Below the pieces are notes generated by a model, which was given only the letters and a program-made list of their open reading frames with translations, made no database searches and was not told the DNA's origin. 64,000 nt of DNA, taken from positions 7,254,001-7,318,000 of the forward strand of contig NZ_CP086322.1 of assembly GCF_023277745.1 (NCBI RefSeq), in the 5' to 3' direction. Positions 1-64,000 of the stretch are shown piece after piece. This DNA comes from Streptomyces halobius. GTDB lineage: Bacteria > Actinomycetota > Actinomycetes > Streptomycetales > Streptomycetaceae. Positions within the stretch are counted from its first letter, which is position 1; the number at the start of each line of letters is the position of its first letter. Both the position numbers and the translations under genes were made by a program.

Positions 1-1
1 C

Positions 2-781
2 ACGGTGGGCCCGCGCACCCTCGACCACCACGTCGCCATCATCATCAGCGACGGCCGCGGCTGGCTCACCGCACCCGACGGAAGGCGCCACTCCGTCACC
101 GCCCCGGCCCTGCTGTGGCTCCTGCCCGGCGTACCGCACCACTACGGCGCCGACCCGGAAACCGGCTGGGACGAAAGCTTCGTCGACTTCACCGGTCCCG
201 CGGCCGACACCTACACCGAACTCGGCTACATCGAGCCCGAGCGGCCCGTCGTACCGCTCGCCGACACCGCCCCGGCCCGCGCCACCGTCGGCAAGATCGC
301 GCGCGCCGCACGCCGCGGCAACCCCCTGCTGGAGGTGGAGACCTCCGCCGCCGTCCACGAACTACTCGTCGTGCTGCGCCGCGCACGGGCCGACACCGAC
401 GCCGACGGCGAACCCGTCCTCCAGGCCCTCGCCCGGGACGCGTTCCTGCCGCTGTCCGTCGCCGAGCACGCCGCCCGGCACGGCATGACCCCAGCGGAAC
501 TGCGCACCGCCGTACGCCGCGGCGCCGGCTGCAGCCCCAAGGACTATCTGCTCGGCATCCGCCTCGGCCGGGCCAAGGAACTGCTGGTGGGCACCGAACT
601 CCCGGTCGCCGCGGTCGCCCGCCGGGTCGGCTACGACGATCCCGCCTACTTCAGCCGGCTGTTCACCCGCCGGGTCGGCATCGCCCCGGTACGCTTCCGC
701 GACCGACAGGCCCGCAGCGTCCCCGGCGGCTGGTCCACGCAGATCCCGGACCCGGACAACCCACCGCTGGTCAGCAGCTGA
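2..781 (+). CDS. AraC-family transcriptional regulator (5' end outside window)
   Basis: The reading frame is open to the left edge of the window. A GTG at position 5 is probably internal, because 258 residues is slightly short for the family (usually 280-310). The N-terminal half looks like the cupin-type ligand-binding domain of AraC regulators, with an LLPGVPHHYG stretch near residue 40. The C-terminal 95 residues hold the double helix-turn-helix; the second recognition unit reads VARRVGYDDPAYFSRLF near residues 202-218 and ends in the usual aromatic/basic segment. It should bind DNA and respond to an unknown small molecule. About 150 bases separate it from pepN on the same strand, with no obvious promoter or terminator between. 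Family assignment is firm; target and ligand are unknown. Confidence 0.85.
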   Translation, partial: TVGPRTLDHHVAIIISDGRGWLTAPDGRRHSVTAPALLWLLPGVPHHYGADPETGWDESFVDFTGPAADTYTELGYIEPERPVVPLADTAPARATVGKIARAARRGNPLLEVETSAAVHELLVVLRRARADTDADGEPVLQALARDAFLPLSVAEHAARHGMTPAELRTAVRRGAGCSPKDYLLGIRLGRAKELLVGTELPVAAVARRVGYDDPAYFSRLFTRRVGIAPVRFRDRQARSVPGGWSTQIPDPDNPPLVSS

Positions 782-929
782 CCGGGCCGCACGGCAACGG
801 CGACGCCCGCACACCCGGACGCCACCTTCGAAGCCGCTCAACGGCGTCCCCCCGGTCGGTCCGGCCCGCCCACACCAGGACCCCACATCTCCCCGCCACC
901 CGCCCCAGCCCGTACGGCAGCATGACCCC

Positions 930-3509
930 ATGCCCGCACTGCAGCGCGACGAGGCGCAGACCCGAGCCCGACTCATCGACGTCCACCGCTACGCCATCGC
1001 ACTCGACCTCACCCAAGGCGACGACCACTTCGGCTCCCGCACCGTCATCCACTTCACCGCACACGACACCACGGCCCCGCGCGACACCTTCGCCGAGCTC
1101 AAGCCCGCCGAGCTGCACACCGTCACCCTCGACGGCCGCCCCCTCGACCCGGAAACCCTCACCGGCAACCGCCTCCCCCTCACCGGCCTCACCCCCGGCG
1201 ACCACGAACTGCGCATCGACGCCACCATGCGCTACTCCCACACCGGCGAAGGCATGCACCGCTTCGCCGACCCCGCCGACGGCGAAACCTACGTCTACAC
1301 CCAGCTGTTCCTGGACGACGTCCAGCGGGTCTTCGCCGCGTTCGACCAGCCCGACCTCAAAGCCGTCTTCGAGGTCTCCGTCAAGGCCCCCGAAGACTGG
1401 ACCGTCCTCGCCAACGGCATCACCCAACACCTCGGCGACGGCCTCTGGAAGGCAGCCCCCACCCCCCGCATCTCCACCTACCTCGTCGCCGTCGCCGCCG
1501 GCCCCTGGCACTCCGTCCGCACCGAACACGCCGGACTGCCCTTCGGCATCCACTGCCGCCGCTCCCTCGCCCCCCACCTCGACGCCGACGCCGACGAAAT
1601 CCTCGACATCACCCGCCGCTGCTACGACCACTACCACCAGGTCTTCGACGAGCCCTACCCCTTCGACTCCTACGACCAGGCGTTCGTCCCCGAATTCAAC
1701 GCCGGCGCCATGGAGAACCCCGGACTCGTCACCTTCCGCGACGCATACGTCTACCGCTCCGCCGTCACCGACACCGAACGCCAGACCCGCGCCGTGACCA
1801 TCGCCCACGAAATGGCCCACATGTGGTTCGGCGACCTCGTCACCCTCCAATGGTGGGACGACATCTGGCTCAACGAATCCTTCGCCGAATACATGGGCTA
1901 CCAAGCCCTCACCCAAGCCGCCCTCGGGGGGTCCGGGGACACTCCCCCCGGAAAGTGGGGCAAGGAAACCTGGACCGCCTTCGCCCTCACCCGCAAAGGC
2001 TGGGGCTACGACGCCGACCAACGCCCCTCCACCCACCCCGTCGCCCCCGAACACGTCCCCGACACCGCCTCCGCCCTCACCCACTTCGACGGCATCTCCT
2101 ACGCCAAGGGCGCCTCCGCCCTCCGCCAACTCGTCGCCTGGATGGGCGAGAAGGACTTCCGCACCGGCATCAACGGCCACTTCGCCCGGCACCGCTTCGG
2201 CAACGCCACCCTCGCCGACTTCATCGACTCCCTCGCCCGCGCCACCGACCGCGACGTACCCGCCTGGGCGGACTCATGGCTGCGGACGACCGGCATCGAC
2301 ACCCTCACCCCCGCCCTCGACCTCCGCCACGACACCTGGCGCCTCGACGTCACCCACACCGGCAGTCGCCCGCACCACATCGCCGTCGGCGTCTACGACC
2401 AGGACCCCGCCGGCACCGGCCGCCTCACCCTCCGCGACCGCTTCCCCCTCGACATCCCCCAAGAAGAAGGCCGCACCTCCCGCACCTTCCCCACCCCCGC
2501 ACCCGCCCTCGTCGTCCTCAACGACAGCGACCTCACCTACACCAAGATCCGCTTCGACCCGACGTCCTGGCAGACCCTCGCCGGCTCCCTCTCAGGTCTG
2601 CCCGACCCGCTCACCCGCGCCGTCGTCTGGAACGCCGCCCGCGACATGGTCCGCGACGGCGAACTCCCGCCCACCGCCTACCTGGACGCCGCCCGCGCCC
2701 ACCTCCCGCACGAAACCGACCTCGCCATCATCCAAGGCGTCCTCACCTTCGCCCGCACCCAGATCGCCGACCGCTACCTCACCCCCACCGACCGCCCCAC
2801 CGCCCTCGCCACCCTCACCGCCCTCAGCCGCGACATCCTGCGCCGCACAGAAGGCAGCGAAAACGGCGACAGCCACCACAGAAACGGGCTCCGCCTCACC
2901 GCCGTACGCGCCCGCATCGACAGCGCCACCACCCACGAAGCCCTCCAGGACTGGCTCGACGGCGACAGCGTCCCCGGCGGCCCCGCACTCGACCCCGAAC
3001 TGCGCTGGCGCATCCACCACCGCCTCGCCGTCCTCGGCGCCACCACCCCCGACATTATCGACGCCGAACTCACCCGAGACCCCAGCGCCACCGGCCACGA
3101 AGGCGCCGCCCGCTGCCACGCCGCTCTTCCCGACCCCGCCGCCAAACATGCCGCCTGGCAGGCCCTCTTCACCACCGACGACACCAAAGCCCTCTCCAAC
3201 CACCTTTTCACCGCCACCGCATCCGGCTTCTGGAACCCCGAACAACACGACCTGCTCCGCCCCTACGCCGCCCGCTACTTCACCGACGCCCCCGCCCTCG
3301 CCGCCCACCGCGGTCCCGCCCTCGCCGAAGCCACCGGCCGCCACGCCTTCCCCACCCTCATCGACGACACCACCCTCCGCCTCGGCGAAACCTGCCTCAC
3401 CGACGCCGACCCGACCCCCGCCCTGCGCCGCAAACTCATCGACCAACTCGACGATCTGCGACGGGCGTTGAAGGTCCGCGCCGCCAACACCCCGGCGGCC
3501 GGAGGCTGA
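930..3509 (+). CDS. pepN: Aminopeptidase N (M1 family zinc metallopeptidase)
   Basis: An 859-residue cytoplasmic aminopeptidase that removes N-terminal residues from peptides. The exopeptidase signature GAMEN is at residues 259-263 and the zinc site HEMAH at 293-297, with the third zinc ligand, Glu316, in WLNESFAEY. The length matches actinobacterial PepN (about 850-860), and the C-terminal helical domain is complete. The ATG at 930 is chosen because the encoded N-terminus (MPALQRDEAQTRARLIDV) is the usual one for the family; no strong ribosome-binding site is visible. The gene uses C at four-fold sites and often CAA, GAA and AAA, unlike polA or uvrB. A hairpin follows the stop. Confidence 0.95.
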   Translation: MPALQRDEAQTRARLIDVHRYAIALDLTQGDDHFGSRTVIHFTAHDTTAPRDTFAELKPAELHTVTLDGRPLDPETLTGNRLPLTGLTPGDHELRIDATMRYSHTGEGMHRFADPADGETYVYTQLFLDDVQRVFAAFDQPDLKAVFEVSVKAPEDWTVLANGITQHLGDGLWKAAPTPRISTYLVAVAAGPWHSVRTEHAGLPFGIHCRRSLAPHLDADADEILDITRRCYDHYHQVFDEPYPFDSYDQAFVPEFNAGAMENPGLVTFRDAYVYRSAVTDTERQTRAVTIAHEMAHMWFGDLVTLQWWDDIWLNESFAEYMGYQALTQAALGGSGDTPPGKWGKETWTAFALTRKGWGYDADQRPSTHPVAPEHVPDTASALTHFDGISYAKGASALRQLVAWMGEKDFRTGINGHFARHRFGNATLADFIDSLARATDRDVPAWADSWLRTTGIDTLTPALDLRHDTWRLDVTHTGSRPHHIAVGVYDQDPAGTGRLTLRDRFPLDIPQEEGRTSRTFPTPAPALVVLNDSDLTYTKIRFDPTSWQTLAGSLSGLPDPLTRAVVWNAARDMVRDGELPPTAYLDAARAHLPHETDLAIIQGVLTFARTQIADRYLTPTDRPTALATLTALSRDILRRTEGSENGDSHHRNGLRLTAVRARIDSATTHEALQDWLDGDSVPGGPALDPELRWRIHHRLAVLGATTPDIIDAELTRDPSATGHEGAARCHAALPDPAAKHAAWQALFTTDDTKALSNHLFTATASGFWNPEQHDLLRPYAARYFTDAPALAAHRGPALAEATGRHAFPTLIDDTTLRLGETCLTDADPTPALRRKLIDQLDDLRRALKVRAANTPAAGG

Positions 3510-3540
3510 TGGCGCCGCCCCCTCGCGCAGCCTGACGACA

Positions 3541-3574
3541 CGGGTGCCGCCGGAGCAGAAACCAGCGGCACCCG
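3541..3574 (+). terminator. Hairpin after pepN
   Basis: Perfect 10-bp inverted repeat (CGGGTGCCGC at 3541-3550, GCGGCACCCG at 3565-3574) with a 14-base loop, 32 bases after the pepN stop. No T-run follows, as is common for Streptomyces terminators. Confidence 0.6.
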
Positions 3575-3653
3575 AACACAAGCGGCCAGCCCCGTACCAC
3601 GAACGGGTGTAACCCTTCCAAACCGTGGATACGCAGCGTGCCGGGAAAGTAAC

Positions 3654-3670
3654 TTAGGGCGCCCTTAGGT
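3654..3670 (+). promoter_or_regulatory. TTAGG-containing element upstream of the siderophore-type genes
   Basis: Two direct copies of TTAGG (3654-3658 and 3665-3669) flank a palindromic core AGGGCGCCCT at 3656-3665. It sits 44 bases before the decarboxylase start. TTAGG/CCTAA are the building blocks of the DmdR/IdeR iron box, and the genes downstream are siderophore-type. However, the match to the 19-bp iron-box consensus is poor (about 9 of 19), so this is only a candidate iron-responsive operator. Confidence 0.3.
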
Positions 3671-3713
3671 CCCGAGAGACCGCACCCCACTTCCCGCGAA
3701 GAAGAGCACACTC

Positions 3714-5135
3714 ATGCCTGTGCCCCCTGCCGGCACCGCCCTCGCAGGCGGCACCAACGGCCCCCGCGCCCTGCGCCCCCTCCTCGACACCGTCCTCGAC
3801 GCCCTCACCACCGGCGCCGAACACCGCGCAGGCCCCCTCCCACCCGGCGGCCCCGACACCGTCGCCCGCACCGTACGCGCCGCCTGCACCCCCGTCCTCC
3901 CCGAACACGGCACCGGACCCCACGACGCACTACGTACCCTCATCCACACCCTCACCGCCGGCGCCGCCGACCCCGCCGACCCGCACTGCACCGCCCACCT
4001 GCACTGCCCGCCCCTCGCCCTCGCCACCGCCGCCGACCTCGCCGCGAGCGCCCTCAACCCCTCCATGGACTCCTGGGACCAGGGCCCCGCCGCCTCAGAA
4101 CTGGAAGCCCTCACCAGCCGCACCCTCGCCGCCCTCGTCTACCCCCAGGCCACCGACCCCGACGCACTGGTCACCACCGGCGGCACCGAATCCAACCAAC
4201 TCGCCCTCCTCCTGGCCCGCGAACCCCCCCACCACCCGCCCGGCCCCACCAGCAACGCCCCCCTCCGCATCATCTGCGGCGCCAACGCCCACCACAGCAT
4301 CCACCGGGCCGCCTGGCTTCTCGGCCTCCCCGAACCCCTCACCCTCCCCACCCCCAACGGCACCCTCAACCCCGACACCGTCCACACCACCCTCGCAACA
4401 CACTCCGGCCCCACCGGCCCCACCTTGCTTACTGCCACCGCAGGCACCACCGACACCGGCGCCATCGACCCCCTACCCGCCCTCGCCGACATCGCCGACC
4501 ACCACGGCGCCCGCCTCCACATCGACGCTTCCTACGGCGGCCCCCTCCTCTTCAGCACCACCCACCACACCGCCCTCCGAGGACTCGCCCGAGCCCACAC
4601 CGTCGCCCTCGACCTGCACAAACTCGGCTGGCAACCCGTAGCCGCCGGCCTCCTCGCCGTCCCCGACCCCACCACCCTCGCCCCCCTCGCCCACCGCGCC
4701 GACTACCTCAACGCCGACGACGACACCGAAGCCGGCCTCCCCGATCTCCTCGGCCGCTCCCTCCGCACCACCCGCCGCCCCGACATCCTCAAAATCGCCG
4801 TCACCCTCAAAGCTCTCGGCCGCACCGGCCTCGGCGAACTCGTCGACCGCACCCTCACCGCCGCCCACACCCTCGCCGACCTCATCGAGGCCCACCCCCG
4901 CTACGAACTCCACTCCCGCCCCACCCTCAGCACCGTTCTCTTCCGCCCCACCGGCGCCGACCCCACCACCCTCGCCACCATCCGCCGCACCCTCCTCGCC
5001 GACGGCCACGCCGTCCTCGGCCGCGCCACCACCCCCACCGGTCTCTGGCTCAAAGCCACCCTCCTCAACCCCCACACCCAACCCGGAGACCTCACCACCC
5101 TCCTCAAACTCGTGGAAGGCCACACCCCCCGATGA
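3714..5135 (+). CDS. PLP-dependent group II decarboxylase, siderophore-type (DesA/diaminobutyrate decarboxylase-like)
   Basis: A 473-residue fold-type I PLP decarboxylase. The PLP lysine is Lys303 in LDLHKLGWQP. Upstream are the GTDxGAIDPL segment, the LHIDASYGG motif (Asp stacking on the PLP nitrogen) and an NAHHSIHRAA stretch. Relatives decarboxylate L-lysine (DesA), ornithine or 2,4-diaminobutyrate to give the diamine backbone of hydroxamate siderophores; the exact substrate cannot be read from sequence. The stop codon overlaps the ATG of the N-hydroxylase (ATGA), so the two are translationally coupled. The acyltransferase and NIS synthetase of a full desferrioxamine cluster are absent. 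The family is certain; the siderophore role is inferred from the partner. Confidence 0.85.
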   Translation: MPVPPAGTALAGGTNGPRALRPLLDTVLDALTTGAEHRAGPLPPGGPDTVARTVRAACTPVLPEHGTGPHDALRTLIHTLTAGAADPADPHCTAHLHCPPLALATAADLAASALNPSMDSWDQGPAASELEALTSRTLAALVYPQATDPDALVTTGGTESNQLALLLAREPPHHPPGPTSNAPLRIICGANAHHSIHRAAWLLGLPEPLTLPTPNGTLNPDTVHTTLATHSGPTGPTLLTATAGTTDTGAIDPLPALADIADHHGARLHIDASYGGPLLFSTTHHTALRGLARAHTVALDLHKLGWQPVAAGLLAVPDPTTLAPLAHRADYLNADDDTEAGLPDLLGRSLRTTRRPDILKIAVTLKALGRTGLGELVDRTLTAAHTLADLIEAHPRYELHSRPTLSTVLFRPTGADPTTLATIRRTLLADGHAVLGRATTPTGLWLKATLLNPHTQPGDLTTLLKLVEGHTPR

Positions 5136-6556
5136 CCACCCCAACCCCCGACACCAACCCCGCCACCACCACCCCCGACGAACCCCTCGACCTCGTCGGC
5201 ATCGGCATCGGCCCCTTCAACCTCTCCCTCGCCGCCCTCGCCCAGCCCCTCACCCACCTCCACACCGCCTTCTACGACCAGAACCCCACCTTCCACTGGC
5301 ACCCCGGCCTCCTCATCGACGGCACCACCCTCCAAGTCCCCTTCCTCGCCGACCTCGTCACCCTCGCCGACCCCACCAGCCCCTGGACCTTCCTCAACTA
5401 CCTCAAAACCCGCGGACGCCTCTTCCCCTTCTACTTCGCCGAACGCTTCCACCCCCACCGCGCCGAATACGACGCCTACTGCCGCTGGGTCAGCCAACAC
5501 CTCACCGGACTCCACTTCGGCCACCACATCGACGCCATCCGCTGGAACCCCGAACGCGACCTCTTCGAAGTCGACTTCACCCAACTCGACACCGACGGCG
5601 AAGCCGAAGCACTCGGCCGCACCCACACCCGCCACCTCGCCATCGGCATCGGCACCGCCCCCCACATCCCCGACCCACTACGCCCCCTCGCCGACGCCCC
5701 CACCGTCCCCGTCATCCACTCCGCCGACTACCTCGACCACCGCGACACCCTCCTCGCCGCCGACCACATCACCGTCATCGGCGCCGGCCAGTCAGGCGCC
5801 GAAATCTTCCTCGACCAGCTCCGCGCCCGCCCCACCGGCCACGAAGGCATCCACTGGCTCGCCCGCACCCCCGCCTTCGCCCCCATGGAATACAGCAAAC
5901 TCGGCCTCGAACACTTCACCCCCGACTACACCCGCTACTTCCACGCCCTCCCCCAATCCGCCCGCGACGACCTCCTCCCCGCCCAGTGGCAGCTCTACAA
6001 GGGCATCGACCACGACACCCTCACCGCCATCCACGACGAGCTCTACCGCCGCACCCTCCACGGCGGCTGGCCCGACACCACCCTGACCCCAGGCGTCGCC
6101 GTACGCACCGCCGGCCGCGTCGGCACCACCAAAGTCGAACTCCACCTCGACCACACCCAACAAGGCACCCGCTCCCGCCTCACCACCGACGCCGTCGTCC
6201 TCGCCACCGGCTACCGCGAACGCCGCCTCGACACCCTCCTCGCCGCCCTCGACCCCTACATCCGCCGCGACGCCGCCGAACGCCCCCGCATCGACGCACA
6301 CCACCGCCTCGTCCTCGACCCCTCCATCACCGGCTCCGTCTACGTCCAGAACGCCGAACGCCACACCCACGGCGTCGGCACCCCCGACCTCGGCCTCGCC
6401 GCCTGGCGCAGCGCCACCATCCTCAACTCCCTCACCGACACCACCCCCTACCCCCTCCCCACCCGCACCGCCTTCACCACCTTCGGCCTCCAACAACCCA
6501 CCACCAACCCCGGCGCCGTCCCCCGCCAGGGCTCCACCCTCGTCCCCCGCCACTGA
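5132..6556 (+). CDS. Lysine N6-hydroxylase / L-ornithine N5-oxygenase family flavoprotein
   Basis: A 474-residue FAD- and NADPH-dependent N-hydroxylating monooxygenase of the IucD/SidA/DesB family. The FAD-binding motif GIGIGPFNLSLA lies near residues 24-35, and HWHPGLLIDGTTLQVPFLAD follows. The NADPH motif VIGAGQSGAEIFLD is near residue 214, and the C-terminal ATGYRERRLDTLL motif is present. It hydroxylates the side-chain amine of lysine, ornithine or a diamine, the first step towards a hydroxamate iron ligand. It is coupled to the upstream decarboxylase by a 4-base overlap. With no acylating or condensing enzyme nearby, the product is either used by enzymes encoded elsewhere or is a free N-hydroxydiamine. 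Confidence 0.9.
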   Translation: MTTPTPDTNPATTTPDEPLDLVGIGIGPFNLSLAALAQPLTHLHTAFYDQNPTFHWHPGLLIDGTTLQVPFLADLVTLADPTSPWTFLNYLKTRGRLFPFYFAERFHPHRAEYDAYCRWVSQHLTGLHFGHHIDAIRWNPERDLFEVDFTQLDTDGEAEALGRTHTRHLAIGIGTAPHIPDPLRPLADAPTVPVIHSADYLDHRDTLLAADHITVIGAGQSGAEIFLDQLRARPTGHEGIHWLARTPAFAPMEYSKLGLEHFTPDYTRYFHALPQSARDDLLPAQWQLYKGIDHDTLTAIHDELYRRTLHGGWPDTTLTPGVAVRTAGRVGTTKVELHLDHTQQGTRSRLTTDAVVLATGYRERRLDTLLAALDPYIRRDAAERPRIDAHHRLVLDPSITGSVYVQNAERHTHGVGTPDLGLAAWRSATILNSLTDTTPYPLPTRTAFTTFGLQQPTTNPGAVPRQGSTLVPRH

Positions 6557-6662
6557 CCCAGGGCGGCGCTGCCCCCAGCGCCGTCCCACCCCCCCACACT
6601 CCCTATGCGACCCTTCAAACACACCCCCCGGCCCCCACCCACACAACCCAGGAGCCCCCACC

Positions 6663-7394
6663 ATGACCGACCCCACCCAAACCCCCGCAGAAACCCACCC
6701 CCACACCCCCCTGCCCTACGGCACCCCCGACACCCCCCGCCTCGCCGTACGCGGCGAAGCCCGCCTCGAAGTCGACCCCGAAATAGCCCGCATCGCCATC
6801 ACCGTCACCGCCCGCGGCACCGACCGCACCACCGCCCTCGCCGACCTCACCCGCCGCAACGAACAAGCCCTCACCCTCATCAAGAGCTACGGCGACACCC
6901 TCGAAAAACTCGAAACCGGCACCTTCAGCCTCACCCCCCAACTCACCGAAAAAGGCCGTACCGAACGCATCCGCGCCTACCACGGCCGCGTCACCCACAC
7001 CGCCACCCTCAACGACTTCACCACCCTCGGCGAACTCACCACCCGCCTCGCCGACCTCGAACTCACCCGCGTCGACGGCCCCTGGTGGGCTCTCCGCCCC
7101 CACTCGCCCGCCCACCGCGACGCCCGCACCCAAGCCGTCCACGAAGCCGTCCAACGCGCCCGCGAATACGCCGAAGCCCTCGGCGCCCGCCTCGACGCCC
7201 TCGTGGAAATCGCCGACCTCGGCGCCGAAAACACCCCCATGCCCGCCCCACCCGGCGCCACGCGCTCCTTCGCCGGCTACGGCGGCGCCCCCGCCCCCGC
7301 AGGAGCCACCCCCGCCCTCGACCTCGAACCCCAACGCCAGACCGTCCACGCCCACGTCAACGCACGCTTCACCATGACCCGTCCCACACTCTGA
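6663..7394 (+). CDS. SIMPL-domain protein (DUF541)
   Basis: A 243-residue protein with one SIMPL domain: LAVRGEARLEVDPEIARIAI near residue 23 and a C-terminal half containing VHEAVQRAREYAEALGA. No signal peptide is visible, so it is probably cytoplasmic, unlike many SIMPL proteins, which are periplasmic. The ATG at 6663 follows a GGAG at 6651-6654. It lies between the siderophore-type pair and pyk. The molecular function of the family is not well defined, so none is assigned. Codon use (C-rich third positions, frequent CAA and GAA) is the same as in the upstream genes. Confidence 0.8.
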   Translation: MTDPTQTPAETHPHTPLPYGTPDTPRLAVRGEARLEVDPEIARIAITVTARGTDRTTALADLTRRNEQALTLIKSYGDTLEKLETGTFSLTPQLTEKGRTERIRAYHGRVTHTATLNDFTTLGELTTRLADLELTRVDGPWWALRPHSPAHRDARTQAVHEAVQRAREYAEALGARLDALVEIADLGAENTPMPAPPGATRSFAGYGGAPAPAGATPALDLEPQRQTVHAHVNARFTMTRPTL

Positions 7395-7536
7395 GACGAC
7401 ACGCGACGCACAAGACCCGGCCGGACCCACCCCACCGAGGCGAATTTCCGCTCATCAGAGCACCCCCGCGCCCATTCCAAGACTTGTCAACAGCCTTTCA
7501 TCAAACGGACGTTGAGCAGTCGCCTCTCCACAGTTC

Positions 7537-7552
7537 CCTACCAACCGGTAGG
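7537..7552 (+). promoter_or_regulatory. Inverted repeat in the pyk leader
   Basis: CCTACC-AACC-GGTAGG, a perfect 6+6 bp inverted repeat ending 15 bases before the pyk ATG. It could be a repressor operator (TetR-type sites often look like this) or a small leader hairpin covering the translation start. No strong Shine-Dalgarno lies between it and the ATG. Confidence 0.4.
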
Positions 7553-7567
7553 TCATAGGGTCGAAAC

Positions 7568-9004
7568 ATGCGCCGAGCAAAAATCGTCTGCACACTGGGA
7601 CCTGCAACCGACACGTACGAGCAGATCAAAGCACTCGTCGACGCCGGAATGGACATCGCACGCTTCAACCTCAGCCACGGCACCTACGCCGACCACGAAG
7701 CGCGCTACCACCACGTCCGCAAAGCCTCCGAAGAAAGCCACCGCAGCGTCGGCATCCTCGCCGACCTTCAAGGCCCGAAGATCCGCCTCGGCCGATTCCG
7801 CGAAGGCCCCGTACTTCTCGAACGCGACGACGAGTTCACCATCACCGTCGAACCCGACATCCACGGCGACCGCCAACTCTGCGGCACCACCTACGACGGC
7901 CTCGCCACCGACGTCACCCCCGGCGAACGCATCCTCGTCGACGACGGCAAAGTCACCCTCGAAGTCACCGACGTCACCGGCCCCGAGGTCCGCACCAAGG
8001 TCATCGAAGGCGGAATGATCTCCGACCACAAGGGCCTCAACCTCCCCGGCGTCGCCGTCTCCGTCCCCGCACTCTCCGAAAAGGACCAGGACGACCTCCG
8101 CTGGGCCCTGCGCACCGGCGCCGACATCATCGCCCTCTCCTTCGTCCGCACCGGCCGCGACATCGGAGACGTCCACCGCATCATGCGCGAGGAAAACCGC
8201 TTCCTCCCCGTCGTCGCCAAAGTCGAGAAACCCCAGGCCGTCGACAACATCGACGACATCGTCGCCGCCTTCGACGGCATCATGGTCGCCCGCGGCGACC
8301 TCGGCGTCGAAATGCCCCTCGAAACCGTCCCGATCGTCCAGAAGCGCGCCATCAAACTCGCCAAACGCAACGCCAAACCGGTCATCGTCGCCACCCAGAT
8401 GCTCGACTCGATGATCGACAACTCCCGACCCACCCGCGCCGAAGCCTCCGACGTCGCCAACGCCGTCATCGACGGCACCGACGCGGTGATGCTCTCCGGC
8501 GAAACCAGCATCGGCAAATACCCCACCGAAACGGTCAAGACGATGAGCCGCATCGTCGAAGCCGCCGAAGAGGACATCCTCGCCAAGGGCCTCCCGCCGC
8601 TCACCGTCACCAGCAAACCCCGCACCCAGGGCGGCGCCGTCGCCCGCGCCGCCGCCGAAATGGGCGACTTCCTCGGCGCGAAATTCCTCGTCGCCTTCAC
8701 CCAGTCCGGCGACACCGTCCGCCGCCTCTCCCGCTACCGCTCACCGATCCCGCTCCTGGCCTTCACCCCCGACCCCGCCACCCGCTCCCAGCTCAACGTC
8801 AGCTGGGGCGTCGAGACCTTCCTCGGCCCCACCGTCAACTCCACCGACGAAATGGTCGCCCAGGTCGACGAACAGCTGTTGAAGATCGGCCGCTGCGAAC
8901 GCGGCGACATCGTCATCATCACCGCCGGCTCCCCACCCGGAGTCCCCGGCTCCACCAACCTCGTCCGCGTCCACCACATCGGCGAGTCGGACACCACGAA
9001 GTAG
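7568..9004 (+). CDS. pyk: Pyruvate kinase
   Basis: A 478-residue enzyme that converts phosphoenolpyruvate and ADP to pyruvate and ATP, the last step of glycolysis. It starts with the canonical MRRAKIVCTLGPATD, has the active-site strand DIARFNLSHG near residue 38, VVAKVEKPQAVDNI near residue 215, and the Mg/K-binding MVARGDLGVEMP near residue 239. The C-terminal allosteric domain ends in HHIGESDTTK. The length is normal. It lies near the ANTAR regulator, as in other Streptomyces. An inverted repeat occurs in its leader and a strong hairpin follows its stop. Confidence 0.97.
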   Translation: MRRAKIVCTLGPATDTYEQIKALVDAGMDIARFNLSHGTYADHEARYHHVRKASEESHRSVGILADLQGPKIRLGRFREGPVLLERDDEFTITVEPDIHGDRQLCGTTYDGLATDVTPGERILVDDGKVTLEVTDVTGPEVRTKVIEGGMISDHKGLNLPGVAVSVPALSEKDQDDLRWALRTGADIIALSFVRTGRDIGDVHRIMREENRFLPVVAKVEKPQAVDNIDDIVAAFDGIMVARGDLGVEMPLETVPIVQKRAIKLAKRNAKPVIVATQMLDSMIDNSRPTRAEASDVANAVIDGTDAVMLSGETSIGKYPTETVKTMSRIVEAAEEDILAKGLPPLTVTSKPRTQGGAVARAAAEMGDFLGAKFLVAFTQSGDTVRRLSRYRSPIPLLAFTPDPATRSQLNVSWGVETFLGPTVNSTDEMVAQVDEQLLKIGRCERGDIVIITAGSPPGVPGSTNLVRVHHIGESDTTK

Positions 9005-9029
9005 CCACGCCCGTAAGCCTGTTGAAGCT

Positions 9030-9071
9030 GGGCCGAGGTCCTGACTGCCGTCCCTGTCAGTACTTCGGCCC
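9030..9071. terminator. Bidirectional terminator between pyk and the endonuclease pseudogene
   Basis: A long hairpin: GGGCCGAGGTCCTGAC at 9030-9045 pairs with GTCAGTACTTCGGCCC at 9056-9071 with two mismatches. It begins 26 bases after the pyk stop and overlaps the last codons of the convergent pseudogene. Confidence 0.7.
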
Positions 9072-9899
9072 GATGTGTCGGTCCATGAGGGCCACGGAGG
9101 CTTTGCGGGCGACGGAGATGTTGTAGGGCTCCTTGCCGCGCCGGGTGACTTTCCACTCGACGCCGACGTTGCTCAGCGTCTCCGAGAAGAGGTCGCGGAT
9201 GTCGTCGGACTTGTTGGTGAAGAAGTACCGCGGGTACTCGTAGCGCTTACGCTCCCCGCCGACCTTCCGCGTCGTCCAGTTGGTGATCCGACAGCCGTCC
9301 GAGTGGATCAGGCCCCGGACGAACTCCCAGGGGTACTCGTCCACGATCTGCTGCTGCCACGGTTCGAGCACGATCGACCGCTCGTGCTTCCTTCCTTCGC
9401 CGTGCTGCGGGAACATGCACCATAAGTGCTTGGAGTAGACCTTCACGTTGTGGCAGCCGGTCCTGCGGACCCGGCACACGGAGTTGTCGGGGAACACCGC
9501 ACGCATTGCTGCTTCGCAGTCGTCCATCAAGCCGGGCCAGGTGTCGCCGCACGCGATCATCAGGCTCGGTGCGCGGTGGCCGGAGTACTGGATGATGTGG
9601 CCGTCGCCGAGGTAGAGCGCCAAGAGGTAGGATTACGCGGCTGCGTCGAGCTCGCGCCCGTCGCAGCGCGGGCATTTCGGGCTGTGGGGGCCCGGTCACT
9701 CTCCGCGCTTGGCGCGGTCCATGTGTCGCCAATAGCCGATGGTGCCGAGCGGGACACCCATTTCTCGGGCGACATCCGCGTTCTTGGCCCCGGCTCGGAG
9801 CCGAGCGATCGCCTTCTGTCGCACGCCTGTGCCATGAAAGATCATGGCATCACTGTGCGTGACGACTCGATTCCGCGGAGCGAAACGCCTGTAATTCAC
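9057..9899 (-). pseudogene. LAGLIDADG homing endonuclease-like protein with N-terminal HTH, broken by two in-frame stops
   Basis: One reading frame on the minus strand runs from 9899 to 9057 and holds two stops: TGA at 9696-9698 and TAA at 9633-9635. Before the first stop is a helix-turn-helix (VAREMGVPLGTIGYWRHM). Between the stops is a CPRCDG zinc-type turn. After the second come both LAGLIDADG helices (LLALYLGDGHI and FVRGLIHSDGCRI) and a complete endonuclease-like domain ending at 9057. Intact relatives are free-standing HTH plus LAGLIDADG proteins common in Streptomyces. Each stop could be one base change (for example TAC to TAA before SYLL). It lies between pyk and a tRNA gene. Nonfunctional unless the stops are read through or are sequence errors. 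Confidence 0.75.
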
Positions 9900-9928
9900 G
9901 AGAACGTGAAATTCCGCTTGTTCAGAAG

Positions 9929-10012
9929 TGCCGGGTGCGGGATTCGAACCCGCACGCCCTTTCGGACAGATGCTTTTGAGGCATCAGCGTCTGCCTGTTC
10001 CGCCAACCCGGC
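9929..10012 (-). tRNA. tRNA-Leu(CAA)
   Basis: An 84-base class II tRNA on the minus strand. The 7-bp acceptor stem is GCCGGGT/ACCCGGC with discriminator A. The anticodon stem-loop is GATGC-CTCAAAA-GCATC with anticodon CAA (reads UUG). The variable arm is long, as expected for leucine, and the T-arm is GCGGG-TTCGAAT-CCCGC. The 3' CCA is not encoded. It is not bldA, whose anticodon is UAA. Confidence 0.95.
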
Positions 10013-10101
10013 TCGCTGCTCAAGACACCCTACCGTGTGCGTAACGGTGGTCGCCTCTAGGTAGGCTGCAATGGCACCACCTGCCTGGAACGAGGAGTCC
10101 C

Positions 10102-10758
10102 GTGAGCGCCGCCGAGCCCGAGCAGCCCGCCACCGAAGACGATCAGTCGCACGTCCCGCCGTTGACCACGCGCGTCGTGATCGCCGAGGACGAGGCTCTC
10201 ATCCGTCTCGATCTCAAGGAGATGCTGGAGGAGGAGGGCTACACCGTCGTCGGTGAGGCCGGGGACGGTCAGACAGCCCTCGAGCTGGCCCGGGAGCACC
10301 GCCCCGATCTGGTGATCCTGGATGTGAAGATGCCGGTGCTGGACGGTATCTCGGCGGCGGAGAAGATCGCCGAGGAGAGCATCGCGCCGGTGTTGATGCT
10401 GACCGCGTTCTCGCAGCGTGAGCTGGTGGAGCGGGCCCGGGACGCCGGTGCGATGGCGTATCTCGTGAAGCCGTTCTCGAAGAGTGATGTGGTGCCGGCG
10501 ATCGAGATGGCGGTGAGCCGGTTCACGGAGCTGAAGACGCTGGAGAAGGAGGTCGCGGACCTCACGCAGCGGTTGGAGACGCGGAAGCTGGTGGATCGGG
10601 CGAAGAGCATTCTGCAGACGCAGTACGGGTTGACGGAGCCGGCGGCGTTCCGGTGGATCCAGAAGACGTCGATGGATCGTCGGCTGTCGATGCAGCAGGT
10701 TGCCGAGGCGGTTATTGGGGACGCCGAGGAGAAGAAGCAGCAGAAGAAGGACCAGTAA
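10102..10758 (+). CDS. pdtaR: ANTAR-domain response regulator (PdtaR-type antiterminator)
   Basis: A 218-residue regulator. The receiver domain (residues about 25-140) has the acidic pair and start VVIAEDEALIRLDL, the phospho-acceptor Asp in LVILDVKMPVLDG and the conserved Lys in AYLVKPFSKSD. The C-terminal ANTAR domain (about 155-210) binds RNA and relieves transcription termination once the receiver is phosphorylated by a partner kinase; no kinase gene is in this window. GTG at 10102 is chosen with GGAG 8 bases upstream; the 30-residue N-terminal extension is acidic and disordered. Codon use (GAG, AAG, some GGT/GTT) differs sharply from the pyk and liv regions on either side. Confidence 0.92.
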   Translation: MSAAEPEQPATEDDQSHVPPLTTRVVIAEDEALIRLDLKEMLEEEGYTVVGEAGDGQTALELAREHRPDLVILDVKMPVLDGISAAEKIAEESIAPVLMLTAFSQRELVERARDAGAMAYLVKPFSKSDVVPAIEMAVSRFTELKTLEKEVADLTQRLETRKLVDRAKSILQTQYGLTEPAAFRWIQKTSMDRRLSMQQVAEAVIGDAEEKKQQKKDQ

Positions 10759-10796
10759 GGATCAGTAGGGGCCAGTTGGGCCCGTGCGCTCGCGAG

Positions 10797-10830
10797 CGAC
10801 CCCGTACCGGTGATCGGTGCGGGGTCGTTT
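10797..10830. terminator. Terminator between pdtaR and the liv remnant
   Basis: CGACCCCG (10797-10804) pairs with CGGGGTCG (10820-10827), with an inner ACCG/CGGT pairing and TTT after it. It lies 39 bases after the pdtaR stop and just past the convergent livF end, so it may serve both directions. Confidence 0.75.
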
Positions 10831-10871
10831 GTGTGGTGCAGGTATTGCGTGGTGCGGGTTGTGGTCGGGGG

Positions 10872-11588
10872 CTAGTCCTCGCCGAGGTATGCCCTGCGGA
10901 CGGATTCGTCGTGGAGGAGTGTTTCGCCGCTGCCGGAGAGGGCGATTGTGCCGATTTCCCTGACGTGGGCTTGGTCGGCGAGGGAGAGGGCGGCTTGGGC
11001 GTTTTGTTCGACGAGGAGGATGGTGGTGCCTTGGGCGCGGAGTTCCTGAATGGTTTCCATGATTTTCTGCATCATGATCGAGGAGAGGCCCATGGAGGGT
11101 TCGTCGAGCATGACGAGTTTGGGTCGGGACATGAGTGCGCGGCCCATGGCGAGCATTTGTTGTTCGCCGCCGGAAAGGGTTCCAGAGGCTTGTTTGCTGC
11201 GTTCGCCGAGGATGGGGAAGTGTTCGTAGATTTATTGGATGTCGGCGTCGGTTCCGGTGGTGTCTTTGCGGAGGAAGGCTCCTAGCTGGAGGTTTTCGGC
11301 GATGGTGAGGCGGGGGAAGAGGCGGCGGCCTTCGGGGGAGTGGGCGAGGCCGCGTTCGACGATTTTGTGGGCGGGGCTGCCGGTGAGTGGTTTGCCGTCG
11401 AAGGTGATGGTGCCGGCGAGGGGTTTGAGGAGGCCGGAGAGGGTGCGCGGGGTGGTGGTTTTTCCTGCGCCGTTGGTGCCGATGAGGGTGACGACTTGGC
11501 CGGTTTGAACGGTGAAGGATATGCCTTTGACGGCTTCGATTTTGCCGTAGGCGACGCGGAGGTCCTTGACTTCGAGTAGTGCGGTCAT
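10872..11588 (-). pseudogene. livF: livF remnant: branched-chain amino-acid ABC transporter ATPase with a nonsense codon
   Basis: On the minus strand the first 118 codons encode an intact LivF N-terminus with Walker A (GTNGAGKTT). A TAA at 11232-11234 then interrupts the frame. Directly after the stop the same frame resumes with IYEHFPILGERSKQ, the ABC signature LSGGEQQMLAMGRAL, Walker B LVMLDEPS and a normal end, for a total of 239 codons, the expected LivF length. A single AAA/AAG to TAA change explains it. Its ATG overlaps the livG stop (ATGA), the remains of normal operon coupling. The decay of livG, livK and the loss of livHM argue that this is real. Confidence 0.8.
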
Positions 11589-12298
11589 GGGGTGTCTCCG
11601 GTCTCTTGCTCGGTTTCCTCGGTCGCCTCAGCTGTTTCGGCTGTGCCGTTCCCGTTACCGTTTCCGCTCCCGCTTCTGCTCCCGTTGCCGACGGGTGTGC
11701 CGAGGTAGGCGGCGATGACGCGTTCGTCGGCCTGGACGGCGTCGGGTGTGCCTTCGGTGAGTTTTTGGCCTCGGACGAGGACGGCGACGCGGTCGCAGAG
11801 GTTGAAGATGAAGCGCATGTCGTGCTCGATGACGAGGACGGCGGTGCCTTTTCCGCGTATGGCGAGGACGAGGTCTTGGGTGGTGCGGGTTTCTTGGGGG
11901 TTCATGCCGGCGGTGGGTTCGTCGAGCAGGAGGAGTCCGGGTTCGCTGGCGAGTGCGCGGGCGATGTCGAGCTTGCGTTGTTCGCCGTAGGGGAGGTTGC
12001 GGGCGAGGTGGTCGCGTTTGTGGTCAGGCCGGTGAATTCGAGGAGTTCCATGGCGCGTTGTTCTGAGGTGCGTTCGGCTCTTTTGAAGCCGGGGCCTCGG
12101 AGGAGGGCTGAACAGAGTCCTTCTTTTGTGCGGGTGTGGCGGCCGACGAGGGTGTTTTCGAGGACGGTCATGTTGGCGAGGAGGCGGATGTTCTGGAAGG
12201 TGCGGGCGATGCCGGCTTGGGTGACGAGGTGGGGTTTGTGGGAGAGGTGGGTGCGTTGGTAAGTGAGGGTGCCTTCGGTGGGGGTGTAGAGCCCGGTG
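11585..12298 (-). pseudogene. livG: livG remnant: 5'-deleted and frameshifted ABC ATPase
   Basis: The piece starts at TGLYTPTEGTL, which in intact LivG follows Walker A, so about 45 N-terminal codons including the start and P-loop are gone. GIARTFQNIRLLANMTVLEN (the Q-loop region) follows. At about 12022 the frame shifts by one base: the old frame runs to TNATTSPATS, whereas the shifted frame reads KRDHLARNLPYGEQRKLDIA. From 11905 down the C-terminus is in frame (MNPQETRTTQDLV to the stop at 11585). The upstream junction at about 12299 joins this piece to the end of the binding-protein gene, so livH and livM are missing. Confidence 0.8.
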
Positions 12299-12321
12299 TG
12301 TCGGCTTGGTCTTGTCGGTGG

Positions 12322-13125
12322 GTCAGCTCTTGCCGAACTTCTTGAATTCGGCGCTGAATCGGGAGGCCCACTTGCCCTTGTCGACCTGGTAGGCGGTGAT
12401 CACGGTGTTGGTGGTGTCGCCGTACTGGTCGAAGGCGACGGGGTCGGTGACGCCGTCGAAGGTGACCGTGTTCATGGTTCGGTGACCTTTTGCGGGCGTC
12501 GTCGGGGCTGATGTGTTCGGTGCCGGCGATCTTGCCGCCGAGTTTGGTGAACTGGTCCTTGAAGGAGGTGGCCAGGCCGACGCCGTAGGTGTTCTGGTCG
12601 TCGATGATGTAGGCGGTTTTGAGCTTCAGCTTCTCCCAGGCGTACTGGCCGTCGAAGGCGCCTTGTACTTCGTCGGTGGTGGCGGTGCGGAAGTATGTGG
12701 GGAAGAGGCGGACGCGTTTGTTCTCTTTCCAGTCCGGGCCCTGGGTGAGGTCGGGTGTGGTGTTCGCCGGGGATATCAGGGTGAGGTCGTTCTGTTTGGA
12801 GATCTGCTGCATGGACTGGGCGACGCCGGAGTTGAGAGGGCCGACGATGCCGAGGACGTCCTTGTCGCCGGCGAGTTTGGTGGCGTTCTGCTGGCCGACG
12901 TTGGGCAGGGCCCTGTCGTCGAGGGCGTCGAGTGTGCAGGTGATGCCTTTGACTTCGCCGGTTTTGTTGGCGTTGTCGACGGCGAGTTGGGCGGAACTGC
13001 GGATGCCCAGGCCGAGGGCGGAGAGTTCGCCGGTGGTGGGGCGTCGAGGCCGATGACGACGGTGGTGCCGGAGCCGTCGCCGCTCTTGTCGTCGGCGCGG
13101 GAGCCGCACGCGGAGCGCGTGAGTG
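12322..13125 (-). pseudogene. livK: livK remnant: branched-chain amino-acid binding lipoprotein with internal deletion and frameshifts
   Basis: Conserved binding-protein text is scattered over several frames. A lipobox-like SACGSR is near 13105. After a one-base shift near 13040, a long block from TGELSALGLGIRSSAQLA to GTEHISPDDA is intact. That block is joined at about 12495 to a C-terminal piece (KVTE, NTVTFDGVT, NTVITAYQVDKGKW, EFKKFGKS, stop at 12322). Roughly 100-130 codons that normally lie between are absent. No credible Met plus signal peptide precedes the lipobox. The intact family member is a secreted lipoprotein that feeds branched-chain amino acids to LivHMGF. This copy cannot make a working protein. 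Confidence 0.8.
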
Positions 13126-13314
13126 CGCCTGAGGTGACCGGTCCGGCTATCGGATGCGTGGGGGGTGGGGGACCGCGCTTCTTGTGGGGGCTGGGGGCGA
13201 TGCTGCCTTGCGTGTGTGTTACGCAGCGTTACGGAAATGGGTGCGGCCCCGCTCCCGGTGTCCGGGGGCGGGGCCGTGGTGGTGGGGGCCCTTGGCGGGC
13301 GAGTCGCGCGGGGG

Positions 13315-13788
13315 TCAGACGCGGTAGGTGTCGGCGTCCACGTCGCGAAGCATGCAGGTCAGGCGGGCGGTGCAGAGCCGCTTGTGGTGTTCGTCGGTGA
13401 CCGCGATTTCGTAGGTGGCGGTGGAGCGGCCCCGGTGGACGGGGGTGGCGACGCCGGTGATGAGGCCGGAGCGGGTGCCGCGGTGGTGGGTGCAGTTGAG
13501 GTCGACGCCGACGGCGAGTTTGGTGGGGCCGCCGTGCAGCATCGCGCCGATGGAACCGAGAGTTTCGGCCAGGACGGCGGAGGCGCCGCCGTGCAGGAGG
13601 CCGTAGGGCTGGGTGTTGCCTTCGACGGGCATGGTGCCGACGACGCGTTCGGGTGCGGCTTCGAGGACCCGCAGGCTCAGCCGCTCGCCGAGGAGTCCGG
13701 CGGAGAACAGCGCGGTCAGGTCGAGGCCGAGGCCGGCCCACTGGTCGAGGACCTCCTGCGGAAACTTGGTCGTGCTCTGCTCACCCAT
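13315..13788 (-). CDS. Hotdog-fold thioesterase (PaaI family)
   Basis: A 157-residue single-domain hotdog acyl-CoA thioesterase. The active-site region reads YGLLHGGASAVLAETLGS near residues 82-99 and is followed by GVDLNCTHHRG, a typical PaaI/YbdB layout. It would hydrolyse aryl- or acyl-CoA esters in the cytoplasm; the substrate is not predictable. ATG at 13788 is chosen because a GGAG lies about 9 bases upstream. It lies between the FdhF-like gene (same strand, upstream) and the liv remnant, with about 115 bases to the former, so it may form a unit with it. Confidence 0.85.
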   Translation of the reverse strand: MGEQSTTKFPQEVLDQWAGLGLDLTALFSAGLLGERLSLRVLEAAPERVVGTMPVEGNTQPYGLLHGGASAVLAETLGSIGAMLHGGPTKLAVGVDLNCTHHRGTRSGLITGVATPVHRGRSTATYEIAVTDEHHKRLCTARLTCMLRDVDADTYRV

Positions 13789-13904
13789 GGACTGCGTCTC
13801 CGTTCGCTCGCGCCTGATCGTCGTCGATCTGTGCTGTTCCTATCAGGCCACTGAGCACGCGCTCGGCGTGGGGTCGCCGTCGCCGCCCGGTGGCCTGCGG
13901 CCGG

Positions 13905-16217
13905 TCAGCTCCCGCGTGGGCTCTCCAGGCGGATGACCAGGCACTTCGCGACCGGGGTGTTGCTGGTGTCGGCGGTGTGGTCGAGCGGGATGAGGACATT
14001 GGTCTCGGGGTAGTAGGCGGCCGCGCAGCCGGGGGCCGTGGGGTAGTGGACGACGCGGAAGCCGGGGGCGCGCCGTTCGCTGCCGTCGGTCCATTCGCTG
14101 ACCAGGTCGGCGTAGGCGCCGTCGGCGAAGCCCAGCGCGCGGGCGTCGTCGGGATGGACGAGGACCACGCGGCGGCCGTTCTTGATGCCGCGGTAGCGGT
14201 CGTCCAGGCCGTAGATGGTGGTGTTGTACTGGTCGTGGGAGCGCAGGGTCTGCAGCAGCAGGCGGCCTTCGGGGGTTTCGGGGTGGTGCACCGGGGCGGC
14301 GGTGAAGTTGGCTTTTCCGGTGGCGGTGGGGAAGTGGCGGCTGTCCCTGGGGGCATGGGGAAGGGTGAAGCCTCCGGGGCGGGCGACTTTGGCGTTGAAG
14401 TCCTCGAAGCCGGGGACGACGCGCGCGATGCGGTCGCGGAGTGTCGCGTAGTCCTTCTCGAACGCGTTCCAGGGTGTGCGGCTGCGGTCGCCGAGGACGC
14501 GGCGGGCCAGGCGGGCGACGATCGCGGTCTCGGACAGCAGGTCGGGGCCGGCCGGCGCGAGGCGGCCGCGGGAGGCGTGCACCATGCCCATGGAGTCCTC
14601 GACGGTGACGAACTGTTCGCCGCTGTCCTGGAGGTCGCGCTCCGTACGGCCGAGGGTCGGCAGGATCAGGGCGCGGGCGCCGGTGACCACGTGTGAGCGG
14701 TTGAGTTTGGTGGAGACGTGGACGGTGAGGCGGGCGCGGCGTACGGCGGCCTCGGTGACGGCGGTGTCGGGGGTGGCGGAGACGAAGTTCCCGCCCATCG
14801 CGAGGAAGACCTTGGCCTGTCCGTCGCGGAGCGCGCGGATGGCGCGGACGACATCGAGGCCGTGTTCGCGGGGCGGGGCGAAGCCGAATTCCTTTTCCAG
14901 GGCGTCGAGGAAGTCGGGGGTGGGCCGTTCGAAGATGCCCATGGTGCGGTCGCCCTGGACGTTGCTGTGGCCGCGTACGGGGCAGACGCCGGCTCCGGGG
15001 CGGCCGATGTTGCCGCGCAGCAGCAGGAAGTTGACGATTTCCTTGATGGTGGGGACGGCGTGTTTGTGCTGGGTCAGGCCCATCGCCCAGCACACGATCG
15101 TGCGGCGGGAGGCGAGGATCATGCGCAGCGCGCTGTCGATCTCCGCGCGGGTCAGTCCGGTGGCGCGCAGCGTGGTGTCCCAGTCGTCGTCGGCGCGCGC
15201 GGCCCGTGCGAACTCCTCGTAGCCGTGGGTGTGTTCACGGATGAATTCTTCATCGATGACGGCGTCCGGGCCCGTGCCGGAGGCGCTCGACGACGCTTCG
15301 AGGAGGAGGTGGTTGAAAGCGCGGAAGAGGGCCTGGTCGCCGCCGAGGCGTACCTGGAGGAAGAGGTCGGTCAGGCGGGTGCCGCCGCCGGCGAGTCCGC
15401 GCGGGGTCTGTGGGTTCTTGAAGCGTTCCAGGCCGGCTTCGGGCAGCGGATTGATCGAGATGATCTTTGTGCCGCCGGCCTTCGCTTTCTCCAGGGCGGT
15501 GAGCATCCGGGGGTGATTGGTGCCCGGGTTCTGGCCGGCGATGATGATGAGGTCGGCCTTGTAGAGGTCCTCCAGGAGGACGCTGCCCTTGCCGACGCCG
15601 ATGGTCTCGGTGAGCGCGGAGCCCGACGACTCATGGCACATGTTGGAGCAGTCGGGAAGGTTGTTCGTGCCGAATTCCCGGGCGAAGAGCTGGTACAGGA
15701 AGGCGGCTTCGTTGCTGGTGCGGCCGGAGGTGTAGAAGACGGCTTCGTCGGGGGAGCTGAGCGCGGTGAGCTCCTCGCCGATGATGTCGAAGGCCCGCTC
15801 CCAGGAGACGGGGACGTAGTGGTCGGCGCCCTCGGCCAGGTACATGGGGTGGGTGAGGCGGCCCTGCTGGCCGAGCCAGTAGCCGCTGCGTCCGGCCAGG
15901 TCGGCGACGGAGTGGGCGGCGAAGAACTCCGGGGTGACGCGGCGCAGGGTGGCCTCTTCGGCGACGGCCTTGGCGCCGTTCTCGCAGAATTCGGCGGTGT
16001 GCCGCTTGTCGGCCTCGGGCCAGGCGCATCCTGGGCAGTCGAAACCGTCCTTCTGGTTGACCCGGAGGAGGGTGAGGGCGCTGCGGCGCACACCCATCTG
16101 CTGCTGGGAGACGCGCAGGGCGTGGGTGATGGCCGGCAGGCCGACGGCGGAGTGCTGAGGTGCGCTGACCTCGGGTGCGTCCTGGACGGGGTCCGACGCG
16201 GGCGGCTTGCCTGCCAT
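13905..16217 (-). CDS. FdhF/YdeP-family molybdopterin oxidoreductase
   Basis: A 770-residue protein of the YdeP/FdhF branch of bis-MGD molybdoenzymes. The N-terminal motif is GFDCPGCAWPE (near residue 58), with a further Cys in AEFCENG. FYTSGRTSNEAAFLYQLF and NLPDCSNMCHESSG are typical of the catalytic domain, GQNPGTNHPRM binds the cofactor, and a C-terminal MopB-like beta-barrel domain carries QYNTTIYGLDDRYRG. No twin-arginine signal is present, so it should be cytoplasmic. In this subfamily the full 4Fe-4S ligand set of formate dehydrogenase is altered, and the physiological substrate is unknown (E. coli YdeP is linked to acid resistance). It is divergent from polA, with 280 bases between the starts. 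Confidence 0.88.
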   Translation of the reverse strand: MAGKPPASDPVQDAPEVSAPQHSAVGLPAITHALRVSQQQMGVRRSALTLLRVNQKDGFDCPGCAWPEADKRHTAEFCENGAKAVAEEATLRRVTPEFFAAHSVADLAGRSGYWLGQQGRLTHPMYLAEGADHYVPVSWERAFDIIGEELTALSSPDEAVFYTSGRTSNEAAFLYQLFAREFGTNNLPDCSNMCHESSGSALTETIGVGKGSVLLEDLYKADLIIIAGQNPGTNHPRMLTALEKAKAGGTKIISINPLPEAGLERFKNPQTPRGLAGGGTRLTDLFLQVRLGGDQALFRAFNHLLLEASSSASGTGPDAVIDEEFIREHTHGYEEFARAARADDDWDTTLRATGLTRAEIDSALRMILASRRTIVCWAMGLTQHKHAVPTIKEIVNFLLLRGNIGRPGAGVCPVRGHSNVQGDRTMGIFERPTPDFLDALEKEFGFAPPREHGLDVVRAIRALRDGQAKVFLAMGGNFVSATPDTAVTEAAVRRARLTVHVSTKLNRSHVVTGARALILPTLGRTERDLQDSGEQFVTVEDSMGMVHASRGRLAPAGPDLLSETAIVARLARRVLGDRSRTPWNAFEKDYATLRDRIARVVPGFEDFNAKVARPGGFTLPHAPRDSRHFPTATGKANFTAAPVHHPETPEGRLLLQTLRSHDQYNTTIYGLDDRYRGIKNGRRVVLVHPDDARALGFADGAYADLVSEWTDGSERRAPGFRVVHYPTAPGCAAAYYPETNVLIPLDHTADTSNTPVAKCLVIRLESPRGS

Positions 16218-16467
16218 AGCGCGCTCTCCTTCGAGCCGTGTCCTGTGCCGTCCCCGCCGGGCCCGGCCGTGCCGTCCTCGCGGGCGTCACTGTGCTGCGC
16301 TCCACGGGGGCGGAGCGTTTGCCGTACGGATCGTTGCCGTACACATCCGATCCTGTCACGTGCGGCACGCGCACGCGGCGGGGACGGCGTCGGACGGCCG
16401 CCCGTGACGGCCGCCGGGGGTGCGCGGACGGTGACGGCGGGGGTACGGGCGGCGACCGCGGCGGGGA

Positions 16468-16490
16468 TTGTCAGTGGGGCGTGGCAGGAT
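16468..16490 (+). promoter_or_regulatory. RecA-NDp/PafBC-type DNA-damage promoter of polA
   Basis: TTGTCAGTG (16468-16476), then 8 bases, then CAGGAT (16485-16490). The mycobacterial LexA-independent damage promoter is tTGTCRgtg-N8-TAnnnT; five of six -10 positions fit in the sense that only the first T is missing. The polA GTG at 16498 is 8 bases after the -10, so the mRNA should be leaderless. Confidence 0.7.
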
Positions 16491-16497
16491 CGAGGAC

Positions 16498-19236
16498 GTG
16501 GCAGCAAAGGCAGCGAAGAAGAGCGAAACGACCGGCAGCGCGGCAGCGGCGGGCGGCCGCCCCCACCTGCTCCTGATGGACGGGCATTCCATGGCGTACC
16601 GGGCGTTCTTCGCCCTGCCCGTGGAGAATTTCACCACCGCCACGGGACAACCGACCAACGCGATCTACGGCTTCGCGTCGATGCTCGCGAACACCCTGCG
16701 CGACGAGGCGCCCACGCATTTCGCGGTGGCGTTCGACGTCTCGCGCAAGACCTGGCGGTCCGCGGAGTTCGCGGACTACAAGGCGAACCGCTCCAAGACC
16801 CCCGACGAGTTCAAGGGCCAGGTCGAGCTGATCGGTGAGCTGCTCGACGCGATGCGGGTCAAGCGGTTCGCGGTGGACGGCTACGAGGCCGACGACGTCA
16901 TCGCGACGCTCACGGAGCAGGCCACCGCCCAGGGCTTCGAGGTCTCGATCGTCACCGGCGACCGCGACGCCTTCCAGCTGGTCTCCGGGGACGTCACCGT
17001 CCTCTACCCCACCAAGGGAGTCTCGGAGCTGACCCGCTTCACCCCCGAGAAGGTCACCGAGAAGTACGGCCTGACCCCTGACCAGTACCCGGACTTCGCG
17101 GCGCTGCGCGGCGACCCGTCCGACAACCTCCCCGGCATCCCCGGCGTCGGCGAGAAGACCGCCACGAAGTGGATCAACCAGTTCGGTTCGTTCGCGCAGC
17201 TGGTGGAGCGCGCCGACGAGGTCAAGGGCAAGGCGGGCCAGAACCTCCGGGAGCACTTGGAGGCGGTGAAGCTCAACCGCCGGCTGACGGAGATGGTGCG
17301 CGATGTCGAGCTGCCCTGCGGCCCGGAGGCGCTCACCCGCCAGGCGTACGACCGTGAGGCGCTGAAGGTGTTCCTCAACGCCCTGGAGATCCGCAACCAG
17401 GGCCTGCGGGACCGGCTGCACGCCGTCGACCCCGGTGCGGAGGAGGCCGCCGAGGAGGCGGCGCCGGCCGCCGGCGTCGAGGTCGACGGCACGGTTCTCG
17501 GCACCGGCGAGCTCGCCCCCTGGCTGGCCGAGCACGGATCGGGCCCCCTCGGCGTCGCCACCGTCGACGTCTGGACGCTGGGCAGCGGCAGCGTCGCCGA
17601 GGTGGCGCTGGCCGCCCCGGACGGCCCGGCCGCCTGGTTCGACCCGTCCCAGCTGGACGAGGCCGACGAACGGGCCTTCGCGGCCTGGAGCGCGGACGCC
17701 ACCCGGACCAAGGTGATGCACAACGCCAAGGGCCTGATGCGGGTCTTCGGCGAACACGGCTGGCGGATCGACGGCGTCTCCATGGACACCGCGCTCGCCG
17801 CCTATCTGGTCAAGCCCGGCCGCCGCTCCTTCGCGCTGGACGCCCTCTCCATCGAATACCTGGGCCGCGATCTGGCCCCGGCGGCGGCCGGCGACGGGCA
17901 GCTGGCCTTCGGCGCCGACGAGGAGGCCGAGGCGGACGCCCTGATGGGGCAGGCGCGTACGGTCCTGGACCTGGGCGTCGCGTTCGAGACCAAGCTCGCC
18001 GAGGTCGGCGCCGCCGAGCTGCTGCGCGAGGTGGAGCTGCCGACCAGCGCGCTGCTGGCCCGGATGGAGCGGGCGGGCATCGCCGCCGACCGCGGCTGGC
18101 TGGAGCGGATGGAGCAGCAGTTCGCGGGCGCGGTGCAGCAGGCCGTCAAGGAAGCGCATGCCGCCGCGGGCCATGAATTCAACCTCGGCTCGCCCAAGCA
18201 GCTGCAGGAAGTCCTCTTCGGCGAACTGGGCCTGCCCAAGACCAAGAAGACCAAGACCGGTTACACCACCGACGCCGACGCCCTGGCCTGGCTCGCCGCG
18301 CAGACCGACAACGAACTGCCGGTGATCATGCTCCGCCACCGTGAGCAGGCCAAACTGCGCACCACGGTGGAGGGGCTGATCAAGACCATCGGCGCGGACG
18401 GCCGCATCCACACCACCTTCAACCAGACGGTGGCCGCCACCGGCCGGCTGTCCTCCACGGATCCCAACCTGCAGAACATCCCGGTGCGCACGGACGAGGG
18501 CCGGGCGATCCGCCGCGGTTTCGTCGTCGGCGAGGGCTACGAATCGCTGCTGACGGCCGACTACAGCCAGATCGAGCTGCGGGTGATGGCGCACCTCTCG
18601 GAGGACGAGGGCCTGATCGAGGCATTCACCTCCGGCGAGGATCTGCACACCACGGTCGCTTCCCAGGTCTTCTCCGTCCCCAAGCAACAGGTGGACGCGG
18701 AGATGCGCCGCAAGATCAAGGCGATGTCCTACGGCCTGGCGTACGGTCTGTCGGCGTTCGGCCTGTCCCAGCAGCTGGGCATCCAGCCCGATGAGGCCCG
18801 CAAGCTGATGGACAACTACTTCGAGCGGTTCGGCGGGGTGCGCGACTACCTCCGGCGCGTCGTCGATGAGGCCCGCGCCACCGGCTATACGCAGACGGTC
18901 CTCGGCCGCCGCCGCTATCTGCCCGATCTCAACAGCGACAACCGTCAGCGCCGCGAGATGGCCGAGCGGATGGCGCTCAACGCCCCGATCCAGGGAACCG
19001 CCGCCGACATCGTCAAGATCGCGATGCTGAAGGTCGACGTGGCACTGCGCAAGGCGAAGCTGGACTCCCGGCTGCTGCTCCAGGTCCATGACGAAATCGT
19101 GGTCGAGGTGGCCCCCGGCGAACGCGAGAAGGTCGAGGAGCTGGTCCGCCGCGAGATGGCGGGGGCGGTCGAGCTGAGCGCCCCACTGGATGTCTCGGTC
19201 GGCTCCGGCAAGGACTGGGAGTCGGCGGCGCACTGA
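16498..19236 (+). CDS. polA: DNA polymerase I
   Basis: A 912-residue repair and replication polymerase. The 5'-nuclease domain (residues about 20-310) begins LLLMDGHSMAYRAFFALP and has VDGYEADDVIATL and GDPSDNLPGIPGVGEKTA. The central 3'-5' exonuclease-like domain (about 330-520) lacks the usual DxE proofreading acids (AVATVDVWTL-type text in their place), as in other actinobacteria. The polymerase domain has motif A LTADYSQIELRVMA, motif B RRKIKAMSYGLAYGL and motif C LLLQVHDEIVVE. A TTG at 16468 is in frame, but it lies inside the promoter; GTG at 16498 gives the normal MAAKAAKK start and fits leaderless initiation. Confidence 0.97.
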   Translation: MAAKAAKKSETTGSAAAAGGRPHLLLMDGHSMAYRAFFALPVENFTTATGQPTNAIYGFASMLANTLRDEAPTHFAVAFDVSRKTWRSAEFADYKANRSKTPDEFKGQVELIGELLDAMRVKRFAVDGYEADDVIATLTEQATAQGFEVSIVTGDRDAFQLVSGDVTVLYPTKGVSELTRFTPEKVTEKYGLTPDQYPDFAALRGDPSDNLPGIPGVGEKTATKWINQFGSFAQLVERADEVKGKAGQNLREHLEAVKLNRRLTEMVRDVELPCGPEALTRQAYDREALKVFLNALEIRNQGLRDRLHAVDPGAEEAAEEAAPAAGVEVDGTVLGTGELAPWLAEHGSGPLGVATVDVWTLGSGSVAEVALAAPDGPAAWFDPSQLDEADERAFAAWSADATRTKVMHNAKGLMRVFGEHGWRIDGVSMDTALAAYLVKPGRRSFALDALSIEYLGRDLAPAAAGDGQLAFGADEEAEADALMGQARTVLDLGVAFETKLAEVGAAELLREVELPTSALLARMERAGIAADRGWLERMEQQFAGAVQQAVKEAHAAAGHEFNLGSPKQLQEVLFGELGLPKTKKTKTGYTTDADALAWLAAQTDNELPVIMLRHREQAKLRTTVEGLIKTIGADGRIHTTFNQTVAATGRLSSTDPNLQNIPVRTDEGRAIRRGFVVGEGYESLLTADYSQIELRVMAHLSEDEGLIEAFTSGEDLHTTVASQVFSVPKQQVDAEMRRKIKAMSYGLAYGLSAFGLSQQLGIQPDEARKLMDNYFERFGGVRDYLRRVVDEARATGYTQTVLGRRRYLPDLNSDNRQRREMAERMALNAPIQGTAADIVKIAMLKVDVALRKAKLDSRLLLQVHDEIVVEVAPGEREKVEELVRREMAGAVELSAPLDVSVGSGKDWESAAH

Positions 19237-19301
19237 CGCACCGGGGGCGGGGCCGGGGCGGGCCGCACACCGGCCGACGTGTGGCGGCGCCTGGGAGACG
19301 G

Positions 19302-20333
19302 TCACTCAGCGGTGGCCGTCCCGGGGCCCGCCCCCTCCCCTGCCGCGGTACCGGACGGGGACTTGGCGCCCGACCGGGACACGGCGCGGGGCCGCTCCGG
19401 CGCAAGTATCGCCGGCTGCCCCGGTTCGCCACTGCCGGCCGCCCGGGGCCGACGCGCCCTGCGGTGCAGCAGCCGTACGGCCACCGCGTAGCAGGGCAGT
19501 GCGATGGTGAGGCCCGCGCCCGCACCGAAGAGCACCGTCGGCACATAGTCGAACCACGACGCCATGCCGCCGTAGACGGCGTATGCCCGTAGTGTCCGGT
19601 GCACGGCGCCGAGGAGAACGCACAACGCAACCGGCGCGGTCAGCAGCAGCCGCATCCGGACGGTCAGCGCGGGGATGGCCTCGGTATCCACGGCACCCCG
19701 CGCGGTCTCCACGGCGCCAGGTGCCGGGCCCATGGCATCTCGTGCCGAGCCCACGGCACCCCGCGCGCCCGCGTCTCGCAGCCCCGTCCACAGGAACCAG
19801 CCGATCCCCGCCAGCGCAACCGCCGAGGTGCCGTACTGCACGTACGTGTAAACCGGCAGACCGCCCACCACATCGTCCAGGCCGGGAACCAGCCGGGTCC
19901 CCCAGCGGCCCGGGTGGGTGAACGCGTCCCACACCACATGCGTCGCGGAACCGAGCGCCGCCGAGACGTAGAACCACCCTGCCAGTGTGGCGAGTTGACG
20001 GGGGCCGCGCGGATTCCAGGGGCGGCCCAGGACAAACCCGTACGCCCGCCCCTGCCATGCCCTGGGCGGCAGGGCCAGCAGCGGTTCGCGCAGCAGCAGC
20101 CAGCCGCCGACGAGTACCACCGTGACCAGCACATCCATGGTCAGCACGCCGGGCAGACCATGCGTCACGTCGCCGAACCGCATGGCGCCCGGCACCAGCG
20201 TGGCCGCGAAATACGTCATGTCCGGCGCGAACGACCCGGCGACAAGCGCCGAGGCGACCAGCGGACCGCGCGCCACGCCCGTCCGGCGGATGGCCGGAAG
20301 CACGGCAGCGGCATGGCTGAGCGTGAACGGCAT
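19302..20333 (-). CDS. DUF4184 family integral membrane protein
   Basis: A 343-residue membrane protein. It starts MPFTLSHAAAVLPAIRR and continues ALVAGSFAPDMTYF, the His/Asp-rich signature of DUF4184 and related phospholipase-C/zinc-fold membrane proteins. About six or seven hydrophobic segments are visible (for example LVTVVLVGGWLLL, VALAGIGWFLW, LLLTAPVALCVLLGAV, IALPCYAVAVRLL). It has FYVSAALGSATHVVWDAFTHPG with conserved His residues. A loop near residues 195-220 is a run of imperfect GA-rich repeats. The C-terminus is polar and disordered. Function unknown. It converges on polA. Confidence 0.8.
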   Translation of the reverse strand: MPFTLSHAAAVLPAIRRTGVARGPLVASALVAGSFAPDMTYFAATLVPGAMRFGDVTHGLPGVLTMDVLVTVVLVGGWLLLREPLLALPPRAWQGRAYGFVLGRPWNPRGPRQLATLAGWFYVSAALGSATHVVWDAFTHPGRWGTRLVPGLDDVVGGLPVYTYVQYGTSAVALAGIGWFLWTGLRDAGARGAVGSARDAMGPAPGAVETARGAVDTEAIPALTVRMRLLLTAPVALCVLLGAVHRTLRAYAVYGGMASWFDYVPTVLFGAGAGLTIALPCYAVAVRLLHRRARRPRAAGSGEPGQPAILAPERPRAVSRSGAKSPSGTAAGEGAGPGTATAE

Positions 20334-20498
20334 ACGCCTCTCCTTGATTGATCCGGATCATTATGTCGGCCCATGAGAGCGGTAGCTGCTCGGCCCGAGT
20401 TGTCGTAGTGTCACCTGAGTTGGAGTGCGGGCGAGCGCCGGGGGCGCGCGCCACCGCATCGGTATGCGGTGGGGGCACCGCGGGAGGGGACGGCACCT

Positions 20499-22433
20499 AT
20501 GGCAGCCACATTCCGACGACGGTTCCTGAGGGGAGCGGCCTCAACGGTCGTGGTGGCGCTGGCGTGGGCCGCACTGACCGCCTCCCAGGCGCCGGGCGCC
20601 ACCGGACGGGAGCGGGACCCGGCCCCGCCGCCCGCCGACACGTCCATCGACGGCGGATCGACCTACTACACCGACCTGCCGCCCCTCAACAGCCCCGTTC
20701 CGCCCCGCAGTCCGGACCACCCGGACGGCGACGGCAGTGACAACAGGGACGACAGCGACAGCAGCGGCACCGGCCCCGCCGAGGCGGGCATCCCCGCCAC
20801 GGTCCTGGCCGCGTACAAGAAGGCCGCGTCCCGCCTTGCCGGGGCCGCTCCGGGCTGCCGCCTGTCCTGGCAGCTGCTCGCCTCGATCGGCAAGGTGGAG
20901 TCCGGGCAGGCACACGGCGGAGCGGTCGATTCCGGGGGTACCACTTTCCGGCCGATCCTCGGCCCGCAGCTCAACGGCCACGGCTTCGCGCGTATCGCCG
21001 ACACCGACGGCGGCCGCTATGACGGCGACCGCACCCATGACCGCGCCGTGGGCCCGATGCAGTTCATCCCGTCCACTTGGTCCAACGGCGGCCCCGACGG
21101 GGGTGGTTGGGGCGCCGACGGCAACGGCGACGGCGAGAAGGACCCCAACAACATCTTCGACGCGGCACTCGGCGCCGGCCGCTATCTCTGCAGCGGCGGC
21201 CGCGATCTGACGGCGCAGCGCGACCTGAACCGGGCGATCCTCGGCTACAACAACTCCACGGACTATCTGCGGACGGTGCTGTCCTGGTACGCGTTCTACC
21301 GCGAGGGCACGTACGAGGTACCGGACGGCAAGGGCGTGCTCCCGGTACGCCGGGCCGGCTCGGGGAGCGAGGGCGGTCGCAGCGGCCACGGTGACGGGAA
21401 GGGTGACGGCCCGGGGGCACACCACGCTCAGGCTGCCGACAAGCCGCGCAAGCCGGGGGAGGGTGGCAAGCCAGGGAAGGGCGGCACACCGGGGAAGGGC
21501 AACGTGCCCGGGAACGCCGGCAAGTCTGCCGCACCCGGCAGGCCGTCCAAGCCCGGTGCGCCCGGGACGGCGGCCAAGCCCGGCGAGCCCGACGCCGGTA
21601 CCACGCCACAGCCGACGCCCACACTGCCCACACCGCCCACAACACCCACCCCGGCTCCCACCCCCACCCCGAAGCCACCCACCAGCCCCACCACGCCCAC
21701 CAACCCCGCACCCCTCACCGTCCTCGAACGGGTCGGCGACAAGGACCTGACCGCCACCGCAGGAGCCGAGTTCGCGACATCGCCGCAGGTCCGCGCCGTG
21801 GACGCGGCGGGCAAGCCGGTAGCGGGCATCCCCGTCCGCTTCCTCCTCACCGGCACCACGGACGCCCGCTTCCCCGGCGACGCGACCGCCGTCACCGTCA
21901 CCAGCGGCGAGGACGGCCTGGCCACCGCGCCCACGATGCGCGCGGGCGACCGGCCCGGGTCCTTCACCGTCCGGGCGCAGGCCGAAGGCCGCCCCCTGCC
22001 CGCCGTCGCCTTCGGCATGACCGTCCAGGCCGGGCCCGCACCGAAGGCCGACACGCTCACCCGTACCTCCGACGAGGAGCTGACGGCGACCGCCGGCGGG
22101 GCCTTCCCGGACGACGCGGTGGACATCAAGGCGACGTATCGGGGCAAGGCCGCCGCGGGCGTGGCCGTCACCGCGACCATGGTCGCCGACGACCAGGAGC
22201 AGCCCGTGGAGAACGACAAGGGCCCCTACGTCAAGGACCCCGAGGCCACTGGCGCCGACCGGCACGAGCCGCTCCGCGCCCTCACCACCCTCACGACCGA
22301 CGACAACGGTCTGCTCACGCTCCCGAAGATCCACACCGATACGCACACCGGGACGTTCCTGCTGCGCCTGACCACCGCCGACGGCGCCGTACTCACCGTC
22401 GAACTGAACGTCGCGCCGCCGGCCGACGGGTAA
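20499..22433 (+). CDS. Secreted lytic transglycosylase with Pro/Gly linker and C-terminal Ig-like domains
   Basis: A 644-residue secreted cell-wall enzyme. The ATG at 20499 is preferred over the in-frame GTG at 20469 because GGGAGGGGA precedes it. Residues 1-35 form a signal peptide (FRRRFLRGAASTVVVALAWAAL then an AxA-type cleavage site). The catalytic SLT/MltB-like domain spans about 100-290: SIGKVESGQAHGG carries the catalytic Glu, and GPMQFIPSTW and AILGYNNSTDYL follow. A long linker is rich in KPGKGG and then PTPTP repeats (about 300-410). Two bacterial Ig-like domains follow (VRAVDAAGKPVAGIPVRFLL and VDIKATYRGKAAAGVAVTA). It should cleave peptidoglycan glycan strands. A perfect 15-bp terminator follows. 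Confidence 0.88.
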   Translation: MAATFRRRFLRGAASTVVVALAWAALTASQAPGATGRERDPAPPPADTSIDGGSTYYTDLPPLNSPVPPRSPDHPDGDGSDNRDDSDSSGTGPAEAGIPATVLAAYKKAASRLAGAAPGCRLSWQLLASIGKVESGQAHGGAVDSGGTTFRPILGPQLNGHGFARIADTDGGRYDGDRTHDRAVGPMQFIPSTWSNGGPDGGGWGADGNGDGEKDPNNIFDAALGAGRYLCSGGRDLTAQRDLNRAILGYNNSTDYLRTVLSWYAFYREGTYEVPDGKGVLPVRRAGSGSEGGRSGHGDGKGDGPGAHHAQAADKPRKPGEGGKPGKGGTPGKGNVPGNAGKSAAPGRPSKPGAPGTAAKPGEPDAGTTPQPTPTLPTPPTTPTPAPTPTPKPPTSPTTPTNPAPLTVLERVGDKDLTATAGAEFATSPQVRAVDAAGKPVAGIPVRFLLTGTTDARFPGDATAVTVTSGEDGLATAPTMRAGDRPGSFTVRAQAEGRPLPAVAFGMTVQAGPAPKADTLTRTSDEELTATAGGAFPDDAVDIKATYRGKAAAGVAVTATMVADDQEQPVENDKGPYVKDPEATGADRHEPLRALTTLTTDDNGLLTLPKIHTDTHTGTFLLRLTTADGAVLTVELNVAPPADG

Positions 22434-22454
22434 CTCCCCACCGCCGTAGTTCTC

Positions 22455-22498
22455 GTCGCACCGCCGTCCGGCCTCCCAGGGCAGGACGGCGGTGCGAC
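22455..22498 (+). terminator. Strong hairpin terminator after the lytic transglycosylase
   Basis: A perfect 15-bp stem, GTCGCACCGCCGTCC (22455-22469) with GGACGGCGGTGCGAC (22484-22498), loop 14, followed by GTGTTCTC. Confidence 0.85.
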
Positions 22499-22672
22499 GT
22501 GTTCTCATCTGAGCCGCCCCTTGCTACGGTGCCCCAGCCCAGCCCCCTGACGCCCTATCAGTTCAGCGCCCAGCGACCACGGTTCGCCGAAACCGGCGAT
22601 CACCAGTCACCGCTCGCCGCTCACCGATCTCCGACGACCGCTCGCCGCTCGCCGACCACCGGGAGGCCGACC

Positions 22673-22807
22673 ATGCGCGCCCTGACCGCAGCCGCCGTCG
22701 GACTCGCCGCGGCGCTCGCCCTCATCTTCACCATCACGGCGACCGGCGCGCCCAGCGGCCGGACCTCCCCCAAGCCGCTGCTGACCACCGTCCCCAAACA
22801 CCCCTGA
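22673..22807 (+). CDS. Small membrane peptide (SPW_0924-like family)
   Basis: A 44-residue peptide starting MRALTAAAVGLAAALALIF. It has one hydrophobic N-terminal segment (about residues 3-22) and a conserved-looking Pro/Lys tail, TSPKPLLTTVPKHP. A longer frame upstream (from 22499) is not used because its text is low-complexity repeats and GGGAGG lies just before the ATG at 22673. It ends 17 bases before the DUF3068 gene, so the two form a unit. I recall small Streptomyces proteins of this form beside DUF3068 under the name SPW_0924 family; the function is unknown. Confidence 0.7.
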   Translation: MRALTAAAVGLAAALALIFTITATGAPSGRTSPKPLLTTVPKHP

Positions 22808-22824
22808 GGGAGGACGTCACCGCC

Positions 22825-23823
22825 ATGCGCCGTAAAGCCAGCCTCGTCCTCCTCGCCTTCGCCGTCTTCTTCACCGCTCTGTCGCCGTTGCTGCGCTGGT
22901 ACGCCTTCCCGCGGCTCGCCAAGATCCCGCCGAGCCAGTACCAGGAGATGGTCCTGGAGGCCAAGCCCGCCACCCTCATCGACTACGGGACGATGAAGGC
23001 CGAACGAGTACCCAAGATCACCATCGTGCAGACCCTCAAGGGCAATGTCGCCGAGTCCGACCGCATCGAGCGCACCGCGGGCCGCGACGTCGTCGTCTGG
23101 GACACGCTGACCTACGTGGCCGGACCCGACGGCAAGATGGTCTCCGAGATCCCCGAGCGCTATATCTTCGACGCGCACTCCCAGGAGCCGGTGCACGCCA
23201 CCGGCGAGATGGTCGACGGCGACCCGGTCCGCCGCGAGGGCATCGAGTACAAGTGGCCGTTCCTCACCGAGCGGCGCGACTACACCTACTTCGACGCCCA
23301 GACCCGCACCTCCGCCCCCATCCACTACAAGGGGACCCGCGTCTTCCGCGGCCTGGAGGTCTACTACTTCGAGCAGACCATCCCCTGGACCAAGGTCCCC
23401 CTCCCGAAGAAGATGCCGGTCAAGGGCATCACCCCGGAGGCCGTCGAGAAGATGGGGACCACCCGCTGGTACACCACCAAGCGGATGTTCTGGGTGGACC
23501 CGGTCACCGGAGCGCCGGTCAACGGCCAGGAGATCCACAAGGAAGAGCTGCGCGGCGGCGATCTGCTGCCGGGCGGCGGGAAGGCCACCGCCTTCGCCGG
23601 CCATGTGAGGATGCGCGACGACTACGTGGACTCCACCGTGGCCCTGGTGAAATCCCAGCGGACCCTCGTACTGCTGCTCACCACCTACCTCCCCTGGGGC
23701 TTCCTGGTCCTCGGCGCCGCGCTGCTCGCGTTGAGCCTCCACCTGGAAGCCCGCAGCCGCCGTCCCGGCCCCGGCCGCGACGCCCGGCCCCGCGAACCGG
23801 CGCCCGAGCCGACGCCCGCTTAG
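22825..23823 (+). CDS. DUF3068 domain protein (PorA-like family)
   Basis: A 332-residue protein with an N-terminal transmembrane segment (LVLLAFAVFFTALSPLLRWY), a large extracytoplasmic domain and a C-terminal transmembrane helix (LVLLLTTYLPWGFLVLGAAL), then an Arg/Pro-rich tail. The outer domain has RDYTYFDAQTRTSAPIHYKG and VYYFEQTIPWTKVPLP, typical of DUF3068. The family is found in mycolata and streptomycetes, usually anchored in the membrane; its activity is not established. It is immediately downstream of the 44-residue membrane peptide and converges on hrpB with only 24 bases between the stops. Confidence 0.85.
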   Translation: MRRKASLVLLAFAVFFTALSPLLRWYAFPRLAKIPPSQYQEMVLEAKPATLIDYGTMKAERVPKITIVQTLKGNVAESDRIERTAGRDVVVWDTLTYVAGPDGKMVSEIPERYIFDAHSQEPVHATGEMVDGDPVRREGIEYKWPFLTERRDYTYFDAQTRTSAPIHYKGTRVFRGLEVYYFEQTIPWTKVPLPKKMPVKGITPEAVEKMGTTRWYTTKRMFWVDPVTGAPVNGQEIHKEELRGGDLLPGGGKATAFAGHVRMRDDYVDSTVALVKSQRTLVLLLTTYLPWGFLVLGAALLALSLHLEARSRRPGPGRDARPREPAPEPTPA

Positions 23824-23847
23824 GCACCCCAGCCGCTCGCCCGGACG

Positions 23848-26709
23848 TCAGCCCCGTTTGAGCCGGGCCGTTGTGTGACGTGTCGGCTCGGCCATCGAAG
23901 GGTTCTCCGGCCAGGGGTGCTTGGGGTAGCGGCCGCGCAACTCCGCACGCACGGACCGGTATCCGTCCCGCCAGAACGACGCGAGATCGGCCGTGACGGC
24001 CGCCGGGTGCCCGGCGGGGGACAGCAGGTGCACGAGGACGGGCACCCGCCCGTCCGCCACCCGCGGCGACTCCTGCCGGCCGAACATCTCCTGCAGCTTG
24101 ACGGCCAGCACCGGCTGCTCACCGCTGTAGTCCACGCGCACCCGCGAACCACTGGGCACCTCGATACGCTCCGGCGCCAGCTCGTCAAGACGCGCCGCGT
24201 CACCGGTCGCCCACGGCAGCAGACGGGTCAGCGCCTGCCCCGCGTCGATCCGCGCCAGATCGCCGCGCCGTCGCACCTGCCCGAGCTCCACCCCCAGCCA
24301 CTCCTCGACGCGCTCCACAAGCGCCGCATCCGACACATCGGGCCATGGCGCACCCAACTCCCGGTGCAGAAAGGCCATCCGCTGCCGCAACGCCGGCGCG
24401 CCCGCCGACCACCGCAGCAGCCCCAGGCCCTCCTGCCGCAGCCCGGACACCACCGCCTCCCGCAACAGACCGGGATCCGGCGCCGTGAGCGGACGGGCCG
24501 CCAGCTCGATCGCCCCCAGCCGGGTCACGCTCCTGGCCACCACCTCCCCGTCGGACCAGCCGACCTCCTCGCCCGAGGAACACAGCGCCCGTGCCGCGGC
24601 ACACGCCGTCTCCTCGTCGATCACCGCCGCGAGCCGCACCCGTGCGGACGCCGCCGCCACCGGCCGGTCGGCCACCGCGACGGCCAGCCATACCGCATCC
24701 CGCAGGCGCGAACCGTCCCCAGTGCCTGGAGGGCTTGGCCGGCGCCCCCATCCGGTGCCCACCCCCGGACCGTGCCCAGTCCCGGCCAACTCGGCTCTCG
24801 TCCCGGAGGCCATGAGGTAACTCCCGGCCCCGCGCGCCCGCGCCACCCGCTCCGGAAACGCAAGCGCGGCGATGAGCCCGGCGACAACGTCGTCGCTCGG
24901 GCCCCGACTGCCCCAGGCACCCCCCGACCCGGGCTCCTCGCCTGCCCCCGGAGCCTGAACGTCTGCGCTCTGGCCCGCCCTGGAAGCATCGCCGTCCGCG
25001 CCCTCGCCCGATCCCGAAACCTCGACGCCCGAGCCCCGACCGGCCTCCGAAACCTCGACATCCAGGCCTCCACCGGCCCCCGACGCACCGACCGCCGACG
25101 ACAACCGCCGCGCCTCCTGCCGCCACCTGACGGCGTACGCGTCACCACCACGCCGCGCCGTACGCCACGCATCCGCCAGATCATCCCCGTACGCGCGCGG
25201 CGGCTCCTCGCTCAGCAGGGCCACCACCTCCGCCGCCCGCCGCACACCGACCTCGCGCGCGCCGTCCAGCAGCGCGCGGGCCAGCCGCGGATGCAGGCCG
25301 AGCCGCGCCATCCGTACGCCGCGCTCCGTCGCCCGGCCTTCCGCGTCCACCGCGCCGACCGCCTTCAGCACATCCCGCGCCGCCGCAAGCGCTCCCGCCG
25401 GTGGTGTGTCCAGCAGGGCCAGCCCGGTCGCCGCCGGATCCCCCCAGCACGCCGCCTGAAGCGCGAACGCCGTCAGGTCCGCGACCTTGATCTCCGGGTC
25501 GGGGAAGCGCGGCAGCCGCCCGTCCTCCCCTTCTGACCAGCAGCGATAGACCACACCCGGTGCCTCGCGCCCGGCCCGCCCGGCCCGCTGACGCGCCGCC
25601 GCCCGCGAAGCCCGTACCGTCGTGAGCGCGCTCAGCCCACGCGCATGGTCCATCCGCGGCACCCGCGCCAGCCCGCTGTCCACCACCACACGCACACCCG
25701 GCACGGTCAGGCTCGACTCCGCGATCGACGTGGCGAGCACCACCCGCCGCCCGCCATTGCCGCCGCCCAACACGGCGTCCTGCACCTCGGCCGGCGCGCG
25801 ACCGTGCACCTGCAGCACCTCGGCATCCACCCCGGCCAGCTCCCCGGCCACGCGCCCGATCTCCCCGACCCCGGGCAGGAAACACAGCACATCCCCCGAC
25901 CGCTCCCGCAGCGCGCGCCGCACCACGCCCGCGACATGCGCCAGCAGCGCCGGATCGACCCGCATCCCGTGCGCCGGTCGCACCGGCCGCTCCGGAGGCG
26001 CCCACACCACGCCCACGGAATGCGACACGCCCGCCGCCTCGACCACCGGCGCGGGCCCCTCCGCACCGCCCAGCAGCCGGGCCCACCCCTCGGCGTCAGT
26101 CGTCGCCGACGCCGCCACCAGCCGCAGCTCCGGCCGCAGCGTCTCCCGTACGTCCAGCAGGAAGGCCGCGCAGGTATCGGCGTCCAGATGCCGCTCGTGG
26201 CATTCGTCGAGCACCACCACATCGACACCGGCCAGCTCCGGATCCCGCTGCAGCCGCTGCAGCAGCACCCCGGTGGTCACCACTTCCACGGCCGTACGGG
26301 GTCCGGCCCGCCGCTCCCCGCGCACCGTGAACCCCACCTGCCCACCCGTCGCCCGACCACCACCCCGGCCGGAAACTCCCCCAGACTCCGTCCCGGGGGA
26401 CCCCCCTCGCGTCGCTCCTTTTCCGACCTTCTCGCCCAGCAGCCAGGCCATCCGCCGTGCCGCGGCCCGCGCCGCGATCCGGCGCGGCTCGGCGACGAGC
26501 ACCCGCCGCACCGGCCCCGCGCCCGTCAGGCCCGCGAGCTCCAGGGGCACCAGGGTCGTCTTGCCGGTGCCCGGCGGCGCGCAGAGCACGGCGGTGCCGG
26601 GGCCGTCGGGCCCGTCAAGGGCGGCACGCAGCGCGGGCAGCGCGGTACGAACGGTCAGCTGATCGAGGACGTCGCGACGGATGGCGTGGCGGATGTCGTG
26701 GCGGGTCAC
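23848..26709 (-). CDS. hrpB: ATP-dependent helicase HrpB (DEAH family)
   Basis: A 953-residue DEAH-box helicase. Walker A is APPGTGKTTLVPLEL (near residue 42), motif II is DECHERHLD, motif III SATTD, and motif VI region is QRAGRAGREAPGVVYRCWS. The HrpB-specific C-terminal domain includes DYSGEQPVLAVKLQEMFG and ends with PKHPWPENPSMAEPTRHTTARLKRG-type text. The length exceeds E. coli HrpB (about 810) because of two low-complexity insertions, near residues 90-115 and 570-640. Thought to be an RNA helicase-like ATPase; the exact bacterial role is unclear. GTG at 26709 gives the family start. Confidence 0.92.
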   Translation of the reverse strand: MTRHDIRHAIRRDVLDQLTVRTALPALRAALDGPDGPGTAVLCAPPGTGKTTLVPLELAGLTGAGPVRRVLVAEPRRIAARAAARRMAWLLGEKVGKGATRGGSPGTESGGVSGRGGGRATGGQVGFTVRGERRAGPRTAVEVVTTGVLLQRLQRDPELAGVDVVVLDECHERHLDADTCAAFLLDVRETLRPELRLVAASATTDAEGWARLLGGAEGPAPVVEAAGVSHSVGVVWAPPERPVRPAHGMRVDPALLAHVAGVVRRALRERSGDVLCFLPGVGEIGRVAGELAGVDAEVLQVHGRAPAEVQDAVLGGGNGGRRVVLATSIAESSLTVPGVRVVVDSGLARVPRMDHARGLSALTTVRASRAAARQRAGRAGREAPGVVYRCWSEGEDGRLPRFPDPEIKVADLTAFALQAACWGDPAATGLALLDTPPAGALAAARDVLKAVGAVDAEGRATERGVRMARLGLHPRLARALLDGAREVGVRRAAEVVALLSEEPPRAYGDDLADAWRTARRGGDAYAVRWRQEARRLSSAVGASGAGGGLDVEVSEAGRGSGVEVSGSGEGADGDASRAGQSADVQAPGAGEEPGSGGAWGSRGPSDDVVAGLIAALAFPERVARARGAGSYLMASGTRAELAGTGHGPGVGTGWGRRPSPPGTGDGSRLRDAVWLAVAVADRPVAAASARVRLAAVIDEETACAAARALCSSGEEVGWSDGEVVARSVTRLGAIELAARPLTAPDPGLLREAVVSGLRQEGLGLLRWSAGAPALRQRMAFLHRELGAPWPDVSDAALVERVEEWLGVELGQVRRRGDLARIDAGQALTRLLPWATGDAARLDELAPERIEVPSGSRVRVDYSGEQPVLAVKLQEMFGRQESPRVADGRVPVLVHLLSPAGHPAAVTADLASFWRDGYRSVRAELRGRYPKHPWPENPSMAEPTRHTTARLKRG

Positions 26710-26763
26710 GTCATCAGTCTGACGGCCGGGTCTGACAGTGCCGTCGGCCGCCCGTGCCCGCCG

Positions 26764-27579
26764 TCAGTCGGCCACGCACACAAAGATCGCTGTCCCCGGG
26801 ATCAGATGACCGCGCAGCGGCGACCAGCTGCCCCACTCCTGCGTGTTCCAGTCCGGCCACTCCGGTTCGACGAGGTCCGCCAGCCGGAACCCGGCGGCCA
26901 CCACGTCCCGCACCCGGTCGCCCATCGTCCGGTGGTGCTCCACGTACACCGCCCGCCCGGTCTCGTCCTGCTCGACATACGGTGTGCGGTCGAAGTAGGA
27001 GGCGGCCACCGACAGGCCCTCGGGACCGGGCTCATCGGGGAAGGCCCAGCGGACGGGGTGGGTGACGGAGAAGACGAACCGGCCGCCCGGCCGCAGCACC
27101 CTGCGTACCTCGCGCAGCACCCGCACCGGATCCGCGACGAACGGAATCGCGCCGTACGCGGAGCAGGCGAGGTCGAAGCAGCCGTCCCGGAACGGCAGTG
27201 CCCCCGCGTCCGCCTCCACCAGCTCGGCGTCCCCGTCCGTCCCGTCGGCGATGCGCAGCGCGTGCTGCAGCTGCCGGTGGGAGATATCGAGCGCCACCGG
27301 GAGGGCACCCTGGGCCGCCAGCCAGCGGGAACACTGCGCCGCGCCGGCGCCGATCTCCAGGACGCGCCGCCCCTTCAGCTCCGCCACGGGCCCCAGCAGC
27401 CCGGCCTCCGCCTCGTCCAGTCCCTCGGGGCCCCAGATGAAACGGTCGTCCCCCAGGAAGGCGCCGTGCTCGCTCTGGTACTCGTCCGCGTTGCGGTCCC
27501 ACCAGCCGCGACTGGCCCGGCTGCTCTCGGCGTCCGAGGCACCACGACGGGTCGCCTCCGGTTCGTAGTCTTGGTTCAT
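26764..27579 (-). CDS. Class I SAM-dependent methyltransferase
   Basis: A 271-residue methyltransferase. Motif I is VLEIGAGAAQCSRWLAAQG near residues 70-88, followed by VALDIS (motif post I), FDLACSAYGAIPFV and LRPGGRFVFSVTHPV, the standard Methyltransf_11 order. The N-terminal part (WWDRNADEYQSEHG) is typical of a widespread actinobacterial subgroup of unknown substrate. It lies 55 bases before hrpB in the same direction, so the two are probably cotranscribed. It is divergent from rpsA. Confidence 0.85.
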   Translation of the reverse strand: MNQDYEPEATRRGASDAESSRASRGWWDRNADEYQSEHGAFLGDDRFIWGPEGLDEAEAGLLGPVAELKGRRVLEIGAGAAQCSRWLAAQGALPVALDISHRQLQHALRIADGTDGDAELVEADAGALPFRDGCFDLACSAYGAIPFVADPVRVLREVRRVLRPGGRFVFSVTHPVRWAFPDEPGPEGLSVAASYFDRTPYVEQDETGRAVYVEHHRTMGDRVRDVVAAGFRLADLVEPEWPDWNTQEWGSWSPLRGHLIPGTAIFVCVAD

Positions 27580-27702
27580 CGCGCCCGTCGTCGTAGCCTT
27601 CGCTGTGCTTGTCGCTGCGGGGACTGTGAGGCGGTTTGGCCTCGTGGAACATCGCGTGTGCCGGTTATGGGGCGTTCTGTCCCGGGTGTGCGCGTTCGCG
27701 CA

Positions 27703-27731
27703 TTGACCGTGTCCGGCTGCCCCCGTATGCT
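27703..27731 (+). promoter_or_regulatory. Housekeeping promoter of rpsA
   Basis: TTGACC (27703-27708), a 17-base spacer and TATGCT (27726-27731), an excellent sigma-70/HrdB-type promoter. Transcription from about 27738 gives a leader of roughly 190 bases before the rpsA ATG, long enough for post-transcriptional control. I see nothing else clear between 27580 and 27702. Confidence 0.8.
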
Positions 27732-27926
27732 ACAAGTTGCGCTGCGGGCTTGCGCGCCTCGGACGGAGCAGGCCGCGCTCGCATCTGTTGTATGTCCCCT
27801 CGGTTCTCGGGTGCCTTTCCTCTCGGGTTGGCGCTTCCTTGGCTGTCCGGCTTCATCAGCTGCGATACGGGCTCTCGGCGTAGCAGTACCTACGACTTCA
27901 ATGTCCGTACCGGAGCCCTTTCCCAC

Positions 27927-29444
27927 ATGACGAGCAGCACCGAGACCACCGCCACCACCCCGCAGGTTGCGGTCAACGACATCGGTAACGAGGAAGCCTT
28001 CCTCGCCGCGATCGACGAGACGATCAAGTACTTCAACGACGGCGACATCGTCGACGGCGTCATCGTGAAGGTCGACCGGGACGAGGTCCTGCTCGACATC
28101 GGTTACAAGACCGAAGGTGTGATCCCGAGCCGCGAGCTCTCGATCAAGCACGACGTCGACCCCAACGAGGTCGTTGCCGTCGGCGACGAGATCGAGGCCC
28201 TGGTCCTCCAGAAGGAGGACAAGGAAGGCCGCCTCATCCTGTCCAAGAAGCGCGCTCAGTACGAGCGTGCCTGGGGCACGATCGAGAAGATCAAGGAAGA
28301 GGACGGGATCGTCACCGGTACCGTCATCGAGGTCGTCAAGGGTGGTCTCATCCTCGACATCGGCCTCCGCGGCTTCCTCCCGGCCTCCCTGGTCGAGATG
28401 CGCCGCGTCCGCGACCTCCAGCCCTACGTGGGCAAGGAGCTTGAGGCCAAGATCATCGAGCTGGACAAGAACCGCAACAACGTGGTCCTGTCCCGCCGTG
28501 CCTGGCTGGAGCAGACCCAGAGCGAGGTCCGCCAGACCTTCCTCACCACCCTCCAGAAGGGCCAGGTGCGCTCCGGCGTCGTCTCCTCCATCGTCAACTT
28601 CGGTGCCTTCGTGGACCTGGGCGGCGTCGACGGTCTCGTCCACGTCTCCGAGCTGTCCTGGAAGCACATCGACCACCCCTCCGAGGTCGTCGAGGTCGGC
28701 CAGGAGGTCACGGTCGAGGTCCTGGACGTCGACATGGACCGCGAGCGCGTGTCCCTGTCGCTCAAGGCGACCCAGGAAGACCCGTGGCAGCAGTTCGCCC
28801 GGACCCACCAGATCGGTCAGGTCGTCCCGGGTAAGGTCACCAAGCTCGTTCCGTTCGGTGCGTTCGTCCGCGTCGACGAGGGCATCGAGGGCCTGGTCCA
28901 CATCTCCGAGCTGGCCGAGCGCCACGTCGAGATCCCGGAGCAGGTCGTCCAGGTCAACGACGAGATCTTCGTCAAGGTCATCGACATCGACCTGGAGCGT
29001 CGCCGGATCTCGCTGTCCCTGAAGCAGGCCAACGAGTCCTTCGGTGCCCACCCGGAGGAGGTCGAGTTCGACCCGACCCTGTACGGCATGGCCGCGTCCT
29101 ACGACGACCAGGGCAACTACATCTACCCCGAGGGCTTCGACCCGGAGACCAACGACTGGCTGCCGGGCTACGAGGCCCAGCGCGAGGCGTGGGAGCAGCA
29201 GTACGCCGAGGCGCAGCAGCGCTTCGAGCAGCACCAGGCCCAGGTCATCAAGTCCCGCGAGGCCGACGAGCAGGCCGCGGCCGAGGGCGCCGCGGCTCCC
29301 GCGCCGGCCAGTGGCGGCAACACCGGTGGCGGCAACGCCTCCGGCGGCTCGTACTCCTCGGAGACGGCGGACAACTCCGGCGCCCTGGCGTCGGACGAGG
29401 CCCTGGCCGCGCTCCGCGAGAAGCTGGCCGGCGGCCAGAGCTGA
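27927..29444 (+). CDS. rpsA: 30S ribosomal protein S1
   Basis: A 505-residue ribosomal protein with four S1 RNA-binding repeats at about 35-105, 120-190, 205-275 and 290-362 (for example GDIVDGVIVKVDRDEVLLDI, GQVRSGVVSSIVNFGAFVDL, GQVVPGKVTKLVPFGAFVRV). The C-terminal 100 residues are a coiled, then Gly/Ala/Ser-rich, tail. The length is typical for actinobacteria. ATG at 27927 is chosen because MTSSTETTATTPQVAVNDIG is the known family start; the frame happens to stay open 97 codons further upstream. It binds mRNA during initiation. Codon use is highly biased (GAG, AAG, GTC), as expected for strong expression. Confidence 0.97.
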   Translation: MTSSTETTATTPQVAVNDIGNEEAFLAAIDETIKYFNDGDIVDGVIVKVDRDEVLLDIGYKTEGVIPSRELSIKHDVDPNEVVAVGDEIEALVLQKEDKEGRLILSKKRAQYERAWGTIEKIKEEDGIVTGTVIEVVKGGLILDIGLRGFLPASLVEMRRVRDLQPYVGKELEAKIIELDKNRNNVVLSRRAWLEQTQSEVRQTFLTTLQKGQVRSGVVSSIVNFGAFVDLGGVDGLVHVSELSWKHIDHPSEVVEVGQEVTVEVLDVDMDRERVSLSLKATQEDPWQQFARTHQIGQVVPGKVTKLVPFGAFVRVDEGIEGLVHISELAERHVEIPEQVVQVNDEIFVKVIDIDLERRRISLSLKQANESFGAHPEEVEFDPTLYGMAASYDDQGNYIYPEGFDPETNDWLPGYEAQREAWEQQYAEAQQRFEQHQAQVIKSREADEQAAAEGAAAPAPASGGNTGGGNASGGSYSSETADNSGALASDEALAALREKLAGGQS

Positions 29445-29475
29445 AACGCTCACACCGCTAGGCACTAGCCGATAG

Positions 29476-29513
29476 GCGAAGGCCCGTCCCCCCTCTTGGG
29501 GGACGGGTCTTCG
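29476..29513. terminator. Terminator after rpsA
   Basis: GCGAAGGCCCGTCCCCC (29476-29492) pairs with GGGGGACGGGTCTTCGC (29497-29513), a near-perfect 17-bp stem with a 4-base loop. It lies 32 bases after the rpsA stop. Confidence 0.85.
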
Positions 29514-29583
29514 CTGTGTGTGGGTGGCCGGGCGTCGGTGGTGTCGCCGCTCGACTCCCGGGCGGCGGCCGGTGTACCGGGGG

Positions 29584-30375
29584 TCAGCCCACCGGGACGC
29601 CCGGGTTGGCGGTGCCGCGGCCGCCGGTGACGGTGTTGTCGCCGCCGATGGTGACCGGGCAGTCCGACGCGTCGTAATGGGTGATGTTGAAGCCGTAGCG
29701 GTCGGAGCCCGTCGCGTCGCTCAGGTCGGACTTGTTGCCACGGAAGACCGCTCCGCAGCCCCAACCCGCTGCTGGCTGTGGGTCTCGTAGCCGTTGTTGG
29801 TGGTGTGGCTGCCGGTGTTGTTCTCGACGACGACGTCGTTGCCTTTGACATCGCCCCAGGAGTCGTCGAAGTCGGCTCCGGTCAGCCCGCTGCCGTCAAA
29901 GGTGTTGCGCTGATCCTCGCGCGGGTCGTGCTTTCCTGGATGTCGATGTTCTCGCCGCCGACACCGGGGCCGATGGTGTTGTCGAGGATCTGGACGTTGT
30001 CGCTCTTGTCGTCGGTGCCGCCCGCGCTGCCGACGTACACCCCCTCGCCCATGCCGCTTCCGTCCTTGCCGGTATCACGGATGGTGGAGTTCTCGATGAC
30101 GCCGTCCTTGCCGGACTTACGGAAGTGCACGCCCTCCATATCCAGGTCATGGACGGTGACGGAGTCGATGACGACACCGTTGGAGGCATCCATCATGATG
30201 CCCTTCTGGCCGCCGGTGACGGTGATCCCTTTGACGGTCCAGTACGAGTGACGGGCCAGTACGAGGCGCCGTTGAGGTGCAGTCCATAGCCGCCGCTCGC
30301 GATGGGTTCGGCCTTCGACCAGCCGGTGCGGGTTGCCAGTGACGCGGCGGCCGACACGGTCAGGAGGGGGCCGGT
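29584..30375 (-). pseudogene. Secreted right-handed beta-helix (pectate-lyase-like) protein, multiply frameshifted
   Basis: Parallel beta-helix text is spread over at least three frames on the minus strand. In order: a signal-like RRLRTGPLLTVSAAASLA; SKAEPIASGGYGLHLNGA; after a shift, SYWTVKGITVTGGQKGIMMD and DMEGVHFRKSGKDGVIENST and DNVQILDNTIGPGVGGENID; then in other frames TFDGSGLTGADFDDSWGD, NNTGSHTTNNGYETH and GFNITHYDASDCPVTIGGD to the stop at 29584. The region that normally lies between the signal peptide and the first coil is missing. One frameshift is a 17-bp tandem duplication (30233-30265). Intact relatives are secreted polysaccharide-binding or -degrading proteins. Confidence 0.75.
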
Positions 30376-30581
30376 GCGCAGCCGGCGTGGGGTGTGCGGC
30401 CTGGGGACGGGGGGCGTCCGGGCGTCTCGTAAGGCGAATGGGCGGCCGCTGCGAAACGTGGCGTGATCTCGACTCCGCGGCAGGCGCCGGAAGGCGGCAC
30501 TGCAGGACCGTAAGGACTGCTCGGGAATGCGGGGGCGGCGCTGGGCGTTCTTGCACACGGACATGAGGAGGAGCGGTCACT

Positions 30582-31529
30582 GTGTTGGATCCCCACGGGT
30601 TGTACGAATGGGAGCCGAGCGGGCTCGCGGCGGTGGAGGCCATCGCGGCCAGGGACTCCGCCGGGCTGGTGTTGCTGTACCACTTCGACGGCTATATCGA
30701 CGCCGGAGAGACCGGCGACCAGATCGTGGAACGGCTGCTGGGCGGCCTGACGCACCGTGTCATCGCCCGCTTCGACCACGACCGGCTGATCGACTACCGG
30801 GCCCGCCGCCCGCTGCTCACCTTCGAGAACCACCGCTGGACCACATATGAGACGCCCGGTATCACGCTGCGACTCGTCGAGGACGCGACGGGGGCGCCGT
30901 TCCTGCTGCTGTCCGGCCCCGAGCCGGATGTGGAATGGGAGCGTTTCGCGGCCGCGGTGCGGCAGATGGTGGAGCGGCTCGGCGTGCGGCTCTCGGTCAG
31001 CTTCCACGGCATTCCGATGGGCGTCCCGCACACCCGCCCCGTGGGCATCACCCCGCACGGCAACCGCACCGATCTGATGCCCGGCCACACCAGCTTCTTC
31101 GACGAGGCGCAGGTCCCCGGCAGCGCGGAGGCGCTGATCGAGTTCCGGCTGGCCGAGGCGGGACATGACGTCCTGGGCGTGGCGGCGCATGTGCCGCACT
31201 ACATCGCCCGGTCCGCGTACCCGGATGCCGCGCTCACGGTCCTGGAAGCCGTGACGGCCGCGACCGGCCTGGTGCTGCCCGGCGCGGCACATGCGCTGCG
31301 TACGGAGGCGCTGCGGACGCAGGAGGAGATCGAACGGCAGATCTCGGAGGGTGACGAGGAGTTGGTCGCCCTGGTCAGCGGGCTGGAACACCAGTACGAC
31401 GCGGTGGCGGGGGCCGAGACCAGGGGGAACCTCGTGGCCGAGCCGATGGAACTTCCCACGGCCGACGAGATCGGCAGGGAATTCGAACGCTTCCTGGCGG
31501 AGCGGGAGGGGGACGGGGGAGGGGCGTGA
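30582..31529 (+). CDS. PAC2 family protein (proteasome assembly chaperone-like)
   Basis: A 315-residue PAC2-fold protein. Recognisable blocks are [52 protein letters not shown] and the [21 protein letters not shown] stretch in the middle. Actinobacteria with a 20S proteasome carry several such proteins, but a role in bacterial proteasome assembly is not proven. GTG at 30582 has AGGAGGAG 9 bases upstream. The C-terminal 60 residues are acidic and helical. It ends 95 bases before coaE in the same direction. Confidence 0.88.
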
Positions 31530-31624
31530 TCTGAGTCCGGTGTTGCCGGGACGATGAGGTGGCTGAGGCCGTGTTCGGTGATGCGGCTGAGGCCGGCGTT
31601 CTGCGGACCGTATAGCGTGGGCCC

Positions 31625-32215
31625 ATGGTGAAGGTGGGGCTGACCGGCGGAATCGGCGCGGGCAAGAGTGAGGTCTCGCGGTTGCTGGCGTCGTACGGCG
31701 CGGTGATCGTGGACGCGGACCGCCTCGCGCGCGAGGTCGTCGCGCCGGGCACGCCCGGACTGGCGGCTGTGGTGGAGGAGTTCGGGGACGGCGTCCTCAC
31801 CCCGGACGGCAGCCTGGACCGGCCGAAACTCGGCGGGATCGTCTTCGCCGACCCGGAGAAGCTCAAGGCGCTCAACGCGATCGTGCATCCGCTGGTCGGC
31901 GCACGCTCGGCCGAACTGGAGGCATCGGCAGGGCCCGACGCGGTGGTGGTACACGATGTGCCACTGCTGGCGGAGAACGGCCTGGCACCGCTCTACGACC
32001 TGGTCATCGTCGTCGACGTCGCACCGGAGACCCAGCTGGACCGGCTGGTACGGCTGCGCGGAATGACGCAGGACGAGGCGAAGGCACGGATGGCGGCGCA
32101 GGCGACCCGCGAACAGCGGCTGGCGGTCGCGGACATCGTCATCGACAACGACGGGCCGCTGGCGGCGCTGGAACCTCAGGTCCGCGCGGTGTGGGAGCGT
32201 CTGCGGGGCGCGTGA
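31625..32215 (+). CDS. coaE: Dephospho-CoA kinase
   Basis: A 196-residue kinase that phosphorylates the 3'-hydroxyl of dephospho-CoA, the last step of coenzyme A synthesis. Walker A is [15 protein letters not shown] at residues 5-19. [12 protein letters not shown] follows, then the lid region [11 protein letters not shown] and QAREQRL-type text ([18 protein letters not shown]). The length is normal; some actinobacterial CoaE have a C-terminal extension, which is absent here. It is 23 bases before the cupin gene and both read away from the PAC2 gene. Confidence 0.95.
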
Positions 32216-32238
32216 GGGCGGACGGTAGCCTCGCCGTC

Positions 32239-32619
32239 ATGAGCGCTACCGATCTCGACTCCGAGGCCCCCGCGTCCTTCGTCGTCAACGTCCCCGGCAT
32301 CGCCGACGCGGAGCTGGAGCCGGAGCCCCTGGACCCCGAACAGATCGTCTCCGGGGAGCCGGTGGTGACGGGCAAGGTGCTGTCGGAATCTCCGGACGGC
32401 CGCCAGATCCGCGGCATCTGGCAGATCACGCCCGGCGTGGTGACGGACACCGAGGCCGACGAGCTGTTCGTGGTCGTCAGCGGCCGCGCCACGATCGAGG
32501 TCGAGGGCGGCCCGGTGCTGGAGGTGGGGCCCGGCGACGCCTGCGTCCTGCGCGAGGGCGACCGCACGCGGTGGACCGTGCACGAGACGTTGCGCAAGGC
32601 GTACCACATCAGCGTGTAG
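32239..32619 (+). CDS. Cupin-domain protein
   Basis: A 126-residue single cupin. The core is GIWQITPGVVTDTEADELFVV followed by VSGRATIEVEGGP, GPGDACVLREGDRTRWTVHE and a C-terminal AYHISV. The usual metal-binding His pair of motif 1 is replaced (TDTEADE), so metal binding is doubtful; the family (DUF861-like cupins) includes (S)-ureidoglycine aminohydrolase-type folds. ATG at 32239 is preferred over an in-frame GTG at 32191 that overlaps coaE. Function unknown. Confidence 0.8.
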   Translation: MSATDLDSEAPASFVVNVPGIADAELEPEPLDPEQIVSGEPVVTGKVLSESPDGRQIRGIWQITPGVVTDTEADELFVVVSGRATIEVEGGPVLEVGPGDACVLREGDRTRWTVHETLRKAYHISV

Positions 32620-32800
32620 GGGCAGGCGGCAGGCGGTGAACGGGCGTTGTCGGCGTCGTGTTCGGCTGCTGCCCACAGCGCGTCGGGGTTGACCCTGTCG
32701 CCGGGGGGGAATGCGGTGTCTGGCGGGATTGTTGTGCCGCACGTGACGCCGTATGGCGGGCGGCCGATGCTGCCCCGACGGAGAGGGAGAGGAGACGGCC

Positions 32801-33184
32801 GTGCCCGAGCGCACCCCCGAGACCCATGTCATCGACTTCCGAGCCGCGGAGCATCTGCTGGCAGGCCGCGACCCACGGGGCGCGATCAGGCTTCTCGACC
32901 CGGTCATCACGGCATATCCCGAGAACACCGCGGCCCGGCTGCTGCGCGCCCGTGCCTTCTTCCATGCCGCTCAACTCCGCTCTGCGGAGCTTGAGTTCCA
33001 GCTCGTGCTGGAACGCGAGCCGGACAACGCCTTCGCGCATTTCGCGCTCGGCCGCACTCTGGAGCGCGCCAACCGCCCCGAGGAGGCACGGCGTCACTTC
33101 CGTCTCGCCGCCGCCCTGGAGCCACGCCCGGATTTCCTCGAAGCCGCCCGCTTCGTCCGCGACACGGGAACCGGGGAGAGCTGA
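32801..33184 (+). CDS. Small tetratricopeptide-repeat protein
   Basis: A 127-residue protein with about three TPR helices-pairs: AEHLLAGRDPRGAIRLLDPVI, ARLLRARAFFHAAQLRSAEL and AHFALGRTLERANRPEEARR. Such proteins mediate protein-protein contacts. GTG at 32801 follows GGAGAGGAGA, a strong ribosome-binding site; the frame remains open further 5' but without one. It is about 180 bases after the cupin gene, on the same strand. Partner unknown. Confidence 0.85.
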   Translation: MPERTPETHVIDFRAAEHLLAGRDPRGAIRLLDPVITAYPENTAARLLRARAFFHAAQLRSAELEFQLVLEREPDNAFAHFALGRTLERANRPEEARRHFRLAAALEPRPDFLEAARFVRDTGTGES

Positions 33185-33325
33185 TGGCTGACCGATCGGA
33201 TCCTGCCGGCCTCCCGCATCCAGCCAGTCTTCCCATCCAGCCGGTCGTGCGATGCCCGCGATGCCGGCGCCGTCTTCCCCATGCGGCCGATCTCCCCCGA
33301 CTCAGATGTCCCCGTCCCTAGGCCC

Positions 33326-33646
33326 CTAGGGCGCTCTTCTCCTTTGCCCGTAGCCTGTGGCGCGTCTGCGGAAGGCGTCGTTCCGGCCCAGGTCGGGCTC
33401 GTAGGGGGGTATCTCCCTGCCCGGCTGGTAGTGCGCTCCTTGGTGCATGTGCCGAATCACCATGGCCAGGTCGGCGACTGCCACCGCCGCCAGGGCGGCG
33501 CACGCCGCTGCCCATTCCGGCCGGCCTGCCATCACAAAGGCGGCTGTTCCGAGGATGGCCCAAAACAGCCCGAACAGCGCCAGCCCACAGCGCATCCTCA
33601 GCGGGCTGCGTGCGTGAAGGGGTTCATCTCCCGTACGCATCGGCAA
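33326..33646 (-). CDS. DUF6343 family small membrane protein
   Basis: A 106-residue protein with two hydrophobic segments (CGLALFGLFWAILGTAAFVM and WAAACAALAAVAVADLAMV) and a polar C-terminus ending RRRATGYGQRRRAP. It starts MPMRTGDEPLHARSPLRMR, which matches the streptomycete DUF6343 family. If the upstream helicase frame is taken at face value it overlaps this gene by 49 bases; the overlap disappears if that frame is corrected, which supports the helicase being frameshifted. Function unknown. Confidence 0.75.
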   Translation of the reverse strand: MPMRTGDEPLHARSPLRMRCGLALFGLFWAILGTAAFVMAGRPEWAAACAALAAVAVADLAMVIRHMHQGAHYQPGREIPPYEPDLGRNDAFRRRATGYGQRRRAP

Positions 33647-35322
33647 CCATCTCCACCCCCAGCATCCTCCCGTTCGGTGGGGCCGTCACCTGTCCCTCCG
33701 CGTCGATCGAGCACTCGCCGTAACGGGCGGTGCGCTGCTCCGGCGGTCGGTCCTGGTCCCCGCGCTGCCGTCTCCGCGATCGCGATCGCATGCGTTGGTC
33801 TGCTGCTTGGCTTCCTTGGCCTGCTCGGGCTGCTCGTCGGCGGGGCGGGGGTCGCCCGCCGGGTGTGTGTTGATCCACGACAGTCCTCCGATGTCGAGTC
33901 GTTTCCGGCGCGTGTCACCGCTACATACGCCAAGCGCGCCTCGTCGATATCGATGGGCCCGGGGAGCGGCGCGCCGTCCTCGCCGTGTTCGTCGAGATCT
34001 TCGGGGCCGGTGAAATCGTCCGCGACGCGCACGCTCGCCCACTCCCTTCCCTTGGCCCGATGGGCTGTGGAGACCGTCACCTCGGCCGCTTCCTCGGACG
34101 TCAGCCGGGACAGGGCGCGGAGCAGCGCTTCCGTGCCGTGCTCGTCGACGAGTTCCACCAGTGGCAGCAGGTCGCGGCCGGCCGGGTCACATTCCGCGTA
34201 CTCGCGCAGTTCCGCCCAGGTCTCGAAGAGCATCAGCTCGGGGTGGGAGGTGCGGCGTCCGGTCTCAAGGTCATGAGCGGCCCGCGCCAGCGCGCTCAGT
34301 GCCTCGCCACCGCCCGCGAGCGCGACGCGGCGGCCCGCCTCCAGCTGCCGTATCACCTCCACCATCGCCCCGACGTTCGATCGGCAGAGGATCGCCTGTG
34401 GCTCGCGGAGCGTGGTCAACTCCGTGGCCAGCAACGGCGATCCGGTGAGCCGGATCGGTGCGCCGACGATCGTCAGCCAGCGGTTGGCCTCGGCCGCGAG
34501 CGTGGGTCCGAAGCGGAAGGAGCGGGAGAGGCTGAGCTGTCGGCCGTCGAATCCGGTCATGACGTCGCGCGCGCCGCGCCAGCCGTAGATCGCCTGGGCC
34601 GAGTCCCCGACGAGCACCAGCTGGGCGTGGTCGCGCTGCGCCGTGAAGACCTGCTCGATCACGGGGTTGGTGTCCTGGGCTTCGTCCAGGAGCAGGAAGT
34701 CCCCGGGGATGACTGGATCTCGCAGGGCCCACATCTCGAGGTAGTGGTCGTGTTCAAAGCGCACGACGCCATGGTCCGGGTGTTGCAGATCGGCCCAGGC
34801 TTTGCGTGCGTAGGGGAGGACGAGGCCGGCGAGTTGATCGTGCTGGGACTCTGATTCGGCTCCCCGTAAAGGCGGGACGTGGTGGCGCGCGATCTCTTTG
34901 TCGGCCGACTGACAGAATCGCGTGACTGTGCGCAGGGCCGTGTAGGAGAGTGCCTTGTTGTTGACCTTGCGTGTGCCGATGTGTACGGACATCCCGTCGT
35001 CGATGCCCAGGGCGGCGCCTGTTCTCCAGCCCGCTTGGCGAGGGGCGTTCATCCGCGCCGCGTACCTTCTGCCGACCGCGGTGTAGGCGAGGGAGTGGGC
35101 GGTTCCGCAGGTCACTTCGGAGGGGAGGACGCGGGCGGCGTCGCGCGCGATGGCTCTGTTGAAGGCGATGTAGCGGCCGAGTCGGCCCTGCCGCCGCGCT
35201 TCGTGCGCGAGCATCGCGAGGCTTGTCGTCTTGCCTGTGCCGGCACCGGCCTGGATCACGAGATGCGAGCGGGCCCGAAAGGCGTCGGCCGCGGCGGCCT
35301 GCTCGGCTGTGGGGGTGTGCAT
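33598..35322 (-). CDS. UvrD/REP-like ATP-dependent helicase, C-terminus frameshifted
   Basis: A 574-residue SF1 helicase frame. Walker A is QAGAGTGKTTSLA (residues 25-37), motif Ia/Ib region CGTAHSLAYTAVG, motif II LLLDEAQDTN, motif III VGDSAQAIYGWRGA, motif V VSTAHRAKGREW, and motif VI AYVAVTRA. At about 33917 the frame leaves the family sequence: the alternative frame reads RKRLDIGGLSWINTHPAGDP and ends at 33686. A single missing C in a GCC(C)GG run explains it. Motif VI therefore loses its second arginine as read here. Start ATG at 35322 follows GGAG. It should unwind DNA if the frame is repaired. Pseudogene or sequence error cannot be separated. Confidence 0.75.
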   Translation of the reverse strand: MHTPTAEQAAAADAFRARSHLVIQAGAGTGKTTSLAMLAHEARRQGRLGRYIAFNRAIARDAARVLPSEVTCGTAHSLAYTAVGRRYAARMNAPRQAGWRTGAALGIDDGMSVHIGTRKVNNKALSYTALRTVTRFCQSADKEIARHHVPPLRGAESESQHDQLAGLVLPYARKAWADLQHPDHGVVRFEHDHYLEMWALRDPVIPGDFLLLDEAQDTNPVIEQVFTAQRDHAQLVLVGDSAQAIYGWRGARDVMTGFDGRQLSLSRSFRFGPTLAAEANRWLTIVGAPIRLTGSPLLATELTTLREPQAILCRSNVGAMVEVIRQLEAGRRVALAGGGEALSALARAAHDLETGRRTSHPELMLFETWAELREYAECDPAGRDLLPLVELVDEHGTEALLRALSRLTSEEAAEVTVSTAHRAKGREWASVRVADDFTGPEDLDEHGEDGAPLPGPIDIDEARLAYVAVTRAGNDSTSEDCRGSTHTRRATPAPPTSSPSRPRKPSSRPTHAIAIAETAARGPGPTAGAAHRPLRRVLDRRGGTGDGPTEREDAGGGDGCRCVREMNPFTHAAR

Positions 35323-35496
35323 GGGAACTCCTCAACGACACTGGGCAGTTACTGAGCGTGATGTTATTACTCACTGTAACGGATCTCGGAGTGATGTCGA
35401 GTGGTGATTCGCGGCCTGTGGATAACTCCGGTCCAACCCTTTTGAGGTGGCCGAACGTGCCGTCGTCGACCGATGCCGGCCTGCGCGGGGGAGGAA
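35323..35496. other. Divergent intergenic region between the UvrD-like helicase and the SNF2 operon (left part)
   Basis: About 440 bases separate the two starts (to 35765). The left part is relatively AT-rich (a TTATTACTCACTGTAAC stretch near 35363-35380), the likely promoter zone of the minus-strand helicase. The right part holds the damage-type promoter described at 35497 and then a 240-base GC-rich leader before the SNF2 ATG, in which I see no convincing gene. Confidence 0.5.
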
Positions 35497-35519
35497 TTGT
35501 CAGTGCCGTCTGCTTCCAT
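35497..35519 (+). promoter_or_regulatory. RecA-NDp/PafBC-like promoter of the SNF2-SWIM-helicase operon
   Basis: TTGTCAGTG (35497-35505), 8 bases, then TTCCAT (35514-35519). The first element is a perfect match to the damage promoter seen at polA, ogt and uvrB; the -10 differs from TAnnnT at one of its three fixed positions. Unlike the other three, it lies about 247 bases before the start codon, so the transcript would have a long leader. Confidence 0.5.
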
Positions 35520-35765
35520 CGGACTCACGCAGGGTCGCTGCGGCGGGACCGCCGCAGACGGCCGCATCGACAGGGGGAACGGACGGCATGGGCATCGCGT
35601 GGGGATGGGGAACCAGATCGCAGTGCGACCGTAGACTCGCAGGTCGGCGCCGCGAGACGGAGCCGGGCCCGGCAGACCGGGCAGACCCGGCAGGCGCCGG
35701 CATCGGCGCGGGGGGATCGGCCTCCGAGGGATCGAAGACCGAAGGATCAATCGCGAGGGGACGGC

Positions 35766-38612
35766 ATGGATAGCTGGTGGGAGGCGGCCCGATGTGCCGT
35801 GGTCTTCCTGCCCGCCCAGCTGCCGCGTGCCGGGAAGCTCGCGTTCTGGCGGCCCGATGGTGGCCCGCTTCCGGGTGTTCGGCACGGAGGGGGAACGGGA
35901 GATCAGGAGCCGGCCGCCGAGCCGGCACAGCTGACCGTCGCCCGTCGCCATGGAAACGGCGCACGCCACCGCACGGTCCCCGCCGCGCTGCTCCCGCCGG
36001 CAGAGGCCGTACCGCTGCTGGTCCGCGCCCGGCACGATCCGCACGCTCACCCAGCCGCGGCCTGCTGGGGTGCGGCCGCCTTGCACGCCTTGCACCTCGC
36101 CGCGCGCGGAAGGCTGCTGCCGGGGCTGACCGCCGACGACACCGACGCCTGGCGCGCCGGTCCCCTGGACCCGGAGGACGTCGCGCACCTCCGGGCCATC
36201 GCCGCCGCCATGCCCGCAGAGGCATACGCGGTGCCGCTCCCCGGGAGCCGCCCGCTCCGGCTGCCTGACCCGGCGTCCCTGGTGCGGCTCTTCGTGGACG
36301 CGGTCGTCGACGCACTGCCGCGAACCCCCGCCGCCGAGCTCGTGGTCGGTGCCCCGTTTGCCGCGACAGCACCGCAACATCTGCCCCGCGCCCGGCAATG
36401 GGCCGCCGAGGTCGCGGCCGGCGTCGACGCGGGGGTCCGGCTGTCGTTGCGCCTCGACCTCTCACCGCACCGGCTCTTCGACGCCACACGCGACATCGCC
36501 GCGGACGGCGGCGGGCAGGAGCGCAGTGCGGCGGCCGCCGTCCTGCAGGTGCACAGCCTCACCGACCCCACCCTGGTCACCGACGCCCGCCAACTGTGGG
36601 AGGGCGTAGCCCCCGATGGCTTCGGCCCGCGGTCCCGCGTCGACACCCTTCTCGCGCTGCGCCGCGCCGCCCGCGTCTGGGCCCCGCTCGGCCGCGTCCT
36701 GGAGCGGCCCGTCCCCGACGTACTGCCGCTCAGCGAGGACGAGTTGTACGAGCTGCTGGGCGCGGCCGCGCCACGACTGGGCGCCGCCGGCGTGGCCGTG
36801 CACTGGCCCAAGGAGCTCGCCCGCGGTCTGACGGCCGCGGCGGTGCTGCGCCCCGCACCGGGGTCGGCAGCGGACGGCTTCGGCTTCTTCGACACCAGGG
36901 AACTCCTGCAATTCCGCTGGCAGGTGGCGATGGACGGCACACCGCTGACCGAAGCGGAAATGGACGCCCTCGCCGAGTCGCACCGCCCCGTGGTCCGGCT
37001 GCGCGACCAGTGGGTACTGGTCGATCCCGCGCTCGTACGCAAGGCCCGTAAACGCGAACTGGGCTATCTGGACCCGGTCGACGCACTCGCCGCGACCCTC
37101 ACCGGCACCACGGACGTGGACGGCGAAGAGGTCGAGGTGGTGCCCCTGGGCGCCCTCGCCGCGCTGCGCGGACGCCTGACCACCGAAGCCGGCCCGCTGC
37201 CCCAGCCGCCCGGACTGCGGGCGACCCTCCGCGACTACCAACTACGGGGCATGACCTGGCTCGACACCATGACCTCGATCGGCCTCGGCGGCTGCCTCGC
37301 CGACGACATGGGCCTCGGCAAGACCGTCACCGTCATCGCGCTCTACCTCCATCGGCGGCCCACCGCCCCCGTCCTCGTCGTCTGCCCCGCCTCCCTCCTC
37401 GGCAACTGGCAGCGCGAGATCGAACGCTTCGCTCCCGGGACGCCCGTACGGCGCTTCCACGGCGCCGGCCGCAGCCTCGACGGCCTGGACGGCGGCTTCG
37501 TCCTGACCACCTACGGGACGATGCGCAGCAGCGCCGCCCAACTGGCCGGCCGGCCTTGGGCATGGGTCGTCGCCGATGAGGCACAGCATGTGAAGAACCC
37601 GCGGTCCTCCACGGCCAAGGCGCTGCGCGGTATCACGGCGCCGGCGCGGATCGCCCTCACCGGTACCCCCGTGGAGAACAACCTCTCCGAGCTGTGGGCC
37701 CTCCTCGACTGGACGACTCCCGGGCTCCTCGGTTCCCTCAAGACCTTCCGCGCATTGCACGCCCGCGAGGTCGAGGGCGGCGCGGATCCGGAGGCGGCGC
37801 AGCGGCTGGCCAGACTGGTGCGTCCGTTCATCCTCCGCCGCAGGAAATCGGATCCCGGTATCGCGCCCGAACTCCCGCCCAAGACGGAGACCGACCACCC
37901 GGTGGCACTGGGCCGCGAACAGGCCGCGCTGTATCAGGCCGTCGTCCGCGAGACGCTCTCCCGGATCGAGGGCGCCGAGGGCATCGCGCGCCGGGGCCTG
38001 GTGATGAAGCTGCTCACCGCCCTCAAGCAGATCTGCAACCACCCCGCGCAGTATCTGAAGGAGGCCGCGCCCGGCCTGGCCGCCCGCTCGGGGAAGCTCG
38101 AACTCCTCGACGAACTCCTGGACACCATCCTCGCCGAGGGCGGCGCCACCTTGGTCTTCACGCAGTACGTGGGGATGGCGCGGCTGCTCGAACGGCACCT
38201 CACCACCCGCGGCATTTCGAACCAGCTCCTGCACGGCGGGACCCCCGTAGCCGAACGGGAGAGGATGGTCGACCGCTTCCAGTCGGGGCACGCCCCGGTG
38301 TTCCTGCTGTCCCTCAAGGCGGCGGGCACCGGTCTCAACCTCACCCGCGCCGGCCACGTGATCCACTACGACCGCTGGTGGAATCCCGCGGTGGAGGAGC
38401 AGGCCACCGACCGTGCGTACCGCATCGGCCAGACCCAGCCCGTCCAGGTCCACCGCCTGGTCGCCGAGGGCACGGTCGAGGACAACATCGCCCAACTCCT
38501 CACCGCCAAGAGGGCCCTGGCCGACGCGGTGCTCTCCGGCGGTGAGGCCGCGCTCACCGAACTGTCCGACGCCGAGCTGGCAGACCTCGTCTCCCTGAGG
38601 AGGCCCGCATGA
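35766..38612 (+). CDS. SNF2-family DEAD/DEAH-box helicase (operon gene 1)
   Basis: A 948-residue SWI2/SNF2 ATPase. The N-terminal 450 residues are a bacterial SNF2-associated region. The helicase core has DDMGLGKTVTVIALYL (motif I, near residue 515), VVADEAQHVKNPRSS (motif II), LTGTPVENNLSELWALL (motif III), then the C-lobe with VFTQYVGMARLLERHL, LLSLKAAGTGLNLTRA (motif V) and WWNPAVEEQATDRAYRIGQ (motif VI). These proteins translocate on duplex DNA and remodel bound protein. ATG at 35766 has GGGGACGG just upstream; the frame is open to 35223 but that part has no family similarity. Its stop overlaps the next ATG (ATGA). Confidence 0.92.
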   Translation: MDSWWEAARCAVVFLPAQLPRAGKLAFWRPDGGPLPGVRHGGGTGDQEPAAEPAQLTVARRHGNGARHRTVPAALLPPAEAVPLLVRARHDPHAHPAAACWGAAALHALHLAARGRLLPGLTADDTDAWRAGPLDPEDVAHLRAIAAAMPAEAYAVPLPGSRPLRLPDPASLVRLFVDAVVDALPRTPAAELVVGAPFAATAPQHLPRARQWAAEVAAGVDAGVRLSLRLDLSPHRLFDATRDIAADGGGQERSAAAAVLQVHSLTDPTLVTDARQLWEGVAPDGFGPRSRVDTLLALRRAARVWAPLGRVLERPVPDVLPLSEDELYELLGAAAPRLGAAGVAVHWPKELARGLTAAAVLRPAPGSAADGFGFFDTRELLQFRWQVAMDGTPLTEAEMDALAESHRPVVRLRDQWVLVDPALVRKARKRELGYLDPVDALAATLTGTTDVDGEEVEVVPLGALAALRGRLTTEAGPLPQPPGLRATLRDYQLRGMTWLDTMTSIGLGGCLADDMGLGKTVTVIALYLHRRPTAPVLVVCPASLLGNWQREIERFAPGTPVRRFHGAGRSLDGLDGGFVLTTYGTMRSSAAQLAGRPWAWVVADEAQHVKNPRSSTAKALRGITAPARIALTGTPVENNLSELWALLDWTTPGLLGSLKTFRALHAREVEGGADPEAAQRLARLVRPFILRRRKSDPGIAPELPPKTETDHPVALGREQAALYQAVVRETLSRIEGAEGIARRGLVMKLLTALKQICNHPAQYLKEAAPGLAARSGKLELLDELLDTILAEGGATLVFTQYVGMARLLERHLTTRGISNQLLHGGTPVAERERMVDRFQSGHAPVFLLSLKAAGTGLNLTRAGHVIHYDRWWNPAVEEQATDRAYRIGQTQPVQVHRLVAEGTVEDNIAQLLTAKRALADAVLSGGEAALTELSDAELADLVSLRRPA

Positions 38613-40084
38613 GCCCCCGCCGCACGCCCGGCCGTCACGCCGCCGGCGGCCGCACCGCCGCGGCGGAGCGGTCGGTCCGCGCGGACCGTTCCCGTACGTT
38701 CCCGCCGCTGCCGCCCCGCACCGGTGCCCGAGGTCTGTTCGCCGCATCCTGGTGGGGGAGTGCCTGGCTGGACGCCCTGGAGACCACGGCCCTGGACAGC
38801 GCCCGGCTCGCCCGCGGCCGGGCCTACGCCCGGGACGGCCATGTGGACACCATCAACATCACACCGGGCCGCATCATCGCCACCGTACGCGGCAGCAGGC
38901 CGCGTCCCTACAGCGCGGAAGTCCGCCTCGCACCCCTCACCGACGCGGAATGGGACCGTCTCCTCGACGCCATCGCCGCAGAGCCCGCCCAGCTCACCGC
39001 CCTCCTGGCCAAGAAGCTGCCCAACGCCTTGGCCGAAGGAGAGGTGCGCCTCCTCCCGGGGCCGGGCGACCTCGTGCCCCGCTGCTCCTGCCCCGACAGC
39101 GGATGGCCCTGCAAGCACGCCGCCGCGCTCTGTTTCCAGGTGGCCCGTCTGCTGGACGCGGACCCGTTCGTCCTGCTGCTGATGCGCGGCCGTGGCGAAC
39201 GCGAACTTCTCGACGAACTCTCCCGCCGCAACGCCACCCACACCGCCCGCGAGAGCCGTGGCCATGCGCTGGTGTCCCCGTCGCCCGGTGCCGCAGGCTC
39301 CGCACCCGGGGCCGCCCGAGCGGCCACCGGACACCCGGGTGGACAAGCCCCTGACGCTCTTTCCGGAGCATCCCCGGGAGAGCACGCCACGCCGACAACG
39401 CCCACGTCCCACGGCGTCCTCGCTCGTGAGGCCCTGGCAGACCGTCCCCGTCCGCCGCTCCCGCCGCCCCTGCCCGCACCCCGCCAGGCCGGGCGACCGC
39501 CGGCCCTCCCGGACGCCGGCGGCCTCCCTCTCGATCCGGCCGCCCTCGAATTCCTGGCCGCCGACGCCGCGGCCCGCGCTCACGCCTGCGTGGCCGCTGC
39601 CGGAAGCCCCGCCTCCGGCGGTGAACGGCCGTCCGTCCCCAGCCCGTTCCCGGCGCTGCCCCCATGGGGGGATGCCATCCGCCTGGCCGCCACGGCTCAC
39701 CCCACCGCCGGTCTCACCTCCACCACCCGAGCGCTCTTCCGCGACCTCGCGGCGGCCACGGGCCGCACCCCCACGGATGTGGCCCGCGCCGTCGCCGCCT
39801 GGCGTCAGGGCGGACCCGAAGGGCTCGCGCTCCTCGAATCCACCTGGAACCCCCCGGCCGGCGACTTCGACCGGGCCCGCGGCGCCCTCCTCGCCGCGGA
39901 CCTCCCGGCCCTGCGCCCGCGCCACAATCACCTCACCGCCCCCGACCGGGGCATCCAGCTCCGCTACGGCCACGACAACCGCTGGTATCCCTACGAATCC
40001 GAGCCCGGTGCCGAGGACTGGTGGCCCACCGGGCCGGCGGACCCCGACCCCGTAGGCGCCCTCACCACCCTGCTCGCGCGATGA
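38609..40084 (+). CDS. SWIM zinc-finger protein (operon gene 2)
   Basis: A 491-residue protein. The SWIM motif CSCPDSGWPCKHAAALC (CxC-xn-CxH) is at about residues 157-173, preceded by the usual YSAEVRLAPLTDAEWDRLL region. Residues about 210-290 are Pro/Ala/Gly-rich linker. A second globular part near 340-470 includes LFRDLAAATGRTPTDVARAVA and ends WWPTGPADPDP. SWIM domains bind DNA or protein and are often linked to SNF2 ATPases in bacteria. It is coupled at both ends by ATGA overlaps (38609-38612 and 40081-40084), so all three proteins are probably made in fixed ratio. Confidence 0.9.
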   Translation: MSPRRTPGRHAAGGRTAAAERSVRADRSRTFPPLPPRTGARGLFAASWWGSAWLDALETTALDSARLARGRAYARDGHVDTINITPGRIIATVRGSRPRPYSAEVRLAPLTDAEWDRLLDAIAAEPAQLTALLAKKLPNALAEGEVRLLPGPGDLVPRCSCPDSGWPCKHAAALCFQVARLLDADPFVLLLMRGRGERELLDELSRRNATHTARESRGHALVSPSPGAAGSAPGAARAATGHPGGQAPDALSGASPGEHATPTTPTSHGVLAREALADRPRPPLPPPLPAPRQAGRPPALPDAGGLPLDPAALEFLAADAAARAHACVAAAGSPASGGERPSVPSPFPALPPWGDAIRLAATAHPTAGLTSTTRALFRDLAAATGRTPTDVARAVAAWRQGGPEGLALLESTWNPPAGDFDRARGALLAADLPALRPRHNHLTAPDRGIQLRYGHDNRWYPYESEPGAEDWWPTGPADPDPVGALTTLLAR

Positions 40085-42009
40085 CTAACCTCAAGGCCGT
40101 GGAAGGTCTCGACACACTCACCCGATCCCTCGCACAGCGCACCCCCGAGCAGCTCGCCGCACTCCTCACCCGGCATGCCGAGCCGCTCGCCCGCCGGCCC
40201 GCGCCCACCCGACTCCGTGGCCTGGCCAGTGCCTTGTGGTCGTACGAAACCCTCCACCACCTGGTGCTGCACCTCGACCACCCCCGGCTCCAGGTGCTCG
40301 CCGCCACCGCGCGCATCAGTCAGGACCGCGCCGGGCGCGAGGCCCCCGCTCCCGCCGCGGGCGCCGACTACCAGTCCCTGATGGCACACCGGCTGTCCTT
40401 CCCGCAGCTGGCCACCGAACCCGTCCCGCCCGAGGATGTCCATGCCGCGCTCGGCGCCACCGCACCGGGCCCCGCGCGTACCGCCGCCGAGAGCGCCCTG
40501 GACTCCCTCTACGAGGACGGACTCGCCGCCCCGGCCGAGGACGGCGGCATCGTCGTCCCGCCGCGCACCCCGCAGCTCCTGGCCGCGCACGACCTCGGTC
40601 CCTTCGTCCCGCACGCCCCGCAGCCCACCCCCGACGCCACGGCATCCCCCGCCCGCCCCGGACTCCCCGCGACCACGCTCGCCCCGACCTCGCCGTACGA
40701 CGAATCCCGGGCCGCCGTGGCGCCCCTCGCCGCCACCGTGGAACGCCTCCTCGCCTCCCTGGCCACGCGACCCGCGGCGCTGCGCAAGTCGGGCGGCCTG
40801 GCCATCCGCGAGATCAAACGACTGGCCAAAGCGGCCGGCACCACCGAACCGCACACCCGGCTCCTTCTCGACCTCACCCTCGCCGCCGACCTGATCGCGC
40901 TGACCCGCACCCCGGCCGGCGTCACCGCGCTCCCCACCGACGCCTACGACGACTGGCTCACCCGCCCACCAGGCGAACGCCTTGCCCCCGTCCTCGCCGC
41001 CTGGTCCGCCCTCTGGGCCGTCCCCACCCACACTCCCTTCGGGGAGACCCCGACCGCATTGGTCCGCGGACACGACCGGCACGCCCCGGCCCTCCGGTAC
41101 GCGCTCCTGGCCGCCCTGGCCGCCGTCCCCCTCGGCGCCGGAACGCCCCTCCCGCCTACGGCAGCCGCCGACGAGCAGGGCGCCTTGCCGGAGCTGCTGC
41201 GGACAGCCGCCTGGCACCGGCCCCTCGCCCTCGGCGGGCAGCCGATGGCCGAGGACCGCGCCGCGCACACCCTGCACGAAGCCGCCTACCTCGGCCTGAC
41301 CGCCCACGGCACCCTCACCCCCCTGGGCCACGCGCTTCTCGCCGACCCGCACTCCCTCGGCGAACCGCTCCGCGCTCTGCTCCCGCCGCCCCTCGAACGG
41401 GCCCACTTCCAGGCCGATTTGACCGCCGTCGTCGCCGGGCGCCCCGCCGCCGCCCTCGCCGAGCTGCTCGCCTCCTCGGCCGACCGCGAGTCCGAAGGCC
41501 ACGCCGTCACCTGGCGCTTCACCCCCGCCTCCGTACGGCGCGCCCTGGACACCGGCCGGACCGCCGACACCCTCCTCGACGACCTCACCGCGGCCTCGGC
41601 GACCGGCACCCTGCCGCAGCCACTCGACTACCTCGTCCGGGACACCGCCCGCACCCACGGCCGGATGCGCGTCCTGCCCGCCGCCTGCTGCATCCGCTCC
41701 GAGGACGAAGCCCTGATCGGCGAACTCGCCGCGCACCGAGCCCTGCGCGACCTCGGGCTCCGGGCCATCGCCCCGACCGTCCTGGTCAGCGGCCGCCCTC
41801 CGGCCACCACCCTGGAGGCCCTCCGCGCGGCGGGCTACGCCCCCACCCTGGAGTCCGACACCGGCACCACGACCGTCGAACGCCTCCCCGCACATCGCAC
41901 CAAGGCCGCCACCCCCAGCCGGGACCCGGGCGCCCCGCTCACCCTGGCGAAGCGCCTCCTGGGGCACGCACCGGAGGACCAGGAGGACCTGCAGAGCAGC
42001 CGAGCATGA
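40081..42009 (+). CDS. Helicase-associated domain protein (Helicase_C_3/XPB-like), no ATPase motifs (operon gene 3)
   Basis: A 642-residue protein. The C-terminal third carries the helicase-associated domain found in actinobacterial XPB/Ssl2-neighbour proteins: LERAHFQADLTAVVAGRP, VTWRFTPASVRRALDTGRTA, LPQPLDYLVRDTARTHG, CCIRSEDEALIGEL and TLEALRAAGYAPTLES. The middle part resembles winged-helix modules (LAIREIKRLAKAAGTTEPH). No Walker A or DExx box is present, so it is not itself a helicase. ATG at 40081 overlaps the stop of the SWIM gene; a longer frame from 39664 is only the alternative frame of that gene. Likely a DNA-binding or regulatory partner of the SNF2 ATPase (inference). Confidence 0.8.
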   Translation: MTNLKAVEGLDTLTRSLAQRTPEQLAALLTRHAEPLARRPAPTRLRGLASALWSYETLHHLVLHLDHPRLQVLAATARISQDRAGREAPAPAAGADYQSLMAHRLSFPQLATEPVPPEDVHAALGATAPGPARTAAESALDSLYEDGLAAPAEDGGIVVPPRTPQLLAAHDLGPFVPHAPQPTPDATASPARPGLPATTLAPTSPYDESRAAVAPLAATVERLLASLATRPAALRKSGGLAIREIKRLAKAAGTTEPHTRLLLDLTLAADLIALTRTPAGVTALPTDAYDDWLTRPPGERLAPVLAAWSALWAVPTHTPFGETPTALVRGHDRHAPALRYALLAALAAVPLGAGTPLPPTAAADEQGALPELLRTAAWHRPLALGGQPMAEDRAAHTLHEAAYLGLTAHGTLTPLGHALLADPHSLGEPLRALLPPPLERAHFQADLTAVVAGRPAAALAELLASSADRESEGHAVTWRFTPASVRRALDTGRTADTLLDDLTAASATGTLPQPLDYLVRDTARTHGRMRVLPAACCIRSEDEALIGELAAHRALRDLGLRAIAPTVLVSGRPPATTLEALRAAGYAPTLESDTGTTTVERLPAHRTKAATPSRDPGAPLTLAKRLLGHAPEDQEDLQSSRA

Positions 42010-42042
42010 CCCGTAGGCCTCCAAGGGGCGTTGTGCGCCCGA

Positions 42043-42305
42043 CTACTCGTACTCCGTGCCGCCCTTACGCGTCAGGTACGTGCCGCCGACGACCTTGGCG
42101 ATGGCCCGCCCACGACGGAGCTGTAGCGATCACTCAGCGGACGGACGACCACACCCTCCCGGAGGCGCACCGCACGCCCGGACAGTGTCTCGCGGCCCTC
42201 GGCCGGCACCATCACCCGCCGCGCGTCAAACAGGCCGCTGAACAGCATCGGCACCAGAAGGAAGCCGCCCGTCCAGCACGCCGTCGCGTCGTCAGTGGCG
42301 TCACG
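42043..42305 (-). pseudogene. 3' remnant of an RNA ligase (DraRnl-like) gene
   Basis: Minus-strand text LLVPMLFSGLFDARR, VPAEGRETLSGRAVRLREG and VVVRPLSDRYSSVVGG is the C-terminal region of ATP-dependent RNA ligases of the Deinococcus Rnl type that many Streptomyces carry. At about 42108 the frame breaks, and AIAKVVGGTYLTRKGGTEYE continues in another frame to the stop at 42043. Everything 5' of this (nucleotidyltransferase lysine motif, OB fold) is missing. It lies tail to tail with the SNF2-SWIM operon. Confidence 0.65.
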
Positions 42306-42362
42306 TAGCGTTTTCCGCGAGGGAAGGTGATGCCCGCAGGCAGCTCCTGGGGCGCGTCCGCG

Positions 42363-43970
42363 TCAGTCTGCCGGTTTCCTTCTGGTGCCCCCGCCGATGC
42401 GCCTCAGCGCTGTCGGCCCCAGGCCGAGTCGGAGGGAGAGGCGCCGGGAGGCGGGTTCGCCGGCGGGGGGAGTCGAGGCCGTGGAGGGTCCCTGTGGATG
42501 CTGAGGGGCGGGTACCAGGGGCGTGGACGCCGAGGCGGTGGGTGACGAGGGCGGGGCTGAGGCGCCGGACACCTTGGAGGGGGATGAGGCCGATGTGCCC
42601 GAAGCCGGCGAGCCGTTGGACGCGTGGCGGAGGAAGCGGGCCGCCGGCCTGGCGGGTGTGGCGATGTCGACGTACCCGCGGCAGACGGCGGGACGGAGGG
42701 TAGCGGTGTGCAGAACGCGGTGCGCGGTGTCGCGCACCAGCCGGGAGGCCGAGGGGAGCCGTGGCCTGATGGTGCCGGGGGAGGGCGAGGGAAGGCCCGT
42801 GCCGGTGGCGAGCGTCCAGGGCGCCTGGACGAGGCGGCCGATGCTCCGTTGCAGGCCGTGGGCGAGCGTCGGGTCGTCCATACCGTGCCGGTGCAGCGCG
42901 TCGCGCAGTGCCGCGGCGCCATGGGCCGCGAGGGACAGGCCCTGGCCGTGGTCGGGATTGAACGCCGCCACCGCCCCGCCCAGGGCCACGAATCCGGTGG
43001 GCCAGGACCGCAACAGCTCATAGTGACGCCGGCGGTTGGCGGTGTCGCGGGAGAGCCGTACCTCGCTCAGCGGCTCGGCGTCGGCGATGAGCTCACCGAC
43101 GACGGAGTGCGGTAAACGCCGGGCGAACGGCACGAACCGGTCTGCACGTTCGGACGGGCGGTCGCTCCCGGCACCGGTGAGCGTGACCAGCCAGCGCCCG
43201 CCCTCGATGGGCACCAGCGTCGCCGTCCGCCCGGGAACCGAGCGCCCGGGAGCGGTGTTTCCGGTATCCGAACGGACGGTGATCGGCGGGCAGTTCTCGG
43301 CGCCGACAGGCGCACGGAAGATACGGGTGGCGCAGACGACCCCGGCGTCCGCGACCTCTTCGTGGACGGCGGGCAGACCCAGTCCCGTCAGCCGGGCAGG
43401 GGTGGTGGAGTGCCGGCCGGTGGCATCGACGATGAGGTCGGCATCCAGCCGATACGTTTCGCCGGTGACGGTGTCCCGGGCCCGCACCCCGGTGACATGC
43501 TCCGCGGTGCCCGTCAGCTGCTCCGCGTCGGTGCCGTCGAGGACGGACACTCCGGGGAGGACCGGCACCTGCCGGCGGATGACCCGGTCGAGCAGATCGC
43601 GGGAGCAGGCGATCAGGTGCTGCGCCCGGCCGCGGCGCAGCCGGCGCTGTCGGGGCGTACCGACCAGACCCGACGGCAGCGGGATGCGGCGGGCCCCCTC
43701 GGCCGCCCAGCGTTCGAGCGTGCCGGGCAGCAGGGCCTCGACGAGCCGGGCGCCGTCCGTGGCCAGCAGATGGGCGTGCCGGGCCTGCGGCAGGTCCGTG
43801 GGCAGAGCGGGCGTCCGCGGCAGCCGGTCCCGCTCGACGACGATGACATCGGCCTGCTCGGCCAGCGCCGCGGCCGCGAGCATCCCTGTGAAGCCGCCGC
43901 CCAGCACCACGGCGAGGTGCGGGTGTGTGAACTGGAGGCCGCTGTTGCTCGTACTGCTCGATGCGTTCAT
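42363..43970 (-). CDS. FAD-dependent oxidoreductase (aromatic hydroxylase/geranylgeranyl-reductase-like)
   Basis: A 535-residue flavoprotein. The dinucleotide fold is VVLGGGFTGMLAAAALAEQ (residues about 20-38) followed by VIVVERD. LIVDATGRHSTTPARL is the second FAD-contacting region and GFVALGGAVAAFNPDHGQGLSLAA the third. The C-terminal 100 residues are Ser/Pro-rich and disordered. It belongs to a streptomycete group of FAD enzymes of unknown substrate. ATG at 43970 is chosen because it gives the normal start; the stop of a 90-codon open frame upstream (43967-44239) overlaps it as ATGA, but that frame looks non-coding. Confidence 0.8.
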   Translation of the reverse strand: MNASSSTSNSGLQFTHPHLAVVLGGGFTGMLAAAALAEQADVIVVERDRLPRTPALPTDLPQARHAHLLATDGARLVEALLPGTLERWAAEGARRIPLPSGLVGTPRQRRLRRGRAQHLIACSRDLLDRVIRRQVPVLPGVSVLDGTDAEQLTGTAEHVTGVRARDTVTGETYRLDADLIVDATGRHSTTPARLTGLGLPAVHEEVADAGVVCATRIFRAPVGAENCPPITVRSDTGNTAPGRSVPGRTATLVPIEGGRWLVTLTGAGSDRPSERADRFVPFARRLPHSVVGELIADAEPLSEVRLSRDTANRRRHYELLRSWPTGFVALGGAVAAFNPDHGQGLSLAAHGAAALRDALHRHGMDDPTLAHGLQRSIGRLVQAPWTLATGTGLPSPSPGTIRPRLPSASRLVRDTAHRVLHTATLRPAVCRGYVDIATPARPAARFLRHASNGSPASGTSASSPSKVSGASAPPSSPTASASTPLVPAPQHPQGPSTASTPPAGEPASRRLSLRLGLGPTALRRIGGGTRRKPAD

Positions 43971-44190
43971 GGGCAGTCCCGTTCTCGGCGGTGGAGCGCG
44001 ATTCCCGGGCGAGGGTGCGGCGCGTCCAGATGAAGGGGTACGGCATACGGGCGGGACCGTCTGCGGACGGTGGCGATGATGGTGCCGGTCGCTGCCGTGA
44101 GCGAGGCCCGGAATGCGACGGGCACGGATGCCGCGGTCCGCAGGATGCGCAGCGGCGCTGACGGAACTGGTAATGCCCGTTGCGGGTCCC
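43971..44190. other. Intergenic region without a supported gene
   Basis: About 720 bases lie between the flavoprotein start and the quinone-oxidoreductase start. The left 220 bases have open frames on both strands (a minus frame starting MPYPFIWTRRTLARE at 44046 has good codon bias), but none resembles a known protein. The right part holds a hairpin at 44191 and a tandem repeat at 44512. Confidence 0.35.
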
Positions 44191-44230
44191 GGCAGGCCGG
44201 CGCGCTTGCCGGCCTGCCGCCCCCCGTTTT
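44191..44230 (+). terminator. Strong hairpin with T-run, no gene assigned upstream
   Basis: GGCAGGCCGGC (44191-44201) pairs perfectly with GCCGGCCTGCC (44208-44218), loop 6, followed by GCCCCCCGTTTTC. The T-run places it as a plus-strand terminator, although no plus-strand gene ends nearby. Confidence 0.55.
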
Positions 44231-44511
44231 CTCCCTCATGATTCCCCCTCAGGCCGTCCCGCCCCGCCATACGTACGGCGGCGCTCTCCGCCACCCGCCC
44301 TGTGTCACCGGGTGGCAGGGGGCGCGGGCATCCGCCGTTGCGGAGTTGCCCTGCCCCGGGGAACGCGGCCGTCTCATCCGGCCGACGGTGGACCCTGTTC
44401 GGGATCGTAGGCGGCGCAGATCACATCCGGTAGCCGTGATCGATCGAGGGGCGCGAGGGAGCCACCGCCCGGATACCGGTGGGTATATCCGAAGTAAAAC
44501 GCTGCAATGGG

Positions 44512-44571
44512 GAGAAAACGCTCCGAGGGTTTCTCGCAAGGAGAGAAAGCCCCCGGGGATTTCTCGTGAGG
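44512..44571 (+). promoter_or_regulatory. Tandem pair of GAGAAA/TTTCTC inverted repeats (candidate operators)
   Basis: Two consecutive ~30-bp units. Unit 1 is GAGAAA (44512-44517), 12 bases, TTTCTC (44530-44535). Unit 2 is GAGAAA (44543-44548), 11 bases, TTTCTC (44560-44565). The bases after each TTTCTC are also similar (GCAAGG and GTGAGG). They begin 180 bases before the quinone-oxidoreductase start and look like a double operator for a dimeric regulator. Confidence 0.5.
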
Positions 44572-44691
44572 CGCGGACGGGGAGCCCGCAAATGGCCGTA
44601 GGGTTGGCGCGAAATCATCGCGTTTCGGCGGGCGGTCGAACACCCTGCCTACCCTGTGCGGGCACCACACGTGAGAACCAGAGGGAGATTC

Positions 44692-45636
44692 GTGCGCGCG
44701 ATCGTGATGCGAGAATTCGGCGGCCCGGACGTGCTGCGGCCTGAGGACGTTCCCGAGCCAGAGCCCCGCGCCGCCCACGCACTGGTCGATGTGACCCTGG
44801 CCGGTATCAACTACGCGGATGTGCACGTACGGGGGGACTCCTATCTCGCGCCCGTGGAGCTGCCGTACATACCCGGCAACGAGGTCGTCGGGACCGTGGG
44901 CGGCGGACGCCGCGTCGTCGGGCTGACCCGCGGCGGCGGCTATGCCGAGCGGGCGCTGCTGCACCGCAAGGTCACCTGGGACGTGCCCGACGGCATCAGC
45001 GACGAACAGGCCGTAGCGCTGGCGCTCCAGGGCAACAGCGCCTGGCATCTGCTGTTCACGTCGCTGCGTGTCTCCGCGGGCGAGACCGTCGTCGTCCCGG
45101 CCGCGGCCGGTGGCCTCGGCTCGCTGGCCGTCCAGCTCGCCGCGCGCGCCGGGGCGAAGGTCATCGGCCTCGCCGGCTCCGCCGAAAAGCGCAAGCTGGC
45201 CGAGGAGTTGGGTGCCCACGCGGTGGTCGACTCGACTGCGGAGGACCTCACCGAGCGCATCGTGGAGGCGGCCGGCGGCCCCGTCCAGGCGGCGCTGGAG
45301 ATGACCGGCGGCGTCACCTTCGAGCGGACCCTCGCAGCCGTCGCACCGCGCGGCCGGCTGGCGGTGTACGGTTTCGCCGGCGGCGAGATGGCGAGTGTGC
45401 CGACCCGGGACCTGATGGAGCGGTCCATCACCGTCTCGGGCTTCTGGCTGCCCCAGCTCTACGCGGACCGTACGGCGCTGCCGACCTCCATGCGGGCCCT
45501 GTTCGACGCGGTCGCCGACGGCTCGCTCAAGCCGCTGACCGGCGCCGTCTACGCCCTCGGTGAGGCGGCCCGCGCGCACCACGACCTGGCCGCCCGCACC
45601 CCGACCGGGAAACTCGCCCTCGACGTCGCCCGGTGA
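44692..45636 (+). CDS. NADPH:quinone oxidoreductase family protein (zinc-free MDR)
   Basis: A 314-residue medium-chain dehydrogenase/reductase. It starts MRAIVMREFGGPDVLRPEDV, has LAGINYADVHVRGDSYL and PYIPGNEVVGTV in the catalytic domain, and the nucleotide motif AAAGGLGSLAVQLAARAGA near residue 142. The zinc-ligand cysteines of alcohol dehydrogenases are absent, as in quinone reductases (QOR). It would reduce quinones or enones with NADPH. GTG at 44692 is used, with GGGAG just upstream. A pair of inverted repeats lies 120-180 bases upstream. Confidence 0.9.
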   Translation: MRAIVMREFGGPDVLRPEDVPEPEPRAAHALVDVTLAGINYADVHVRGDSYLAPVELPYIPGNEVVGTVGGGRRVVGLTRGGGYAERALLHRKVTWDVPDGISDEQAVALALQGNSAWHLLFTSLRVSAGETVVVPAAAGGLGSLAVQLAARAGAKVIGLAGSAEKRKLAEELGAHAVVDSTAEDLTERIVEAAGGPVQAALEMTGGVTFERTLAAVAPRGRLAVYGFAGGEMASVPTRDLMERSITVSGFWLPQLYADRTALPTSMRALFDAVADGSLKPLTGAVYALGEAARAHHDLAARTPTGKLALDVAR

Positions 45637-45793
45637 CGCAAGGGGCCGTAAGGGTACCGCGGTTCCGGGGGGCACGCTCCGGGGCCGTCCACCGGCCGGC
45701 GCCGGGGAAGCCGCGGGCGACGGGTACGTCGGTCCGCACCGGAATTGCCGTGCGCCTTCGGGCGCGGATCACTGCCAGGGGAGAGAGCACACG

Positions 45794-46726
45794 ATGGGCA
45801 ACAGCACCACAGCGTCGGGATCCTCGGCTCCGGCCGCCGCTTCGGGCACCACCGGCACGGTGCGGAGGGCCACGGGCCGTTCCAAGACGGCGCGTCAGGC
45901 ACCCAGGAGCGCGTCGGCCGCGGGCTCCCGGGCGTCGGGATCCGGCCATGCCGAACGGGTCTTCCTCGTCCAGACGGCGTTCGCCGAACTCGGCGGATCT
46001 GCCCACGGACCTGGTGAGATAGCTGAATTCACCGGCCTGGACGACTCCGTCGTCTACCGGATCCTGCAGTCCGGTATCTACCAGCGCATCTTCGAACGCG
46101 TGGACCGCGGCCTCTACCGCCTGCGGACCTCGGCGGCCCAGCTCGCCTTCACCGCGCTCGACCACCGCCTCGACGGCGCGACCTCGCAGACGGTGCTCCG
46201 CGAACTGCGGATGGCCACCGACGGCGGGCTGGCCTTCCTCTACATGGTGGCGCCGTTCTCCGGCGCACAACGGCAGTGCGTCGACATGGCCGTCGGCGAC
46301 TCCGACCTGGCGGAGCTGGGGATGACGCCCCGCGATGTGCTGTCCGTGACGCGCTCCCTGCGGACCGGTGCTTCCGGGCGGACGATCCTCGCCTATCTGC
46401 CCGACGTGCTCCAGCAACGGGTGCTGGCCGAGCCCGTACCCGAGCAGGCCGGACCGGGCGTCTTCCGGGACAACGACGCCCTGCTCAGATCCCTTGAGGA
46501 GGTCCGCGACCTGGGCCATGCCCTGGGCTACGAGGAGTGCATGGCCGGATGGAACTCCTGCGCGGCGCCCATCATGTGGGACGGCGCCATCATGGGCGCG
46601 GTCCTGCTCCTCAAGCTCAAGTCCGAGATGCCGGTGGTACCGGACGGCGTCATCGAGGCGGCGAAGGAGGCGGCGGCCGAATTCAGCCGCTACGGAGCGG
46701 CCCGGCCGGCCGCGGACCAGCCCTGA
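45794..46726 (+). CDS. IclR-like transcriptional regulator
   Basis: A 310-residue protein. The first 50 residues are a Ser/Ala/Thr-rich basic tail. A winged helix-turn-helix follows (VFLVQTAFAELGGSAHGPGE, IAEFTGLDDSVVYRILQSG), and the rest resembles an IclR-type GAF-like effector domain (TLAFLYMVAP-type strand, GASGRTILAYLPDVLQQRVL, ECMAGWNSCAAPIMWDGAIMGAVLLL). Effector unknown. ATG at 45794 is preferred because the frame upstream is the end of another gene. It lies about 150 bases after the quinone oxidoreductase, which it may control (inference). Confidence 0.75.
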   Translation: MGNSTTASGSSAPAAASGTTGTVRRATGRSKTARQAPRSASAAGSRASGSGHAERVFLVQTAFAELGGSAHGPGEIAEFTGLDDSVVYRILQSGIYQRIFERVDRGLYRLRTSAAQLAFTALDHRLDGATSQTVLRELRMATDGGLAFLYMVAPFSGAQRQCVDMAVGDSDLAELGMTPRDVLSVTRSLRTGASGRTILAYLPDVLQQRVLAEPVPEQAGPGVFRDNDALLRSLEEVRDLGHALGYEECMAGWNSCAAPIMWDGAIMGAVLLLKLKSEMPVVPDGVIEAAKEAAAEFSRYGAARPAADQP

Positions 46727-46858
46727 GCCGCGGCGGCCGGACTCCCGCCTGGTCATCCATCGGCCCGCTGGGACGAAGCGGCGATCGCAGGCGACCTGGA
46801 GGTCTCCCGCGCGATCTGGCGACGGCCCAGGAGGAGGGCGACGAGGACGGGTGACGGG

Positions 46859-47038
46859 GTGACCGCCGCATGGCCGCTGTGGCCGCGTCGTCTGCTCGGC
46901 CAGGACCCGGCCGCTGCGGCCGAACTGCGGGCCCTGCTGGACGAACTGGCGCCGGAGAGCGGCCGGGGACGGGTGGGCGAGGTGCACAACACCATCAGCG
47001 GTGGAGCGCAGCACGGCCCGGTGATCCAGTCTGTGTGA
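46859..47038 (+). CDS. Short ORF with NTISGG...GPVIQ motif (probable truncated gene)
   Basis: A 59-residue frame starting GTG at 46859. It has one helix (AAAAELRALLDELAP) and then VHNTISGGAQHGPVIQSV before the stop. The motif N-x-I-SGG-xxx-GPV-I-Q is shared by many large actinobacterial proteins (often next to NB-ARC, TPR or HTH parts), where it continues for hundreds of residues. Here it stops at once, so this is probably the surviving 5' piece of a larger gene. Confidence 0.4.
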   Translation: MTAAWPLWPRRLLGQDPAAAAELRALLDELAPESGRGRVGEVHNTISGGAQHGPVIQSV

Positions 47039-47130
47039 TCTCCGGTTGCACGTACACCGCACACCGGGCGGGCCACTTCCCGGCCGACCCCCTCCGCGCC
47101 GTACGCCGCGCGGCGGGGCAGAATGGCGGG

Positions 47131-47769
47131 GTGCGGCTCGAAGCGATCACCTGGGAACGGCTGGCCGACGCGCTCGCCGAGCACATTGCCGCGATGACGG
47201 CGAAGGACGGGAGCCCGTGGCTGCGGGTGGCCGTCGACGGGGCTCCCGCCGCCGCCCCCGACGCCCTGGCGGAGCGGCTCGCCGAGGCGCTGCGGATGCG
47301 GGGGCGGGCGGTGCACAAGGCCCGCGCGTACGGCTTTCTGCGCCCCGCCTCCCTGCGGCTGGAATACGGCCGCCGGGATCCGGACGCCTTCCACGACGAG
47401 TGGTTCGACCGGCGGGCCCTGTGGCGCGAGGTGTTCCAGCCGCTGGATCCGGGCGGCTCCGGGCGGGTGCTCCCGGATCTGTGGGATCCGGTGGCGGACC
47501 GGGCGACGCGCAGCCCATACGTGGAACTGCCCCCCGGCGGCGTGCTGTTGCTGCACGGTCCCCTGCTGCTCGGTCATGGGTTTCCCTTCGATCTCTCCGT
47601 TCACCTGAAGCTGTCGTCGGCCGCTCTCGCCCGCCGTACCCCGGAGGACGAGCGCTGGACGCTGCCCGCCTTCGCGCGCTACGAGGACGAGACGCGGCCG
47701 GAGGAGGCCGCGGATGTCGTCGTACGGGCCGATGATCCCCGCCGCCCGGCATGGAGCGGACCGGACTGA
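47131..47769 (+). CDS. Uridine kinase-like protein with degenerate P-loop
   Basis: A 212-residue protein of the streptomycete uridine-kinase-like family. It starts MRLEAITWERLADALAEHI. The region where Walker A should be reads VAVDGAPAAAPDALAERLAEAL, with no GxxxxGK[ST]. FLRPASLRLEYGRRDPDAFHDEWFDR, LPPGGVLLLHGPLLLGHG and LSVHLKLSSAALARRT correspond to later kinase motifs. Either nucleotide is bound in another way or the protein is no longer a kinase. GTG at 47131 follows a GGCGGG; a longer frame to 46870 is unlikely. Confidence 0.75.
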   Translation: MRLEAITWERLADALAEHIAAMTAKDGSPWLRVAVDGAPAAAPDALAERLAEALRMRGRAVHKARAYGFLRPASLRLEYGRRDPDAFHDEWFDRRALWREVFQPLDPGGSGRVLPDLWDPVADRATRSPYVELPPGGVLLLHGPLLLGHGFPFDLSVHLKLSSAALARRTPEDERWTLPAFARYEDETRPEEAADVVVRADDPRRPAWSGPD

Positions 47770-47829
47770 AAGCCCGCACCGGACGGGCCCTGCGGCCCGC
47801 GACCCCCGCTGCGAGCCGCGAAGAGGCGA

Positions 47830-48013
47830 GCTTGCGCTGCGTTCTCACAAGCGGCGGAGGCGATAACCAAGCCGACGACGCCACGCCCCAGGACATTGGG
47901 GTGTCAGGACGTGGAGCCCTAGCCGTGGGGCAGGCTGTGAAGCGTCAACCCCCACCGTGCCGCACTCCGGCACGGATGGGACTTTGCCCCTCGCAAGGGG
48001 CAGAGGTTGTCAA
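47830..48013 (+). mobile_element. Candidate IS200/IS605-family right-end remnant (TnpB 3' end and hairpins)
   Basis: A frame reads LTSGGGDNQADDATPQDIGV and RGALAVGQAVKRQPP, resembling the disordered C-terminus of Streptomyces TnpB proteins. It is followed by two hairpins typical of the element end: CCGTGCC/GGCACGG (47955-47961, 47969-47975) and CTTTGCCCC/GGGGCAGAG (47982-48006), then TTGTCAA at 48007-48013, similar to the right cleavage tetranucleotide TCAA of IS608. No transposase body or left end is present. Confidence 0.4.
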
Positions 48014-48099
48014 GAGGAGAACGACGGCCGTGGCAAGGACCCGCCGGTGCTGGTGCCGCGCCCGGCCACGGCCGGCGCGGGCCCAGGCCCGCCGGGCCG

Positions 48100-48660
48100 T
48101 CAGGTGTCCGCCTGGGCCAGGAGCTTGGTGACGGTGTTCCAGTTGCGGCCGGTGGCCGTCACCCCGAGCGGGGCGCGGCTCACCGCGTCGGCGAGCTTGG
48201 AACGGCCGATGCCGTTGGGGTACCACAGATACAGCTCACGGCCGATCAGCCGAAACCGGTATCCGGTGCGAACGCGGCGGGATCGAGCGCGTCCAGCCCG
48301 GCGGTGTCGGCCGGCACCGCCGACAGGAACGTGACATGCAGGCTCCTGGGCTCCGGTGCGGCCTGCGGAAAGGGATTCGCGGCGACGGCGGCGCTCAGCT
48401 CGTCGCGGGTACGGACGATCACCGGCACCGACAGCCCCGGCTCGGCGGAGATTCGCTCCTCGATGGCTCGGGCGGTCTCCTCCGGCGCCGTACCGGGGTC
48501 GGCGAAGACGATATTGCCGCTGTGCAGCAGGACGGAGACTTCCCTGAAGCCCAGGGACTCGGCCGGCGCGAGCTGCCGCGCCTTGGGGAAGGAGTGATGG
48601 CCTCCGACGTTGATGCCGCGGAGCAGAGCGATCTGACGGGACGTGGCACTGCCATTCGTA
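48100..48660 (-). pseudogene. DUF1697 family gene with start defect and frameshift
   Basis: The minus strand encodes ALLRGINVGGHHSFPKA, VLLHSGNIVFADPG, VPVIVRTRDELSAAVAANPF and LHVTFLSAVP, the normal order of DUF1697 (about 175 residues). At about 48247 the frame runs into a stop, while FRLIGRELYLWYPNGIGRSK and ATGRNWNTVTKLLAQ continue one frame over to the stop at 48100. The 5' end also lacks an in-frame start: ATGGCAGTGCC shifts relative to the expected ATG-SRQIALLRG. Two lesions suggest decay. DUF1697 has no established function. Confidence 0.7.
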
Positions 48661-48699
48661 GGTGCCGTACGCCGACGGGGACGAGGAACCGGGAAGCGT

Positions 48700-49311
48700 T
48701 CAGAACAGGGGCGAAGGAAGGACACCTTCGAGCGCCAGCAGCTGTCGCTTGGTCTCCAGACCGCCGTTGAAGCCGCCGATTCCGCCGTCGCTCGCCACGA
48801 CGCGATGGCAGGGGACGACGACCGGGAGCGGGTTGGAGCCCATCGCCGCGCCCACTGCGCGGGCGGACCCCGGCTCCCCGACCCGGTCGGCGAGGTCCTG
48901 GTAGCCGACGACACTGCCGTACGGGACGCCGTCGGCCAGGGCACGCAGGACCCGGGCGTTGAATCCGGAGGTCAGCGACCAGTCCAGGGGGACGGCGAAG
49001 ACGCGCAGCCCGCCGGCGAAATAGGCGGTGAGTTCGGCGGCCGCCGTCTCCAGATGGGGTATCTCCGGGCGCGGTGCCGAGCCGAAGAACTGCTCCAGAC
49101 GGCTCAGCGCGCGCCGGGTCGTCGGGCTGTCGGCATGGAAGACGACCTCGGCCAGGCCCTCCCGGGTCGTGGCGAGCAGCAGGGGCCCGACGGGGGTCTC
49201 CAGCCGCGTCCAGCCCCAGTCGCGCGAGCGCGCGTGTCCTGCGTCCGGCTCCGCGTCCGCCGGTGGCACCGGCGCCGCGTCCCGCTCTGGATCCCGCTCT
49301 GTATTCGTCAC
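48700..49311 (-). CDS. ogt: Methylated-DNA--protein-cysteine methyltransferase
   Basis: A 203-residue O6-alkylguanine-DNA alkyltransferase. The N-terminal RNase-H-like domain starts TPVGPLLLATTREGL, and the C-terminal DNA-binding domain has VPYGSVVGYQDLADRVG and the suicide-cysteine motif PVVVPCHRVVASDG followed by GGFNGGLETKRQLLALEG. It repairs O6-methylguanine by irreversible transfer to Cys. The N-terminal 30 residues are polar and extra to the family. GTG at 49311 lies 7 bases after the -10 of a damage-type promoter, so the mRNA is probably leaderless. Confidence 0.95.
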   Translation of the reverse strand: MTNTERDPERDAAPVPPADAEPDAGHARSRDWGWTRLETPVGPLLLATTREGLAEVVFHADSPTTRRALSRLEQFFGSAPRPEIPHLETAAAELTAYFAGGLRVFAVPLDWSLTSGFNARVLRALADGVPYGSVVGYQDLADRVGEPGSARAVGAAMGSNPLPVVVPCHRVVASDGGIGGFNGGLETKRQLLALEGVLPSPLF

Positions 49312-49317
49312 GTGATC

Positions 49318-49340
49318 AGCGTAGGACCCACCACTGACAA
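49318..49340 (-). promoter_or_regulatory. RecA-NDp/PafBC-type DNA-damage promoter of ogt
   Basis: On the minus strand: TTGTCAGTG (49340-49332), 8 bases, TACGCT (49323-49318). It is a perfect match to tTGTCRgtg-N8-TAnnnT. The ogt GTG at 49311 is the expected transcription start. Confidence 0.8.
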
Positions 49341-49343
49341 TGC

Positions 49344-49388
49344 GACGCCGAGCGGGCCGGACGGACCCGCCCGTACCCGCTCGGCGTC
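49344..49388 (-). terminator. Terminator after the glycerophosphodiesterase gene
   Basis: A perfect 13-bp stem, GACGCCGAGCGGG (49344-49356) with CCCGCTCGGCGTC (49376-49388), between the stop of the upstream minus-strand gene and the ogt promoter. Confidence 0.8.
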
Positions 49389-49398
49389 GGCCGCGACC

Positions 49399-50283
49399 TC
49401 AGTCGTCGCGGCCCTCCAGCGCGTCGCGTACCACGTCCGGCTTGTTGGTGATGATGCCGTCGACGCCCAGGCCGGCGACCTTCACCGCCGTCGGACCGTC
49501 GTCGACGGTCCAGGTGTAGAGCTCCATCGGGCGCCGGTGCGGACCCTTCAGCCCGTGCACGGCCTCGACGTACTCATGGGTGACCGCCTTGTGGTGAGGA
49601 TTGATCTGGTCGCAGTACTCCGCGTACTTGGGGAGGTCGGCGAGCGACGGTTTGCCCAGGAAGCCCGTCTTGATGTCCCGCCGCAGGCCGTGGACGTTCT
49701 TGAGGGCGTCGGCGTTGAAGCTCTGGATGATCAGACGGCGCTTGACATGGCTCTTGCCCAGCCAGCCCGCGCGGTGCAGCTCGGAGAGAGTCTGCAGCTC
49801 GATCCCCGGGTAGAGCTCCGGCGACTTCAGCTCCATCAGCAGTTTCTGGCCGTTGTGCTCGACCCGCTCCAGGTACGCCTCAAGGGTGGGCACATGCTCA
49901 CCCTTGAACTCCGGTCCGAACCAGCTGCCCGCGTCCAGCTTCTTGATCTCGTCGAGGGTGAAGTCCGCGACGTTCCAGGGCGAGCGGTCCGGGAACACCT
50001 GCTCGACATCGGTCGTCCGGGCGAGCGAGTTGTCGTGGAGGATGACCAGCTCCCCGTCCTTGGTGCGCTGGACGTCGTTCTCGACCCAGGGGAACCCCAG
50101 CTCGTGGGCCGCGTCGACAGCGGCGAGGGTGTTCTCGGGCGCGTAGGCCGAGGCGCCGCGGTGGGCGACCGTCACCGTTCTGTGCCCGCTGGTCGCGGCC
50201 TGGCTCGCGGTTGCGGAGGGGGCGAGCGCGGACAGACCCAGGAGCGCACCGACGACGACGGTGGCGACGGGGCGAATACGCAT
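49399..50283 (-). CDS. Secreted glycerophosphodiester phosphodiesterase
   Basis: A 294-residue secreted GDPD enzyme that cleaves glycerophosphodiesters to glycerol-3-phosphate and an alcohol. Residues 1-32 are a signal peptide (RIRPVATVVVGALLGLSALA, then ATASQA). The TIM-barrel motifs are VAHRGASAYAPENTLAAV (catalytic His and Arg near 41-42), WVENDVQRTKDGELVILHD (metal-binding Glu/Asp) and KLLMELKSPELYP; the final strand is GVDGIITNKPDVVRDAL. ATG at 50283 is chosen for the signal peptide; the frame is open to 50778 but that part is not similar to anything. It may serve phosphate scavenging. Confidence 0.92.
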   Translation of the reverse strand: MRIRPVATVVVGALLGLSALAPSATASQAATSGHRTVTVAHRGASAYAPENTLAAVDAAHELGFPWVENDVQRTKDGELVILHDNSLARTTDVEQVFPDRSPWNVADFTLDEIKKLDAGSWFGPEFKGEHVPTLEAYLERVEHNGQKLLMELKSPELYPGIELQTLSELHRAGWLGKSHVKRRLIIQSFNADALKNVHGLRRDIKTGFLGKPSLADLPKYAEYCDQINPHHKAVTHEYVEAVHGLKGPHRRPMELYTWTVDDGPTAVKVAGLGVDGIITNKPDVVRDALEGRDD

Positions 50284-50967
50284 ACGGACTCCTCGTGACG
50301 TCGAGAACGTGAGCTGACGTGAAGCGACGGGAACCGGGTCGGACGGGCGTCGGACAGGCAGAGGCTCGCAGCCGGGCCCGAGCGGCAGGTGGGCCTGCGA
50401 TGGACAGATGTTGAACGAGAAGTGGCCGGTGATACGTGTTTGAGCGCCGTCGTTGCAGGGTGCCCGGAATGGCCGTGCGACAGACGTACGCCCCGACGTC
50501 GTCCAACTTGCCGGAGCCACGGCATCCGCGCATCTCGGCCGACGGGGCGTCACCCATCGGCCTTCTGACCGGTTTTGGTGTTGCGGATGATGTGGGAAGG
50601 CGCTATTGGCGGCGGGCGAGCACACGGTGACGTCACGGCAGTCCTGGAACGGGAGCCTGCGGAAGGGGAGGCGTGGGAAACACGAGGCACCGGAACGGAG
50701 GCACCGGAACACGGGACGAAGAGAGGAGCCCGAAGGGGCTCCCGAGGGGCCCGAGTGAGCTCCCGGGGGGACGTCCACCGGCCGTCGGCCGGGGCACCCG
50801 GGCCGAGGGGTCCGCCCGCCCGGCGAGCCCGAGCGGGCGGAGCCGGCGCCGGAACCGGTCTCCGGGCCGCGGCCGTGTCCGGCGAGTGGCGGCCGACGGC
50901 CGCCGCGCGGTGCCCGCCGCCTCCGAGCTCTCAGCGAAGCCGCTGGTCGGAGCAGCTCTGCCGCCGG

Positions 50968-50990
50968 TTGTCAGTGGGGGGTCGTACGGT
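50968..50990 (+). promoter_or_regulatory. RecA-NDp/PafBC-type DNA-damage promoter of uvrB
   Basis: TTGTCAGTG (50968-50976), 8 bases, TACGGT (50985-50990): a perfect match. The ATG at 50998 is 8 bases after the -10, exactly as at polA (30 bases from the first T of the box to the start codon in both), so a leaderless mRNA is expected. Confidence 0.8.
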
Positions 50991-50997
50991 GGATGCC

Positions 50998-53139
50998 ATG
51001 CGGCCCGTATCGAAGATCGAACGCACGGTGGCGCCTTTCGAGGTCGTCAGCCCCTACCAGCCCAGTGGCGACCAGCCGGCGGCCATCGCCGAGCTGGAGC
51101 AGCGCATCCGCGGTGGTGAGAAGGATGTCGTTCTGCTGGGTGCGACCGGCACCGGCAAGTCGGCGACCACCGCCTGGATGATCGAGAAGCTGCAGCGGCC
51201 GACACTCGTCATGGCGCCCAACAAAACCCTCGCGGCCCAGCTCGCCAATGAATTCCGTGAGCTGCTGCCCCATAACGCCGTCGAATACTTCGTCTCCTAC
51301 TACGACTACTACCAGCCCGAGGCGTACGTCCCGCAGTCCGATACGTACATCGAGAAGGACTCCTCCATCAACGAGGAGGTCGAACGGCTGCGCCACTCCG
51401 CGACGAACTCGCTGCTCACCCGGCGCGACGTCGTCGTGGTCGCGTCCGTGTCCTGCATCTACGGCCTCGGTACTCCGCAGGAGTACGTCGACCGGATGGT
51501 GCCGCTGAGGGTCGGTGACGAGTTCGACCGTGACGAGCTGCTGCGCCGCTTCGTCGACATCCAGTACACCCGTAACGACGTGGCGTTCACCCGCGGTACG
51601 TTCCGCGTCCGCGGCGACACCGTCGAGATCTTCCCGGTCTATGAGGAGCTGGCCGTCCGCATCGAGATGTTCGGCGACGAGATCGAGGCGCTGTCCACGC
51701 TCCACCCGCTCACCGGCGAGGTGATCAGCGACGACCAGGAGCTGTATGTCTTCCCGGCCAGCCACTACATCGCCGGCCCGGAGCGGATGGAGCGCGCCAT
51801 CGCCGGGATCGAGGCCGAGCTGGCGGATCGTCTCGCGACGCTGGAGAAGCAGGGCAAGCAGCTGGAGGCCCAGCGGCTGCGGATGCGCACCACCTACGAC
51901 ATCGAGATGATGCGGCAGATCGGCTCCTGCTCGGGCATCGAGAACTACTCGATGCACATGGACGGCCGCGAGCCCGGGTCCGCGCCCCACACCCTCATCG
52001 ACTACTTCCCGGAGGACTTCCTCCTGGTCGTCGACGAGTCGCATGTCACCGTCCCGCAGATCGGCGCCATGTACGAGGGCGACGCCTCGCGCAAGCGCAC
52101 CCTGGTCGACCACGGCTTCCGGCTGCCGTCCGCCCTGGACAACCGACCGCTGAAGTGGGAGGAGTTCCTGGAGCGCATCGGTCAGACCGTCTATCTCTCC
52201 GCGACCCCCGGCCCGTACGAGCTCTCCCGGAGCGACGGGTTCGTGGAGCAGATCATCCGCCCGACCGGCCTGGTCGACCCTGGGGTGGTCGTCAAGCCCA
52301 CGGAGGGGCAGATCGACGATCTGGTGCACGAGATCCGGACGCGTACGGAGAAGGACGAGCGGGTCCTGGTCACCACCCTCACCAAGAAGATGGCCGAGGA
52401 CCTCACCGACTACTTCCTGGAGCTCGGTATCCAGGTCCGCTATCTGCACAGCGATGTGGACACCCTGCGGCGTGTGGAGCTGCTGCGCGAGCTGCGGTCG
52501 GGCGAGTACGACGTCCTGGTGGGCATCAACCTGCTGCGGGAGGGCCTCGACCTCCCCGAGGTCTCCTTGGTGGCGATTCTGGACGCCGACAAGGAGGGCT
52601 TCCTCCGGTCCGGTTCCGCCCTGATCCAGACGATCGGGCGTGCCGCGCGCAATGTCTCCGGTCAGGTCCATATGTACGCCGACAAGGTCACCCCGGCGAT
52701 GGAGAAGGCCATCGAGGAGACCAACCGCCGCCGGGAGAAGCAGCTCGCGTACAACAAGGAGAACGGCATCGACCCGCAGCCGCTCCGTAAGAAGATCGGC
52801 GACATCGTCGCGACGATCGCCCGCGAGGAGGTCGATACCGAGGAGCTGCTGGGCACGGGCTTCCGGAAGGCGCCGGAGGCCAAGGGAGACAAGGGGGCCA
52901 AGGGCAAGGCGCCGGTCCCGGCGCTCGGTGCGCAGGCGGCGAAGGGCAAGGGCGCCAAGGCCGGCGCGCCCCTGACGGACCGTCCCGCCGCCGAACTGGC
53001 CGAGCTGATCGAGGAGATGACGGAGCGGATGCGGGCCGCCGCGGCCGAGCTGCAGTTCGAGGTCGCCGCCCGGCTGCGTGACGAGGTGAGTGAGCTGAAG
53101 AAGGAGCTGCGGCAGATGAAGGAGGCCGGGGTGAGATAG
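50998..53139 (+). CDS. uvrB: Excinuclease ABC subunit B
   Basis: A 713-residue subunit of the nucleotide-excision repair nuclease that takes over damage from UvrA and recruits UvrC. Walker A is [16 protein letters not shown] (near residue 43), the beta-hairpin is [19 protein letters not shown], motif II VVDESHV, motif [20 protein letters not shown] and [12 protein letters not shown], and the C-terminal UvrB/UvrC domain is [21 protein letters not shown] Lys/Ala/Gly-rich insert lies near 625-660. ATG at 50998 gives the family start [18 protein letters not shown]; the open frame back to 50575 is not coding. Confidence 0.97.
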
Positions 53140-53353
53140 CGGGCGGGGAGCGGGTGTCCGGCGAAGCGTCCAGCGGACGGTGCCCATCACCCCGGCGAGG
53201 GTTCCGCCGCACGTCGGGCGGCCGGAGTGTTGCAGAAACGCCACAAACAGCGGGGCTGATGCGTCGTCGGTCCACCGTGGTGCGTAGGGTCGAGAGGGTC
53301 GCCCAAACGGCGGGCGGGGACAGTTTCAGGGCAGTGCAGAGAGGGGACGGCGC

Positions 53354-53932
53354 GTGTCGGTCAATTTGTCCAAGGGACAGGGCATCAGCCTGCAGAAGTC
53401 CGACGGAGGGACGCTGACCGCGGTACGGATGGGGCTGGGGTGGCGCTCGGCGCCGCGCCGTGGCCTGTTCGGGCGGCGTACCCAGGAGATCGACCTCGAC
53501 GCCTCGGCGGTGCTGTTCGCCGACAAGAAGCCCATCGACGTCGTCTTCTTCCAGCATCTGATCAGCGACGACGGCTCGGTCCGGCACACCGGCGACAACC
53601 TGGTCGGCGGCGCGGGTCAGGGCGGCGACGACGAGGCGATCCTGGTCGACCTGGCGCGGGTGCCGGTGCACATCGACCAGATCGTGTTCACCGTCAACTC
53701 GTTCACCGGTCAGAGCTTCGCCGAGGTACAGGACGCCTTCTGCCGTCTGGTCGACGAGACCAACGGCCAGGAGCTGGCCCGCTACACCCTGACGGGCGGC
53801 GGCAACTACACCGCGCAGATCATGTCCAAGGTGCACCGCGTGGGCGACGGCTGGTCGATGACCGCCATCGGCCAGCCCTCCAACGGCCGCACGTTCCAGG
53901 ACGTCGTGCCGGCCATGGTGCCCTACCTGTAA
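53354..53932 (+). CDS. TerD family protein
   Basis: A 192-residue TerD-domain protein. It starts MSVNLSKGQGISLQKSDGG and has VRMGLGWRSAPR, EIDLDASAVLF, HTGDNLVGGAGQGGDDEAILVDL (calcium-binding acidic loop) and QIVFTVNSFTGQSFAEVQDA. TerD proteins bind Ca2+ and belong to the Ter stress-response network (tellurite, phage, colicin phenotypes). GTG at 53354 follows GAGGGGACGG. The next gene, 105 bases on, is a larger TerD-related protein and terC follows; all three read the same way. Confidence 0.92.
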   Translation: MSVNLSKGQGISLQKSDGGTLTAVRMGLGWRSAPRRGLFGRRTQEIDLDASAVLFADKKPIDVVFFQHLISDDGSVRHTGDNLVGGAGQGGDDEAILVDLARVPVHIDQIVFTVNSFTGQSFAEVQDAFCRLVDETNGQELARYTLTGGGNYTAQIMSKVHRVGDGWSMTAIGQPSNGRTFQDVVPAMVPYL

Positions 53933-54037
53933 GCCGGCACACCGTAGCGGCAGCGCGCACCGGGCCGCGCGGCCGCCGCATTCCGGGCGGCGTGCCCGTC
54001 GCCCGGCCGGTACGTACGACAACAAGGGGGAAGTTCG

Positions 54038-56038
54038 ATGACGGCCGAGCTCGTCCGGGGGCAGAACCATCCACTGGACCGGACCCGAGTGGAGATCAGG
54101 GTCGCGGCGGGCGGGCCCGTCATGGCCGGGGTCACCCTCGGCGACGAGCAGGGCAGGCTGTCGGGCACCGAGGCCGTCGCCCATCCGGGGGCGCCTCGGC
54201 GTACCGGTGTCGAGGTTCCCCGCCAGGCCGCCGCCGAGCACCGCATCGCGGTGGACCTCGACGCGCTGTCCGAGGCCGTGCACCGGGTGAGCGTGCTGCT
54301 GGCGCTGCCCACCGGCATCGGCGGGCTGACCCGTTTCGGCGCGGCCGCCGCGCCCTCCGTCGCGGTCACCGGCCTCGACGGCACCGGCATCGCCGGTTAC
54401 ACCATCACCGGGCTGGGCGCCGAGACCGCCGTCGTCGCCGTGGAGCTGTACCGCAGGCGGGGCGCCTGGAAGGTGCGCGCCGTGGGCCAGGGATACGCCG
54501 ACGGCCTCGTCGCGATGCTGCGCGATCAGGGTCTGCCGCAGGCGACGGAGCTGGCCGCGGAGATCGAGGAAGCGGTCAGCCTCGGGCACGCACGCGCGGT
54601 GCCCGCCCCTGTGGCGGCGGCCCGTTCCGAGCGGCCCGGTACGGGCGCGGCGACCGGGGCCGCCCCGGGCCGCCCCGCTCAGGCGGACACCCCGGGCACC
54701 ACGGACGGATCCGCCAAGGACTCCCCGGAGTCCGCCGCCCCCTCGAACGGTGGCCCCATCGACTACCGGCACCCCAAACGCCGCACCACACCCAAGCCGA
54801 CCCCCGCCAGGGCGGCCGCGAACGCCCCCGCCGGAGGATCCGCGGCCGACGGCTCCCCGGCGCCGGTGGCCGGTGACGCCTCCGGGTGGAGCATGGAGGA
54901 ACGGCTCTACAACCAGGTCTGGGGCATGTTCGAGGACTTGGCCCGTTCGGTCGCGGCCTACCGCAGCGCCTCCGACTTCGCCGAGTCCCGGCTGGAACAG
55001 GAGCTCGACAAGGCCCTCGGCGACCCGCGCGACCGCCTCGGCACGGCCGCCGATGTCGCCCGTGCCACCGCCCGCGACAAGCACGCCTCTCTCGTCGCGC
55101 AGGCCCGCGCCGCCCTCGACCGCGATCTCGCACAGCTCACGGCCGAGGCGGATGTCGTGGAGCCCGCGCTGCCGCCCGCCCTCGCCCGCTGGGACAACCC
55201 CGTCTGGCAGGGCTACCACGTCCCGCTGGAGCGCCCGATGGCGCTGCGCCTGGGCGATCTGCATCTCCCGGAGGTGCTGGATCTGCGCATCCCCATGCTC
55301 GTACGGCTCCCCTTGGAGCGCGGGTTGTGGATCGACAGCGGGCCTGGCTCCTATGTGTCGGGCGCCGGTCCGGAGCCCAGTCGGGAGTACGGCCGCCGGG
55401 AGTTGGGCAGCGCGCTCACGGACGGCACGTCGAACGCGGCCGAGCTCGGCCGGCTCGCCATGGAGACGGCCGTCGCCATCGCCGCCCGGATGCTCGCCGT
55501 CCACCCGCCGGGCGACTTCGCGGTCCAGGTCATCGACCCGGGCGGGACCGCGGGCCCGGCGCTCGCCCCGCTGCTGGAGACCGGCGCCCTGCGCGAGGCC
55601 CCACCGTCCGGGGCCGCGGGCGTGGCCACGGTCCTGGAGGCGCTGACCCGGCGGGTGGATCTCGTCCAGATGGCCGTGCGCAACCGCGCCGCCGACTCAC
55701 TGCCACCGGACATCGACACCGCGGATCAGCTGCTGATCGTGCATGACTTCCCGCACGGCTTCGACGACCGAGCCCTCACCCAGCTTCGCTATCTGGCCGA
55801 TGAAGGCCCGTCGGTCGGCGTGCATCTGATGATGGTCGCCGACCGCGCCCAGAGCCAGGAGTACGGCCCGGTCCTGGACCCGCTGTGGCGCTCCCTGCTG
55901 CGGATCACGCCGGTGCCCGACGCGCATCTCGCCGACCCCTGGGTCGGGCATGCCTGGACGTATGAGCCGCCACTCGTCCCGAAGGGCAGCCAGGTGGTGC
56001 ATCAGGTCCTGGGCCGGCTCGCCGAGGCCCGCCGCTGA
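54038..56038 (+). CDS. TerD-like N-terminus fused to an FtsK/EssC-like C-terminal domain lacking a P-loop
   Basis: A 666-residue protein. Residues 1-190 resemble a TerD domain (MTAELVRGQNHPLDRTRVEI, EAVHRVSVLLALPTGIGG, VAVELYRRRGAWKVRAVGQG). A Pro/Ala-rich linker spans about 190-285. A coiled-coil stretch (EERLYNQVWGMFEDLARSVA to LDRDLAQLTAEADVV) follows. The last 280 residues look like the nucleotide-binding domain of FtsK/SpoIIIE-type ATPases (MALRLGDLHLPEVLDLRIPM, ADQLLIVHDFPHGFDDRALT, VGVHLMMVADRAQSQEYGP), but no GxxxxGK[ST] is visible. Such fusions occur in Ter operons. Start ATG 54038 is preceded by AAGGGGG. Confidence 0.8.
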   Translation: MTAELVRGQNHPLDRTRVEIRVAAGGPVMAGVTLGDEQGRLSGTEAVAHPGAPRRTGVEVPRQAAAEHRIAVDLDALSEAVHRVSVLLALPTGIGGLTRFGAAAAPSVAVTGLDGTGIAGYTITGLGAETAVVAVELYRRRGAWKVRAVGQGYADGLVAMLRDQGLPQATELAAEIEEAVSLGHARAVPAPVAAARSERPGTGAATGAAPGRPAQADTPGTTDGSAKDSPESAAPSNGGPIDYRHPKRRTTPKPTPARAAANAPAGGSAADGSPAPVAGDASGWSMEERLYNQVWGMFEDLARSVAAYRSASDFAESRLEQELDKALGDPRDRLGTAADVARATARDKHASLVAQARAALDRDLAQLTAEADVVEPALPPALARWDNPVWQGYHVPLERPMALRLGDLHLPEVLDLRIPMLVRLPLERGLWIDSGPGSYVSGAGPEPSREYGRRELGSALTDGTSNAAELGRLAMETAVAIAARMLAVHPPGDFAVQVIDPGGTAGPALAPLLETGALREAPPSGAAGVATVLEALTRRVDLVQMAVRNRAADSLPPDIDTADQLLIVHDFPHGFDDRALTQLRYLADEGPSVGVHLMMVADRAQSQEYGPVLDPLWRSLLRITPVPDAHLADPWVGHAWTYEPPLVPKGSQVVHQVLGRLAEARR

Positions 56039-56173
56039 CGTCCCGGGGCGCCCGGATCTCGCCGAGCGCCCCGGGCAACGGCCACCGGGACCGAACTTTT
56101 CCCTCACCCACTCCGACCTGCAGTTTTACCTTTTTCTTTACTATCACTTGGCGTTCCTTTACTCTTCTCTGTG

Positions 56174-56319
56174 CGGAGGGGAGTATTCCTACTGCGGCGT
56201 ACCCGTCATCACGGATTGCTGACTTCACGAGATCCCGGGGCGCCGGCCCGCCATACACGCGGGCGGAAGAGACCTCCGGCAGCGACGACGCTGTGAGTGC
56301 CGTACGACTCTGCCGGAGG
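56174..56319 (+). promoter_or_regulatory. yybP-ykoY manganese riboswitch controlling terC
   Basis: Aptamer: P1 5' strand CGGAGG (56174-56179), the conserved GGGGAGTA (56178-56185), GCGTACCCGTCATCACGG (56197-56214), the L3 signature GAGACC (56269-56274) and the P1 3' strand CCTCCG (56273-56278). Expression platform: CCTCCGGCAG (56273-56282) can instead pair perfectly with CTGCCGGAGG (56310-56319), which contains the Shine-Dalgarno 5 bases before the GTG. Mn2+ binding would stabilise P1 and free the ribosome site (ON switch). The 5' flank (56095-56170) is unusually AT-rich and likely holds the promoter. Confidence 0.85.
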
Positions 56320-56323
56320 AGCA

Positions 56324-57328
56324 GTGGACGTTTCCCTGACCCTGTGGGTGCTGACCATTCTCGGTCTGTGTGCCCTCATAGCCGCCGATTTCTTTATCGG
56401 AGGACGTAAACCACACGAGGTCTCTCTCAAAGAAGCCGGAATCTGGACCGGTGTCTGGATCGCGCTTGCCGCGCTCTTCGGACTCGGGTTGCTGCTGTTC
56501 GGCGGCGGCGCACCGGCCGGTGAATTCTTCGCGGGCTTCATCACCGAGAAGTCGTTGAGCGTCGACAACCTCTTCGTCTTCGTCCTCATCATGAGCAAGT
56601 TCGCGGTCCCGGCGGTCTACCAGCAGCGTGTGCTGATGGTCGGTGTACTGATCGCGCTGGTGCTGCGGGCCGGCTTCATCGGTGCGGGCGCCGCGATCAT
56701 CGCCAACTTCTCCTGGGTGTTCTACATCTTCGGAGCTTTTCTTGTCTGGACCGCGTGGAAGCTCATCAAGGAAGCGCGGGCCGAGGCGGAGGACGAGGAA
56801 TTCGAGGAGAACCGCTTCCTGAAAATGGTCGAGAAGCGTTTTCCGTCGACCGACAAATACCACGGCACCAAGCTGTTCGTCGTCGAGAACGGCAAGCGGC
56901 TGATGACCCCGATGCTGATCGTCATGCTGGCGATCGGCACCACCGATGTCCTTTTCGCGCTGGACTCCATTCCGGCGATCTTCGGTCTCACCCAGGACCC
57001 GTACATCGTCTTCACCGCCAACGCCTTCGCCCTGATGGGACTGCGTCAGCTCTACTTCCTGATCGGCGGCCTGCTGAAGAAGCTGGTCCACCTCTCCTAC
57101 GGGCTGTCGGTCATCCTGGGCTTCATCGGGGTGAAGCTGGTGCTGCACGCCCTGCACGAGTCCGGAGTCAGCGTTCCGGAGATCAGTATTCCGGTCTCGT
57201 TGGGCGTCATCTGCTCGGTCCTCGTCGTCACGACGCTCACCAGCCTGCGCGCCTCCAGAAAGCAGGCCGCGGCGGAGGCCCCGGAGCTCACGGAGCTCAC
57301 CAAGGACAAGGACAGTGTCGACGCCTGA
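56324..57328 (+). CDS. terC: TerC family integral membrane protein (Alx/MeeF type)
   Basis: A 334-residue inner-membrane protein with about eight or nine transmembrane helices. Conserved acids lie in membrane segments: CALIAADFFIGGR, EKSLSVDNLFVFVLIMSKF and IGTTDVLFALDSIPAIFGLT (the TerC DNLFVF and DSIPA motifs). The C-terminus is cytosolic and acidic. Family members handle Mn2+ (Alx in E. coli; MeeF/MeeY in Bacillus supply Mn to secreted enzymes), which fits the Mn riboswitch in its leader. GTG at 56324 has GGAGGAG 3 bases upstream. The tellurium name is historical. It follows two TerD-type genes but has its own leader. Confidence 0.93.
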   Translation: MDVSLTLWVLTILGLCALIAADFFIGGRKPHEVSLKEAGIWTGVWIALAALFGLGLLLFGGGAPAGEFFAGFITEKSLSVDNLFVFVLIMSKFAVPAVYQQRVLMVGVLIALVLRAGFIGAGAAIIANFSWVFYIFGAFLVWTAWKLIKEARAEAEDEEFEENRFLKMVEKRFPSTDKYHGTKLFVVENGKRLMTPMLIVMLAIGTTDVLFALDSIPAIFGLTQDPYIVFTANAFALMGLRQLYFLIGGLLKKLVHLSYGLSVILGFIGVKLVLHALHESGVSVPEISIPVSLGVICSVLVVTTLTSLRASRKQAAAEAPELTELTKDKDSVDA

Positions 57329-57370
57329 TGCCCTCGGTGCGGCACCTTGCCGCACCCTGGCGTACCCCTG

Positions 57371-57421
57371 ACGGCGGCCCGTGCGCACAGGCGGCCCGTA
57401 CGCACAGCGGCGGGCCGCCGT
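57371..57421. terminator. Bidirectional terminator between terC and the MBL hydrolase
   Basis: ACGGCGGCCCG (57371-57381) pairs perfectly with CGGGCCGCCGT (57411-57421). The loop contains a 17-bp tandem direct repeat (57374-57390 and 57391-57407, one mismatch), so alternative hairpins with the second copy are possible. It sits between two convergent genes. Confidence 0.7.
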
Positions 57422-57431
57422 CCCGTACGCG

Positions 57432-58091
57432 CTACCAGCCGCGCTCGCGCCACTCCGCGAGATGCGGGCGCTCGGCGCCGAGCGTGGTGTCGTTGCCGTG
57501 GCCCGGATAGACCCAGGTCTCGTCGGCCAGTTGGTCGAAGAGCTTGCTCTGCACGCCGTCGATCAGGCTGGCGAAGCTCGCTGCGTCGCCCCAGGTGTTG
57601 CCGACACCTCCGGGGAAGAGGCAGTCCCCGGTGAACAGATGCGGGGCGCCGTGCGGGTCGTCGTAGATCAGCGCGATGCTGCCCGGCGTGTGGCCGACCA
57701 GGTGACGTGCCGTCAGTCCGACCCGGCCGACGGTGATGGTGTCGCCGTCGCCGACCAGGACGTCCGTGGGGACGGGGATGCCCTCGGCGTCGTACCGCCC
57801 CGCGTAGGTTCGCGCGCCCGTCGCGTCGACGACCTCGCGCAACGCGCCCCAGTGGTCACCGTGCCGGTGCGTGGTGACGACGGATGCGATGCCGCTGTCG
57901 CCGATCAGGGTGAGAAGGGTGTGCGGTTCGGCGGCCGCGTCGATCAGCAGCTGCTCGTCCGTCGCGCGGCACCGCAGCAGATAGGCGTTGTTGTTCATGG
58001 GACCGACCGCGACCTTCGAGATCATCAGGTCGGTCAGCTCGTGCACGTCGGCCGGTCCGCCGACCTTCACTACTCCGCTGTAGGCCATCAT
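57432..58091 (-). CDS. Metallo-beta-lactamase-fold hydrolase (glyoxalase II-like)
   Basis: A 219-residue MBL-fold protein. The metal motif THRHGDHW is at residues 94-101, with further ligands in ARHLVGHTPGSIAL (His), FTGDCLFPGG (Asp) and VYPGHGND (His). The arrangement is that of glyoxalase-II-like hydrolases that cleave thioesters; with mycothiol as the actinobacterial thiol, a mycothiol conjugate is possible. Two ATGs (58091, 58088) are equally likely starts. The next gene upstream, 9 bases away, is a mycothiol-dependent isomerase-like protein, and the two form an operon. Confidence 0.88.
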   Translation of the reverse strand: MMAYSGVVKVGGPADVHELTDLMISKVAVGPMNNNAYLLRCRATDEQLLIDAAAEPHTLLTLIGDSGIASVVTTHRHGDHWGALREVVDATGARTYAGRYDAEGIPVPTDVLVGDGDTITVGRVGLTARHLVGHTPGSIALIYDDPHGAPHLFTGDCLFPGGVGNTWGDAASFASLIDGVQSKLFDQLADETWVYPGHGNDTTLGAERPHLAEWRERGW

Positions 58092-58100
58092 GGGATCACC

Positions 58101-58826
58101 TTAAAGCGGCGGGACGTCGGGCAGCGCGGAGCCGGAAGTGTCGAGTTCGCCGCCGTCGCCGCGGCCGGTCAGCCAGCCGACCAGGGCCGCCGCCGGACCC
58201 GACACCACAAGGGTGGCCCCGCTGCCCGCCCCGGTACGCCACTTCCGCCCGTCGTCCGTACGCAGCTCCAGGGCGGGCAGGTCCGGGTGCCCGGCGAACT
58301 TCACCGTGGACAGGAACGTCAGCTCGCTGTCGAGGAACGCGGCCGGCAGCTCGTCGACGGTGTAGCCGACGCCGAGATCGACGTGGTGCAGCTCGACCTC
58401 GGCCAGCCGCCGCAGCGGCAGCCGGTCGGCCCGCTCGATGACACCGTTGCGCATCTCCACCTCATACGCCCGGCGCTCCTCCGGCAGCGCCTCCACCACC
58501 GCGTCGAAGCGCTCGGCGCTCTGCCGCAGGTCTGCCAGATGCTCGGCCAGCGGGCGGTCGGCGTCCCGGGCGATATCGCCGTCGCGGGCCGCGGCGCTGG
58601 CGTACATCGGCGCCGGCACATCGGTACGCGCCCAGGTGAGCAGGTTGACCAGGGCGTCCGCGTTACGCGCGAGATGGGCCAGGACATGACCGCGGGTCCA
58701 GTCCGGGAGCAGCGACGGTTCACCGATCGCCGCATCGTCCAGCTTGGCCACCGAGATGAGGAGCCGGTCGGTGGCCTCGCGGACGGCGGCCACATCGTGC
58801 GGGAAGTCTGGCGGGGTGAAGGTCAT
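58101..58826 (-). CDS. Maleylpyruvate isomerase family mycothiol-dependent enzyme
   Basis: A 241-residue DinB/MDMPI-type protein. The N-terminal four-helix bundle has LLPDWTRGHVLAHLARNADALVNLL (first metal-binding His) and LRRLAEVELHHVDLGVGYTVDELP (HxxHD motif). The C-terminal SCP2-like part ends VVSGPAAALVGWLTGRGDGG. Members use mycothiol to isomerise maleylpyruvate, but many homologues have other or unknown thiol-transfer roles. It precedes the MBL hydrolase by 9 bases in the same direction, consistent with a shared thiol-dependent pathway. Confidence 0.88.
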   Translation of the reverse strand: MTFTPPDFPHDVAAVREATDRLLISVAKLDDAAIGEPSLLPDWTRGHVLAHLARNADALVNLLTWARTDVPAPMYASAAARDGDIARDADRPLAEHLADLRQSAERFDAVVEALPEERRAYEVEMRNGVIERADRLPLRRLAEVELHHVDLGVGYTVDELPAAFLDSELTFLSTVKFAGHPDLPALELRTDDGRKWRTGAGSGATLVVSGPAAALVGWLTGRGDGGELDTSGSALPDVPPL

Positions 58827-58835
58827 GGTCCGACG

Positions 58836-59131
58836 CTAGCGCCGCGACGGCGAGTTCGGGAGTCGGTGGGCGGCTATCCGGGGCGTACGCGGGTGGTGCG
58901 CAAGGGGCGGATGGCGCGCACCGGGGCCTGAGGGGCTCGCGTGCGCAGCCCGCGGCCCCCGGGCTGCCGCGTCCCCGGGCCGCTCAGCTCGCCGCGGTGG
59001 AGGGCCCTGGACGGTGGGGTCCCCCCCCGTAATGGGGGCCCCGGTCGAGCGGAGCCGGGAGTGGGGAGAAGCCGAGAGCGGGGGAGGAACCGAGACTGGG
59101 GAGAAGCCGAGAGTGGGGGATCGTCGGAGTC
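58836..59131. other. Intergenic region with hairpin, no gene seen
   Basis: About 300 bases between two minus-strand genes. It holds a hairpin (GGGG-T-CCCCC at 59016 with GGGGG-CCCC ending 59042) and then the short tandem repeat listed separately. Nothing else is supported. Confidence 0.5.
59060..59121 (+). repeat. 17-18 bp tandem repeat, about 3.5 copies
   Basis: Units GTGGGGAGAAGCCGAGA, GCGGGGGAGGAACCGAGA, CTGGGGAGAAGCCGAGA and a partial GTGGGGGA follow one another directly. It lies just past the stop of the truncated monooxygenase. Purine-rich strand; possible slippage-derived filler. Confidence 0.75.
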
Positions 59132-60451
59132 CTAGGGGGAGGGCGTCCCGAACCACCGGCGCAGCGAGGCGTCCAGCTCGTCCAGCGCGGTCGTCGCGTC
59201 GGCGGGGGAAGCCGCTACGGGGCCGGCGGGCGCGCCGTCCCGTATGTCCGCCGCCCAGGCCGTGTACCCGTCGGGGCGTACCAAGAGGCCGCCCAGGCCG
59301 GGCCGCTCCGGGCAGGCGGCGGTGACCAGCCGCACCCGATCGCCGTAGCCCTCGGCGCGCTTGCGCAGATCGGGATCGTCGGCAAGATCGAGCAACAGCC
59401 CCTGCTCTCCCTGCAGTTGGTCCCCGAGTCTGCTGCCGTCGGACAGGACGAGGTCGGGGGCGCTGTGCCCGGTGAGCGGATGGTCGCCGGGCAGGTCGTA
59501 GCGCTGCCAGACGCCGGAGATCTTCTTGGCGAAGAAGGTGGTGGCGGTGACCGTCTCCGTCAGTTCGGCGAGCACACCGCGGAGCGCGCGGGTATGCGAC
59601 TCCGGCCGCATCAGCGCCACCTGGGCCCGGGTCCACTCCAGCACCCACGCGCCGATGGGGTGCCGCTCGGCCGTGTAGGTGTCCAGCAGCCCCTCGGGTG
59701 CCCAGCCGTGCACCGTCGCGGCCAGTTTCCAGCCCAGGTTCGTCGCGTCGCCGATGCCGAGGTTCAGCCCCTGGCCGCCGAAGGGCGAGTGCACATGCGC
59801 CGCGTCACCGGCCAGCAGTACCCGCCCCGCCCGGTAGCCGGGCACTTGGCGGGCGTTGTCCGTGAAGCGGGTCGCGGAGTGCACCTTGGTGATCGTGACG
59901 TCCGGCACGCCTGAGACCTTCCGCAGCGAGGTCTGCAACTCCTCGGCGGTGACGGGTGCTTGGCGGTCGGCGGGCGGTCCGTCGAACTCCACGGTCAGGA
60001 TCCGGCCGGGCATCGGGCCGTGGACGTACGTCCCGGTGGCCGTCCAGTTCCAGCCGGCACCCAGGGCGTCGGCGCCGGTCATCTCCACGACGGCCTGGTG
60101 GCCGGTGATCTCGGGATCCGTCCCGGGGAACGGGAACCCGGCGAGCCGGCGAACCGTGCTGCGCCCGCCGTCGCAGCCCACCAGCCAGCCGGCGCGCAGC
60201 GAGCCGTCCGAGGTGTGCGCGGTCACGCCGTCCTCGTCGGCGTCGAAGCCGGTCAGGTGCGCACCGCGGCGCAGGGCGACGCCCAGTGCGGCGGCGCGGG
60301 CGGCGAGCAGCCTTTCGAGGGCTGCCTGCGGCACCAGGCCGACGTCGCCGGCCGGTCCGGCCTCGGCGAAGTCCGGGTCGGACTCGTCCAGCAGGTCGCC
60401 GCGCAGCATGATGCCCGCGAAGTGCCCGGCGAACTTGGGCGGCTGCCGCAC
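59132..60451 (-). pseudogene. FAD-dependent aromatic monooxygenase lacking its N-terminal FAD-binding motif
   Basis: A 439-residue frame. It begins abruptly at about residue 90 of the normal protein (PPKFAGHFAGI). The second and third FAD motifs are intact (AGWLVGCDGGRSTVRR; GYRAGRVLLAGDAAHVHSPFGG then QGLNLGIGDATNLGWKLA), and the thioredoxin-like C-terminus is complete. The Rossmann GxGxxG that opens the family (PHBH/rifampicin monooxygenase type) is absent: upstream codons on the minus strand (LPYLAEAQRGAIEKFSSFLR) do not match it and the TetR gene starts 81 bases away on the other strand. A 5' deletion of about 80-90 codons is the simplest reading. It could not bind FAD normally. Confidence 0.7.
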
Positions 60452-60531
60452 CCCCGAGGCGCCCGCCGCGCGCCGCTGCCGCAGGAACGAGCTGAACTTC
60501 TCGATGGCGCCCCGCTGCGCCTCCGCCAGGT

Positions 60532-61269
60532 ATGGCAGAGGAGACGCGGGACGGCAAGGGGCGGGCCGAGGGCCGGAAGGGCGGCGCCGGTCGTGTGTGG
60601 GCGGAGACCGGTTACGCGGTGGACGACAGCCGGCTGACGCTGCGCGAGCGGAAGAAGCTGCAGACCCGCCAGCGGATCTCCGGTGAGGCGACGCTGCTCT
60701 TCATCGAGCGCGGCTTCGACAACGTCACCGTCGCCGAGGTGGCGCGCGCTGCCGAGGTCTCCACGATGACGGTCTTCAACTACTTCCCGCGCAAGGAAGA
60801 CCTCTTCCTCGACCGGATTCCCGAGGGTCAGGAGCTGATCACGCACGCGATCCGGGAGCGCGGGGCGGACGAGTCGCCGCTCGCCGCGCTACGCCGGCTC
60901 GCGCTGGACCTGCTGGCGCAGCGGCATCCGCTGGCGGGGGTGAGGGAGGACTTCACCTACTTCTGGCGGACGGTGCTGGAGTCGCCGGCGCTGCGCGCGA
61001 GGGGGCGCGAGGCGGTGGAGGAGATCGAGGGCGTGCTGGCCGGGCTGCTCGCGAAGGCGGCCGGGGACGATGCCGGGGCGCGCCGCGGTGACGCCGGTGA
61101 TCCCGGGCTGGCCGCGGCGCTGATCGTCGCGGCGTACCGGGTCGCCTACGCGGGCGCCGCGGCCCGGCTGCTCGCGGGTGACCCGGTGGACGAGGTGGCC
61201 GTCGAGCAGGCGGCGGTGCTGGAGCGGACCTTCGACGCGCTGGAGCGGGCGCTGTCGGGCGGGGGATGA
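60532..61269 (+). CDS. TetR family transcriptional regulator
   Basis: A 245-residue repressor. The N-terminal HTH is RQRISGEATLLFIERGFDNV followed by TVAEVARAAEVSTMTVFNYF (residues about 45-90), ending in FPRKEDLFLDRIPE. The C-terminal ligand domain is Ala/Leu-rich, with a final AERTFDALERALSGGG-like helix. A polar 35-residue N-terminal extension precedes the HTH. It is divergent from the truncated monooxygenase; intact versions of this pair usually regulate the monooxygenase, so here it may have lost its target (inference). Confidence 0.88.
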   Translation: MAEETRDGKGRAEGRKGGAGRVWAETGYAVDDSRLTLRERKKLQTRQRISGEATLLFIERGFDNVTVAEVARAAEVSTMTVFNYFPRKEDLFLDRIPEGQELITHAIRERGADESPLAALRRLALDLLAQRHPLAGVREDFTYFWRTVLESPALRARGREAVEEIEGVLAGLLAKAAGDDAGARRGDAGDPGLAAALIVAAYRVAYAGAAARLLAGDPVDEVAVEQAAVLERTFDALERALSGGG

Positions 61270-61523
61270 CGGGGCGAGCGTTGGCGTACGGGAAGTGCGC
61301 CGGGTGGTGCGCGACGGCGCGCACTAGCCTGGTGAGGGGGGACGTGAGCAACCGCAGGTGACCTCCTCGGCAGCCTCGGCGGGTGAGCCCGGACGAGGCG
61401 GGAAGCACTGACAGAAGCGGGTGAGAAGTCAGCCGGCGCGTCGCGTCCGGTGTGGCGCGGGAGGGGCAGTGCGTCCGGACACGTCGGGAGGCGTCGGGTT
61501 GTCACGAGGCTCTGGAGGTAGCG

Positions 61524-61709
61524 GTGCAGAAATTCGAGGACAAGGCGGAAGTCGAGATGCGGCTGGCTTCCGAGAAGATGGCCGCGGAGCTGGCGCGCAA
61601 GCGCCGCGAGAAGGAGGCGAAGGCCGAGGACGGCGCTGACCAGGCCCCCGCTGCGGCTGACACGTCACACGGGGACGCGGCGGCGGACACCGGCGACGAG
61701 GAGCGCTAG
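61524..61709 (+). CDS. Small charged coiled-coil protein (hypothetical, conserved near uvrA)
   Basis: A 61-residue protein. GTG at 61524 follows TGGAGGTAGCG, an ideal ribosome-binding site. The first 38 residues (MQKFEDKAEVEMRLASEKM, then AAELARKRREKEAKAE) form one highly charged amphipathic helix; the rest is acidic and disordered. It lies 280 bases before uvrA on the same strand. Short basic/acidic proteins of this type occur at this position in Streptomyces, but I know no function for it. Confidence 0.65.
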   Translation: MQKFEDKAEVEMRLASEKMAAELARKRREKEAKAEDGADQAPAAADTSHGDAAADTGDEER

Positions 61710-61992
61710 CCTCGGCCACGTCGCCGCCGTCTTCGGTGGCGGCGTGGGTGAGTGGGCTGGGGCGGGAAGGTTGCGGGCCGACGACACGTTTGGGTGAACA
61801 GGGCTTGCCAGGCCCGTAAATCGAATACGCGTGCTATAGGCTCGTCTATGGCATCACTCAGACAGTGCCGCGGCGGTCCCCATACCCTGGGGCGGGGGCT
61901 CCGCTCGTCGCTCCGCCGCCTCTGCTCACTCACCGAGCGGCGGACGCAGAGCCGCGGCTCCCGCCCCTCTTCCCAGAAAGGTGCCGACCGGC

Positions 61993-64000
61993 GTGGCCGA
62001 CCGTCTCATCGTCCGTGGCGCTCGCGAGCACAACCTCCGCAACGTCTCGCTCGACCTCCCCCGCGACTCCCTCATCGTCTTCACGGGGCTCTCCGGGTCG
62101 GGCAAGTCCTCGCTCGCCTTCGACACGATCTTCGCCGAGGGGCAGCGGCGCTATGTCGAGTCGCTCTCCTCCTACGCCCGGCAGTTCCTCGGGCAGATGG
62201 ACAAGCCCGATGTCGATTTCATCGAGGGCCTGTCCCCGGCGGTATCGATCGACCAGAAGTCCACCTCGCGCAACCCGCGCTCGACGGTCGGCACGATCAC
62301 CGAGGTCTACGACTACCTCCGGCTGCTCTTCGCCCGCATCGGCAAGCCGCACTGCCCCGAGTGCGGGCGGCCGATCGCCCGGCAGTCGCCGCAGGCGATC
62401 GTCGACAAGGTGCTGGAGCTCCCCGAGGGCAGCCGCTTCCAGGTGCTGTCCCCGCTGGTGCGCGAGCGCAAGGGCGAATTCGTCGACCTCTTCTCCGACC
62501 TCCAGGCCAAGGGCTACAGCCGGGCCCGGGTCGACGGCGAGACCGTTCAGCTCGCCGAGCCGCCCAAGCTGAAGAAGCAGGAGAAGCACACCATCGAGGT
62601 GGTCGTCGACCGCCTCACGGTCAAGGAGTCCGCCAAACGCCGGCTCACCGACTCCGTCGAGACCGCGCTCGGGCTCTCCGGCGGCATGGTCATTCTCGAC
62701 TTCGTCGACCTGGACGCGGACGACCCGCAGCGCGAGCGGATGTATTCGGAGCATCTGTACTGCGCCTACGACGACCTGTCCTTCGAGGAGCTGGAGCCCC
62801 GCTCCTTCTCCTTCAACTCGCCCTTTGGCGCCTGCCCGGAGTGCACCGGCATCGGTACCCGCATGGAGGTCGACCCCGAGCTGATCGTTCCCGACGAGGA
62901 GCGCAGCCTCGACGAGGGCGCCATCCACCCCTGGTCGCACGGCCACACCAAGGACTACTTCGGCCGCCTGGTCGGCGCCCTGGCGGACGCCCTCGGCTTC
63001 CGTACGGACATCCCGTGGGCCGGGCTGCCGCAGCGCGCCAAGAAGGCACTGCTGCACGGCCACAAGACCCAGATCGAGGTCCGCTATCGCAACCGCTACG
63101 GCCGCCAGCGGGCGTACACCACTCCCTTCGAGGGCGCCGTGCCGTTCGTCAAGCGGCGGCACAGCGAGGCGGAGAGCGACAGCAGCCGGGAGCGCTTCGA
63201 GGGCTATATGCGCGAGGTGCCCTGCCCGACCTGTGACGGCACCCGGCTCAAGCCGATCGTGCTCGCCGTCACGGTCCAGGGGAAGTCCATCGCCGAGGTC
63301 GCGGCCATGTCGATCAGCGACTGCGCCGACTTCCTGCGCGAAATGACGCTCAACGCCCGCGAGAGGAAGATCGCCGAGCGGGTCCTCAAGGAGGTCAACG
63401 AACGGCTGAGGTTCCTGGTCGACGTCGGCCTGGACTACCTCTCGCTGAACCGCGCCGCAGGCACTCTCTCCGGCGGCGAGGCCCAGCGCATCCGACTCGC
63501 CACCCAGATCGGCTCCGGCCTGGTGGGCGTGCTCTACGTTTTGGACGAGCCGTCCATCGGCCTGCACCAGCGCGACAACCACCGGCTGATCGAGACCCTG
63601 GTCCGGCTGCGCGACCTCGGCAACACCCTGATCGTGGTCGAGCACGACGAGGACACGATCAAGACCTCCGACTGGGTCGTGGACATCGGCCCCGGCGCCG
63701 GCGAGCACGGCGGCAAGGTCGTCCACAGCGGCCCGCTGGCCGAGCTGCTGGCCAACAAGGATTCCGTCACCGGCCAGTATCTGTCCGGCAAGCGAGCCAT
63801 CCCGATGCCCGCCATGCGCCGCCCCGCCGCCCCGGGCCGGCAGCTGACGGTGCGCGGCGCGAAGGAGAACAACCTCCAGGACATCGACGCCTCCTTCCCC
63901 CTCGGAGTGCTGACCGCCGTCACCGGCGTCTCCGGATCCGGCAAGTCGACGCTGGTCAACGACATCCTCTACACCCACTTGGCGCGCGAGCTGCAGGGCG
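61993..64000 (+). CDS. uvrA: Excinuclease ABC subunit A (3' end outside window)
   Basis: The first 669 residues of UvrA, which finds DNA lesions for the UvrABC nuclease. It starts [20 protein letters not shown], has the first Walker [16 protein letters not shown], the zinc module CPECGRPI and a second Cys pair CPECTGIG, the insertion region [18 protein letters not shown], signature [18 protein letters not shown], Walker [11 protein letters not shown], and the second Walker [15 protein letters not shown] near residue 650. GTG at 61993 gives the family start; GTG at 61981 is in frame and possible. No TTGTCAGTG-type box is visible upstream, unlike uvrB. About 300 residues remain beyond the window. 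Confidence 0.96.

Follow-up and report, generated by a model that had tools for sequence, protein, structure and literature searches.

The locus analysed here raises the question of what a SNF2 motor, a SWIM zinc-finger protein and a third protein with a domain of the XPB docking-domain family do together behind a box of the DNA-damage type. It lies in a stretch of 64,000 nucleotides from Streptomyces halobius, the whole of which we call the window. The adjacency of SNF2 and SWIM genes was reportedly noted by Makarova in 2002, and to our knowledge no settled function has been assigned to bacterial XPB or to the SNF2-SWIM pair. An operon that links the motor, the docking-domain protein and the box makes a role testable for both. 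In the parts of the SWIM, SNF2, XPB and p52 literature that were consulted, no study of the trio was found.

The features of the locus are given below in window coordinates. Relative loci, 20 in number, are those found through the third gene; counts over 21 loci include that of the window as well.

33907 to 35322, minus strand: conserved part of a UvrD-like (SF1) helicase gene, 472 amino acids, divergent from the operon and present at 20 of 20 relative loci.
35497 to 35505, plus strand: TTGTCAGTG, a -26 box as in RecA-NDp / PafBC promoters, without mismatch at all 21 loci.
35511 to 35519, plus strand: TGC-TTCCAT, candidate extended -10, with TG at 35511-35512 and the hexamer at 35514-35519; all 21 loci have T as the second base of the hexamer, unlike TANNNT.
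35628 to 35765, plus strand: in-frame stretch 5' of the SNF2 ATG, with CGTAGACTCGC; probably translated as the SNF2 N-terminus in relatives.
35766 to 38612, plus strand: SNF2 ATPase gene, 948 amino acids, a helicase of the NCBIfam SCO1167/SCO6262 family.
38609 to 40084, plus strand: SWIM zinc-finger gene, 491 amino acids, overlapping the SNF2 gene by ATGA; CSCPDSGWPCKH at 39083-39118.
40081 to 42009, plus strand: third gene, 642 amino acids, overlapping the SWIM gene by ATGA; its product has a PF13625 domain but neither ATPase motifs nor a WYL match.
41410 to 41772, plus strand: PF13625 domain (residues 444-564 of the third protein), whose family includes the N-terminal domain of the XPB encoded in this genome.

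The order of the three genes on one strand, their lengths and coordinates, and both ATGA overlaps (38609-38612 and 40081-40084) were verified in the sequence, as the sequence-only reading had described them, and its proposal of one transcriptional unit is supported because the genes overlap. Pfam and a motif scan also bear out the identities that it gave. First, the SNF2 protein has SNF2-rel_dom (3e-57), DUF3670 and Helicase_C domains and the motifs DDMGLGKT, DEAQ, LTGTP and QATDRAYRIGQ, and it scores 1508.6 bits on the SCO1167/SCO6262 family model (NF058637, cut-off 1200), residues 9-945 aligning to positions 2-932 of 932. Second, the SWIM domain is recognised at 9e-7, and its CxCxnCxH zinc ligands, CSCPDSGWPCKH, recur in 19 of 20 relatives, the sole miss being the fragmentary locus L066. 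Third, the last protein matches Helicase_C_3 (PF13625) at 6e-35, with 120.5 bits against a gathering cut-off of 34.2, and the motif scan found neither P-loop nor DExx motif in it. The open frame of the UvrD-like gene extends to 33598, but the reading frame of this extension is not shared by the relatives examined. Neither this gene nor the further SNF2-SWIM pairs and PF13625 proteins described below were part of the sequence-only reading.

All 20 relative loci have SNF2 and SWIM genes upstream of the third gene on the same strand and a divergent UvrD-like gene, with an NTGA overlap between SNF2 and SWIM in 19 of 20 and between SWIM and the third gene in 19 of 21. Since this order is kept in 20 of 20 loci and all 21 have the box without mismatch, the arrangement is not due to chance. 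The trio belongs to a minority of the genus, the third gene being present in 6 of 150 Streptomyces; a relative of the SNF2 protein is present in 59 of 61. The SNF2 proteins of trio loci form one clade within the genus, with which the third gene has evidently evolved. The third gene had been expected beside the SNF2-SWIM pair in relatives; this holds for the 20 loci found by the third gene, and fails for 20 further SNF2-SWIM loci that lack it. The latter have a SWIM gene behind SNF2 in 20 of 20, a UvrD-like gene in 0 of 20 and a damage box 5' of SNF2 in 1 of 20. Elsewhere in this genome there are two more SNF2-SWIM pairs (L016 and L017), both without the third gene, and TTGTCRGTG is absent from both; L016 has one TTGTCCGTG about 470 nt 5' of its SNF2 frame.

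The upstream box had been correctly placed. TTGTCAGTG is the only 9-mer common to all 20 intergenic regions compared, with 0.0015 copies expected per region from base composition, and of the 25 positions that begin with the box's first T and end with TCG, 19 are invariant in the 20 regions. The consensus of RecA-NDp / PafBC promoters is TTGTCRGTG followed by TANNNT eight bases downstream. This genome has 40 sites of the form TTGTCRGTG-N7/8-TANNNT (4 control hits), 36 of which carry the very 9-mer of the trio. Among 20 genes scanned behind such sites, eight are recA, uvrB, uvrC, two UvrD-type genes and one each of dnaX-type, AlkZ-like and MGMT-type. Across 41 Streptomyces genomes there are 1062 TANNNT-type sites against 6 control hits, and RecA-NDp promoters occur in all 41. 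The latter bears on a question that a 2022 study of S. venezuelae, in the part of it consulted, left open for Streptomyces (PMC9380542); the main text of that work with mitomycin does not mention SNF2. According to the part of another source consulted, an S. coelicolor gene with a RecA-NDp promoter rises 5-fold after UV (PMC5087735).

Of this two-part consensus, all 21 trio loci have the 9-mer without mismatch, and none has TANNNT. The hexamer is TTCCAT in the window, and TTCCAT, TTTCAT, TTCTAT or TTTCCT (TTYYMT) over the 21 loci, the A of TANNNT never being present. What had been called a near-fit -10 is thus near in position, eight bases past the box, but has T instead of A as its second base throughout. 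The proposed link to damage promoters gains from a box motif that precedes recA, uvrB and uvrC, and loses from this departure, because of which a plain damage promoter is not established. Behind the -10 of the window no start codon is found at 5-9 nt; among canonical sites, 14 of 30 have one there, as called by a start-picking script.

The spacer and -10 of the trio are conserved yet unlike those of canonical sites, and this variant has only one further fit in the genome, at the cost of one mismatch. Both observations favour an alternative in which a regulator other than PafBC uses the element as its operator or promoter; the element would share TTGTCAGTG by chance and serve a housekeeping operon, for example one that recycles stalled RNA polymerase. 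So do the lack of such a box 5' of SNF2 in 19 of the 20 SNF2-SWIM loci that have no third gene, and the entry of a family member, S. coelicolor SCO6262, in the sigma-E regulon, in the part of the source consulted (PMC6767563). However, chance sharing sits poorly with a 9-mer that is the same as in most canonical sites, and with two canonical boxes beside other SNF2 genes, one with TAGACT just 5' of SNF2 in a pair without the third gene (L161), the other with TAAACT about 130 nt 5' of the SNF2 match of Streptomyces genome G055. We regard this alternative as unlikely.

Two other readings of the intergenic region were set aside. In one, a small ORF would start at the GTG of TTGTCAGTG, which GGAGG precedes in the window; it was rejected because 3 of 20 loci have a Shine-Dalgarno-like 5-mer in the 14 nt that lead up to the box, changes behind the GTG hit all three codon positions, and the third-position T's of TCT and G(C/G)T are invariant in 20 of 20. 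In the other, CGTAGACTCGC (35630-35640), which resembles a TAGACT -10, would be a second promoter. This is less likely than a translated start: CGTAGACTCGC occurs in 14 of 20 intergenic regions, and because its distance to the SNF2 ATG is 1 modulo 3, in the SNF2 frame, in 14 of 14, the region is probably the beginning of a longer SNF2 protein in relatives. In the window a four-base difference, identified by eye, puts the usual GTG out of this frame. A GTA codon in the stretch is invariant as well, which speaks for caution on the coding reading.

A role in genome defence had also been suggested. Zorya, Dpd and DISARM contain SNF2 motors, the PADLOC profiles of DpdE (E 4e-123) and ZorD (1e-112) match SNF2 residues ~450-940, and GajB profiles match the UvrD-like protein weakly (8e-14). 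These matches would suit a phage or plasmid defence system, but the SNF2 protein falls short of the NCBIfam family cut-offs for ZorD (280.3 of 1500 bits), DpdE (60.5 of 500) and DrmD (85.9 of 610), and since these scores are so low, only the ATPase core is shared with defence proteins. Moreover, the trio SNF2s are one clade within the genus, Pfam recognises no nuclease domain in the trio, and matches turn up in 12 of 72,556 plasmid records and 1 of 50,697 phage records, all below 60% identity and none covering 80% of the protein. Nothing beyond the common core speaks for defence, which we consider very improbable.

What, then, is the third protein? PF13625 is also the N-terminus of this genome's XPB (136.3 bits, cut-off 34), whose gene and the trio are over 3 Mb apart. 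This N-terminal domain of XPB finds its yeast counterpart at 1e-10, and is matched by profile A1, which has no row annotated XPB (25.5 bits), and by domain profile A3 (hhalign probability 81%, E 1e-5). Another domain profile, A2, reaches eukaryotic XPB (E 0.003-0.008) through its single XPB row; with A3, which is A2 minus that row, eukaryotic XPB and Tfb2 are both unlisted up to E 5. The direct eukaryotic link was therefore dropped, which slightly lowers the odds of the best reading given below and of its bolder form, and the connection to XPB rests on the shared Pfam family and the A1, yeast XPB and A3 matches. Direct similarity to p52 is not significant in these comparisons: the best PDB hits of A1 are two solute-binding proteins (E 0.085), with Tfb2/p52 at E 0.25-0.67, and A2 gives Tfb2 E 0.77. 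In TFIIH, according to the part of the source consulted, the XPB N-terminal domain serves protein-protein docking and pairs XPB with p52, docking onto a second copy of the same fold (PMC6422496). On this account, the proposal that the third subunit replaces a nucleic-acid-binding module becomes less likely.

The third protein could nonetheless bind SNF2, SWIM or DNA directly, as a subunit that targets or regulates the SNF2 motor alone, with XPB playing no part. At 19 of 21 loci its gene overlaps that of SWIM, which fits such a role, as does its evolution with this SNF2 clade. Against this, its sole recognised domain is one that XPB carries and that docks, in TFIIH, onto its own kind (PMC6422496, in the part consulted), and Pfam finds PF13625 in neither SNF2 nor SWIM. 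Furthermore, in 11 mixed wider loci around more distant PF13625 proteins, where SNF2 was sought, no SNF2 match lies nearby, so the domain does not appear to need SNF2. We hold this alternative to be possible, if rather doubtful. One of the distant loci, L101, has one short SWIM-like match.

These sequences are best read as the common Streptomyces SNF2-SWIM pair, extended in one lineage and linked there to DNA damage. Single-stranded DNA made by damage would activate PafBC, which would recruit RNA polymerase to the TTGTCAGTG box. The SNF2 protein would translocate along duplex DNA with SWIM as an adaptor, and the third protein would act like p52 of TFIIH, its clutch-like domain pairing with a homologous domain, most plausibly that of XPB encoded elsewhere in the genome. 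It would thereby couple the SNF2 motor to XPB, so that blocked DNA is cleared or remodelled during repair. That the locus encodes a SNF2 motor linked to damage, with a docking subunit that resembles p52 and couples it to XPB, is, with induction, complex and partner all inferred, a tentative proposal to which we give somewhat less than even confidence. It is tempting to go further and see here a bacterial version of the p52-XPB 'clutch' of TFIIH, induced by damage, in which homologous-domain pairing couples a SNF2 translocase to XPB through a p52-like subunit and which one Streptomyces lineage assembled on a widespread SNF2-SWIM pair; this is speculation, and decidedly improbable.

Four known systems bear comparison with the trio. 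First, it resembles SCO1167/SCO6262 SNF2-SWIM pairs in a SNF2 protein that passes the family cut-off and a SWIM gene next to it, and differs in the overlapping PF13625 gene and divergent UvrD-like gene (both 0 of 20 in such pairs) and in the damage box (1 of 20, and also in G055). Second, its 9-mer is that of 36 of 40 RecA-NDp / PafBC sites in the genome, whereas its -10 is TTYYMT with an upstream TG and its spacer is conserved. Third, this genome has two more PF13625 proteins, each with a WYL domain (L019 6675-9167, near XPB, and L018 6760-9210), which are 41-44% identical to the third protein over a stretch that starts near query residue 138 or 195, ends at 620 or 632 and includes PF13625; the one adjoining XPB may already be its partner, which, like the distance of XPB from the trio, weighs against the proposed pairing, whereas the trio protein, without a WYL match, stands behind SNF2-SWIM and not near XPB. 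Fourth, like p52/Tfb2 with the XPB N-terminal domain in TFIIH, the third protein is an accessory without ATPase motifs that carries a domain of that family towards its C-terminal end, but its match to Tfb2 is not significant and its neighbouring motor is SNF2 instead of XPB.

The sequence-only reading had described three genes joined into one operon by ATGA overlaps, and the coordinates, the protein lengths and both overlaps (38609-38612, SNF2/SWIM; 40081-40084, SWIM/third gene) were recovered as described. These genes, referred to as the trio, are the following:

35766-38612, plus strand: SNF2 gene, 948 aa; domains SNF2-rel_dom, DUF3670 and Helicase_C
38609-40084, plus strand: SWIM gene, 491 aa; domain SWIM
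40081-42009, plus strand: third gene, encoding a PF13625 protein, 642 aa; domain Helicase_C_3

Among solved chains, the SNF2 protein is closest to 1z63, a snf2/rad54-family helicase. A motif check found its motifs present and confirmed that the third protein has neither a P-loop nor a DExx motif, as had been claimed of its missing ATPase motifs. A domain scan placed a UvrD-like gene upstream of SNF2 on the opposite strand, whose open frame (at about 33907 of the window, minus strand) diverges from the 18 relatives examined directly after YVAVTRA, reflecting either a frameshift in this strain or a sequencing error. The genome, a single contig of 9.24 Mb whose relatives by protein and by locus are Streptomyces, has a second copy of this gene near its start (genome positions 35831-37210), and two further SNF2-SWIM pairs, at 4.88 Mb and 1.47 Mb, where the third protein found no match.

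A search with the third protein gave 376 matches, the best 120 of which share 58-100% identity and are Streptomyces where named, and a scan with one genome per species yielded 20 relative loci. These contain the third gene by construction, so that the result of the survey is adjacency: in 20/20 (one, L066, being fragmentary) the third gene is preceded on its own strand by SNF2 and SWIM, with the UvrD-like gene divergent, and the proposed association of the third gene with the SNF2-SWIM pair is kept throughout these loci. The SNF2/SWIM overlap is ATGA with an open SWIM frame in 18 of the 20 and GTGA in one more, with locus L059 left unassigned; the SWIM/third-gene overlap is NTGA with a long open frame in 19/21, the misses being L059 and L066. 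Within the genus, a third-gene orthologue (E 1e-100 or better) occurs in 6/150 genomes, this one included, and an SNF2 relative, orthologue or paralogue, in 59/61 (E 1e-200). Twenty more SNF2 loci, drawn from the top matches of the SNF2 genus scan, all have SWIM (20/20) and lack both the third gene and the UvrD-like gene (0/20 each). In a tree against these 20 pair-type proteins and two paralogous rows, the SNF2 proteins of the 20 trio loci group as one clade (support 100/100). One gain, or one retention, in a single lineage fits these results. The UvrD-like family (E 1e-60) is found in 39/150 genomes, among them all six with the trio; its other copies are about 44-66% identical, and in at least four genomes (G065, G084, G106, G144) they form mirrored pairs close to the two chromosome ends, which suggests terminal inverted repeats.

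Upstream of SNF2, the 9-mer TTGTCAGTG is exact, on the plus strand, in 21/21 UvrD-SNF2 intergenic regions, and is the only 9-mer on either strand common to all 20 regions compared, with 0.0015 copies per region expected from base composition. It opens a conserved order of elements, namely, TTGTCAGTG, SYGTCTGS, TTYYMT and CGR, with 19 of the first 25 positions invariant; conservation fades by about position 35, and little is conserved upstream of the box. Of the damage promoter noticed earlier, the 9-mer stood at 21/21 loci but the canonical -10 did not, since the trio hexamer begins TT in 21/21 and differs from the TANNNT of canonical sites. A TG lies one base before it, as in extended -10 promoters, and the variant, its conserved spacer included, has only one other fit in this genome, with one mismatch. 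With the 9-mer shared but the -10 different, damage control of the trio is likely, and our preferred reading is a putative variant PafBC promoter with an extended -10. Separately, TGTGGATAA (complement TTATCCACA; window 35417-35425), which we take to be DnaA-box-like, occurs in 19/20 of these intergenic regions.

The consensus TTGTCRGTG occurs 270 times in this genome, versus 76 for the reversed control, and 40 times with TANNNT 7-8 bases downstream, versus 4. At 20 of 30 fetched canonical sites, the downstream genes were scanned: eight are recA, uvrB, uvrC, two UvrD-type helicases, a dnaX-type, an AlkZ-like and an MGMT-type gene, two are MazG and PhoH, another eight come from different families, among them transport, acetyltransferases and amine oxidase, and for the remaining two no match was obtained. 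By gene content, these sites are the RecA-NDp / PafBC regulon, and two lie in the window:

49318-49340, minus strand: canonical RecA-NDp site, MGMT-type gene downstream
50968-50990, plus strand: canonical RecA-NDp site, uvrB downstream

RecA-NDp promoters of the form TTGTCRGTG-N8-TANNNT are present in all 41 Streptomyces genomes scanned, this one included, at 11-44 copies each (1062 in total, versus 6 for the control). According to a 2022 study, an initial motif search suggested that S. venezuelae does not conserve the PafBC motif of M. smegmatis (PMC9380542); in S. coelicolor, UV induces SCO6735, a gene that carries such a promoter (PMC5087735). One of the 20 pair-type loci, L161 (genome G012), shows a canonical box with TAGACT directly upstream of SNF2, and L152, L154 and L156 have TTGTCGGTG elsewhere in the locus, not before SNF2. 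In genome G055, a canonical site with TAAACT precedes the SNF2 match by about 130 nt. The boxes at L161 and G055 suggest that this SNF2 motor family may have acquired or retained damage control on more than one occasion. A further trio genome has a canonical RecA-NDp site right where the third-gene match ends (G052:C1:2620096-2620118), and the gene that follows may also be damage-controlled.

PF13625 is the sole recognised domain of the third protein (120.5 bits), and it also begins the XPB repair helicase of this genome (residues 49-176; 136.3 bits). Two further PF13625 proteins, at 1.76 Mb and 4.10 Mb, both have a C-terminal WYL domain; the latter (6675-9167 of L019, the XPB region) lies about 2 kb upstream of the XPB gene (L019 11410-13191). 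This neighbour is a possible p52-like bacterial partner of XPB, and its WYL ligand domain is known from PafBC. In genome G030 (L105 464-9732), a standalone PF13625 protein is divergent to a DUF2397, DUF2398 and SbcC-type operon, which we take to resemble a Wadjet-like defence set.

Profile A1, built from 56 relatives of the third protein, none annotated XPB, matches the XPB domain of this genome over residues 71-203 (25.5 bits), and A3, a domain profile without an XPB row, aligns with it at an hhalign probability of 81% (E 1e-5). Used by itself as query, that XPB domain retrieves yeast XPB at 1e-10, in the region where a TFIIH paper puts the N-terminal domain (PMC6422496). In TFIIH, XPB pairs with the subunit p52 (Tfb2) by means of this domain. 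Against the PDB set, A1 had no significant match, with two solute-binding proteins at E 0.085 and four sequences of the TFIIH subunit Tfb2 at 0.25-0.67. Profile A2, with the XPB row included, reached eukaryotic XPB at 0.003-0.008 and Tfb2 at 0.77; A3 found neither up to E 5, giving NELF C/D, L30 and others at 0.33-1. Because the matches of A2 to eukaryotic XPB are gone in A3, the link of the third protein to eukaryotic TFIIH is, as judged from these profiles, through bacterial XPB and not direct. The third protein is best read as a putative docking subunit with an XPB-type domain, and we infer XPB as its partner.

A working model can be proposed. Damage generates single-stranded DNA, PafBC would be activated, and the trio operon would be raised; for mycobacteria, one study describes activation of PafBC by ssDNA, with a -26 promoter motif as its site of action (PMC11804915). 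In the resulting complex, SNF2 would translocate on duplex DNA as its substrate, SWIM would bind DNA or protein, and through the third protein the motor would be linked to a partner carrying a similar domain, XPB being the most plausible. The alternative idea of genome defence, raised by the sequence-only reading, finds no support beyond the shared SNF2 core.

When compared with known systems, the SNF2-SWIM pair is of a known kind, the NCBIfam SNF2 family being named after SCO1167/SCO6262. S. coelicolor SCO6262 is listed in a sigma-E regulon table (PMC6767563) and in a developmental transcriptome table (PMC3897704), passages that give nothing on its function beyond 'helicase', and no study of the SNF2-SWIM-PF13625 set was found in the literature searched. 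What is new beside this known pair is, first, a lineage-specific unit made up of the third gene, the UvrD-like gene and the box, and second, the relation between the third protein and the docking-domain family of XPB.
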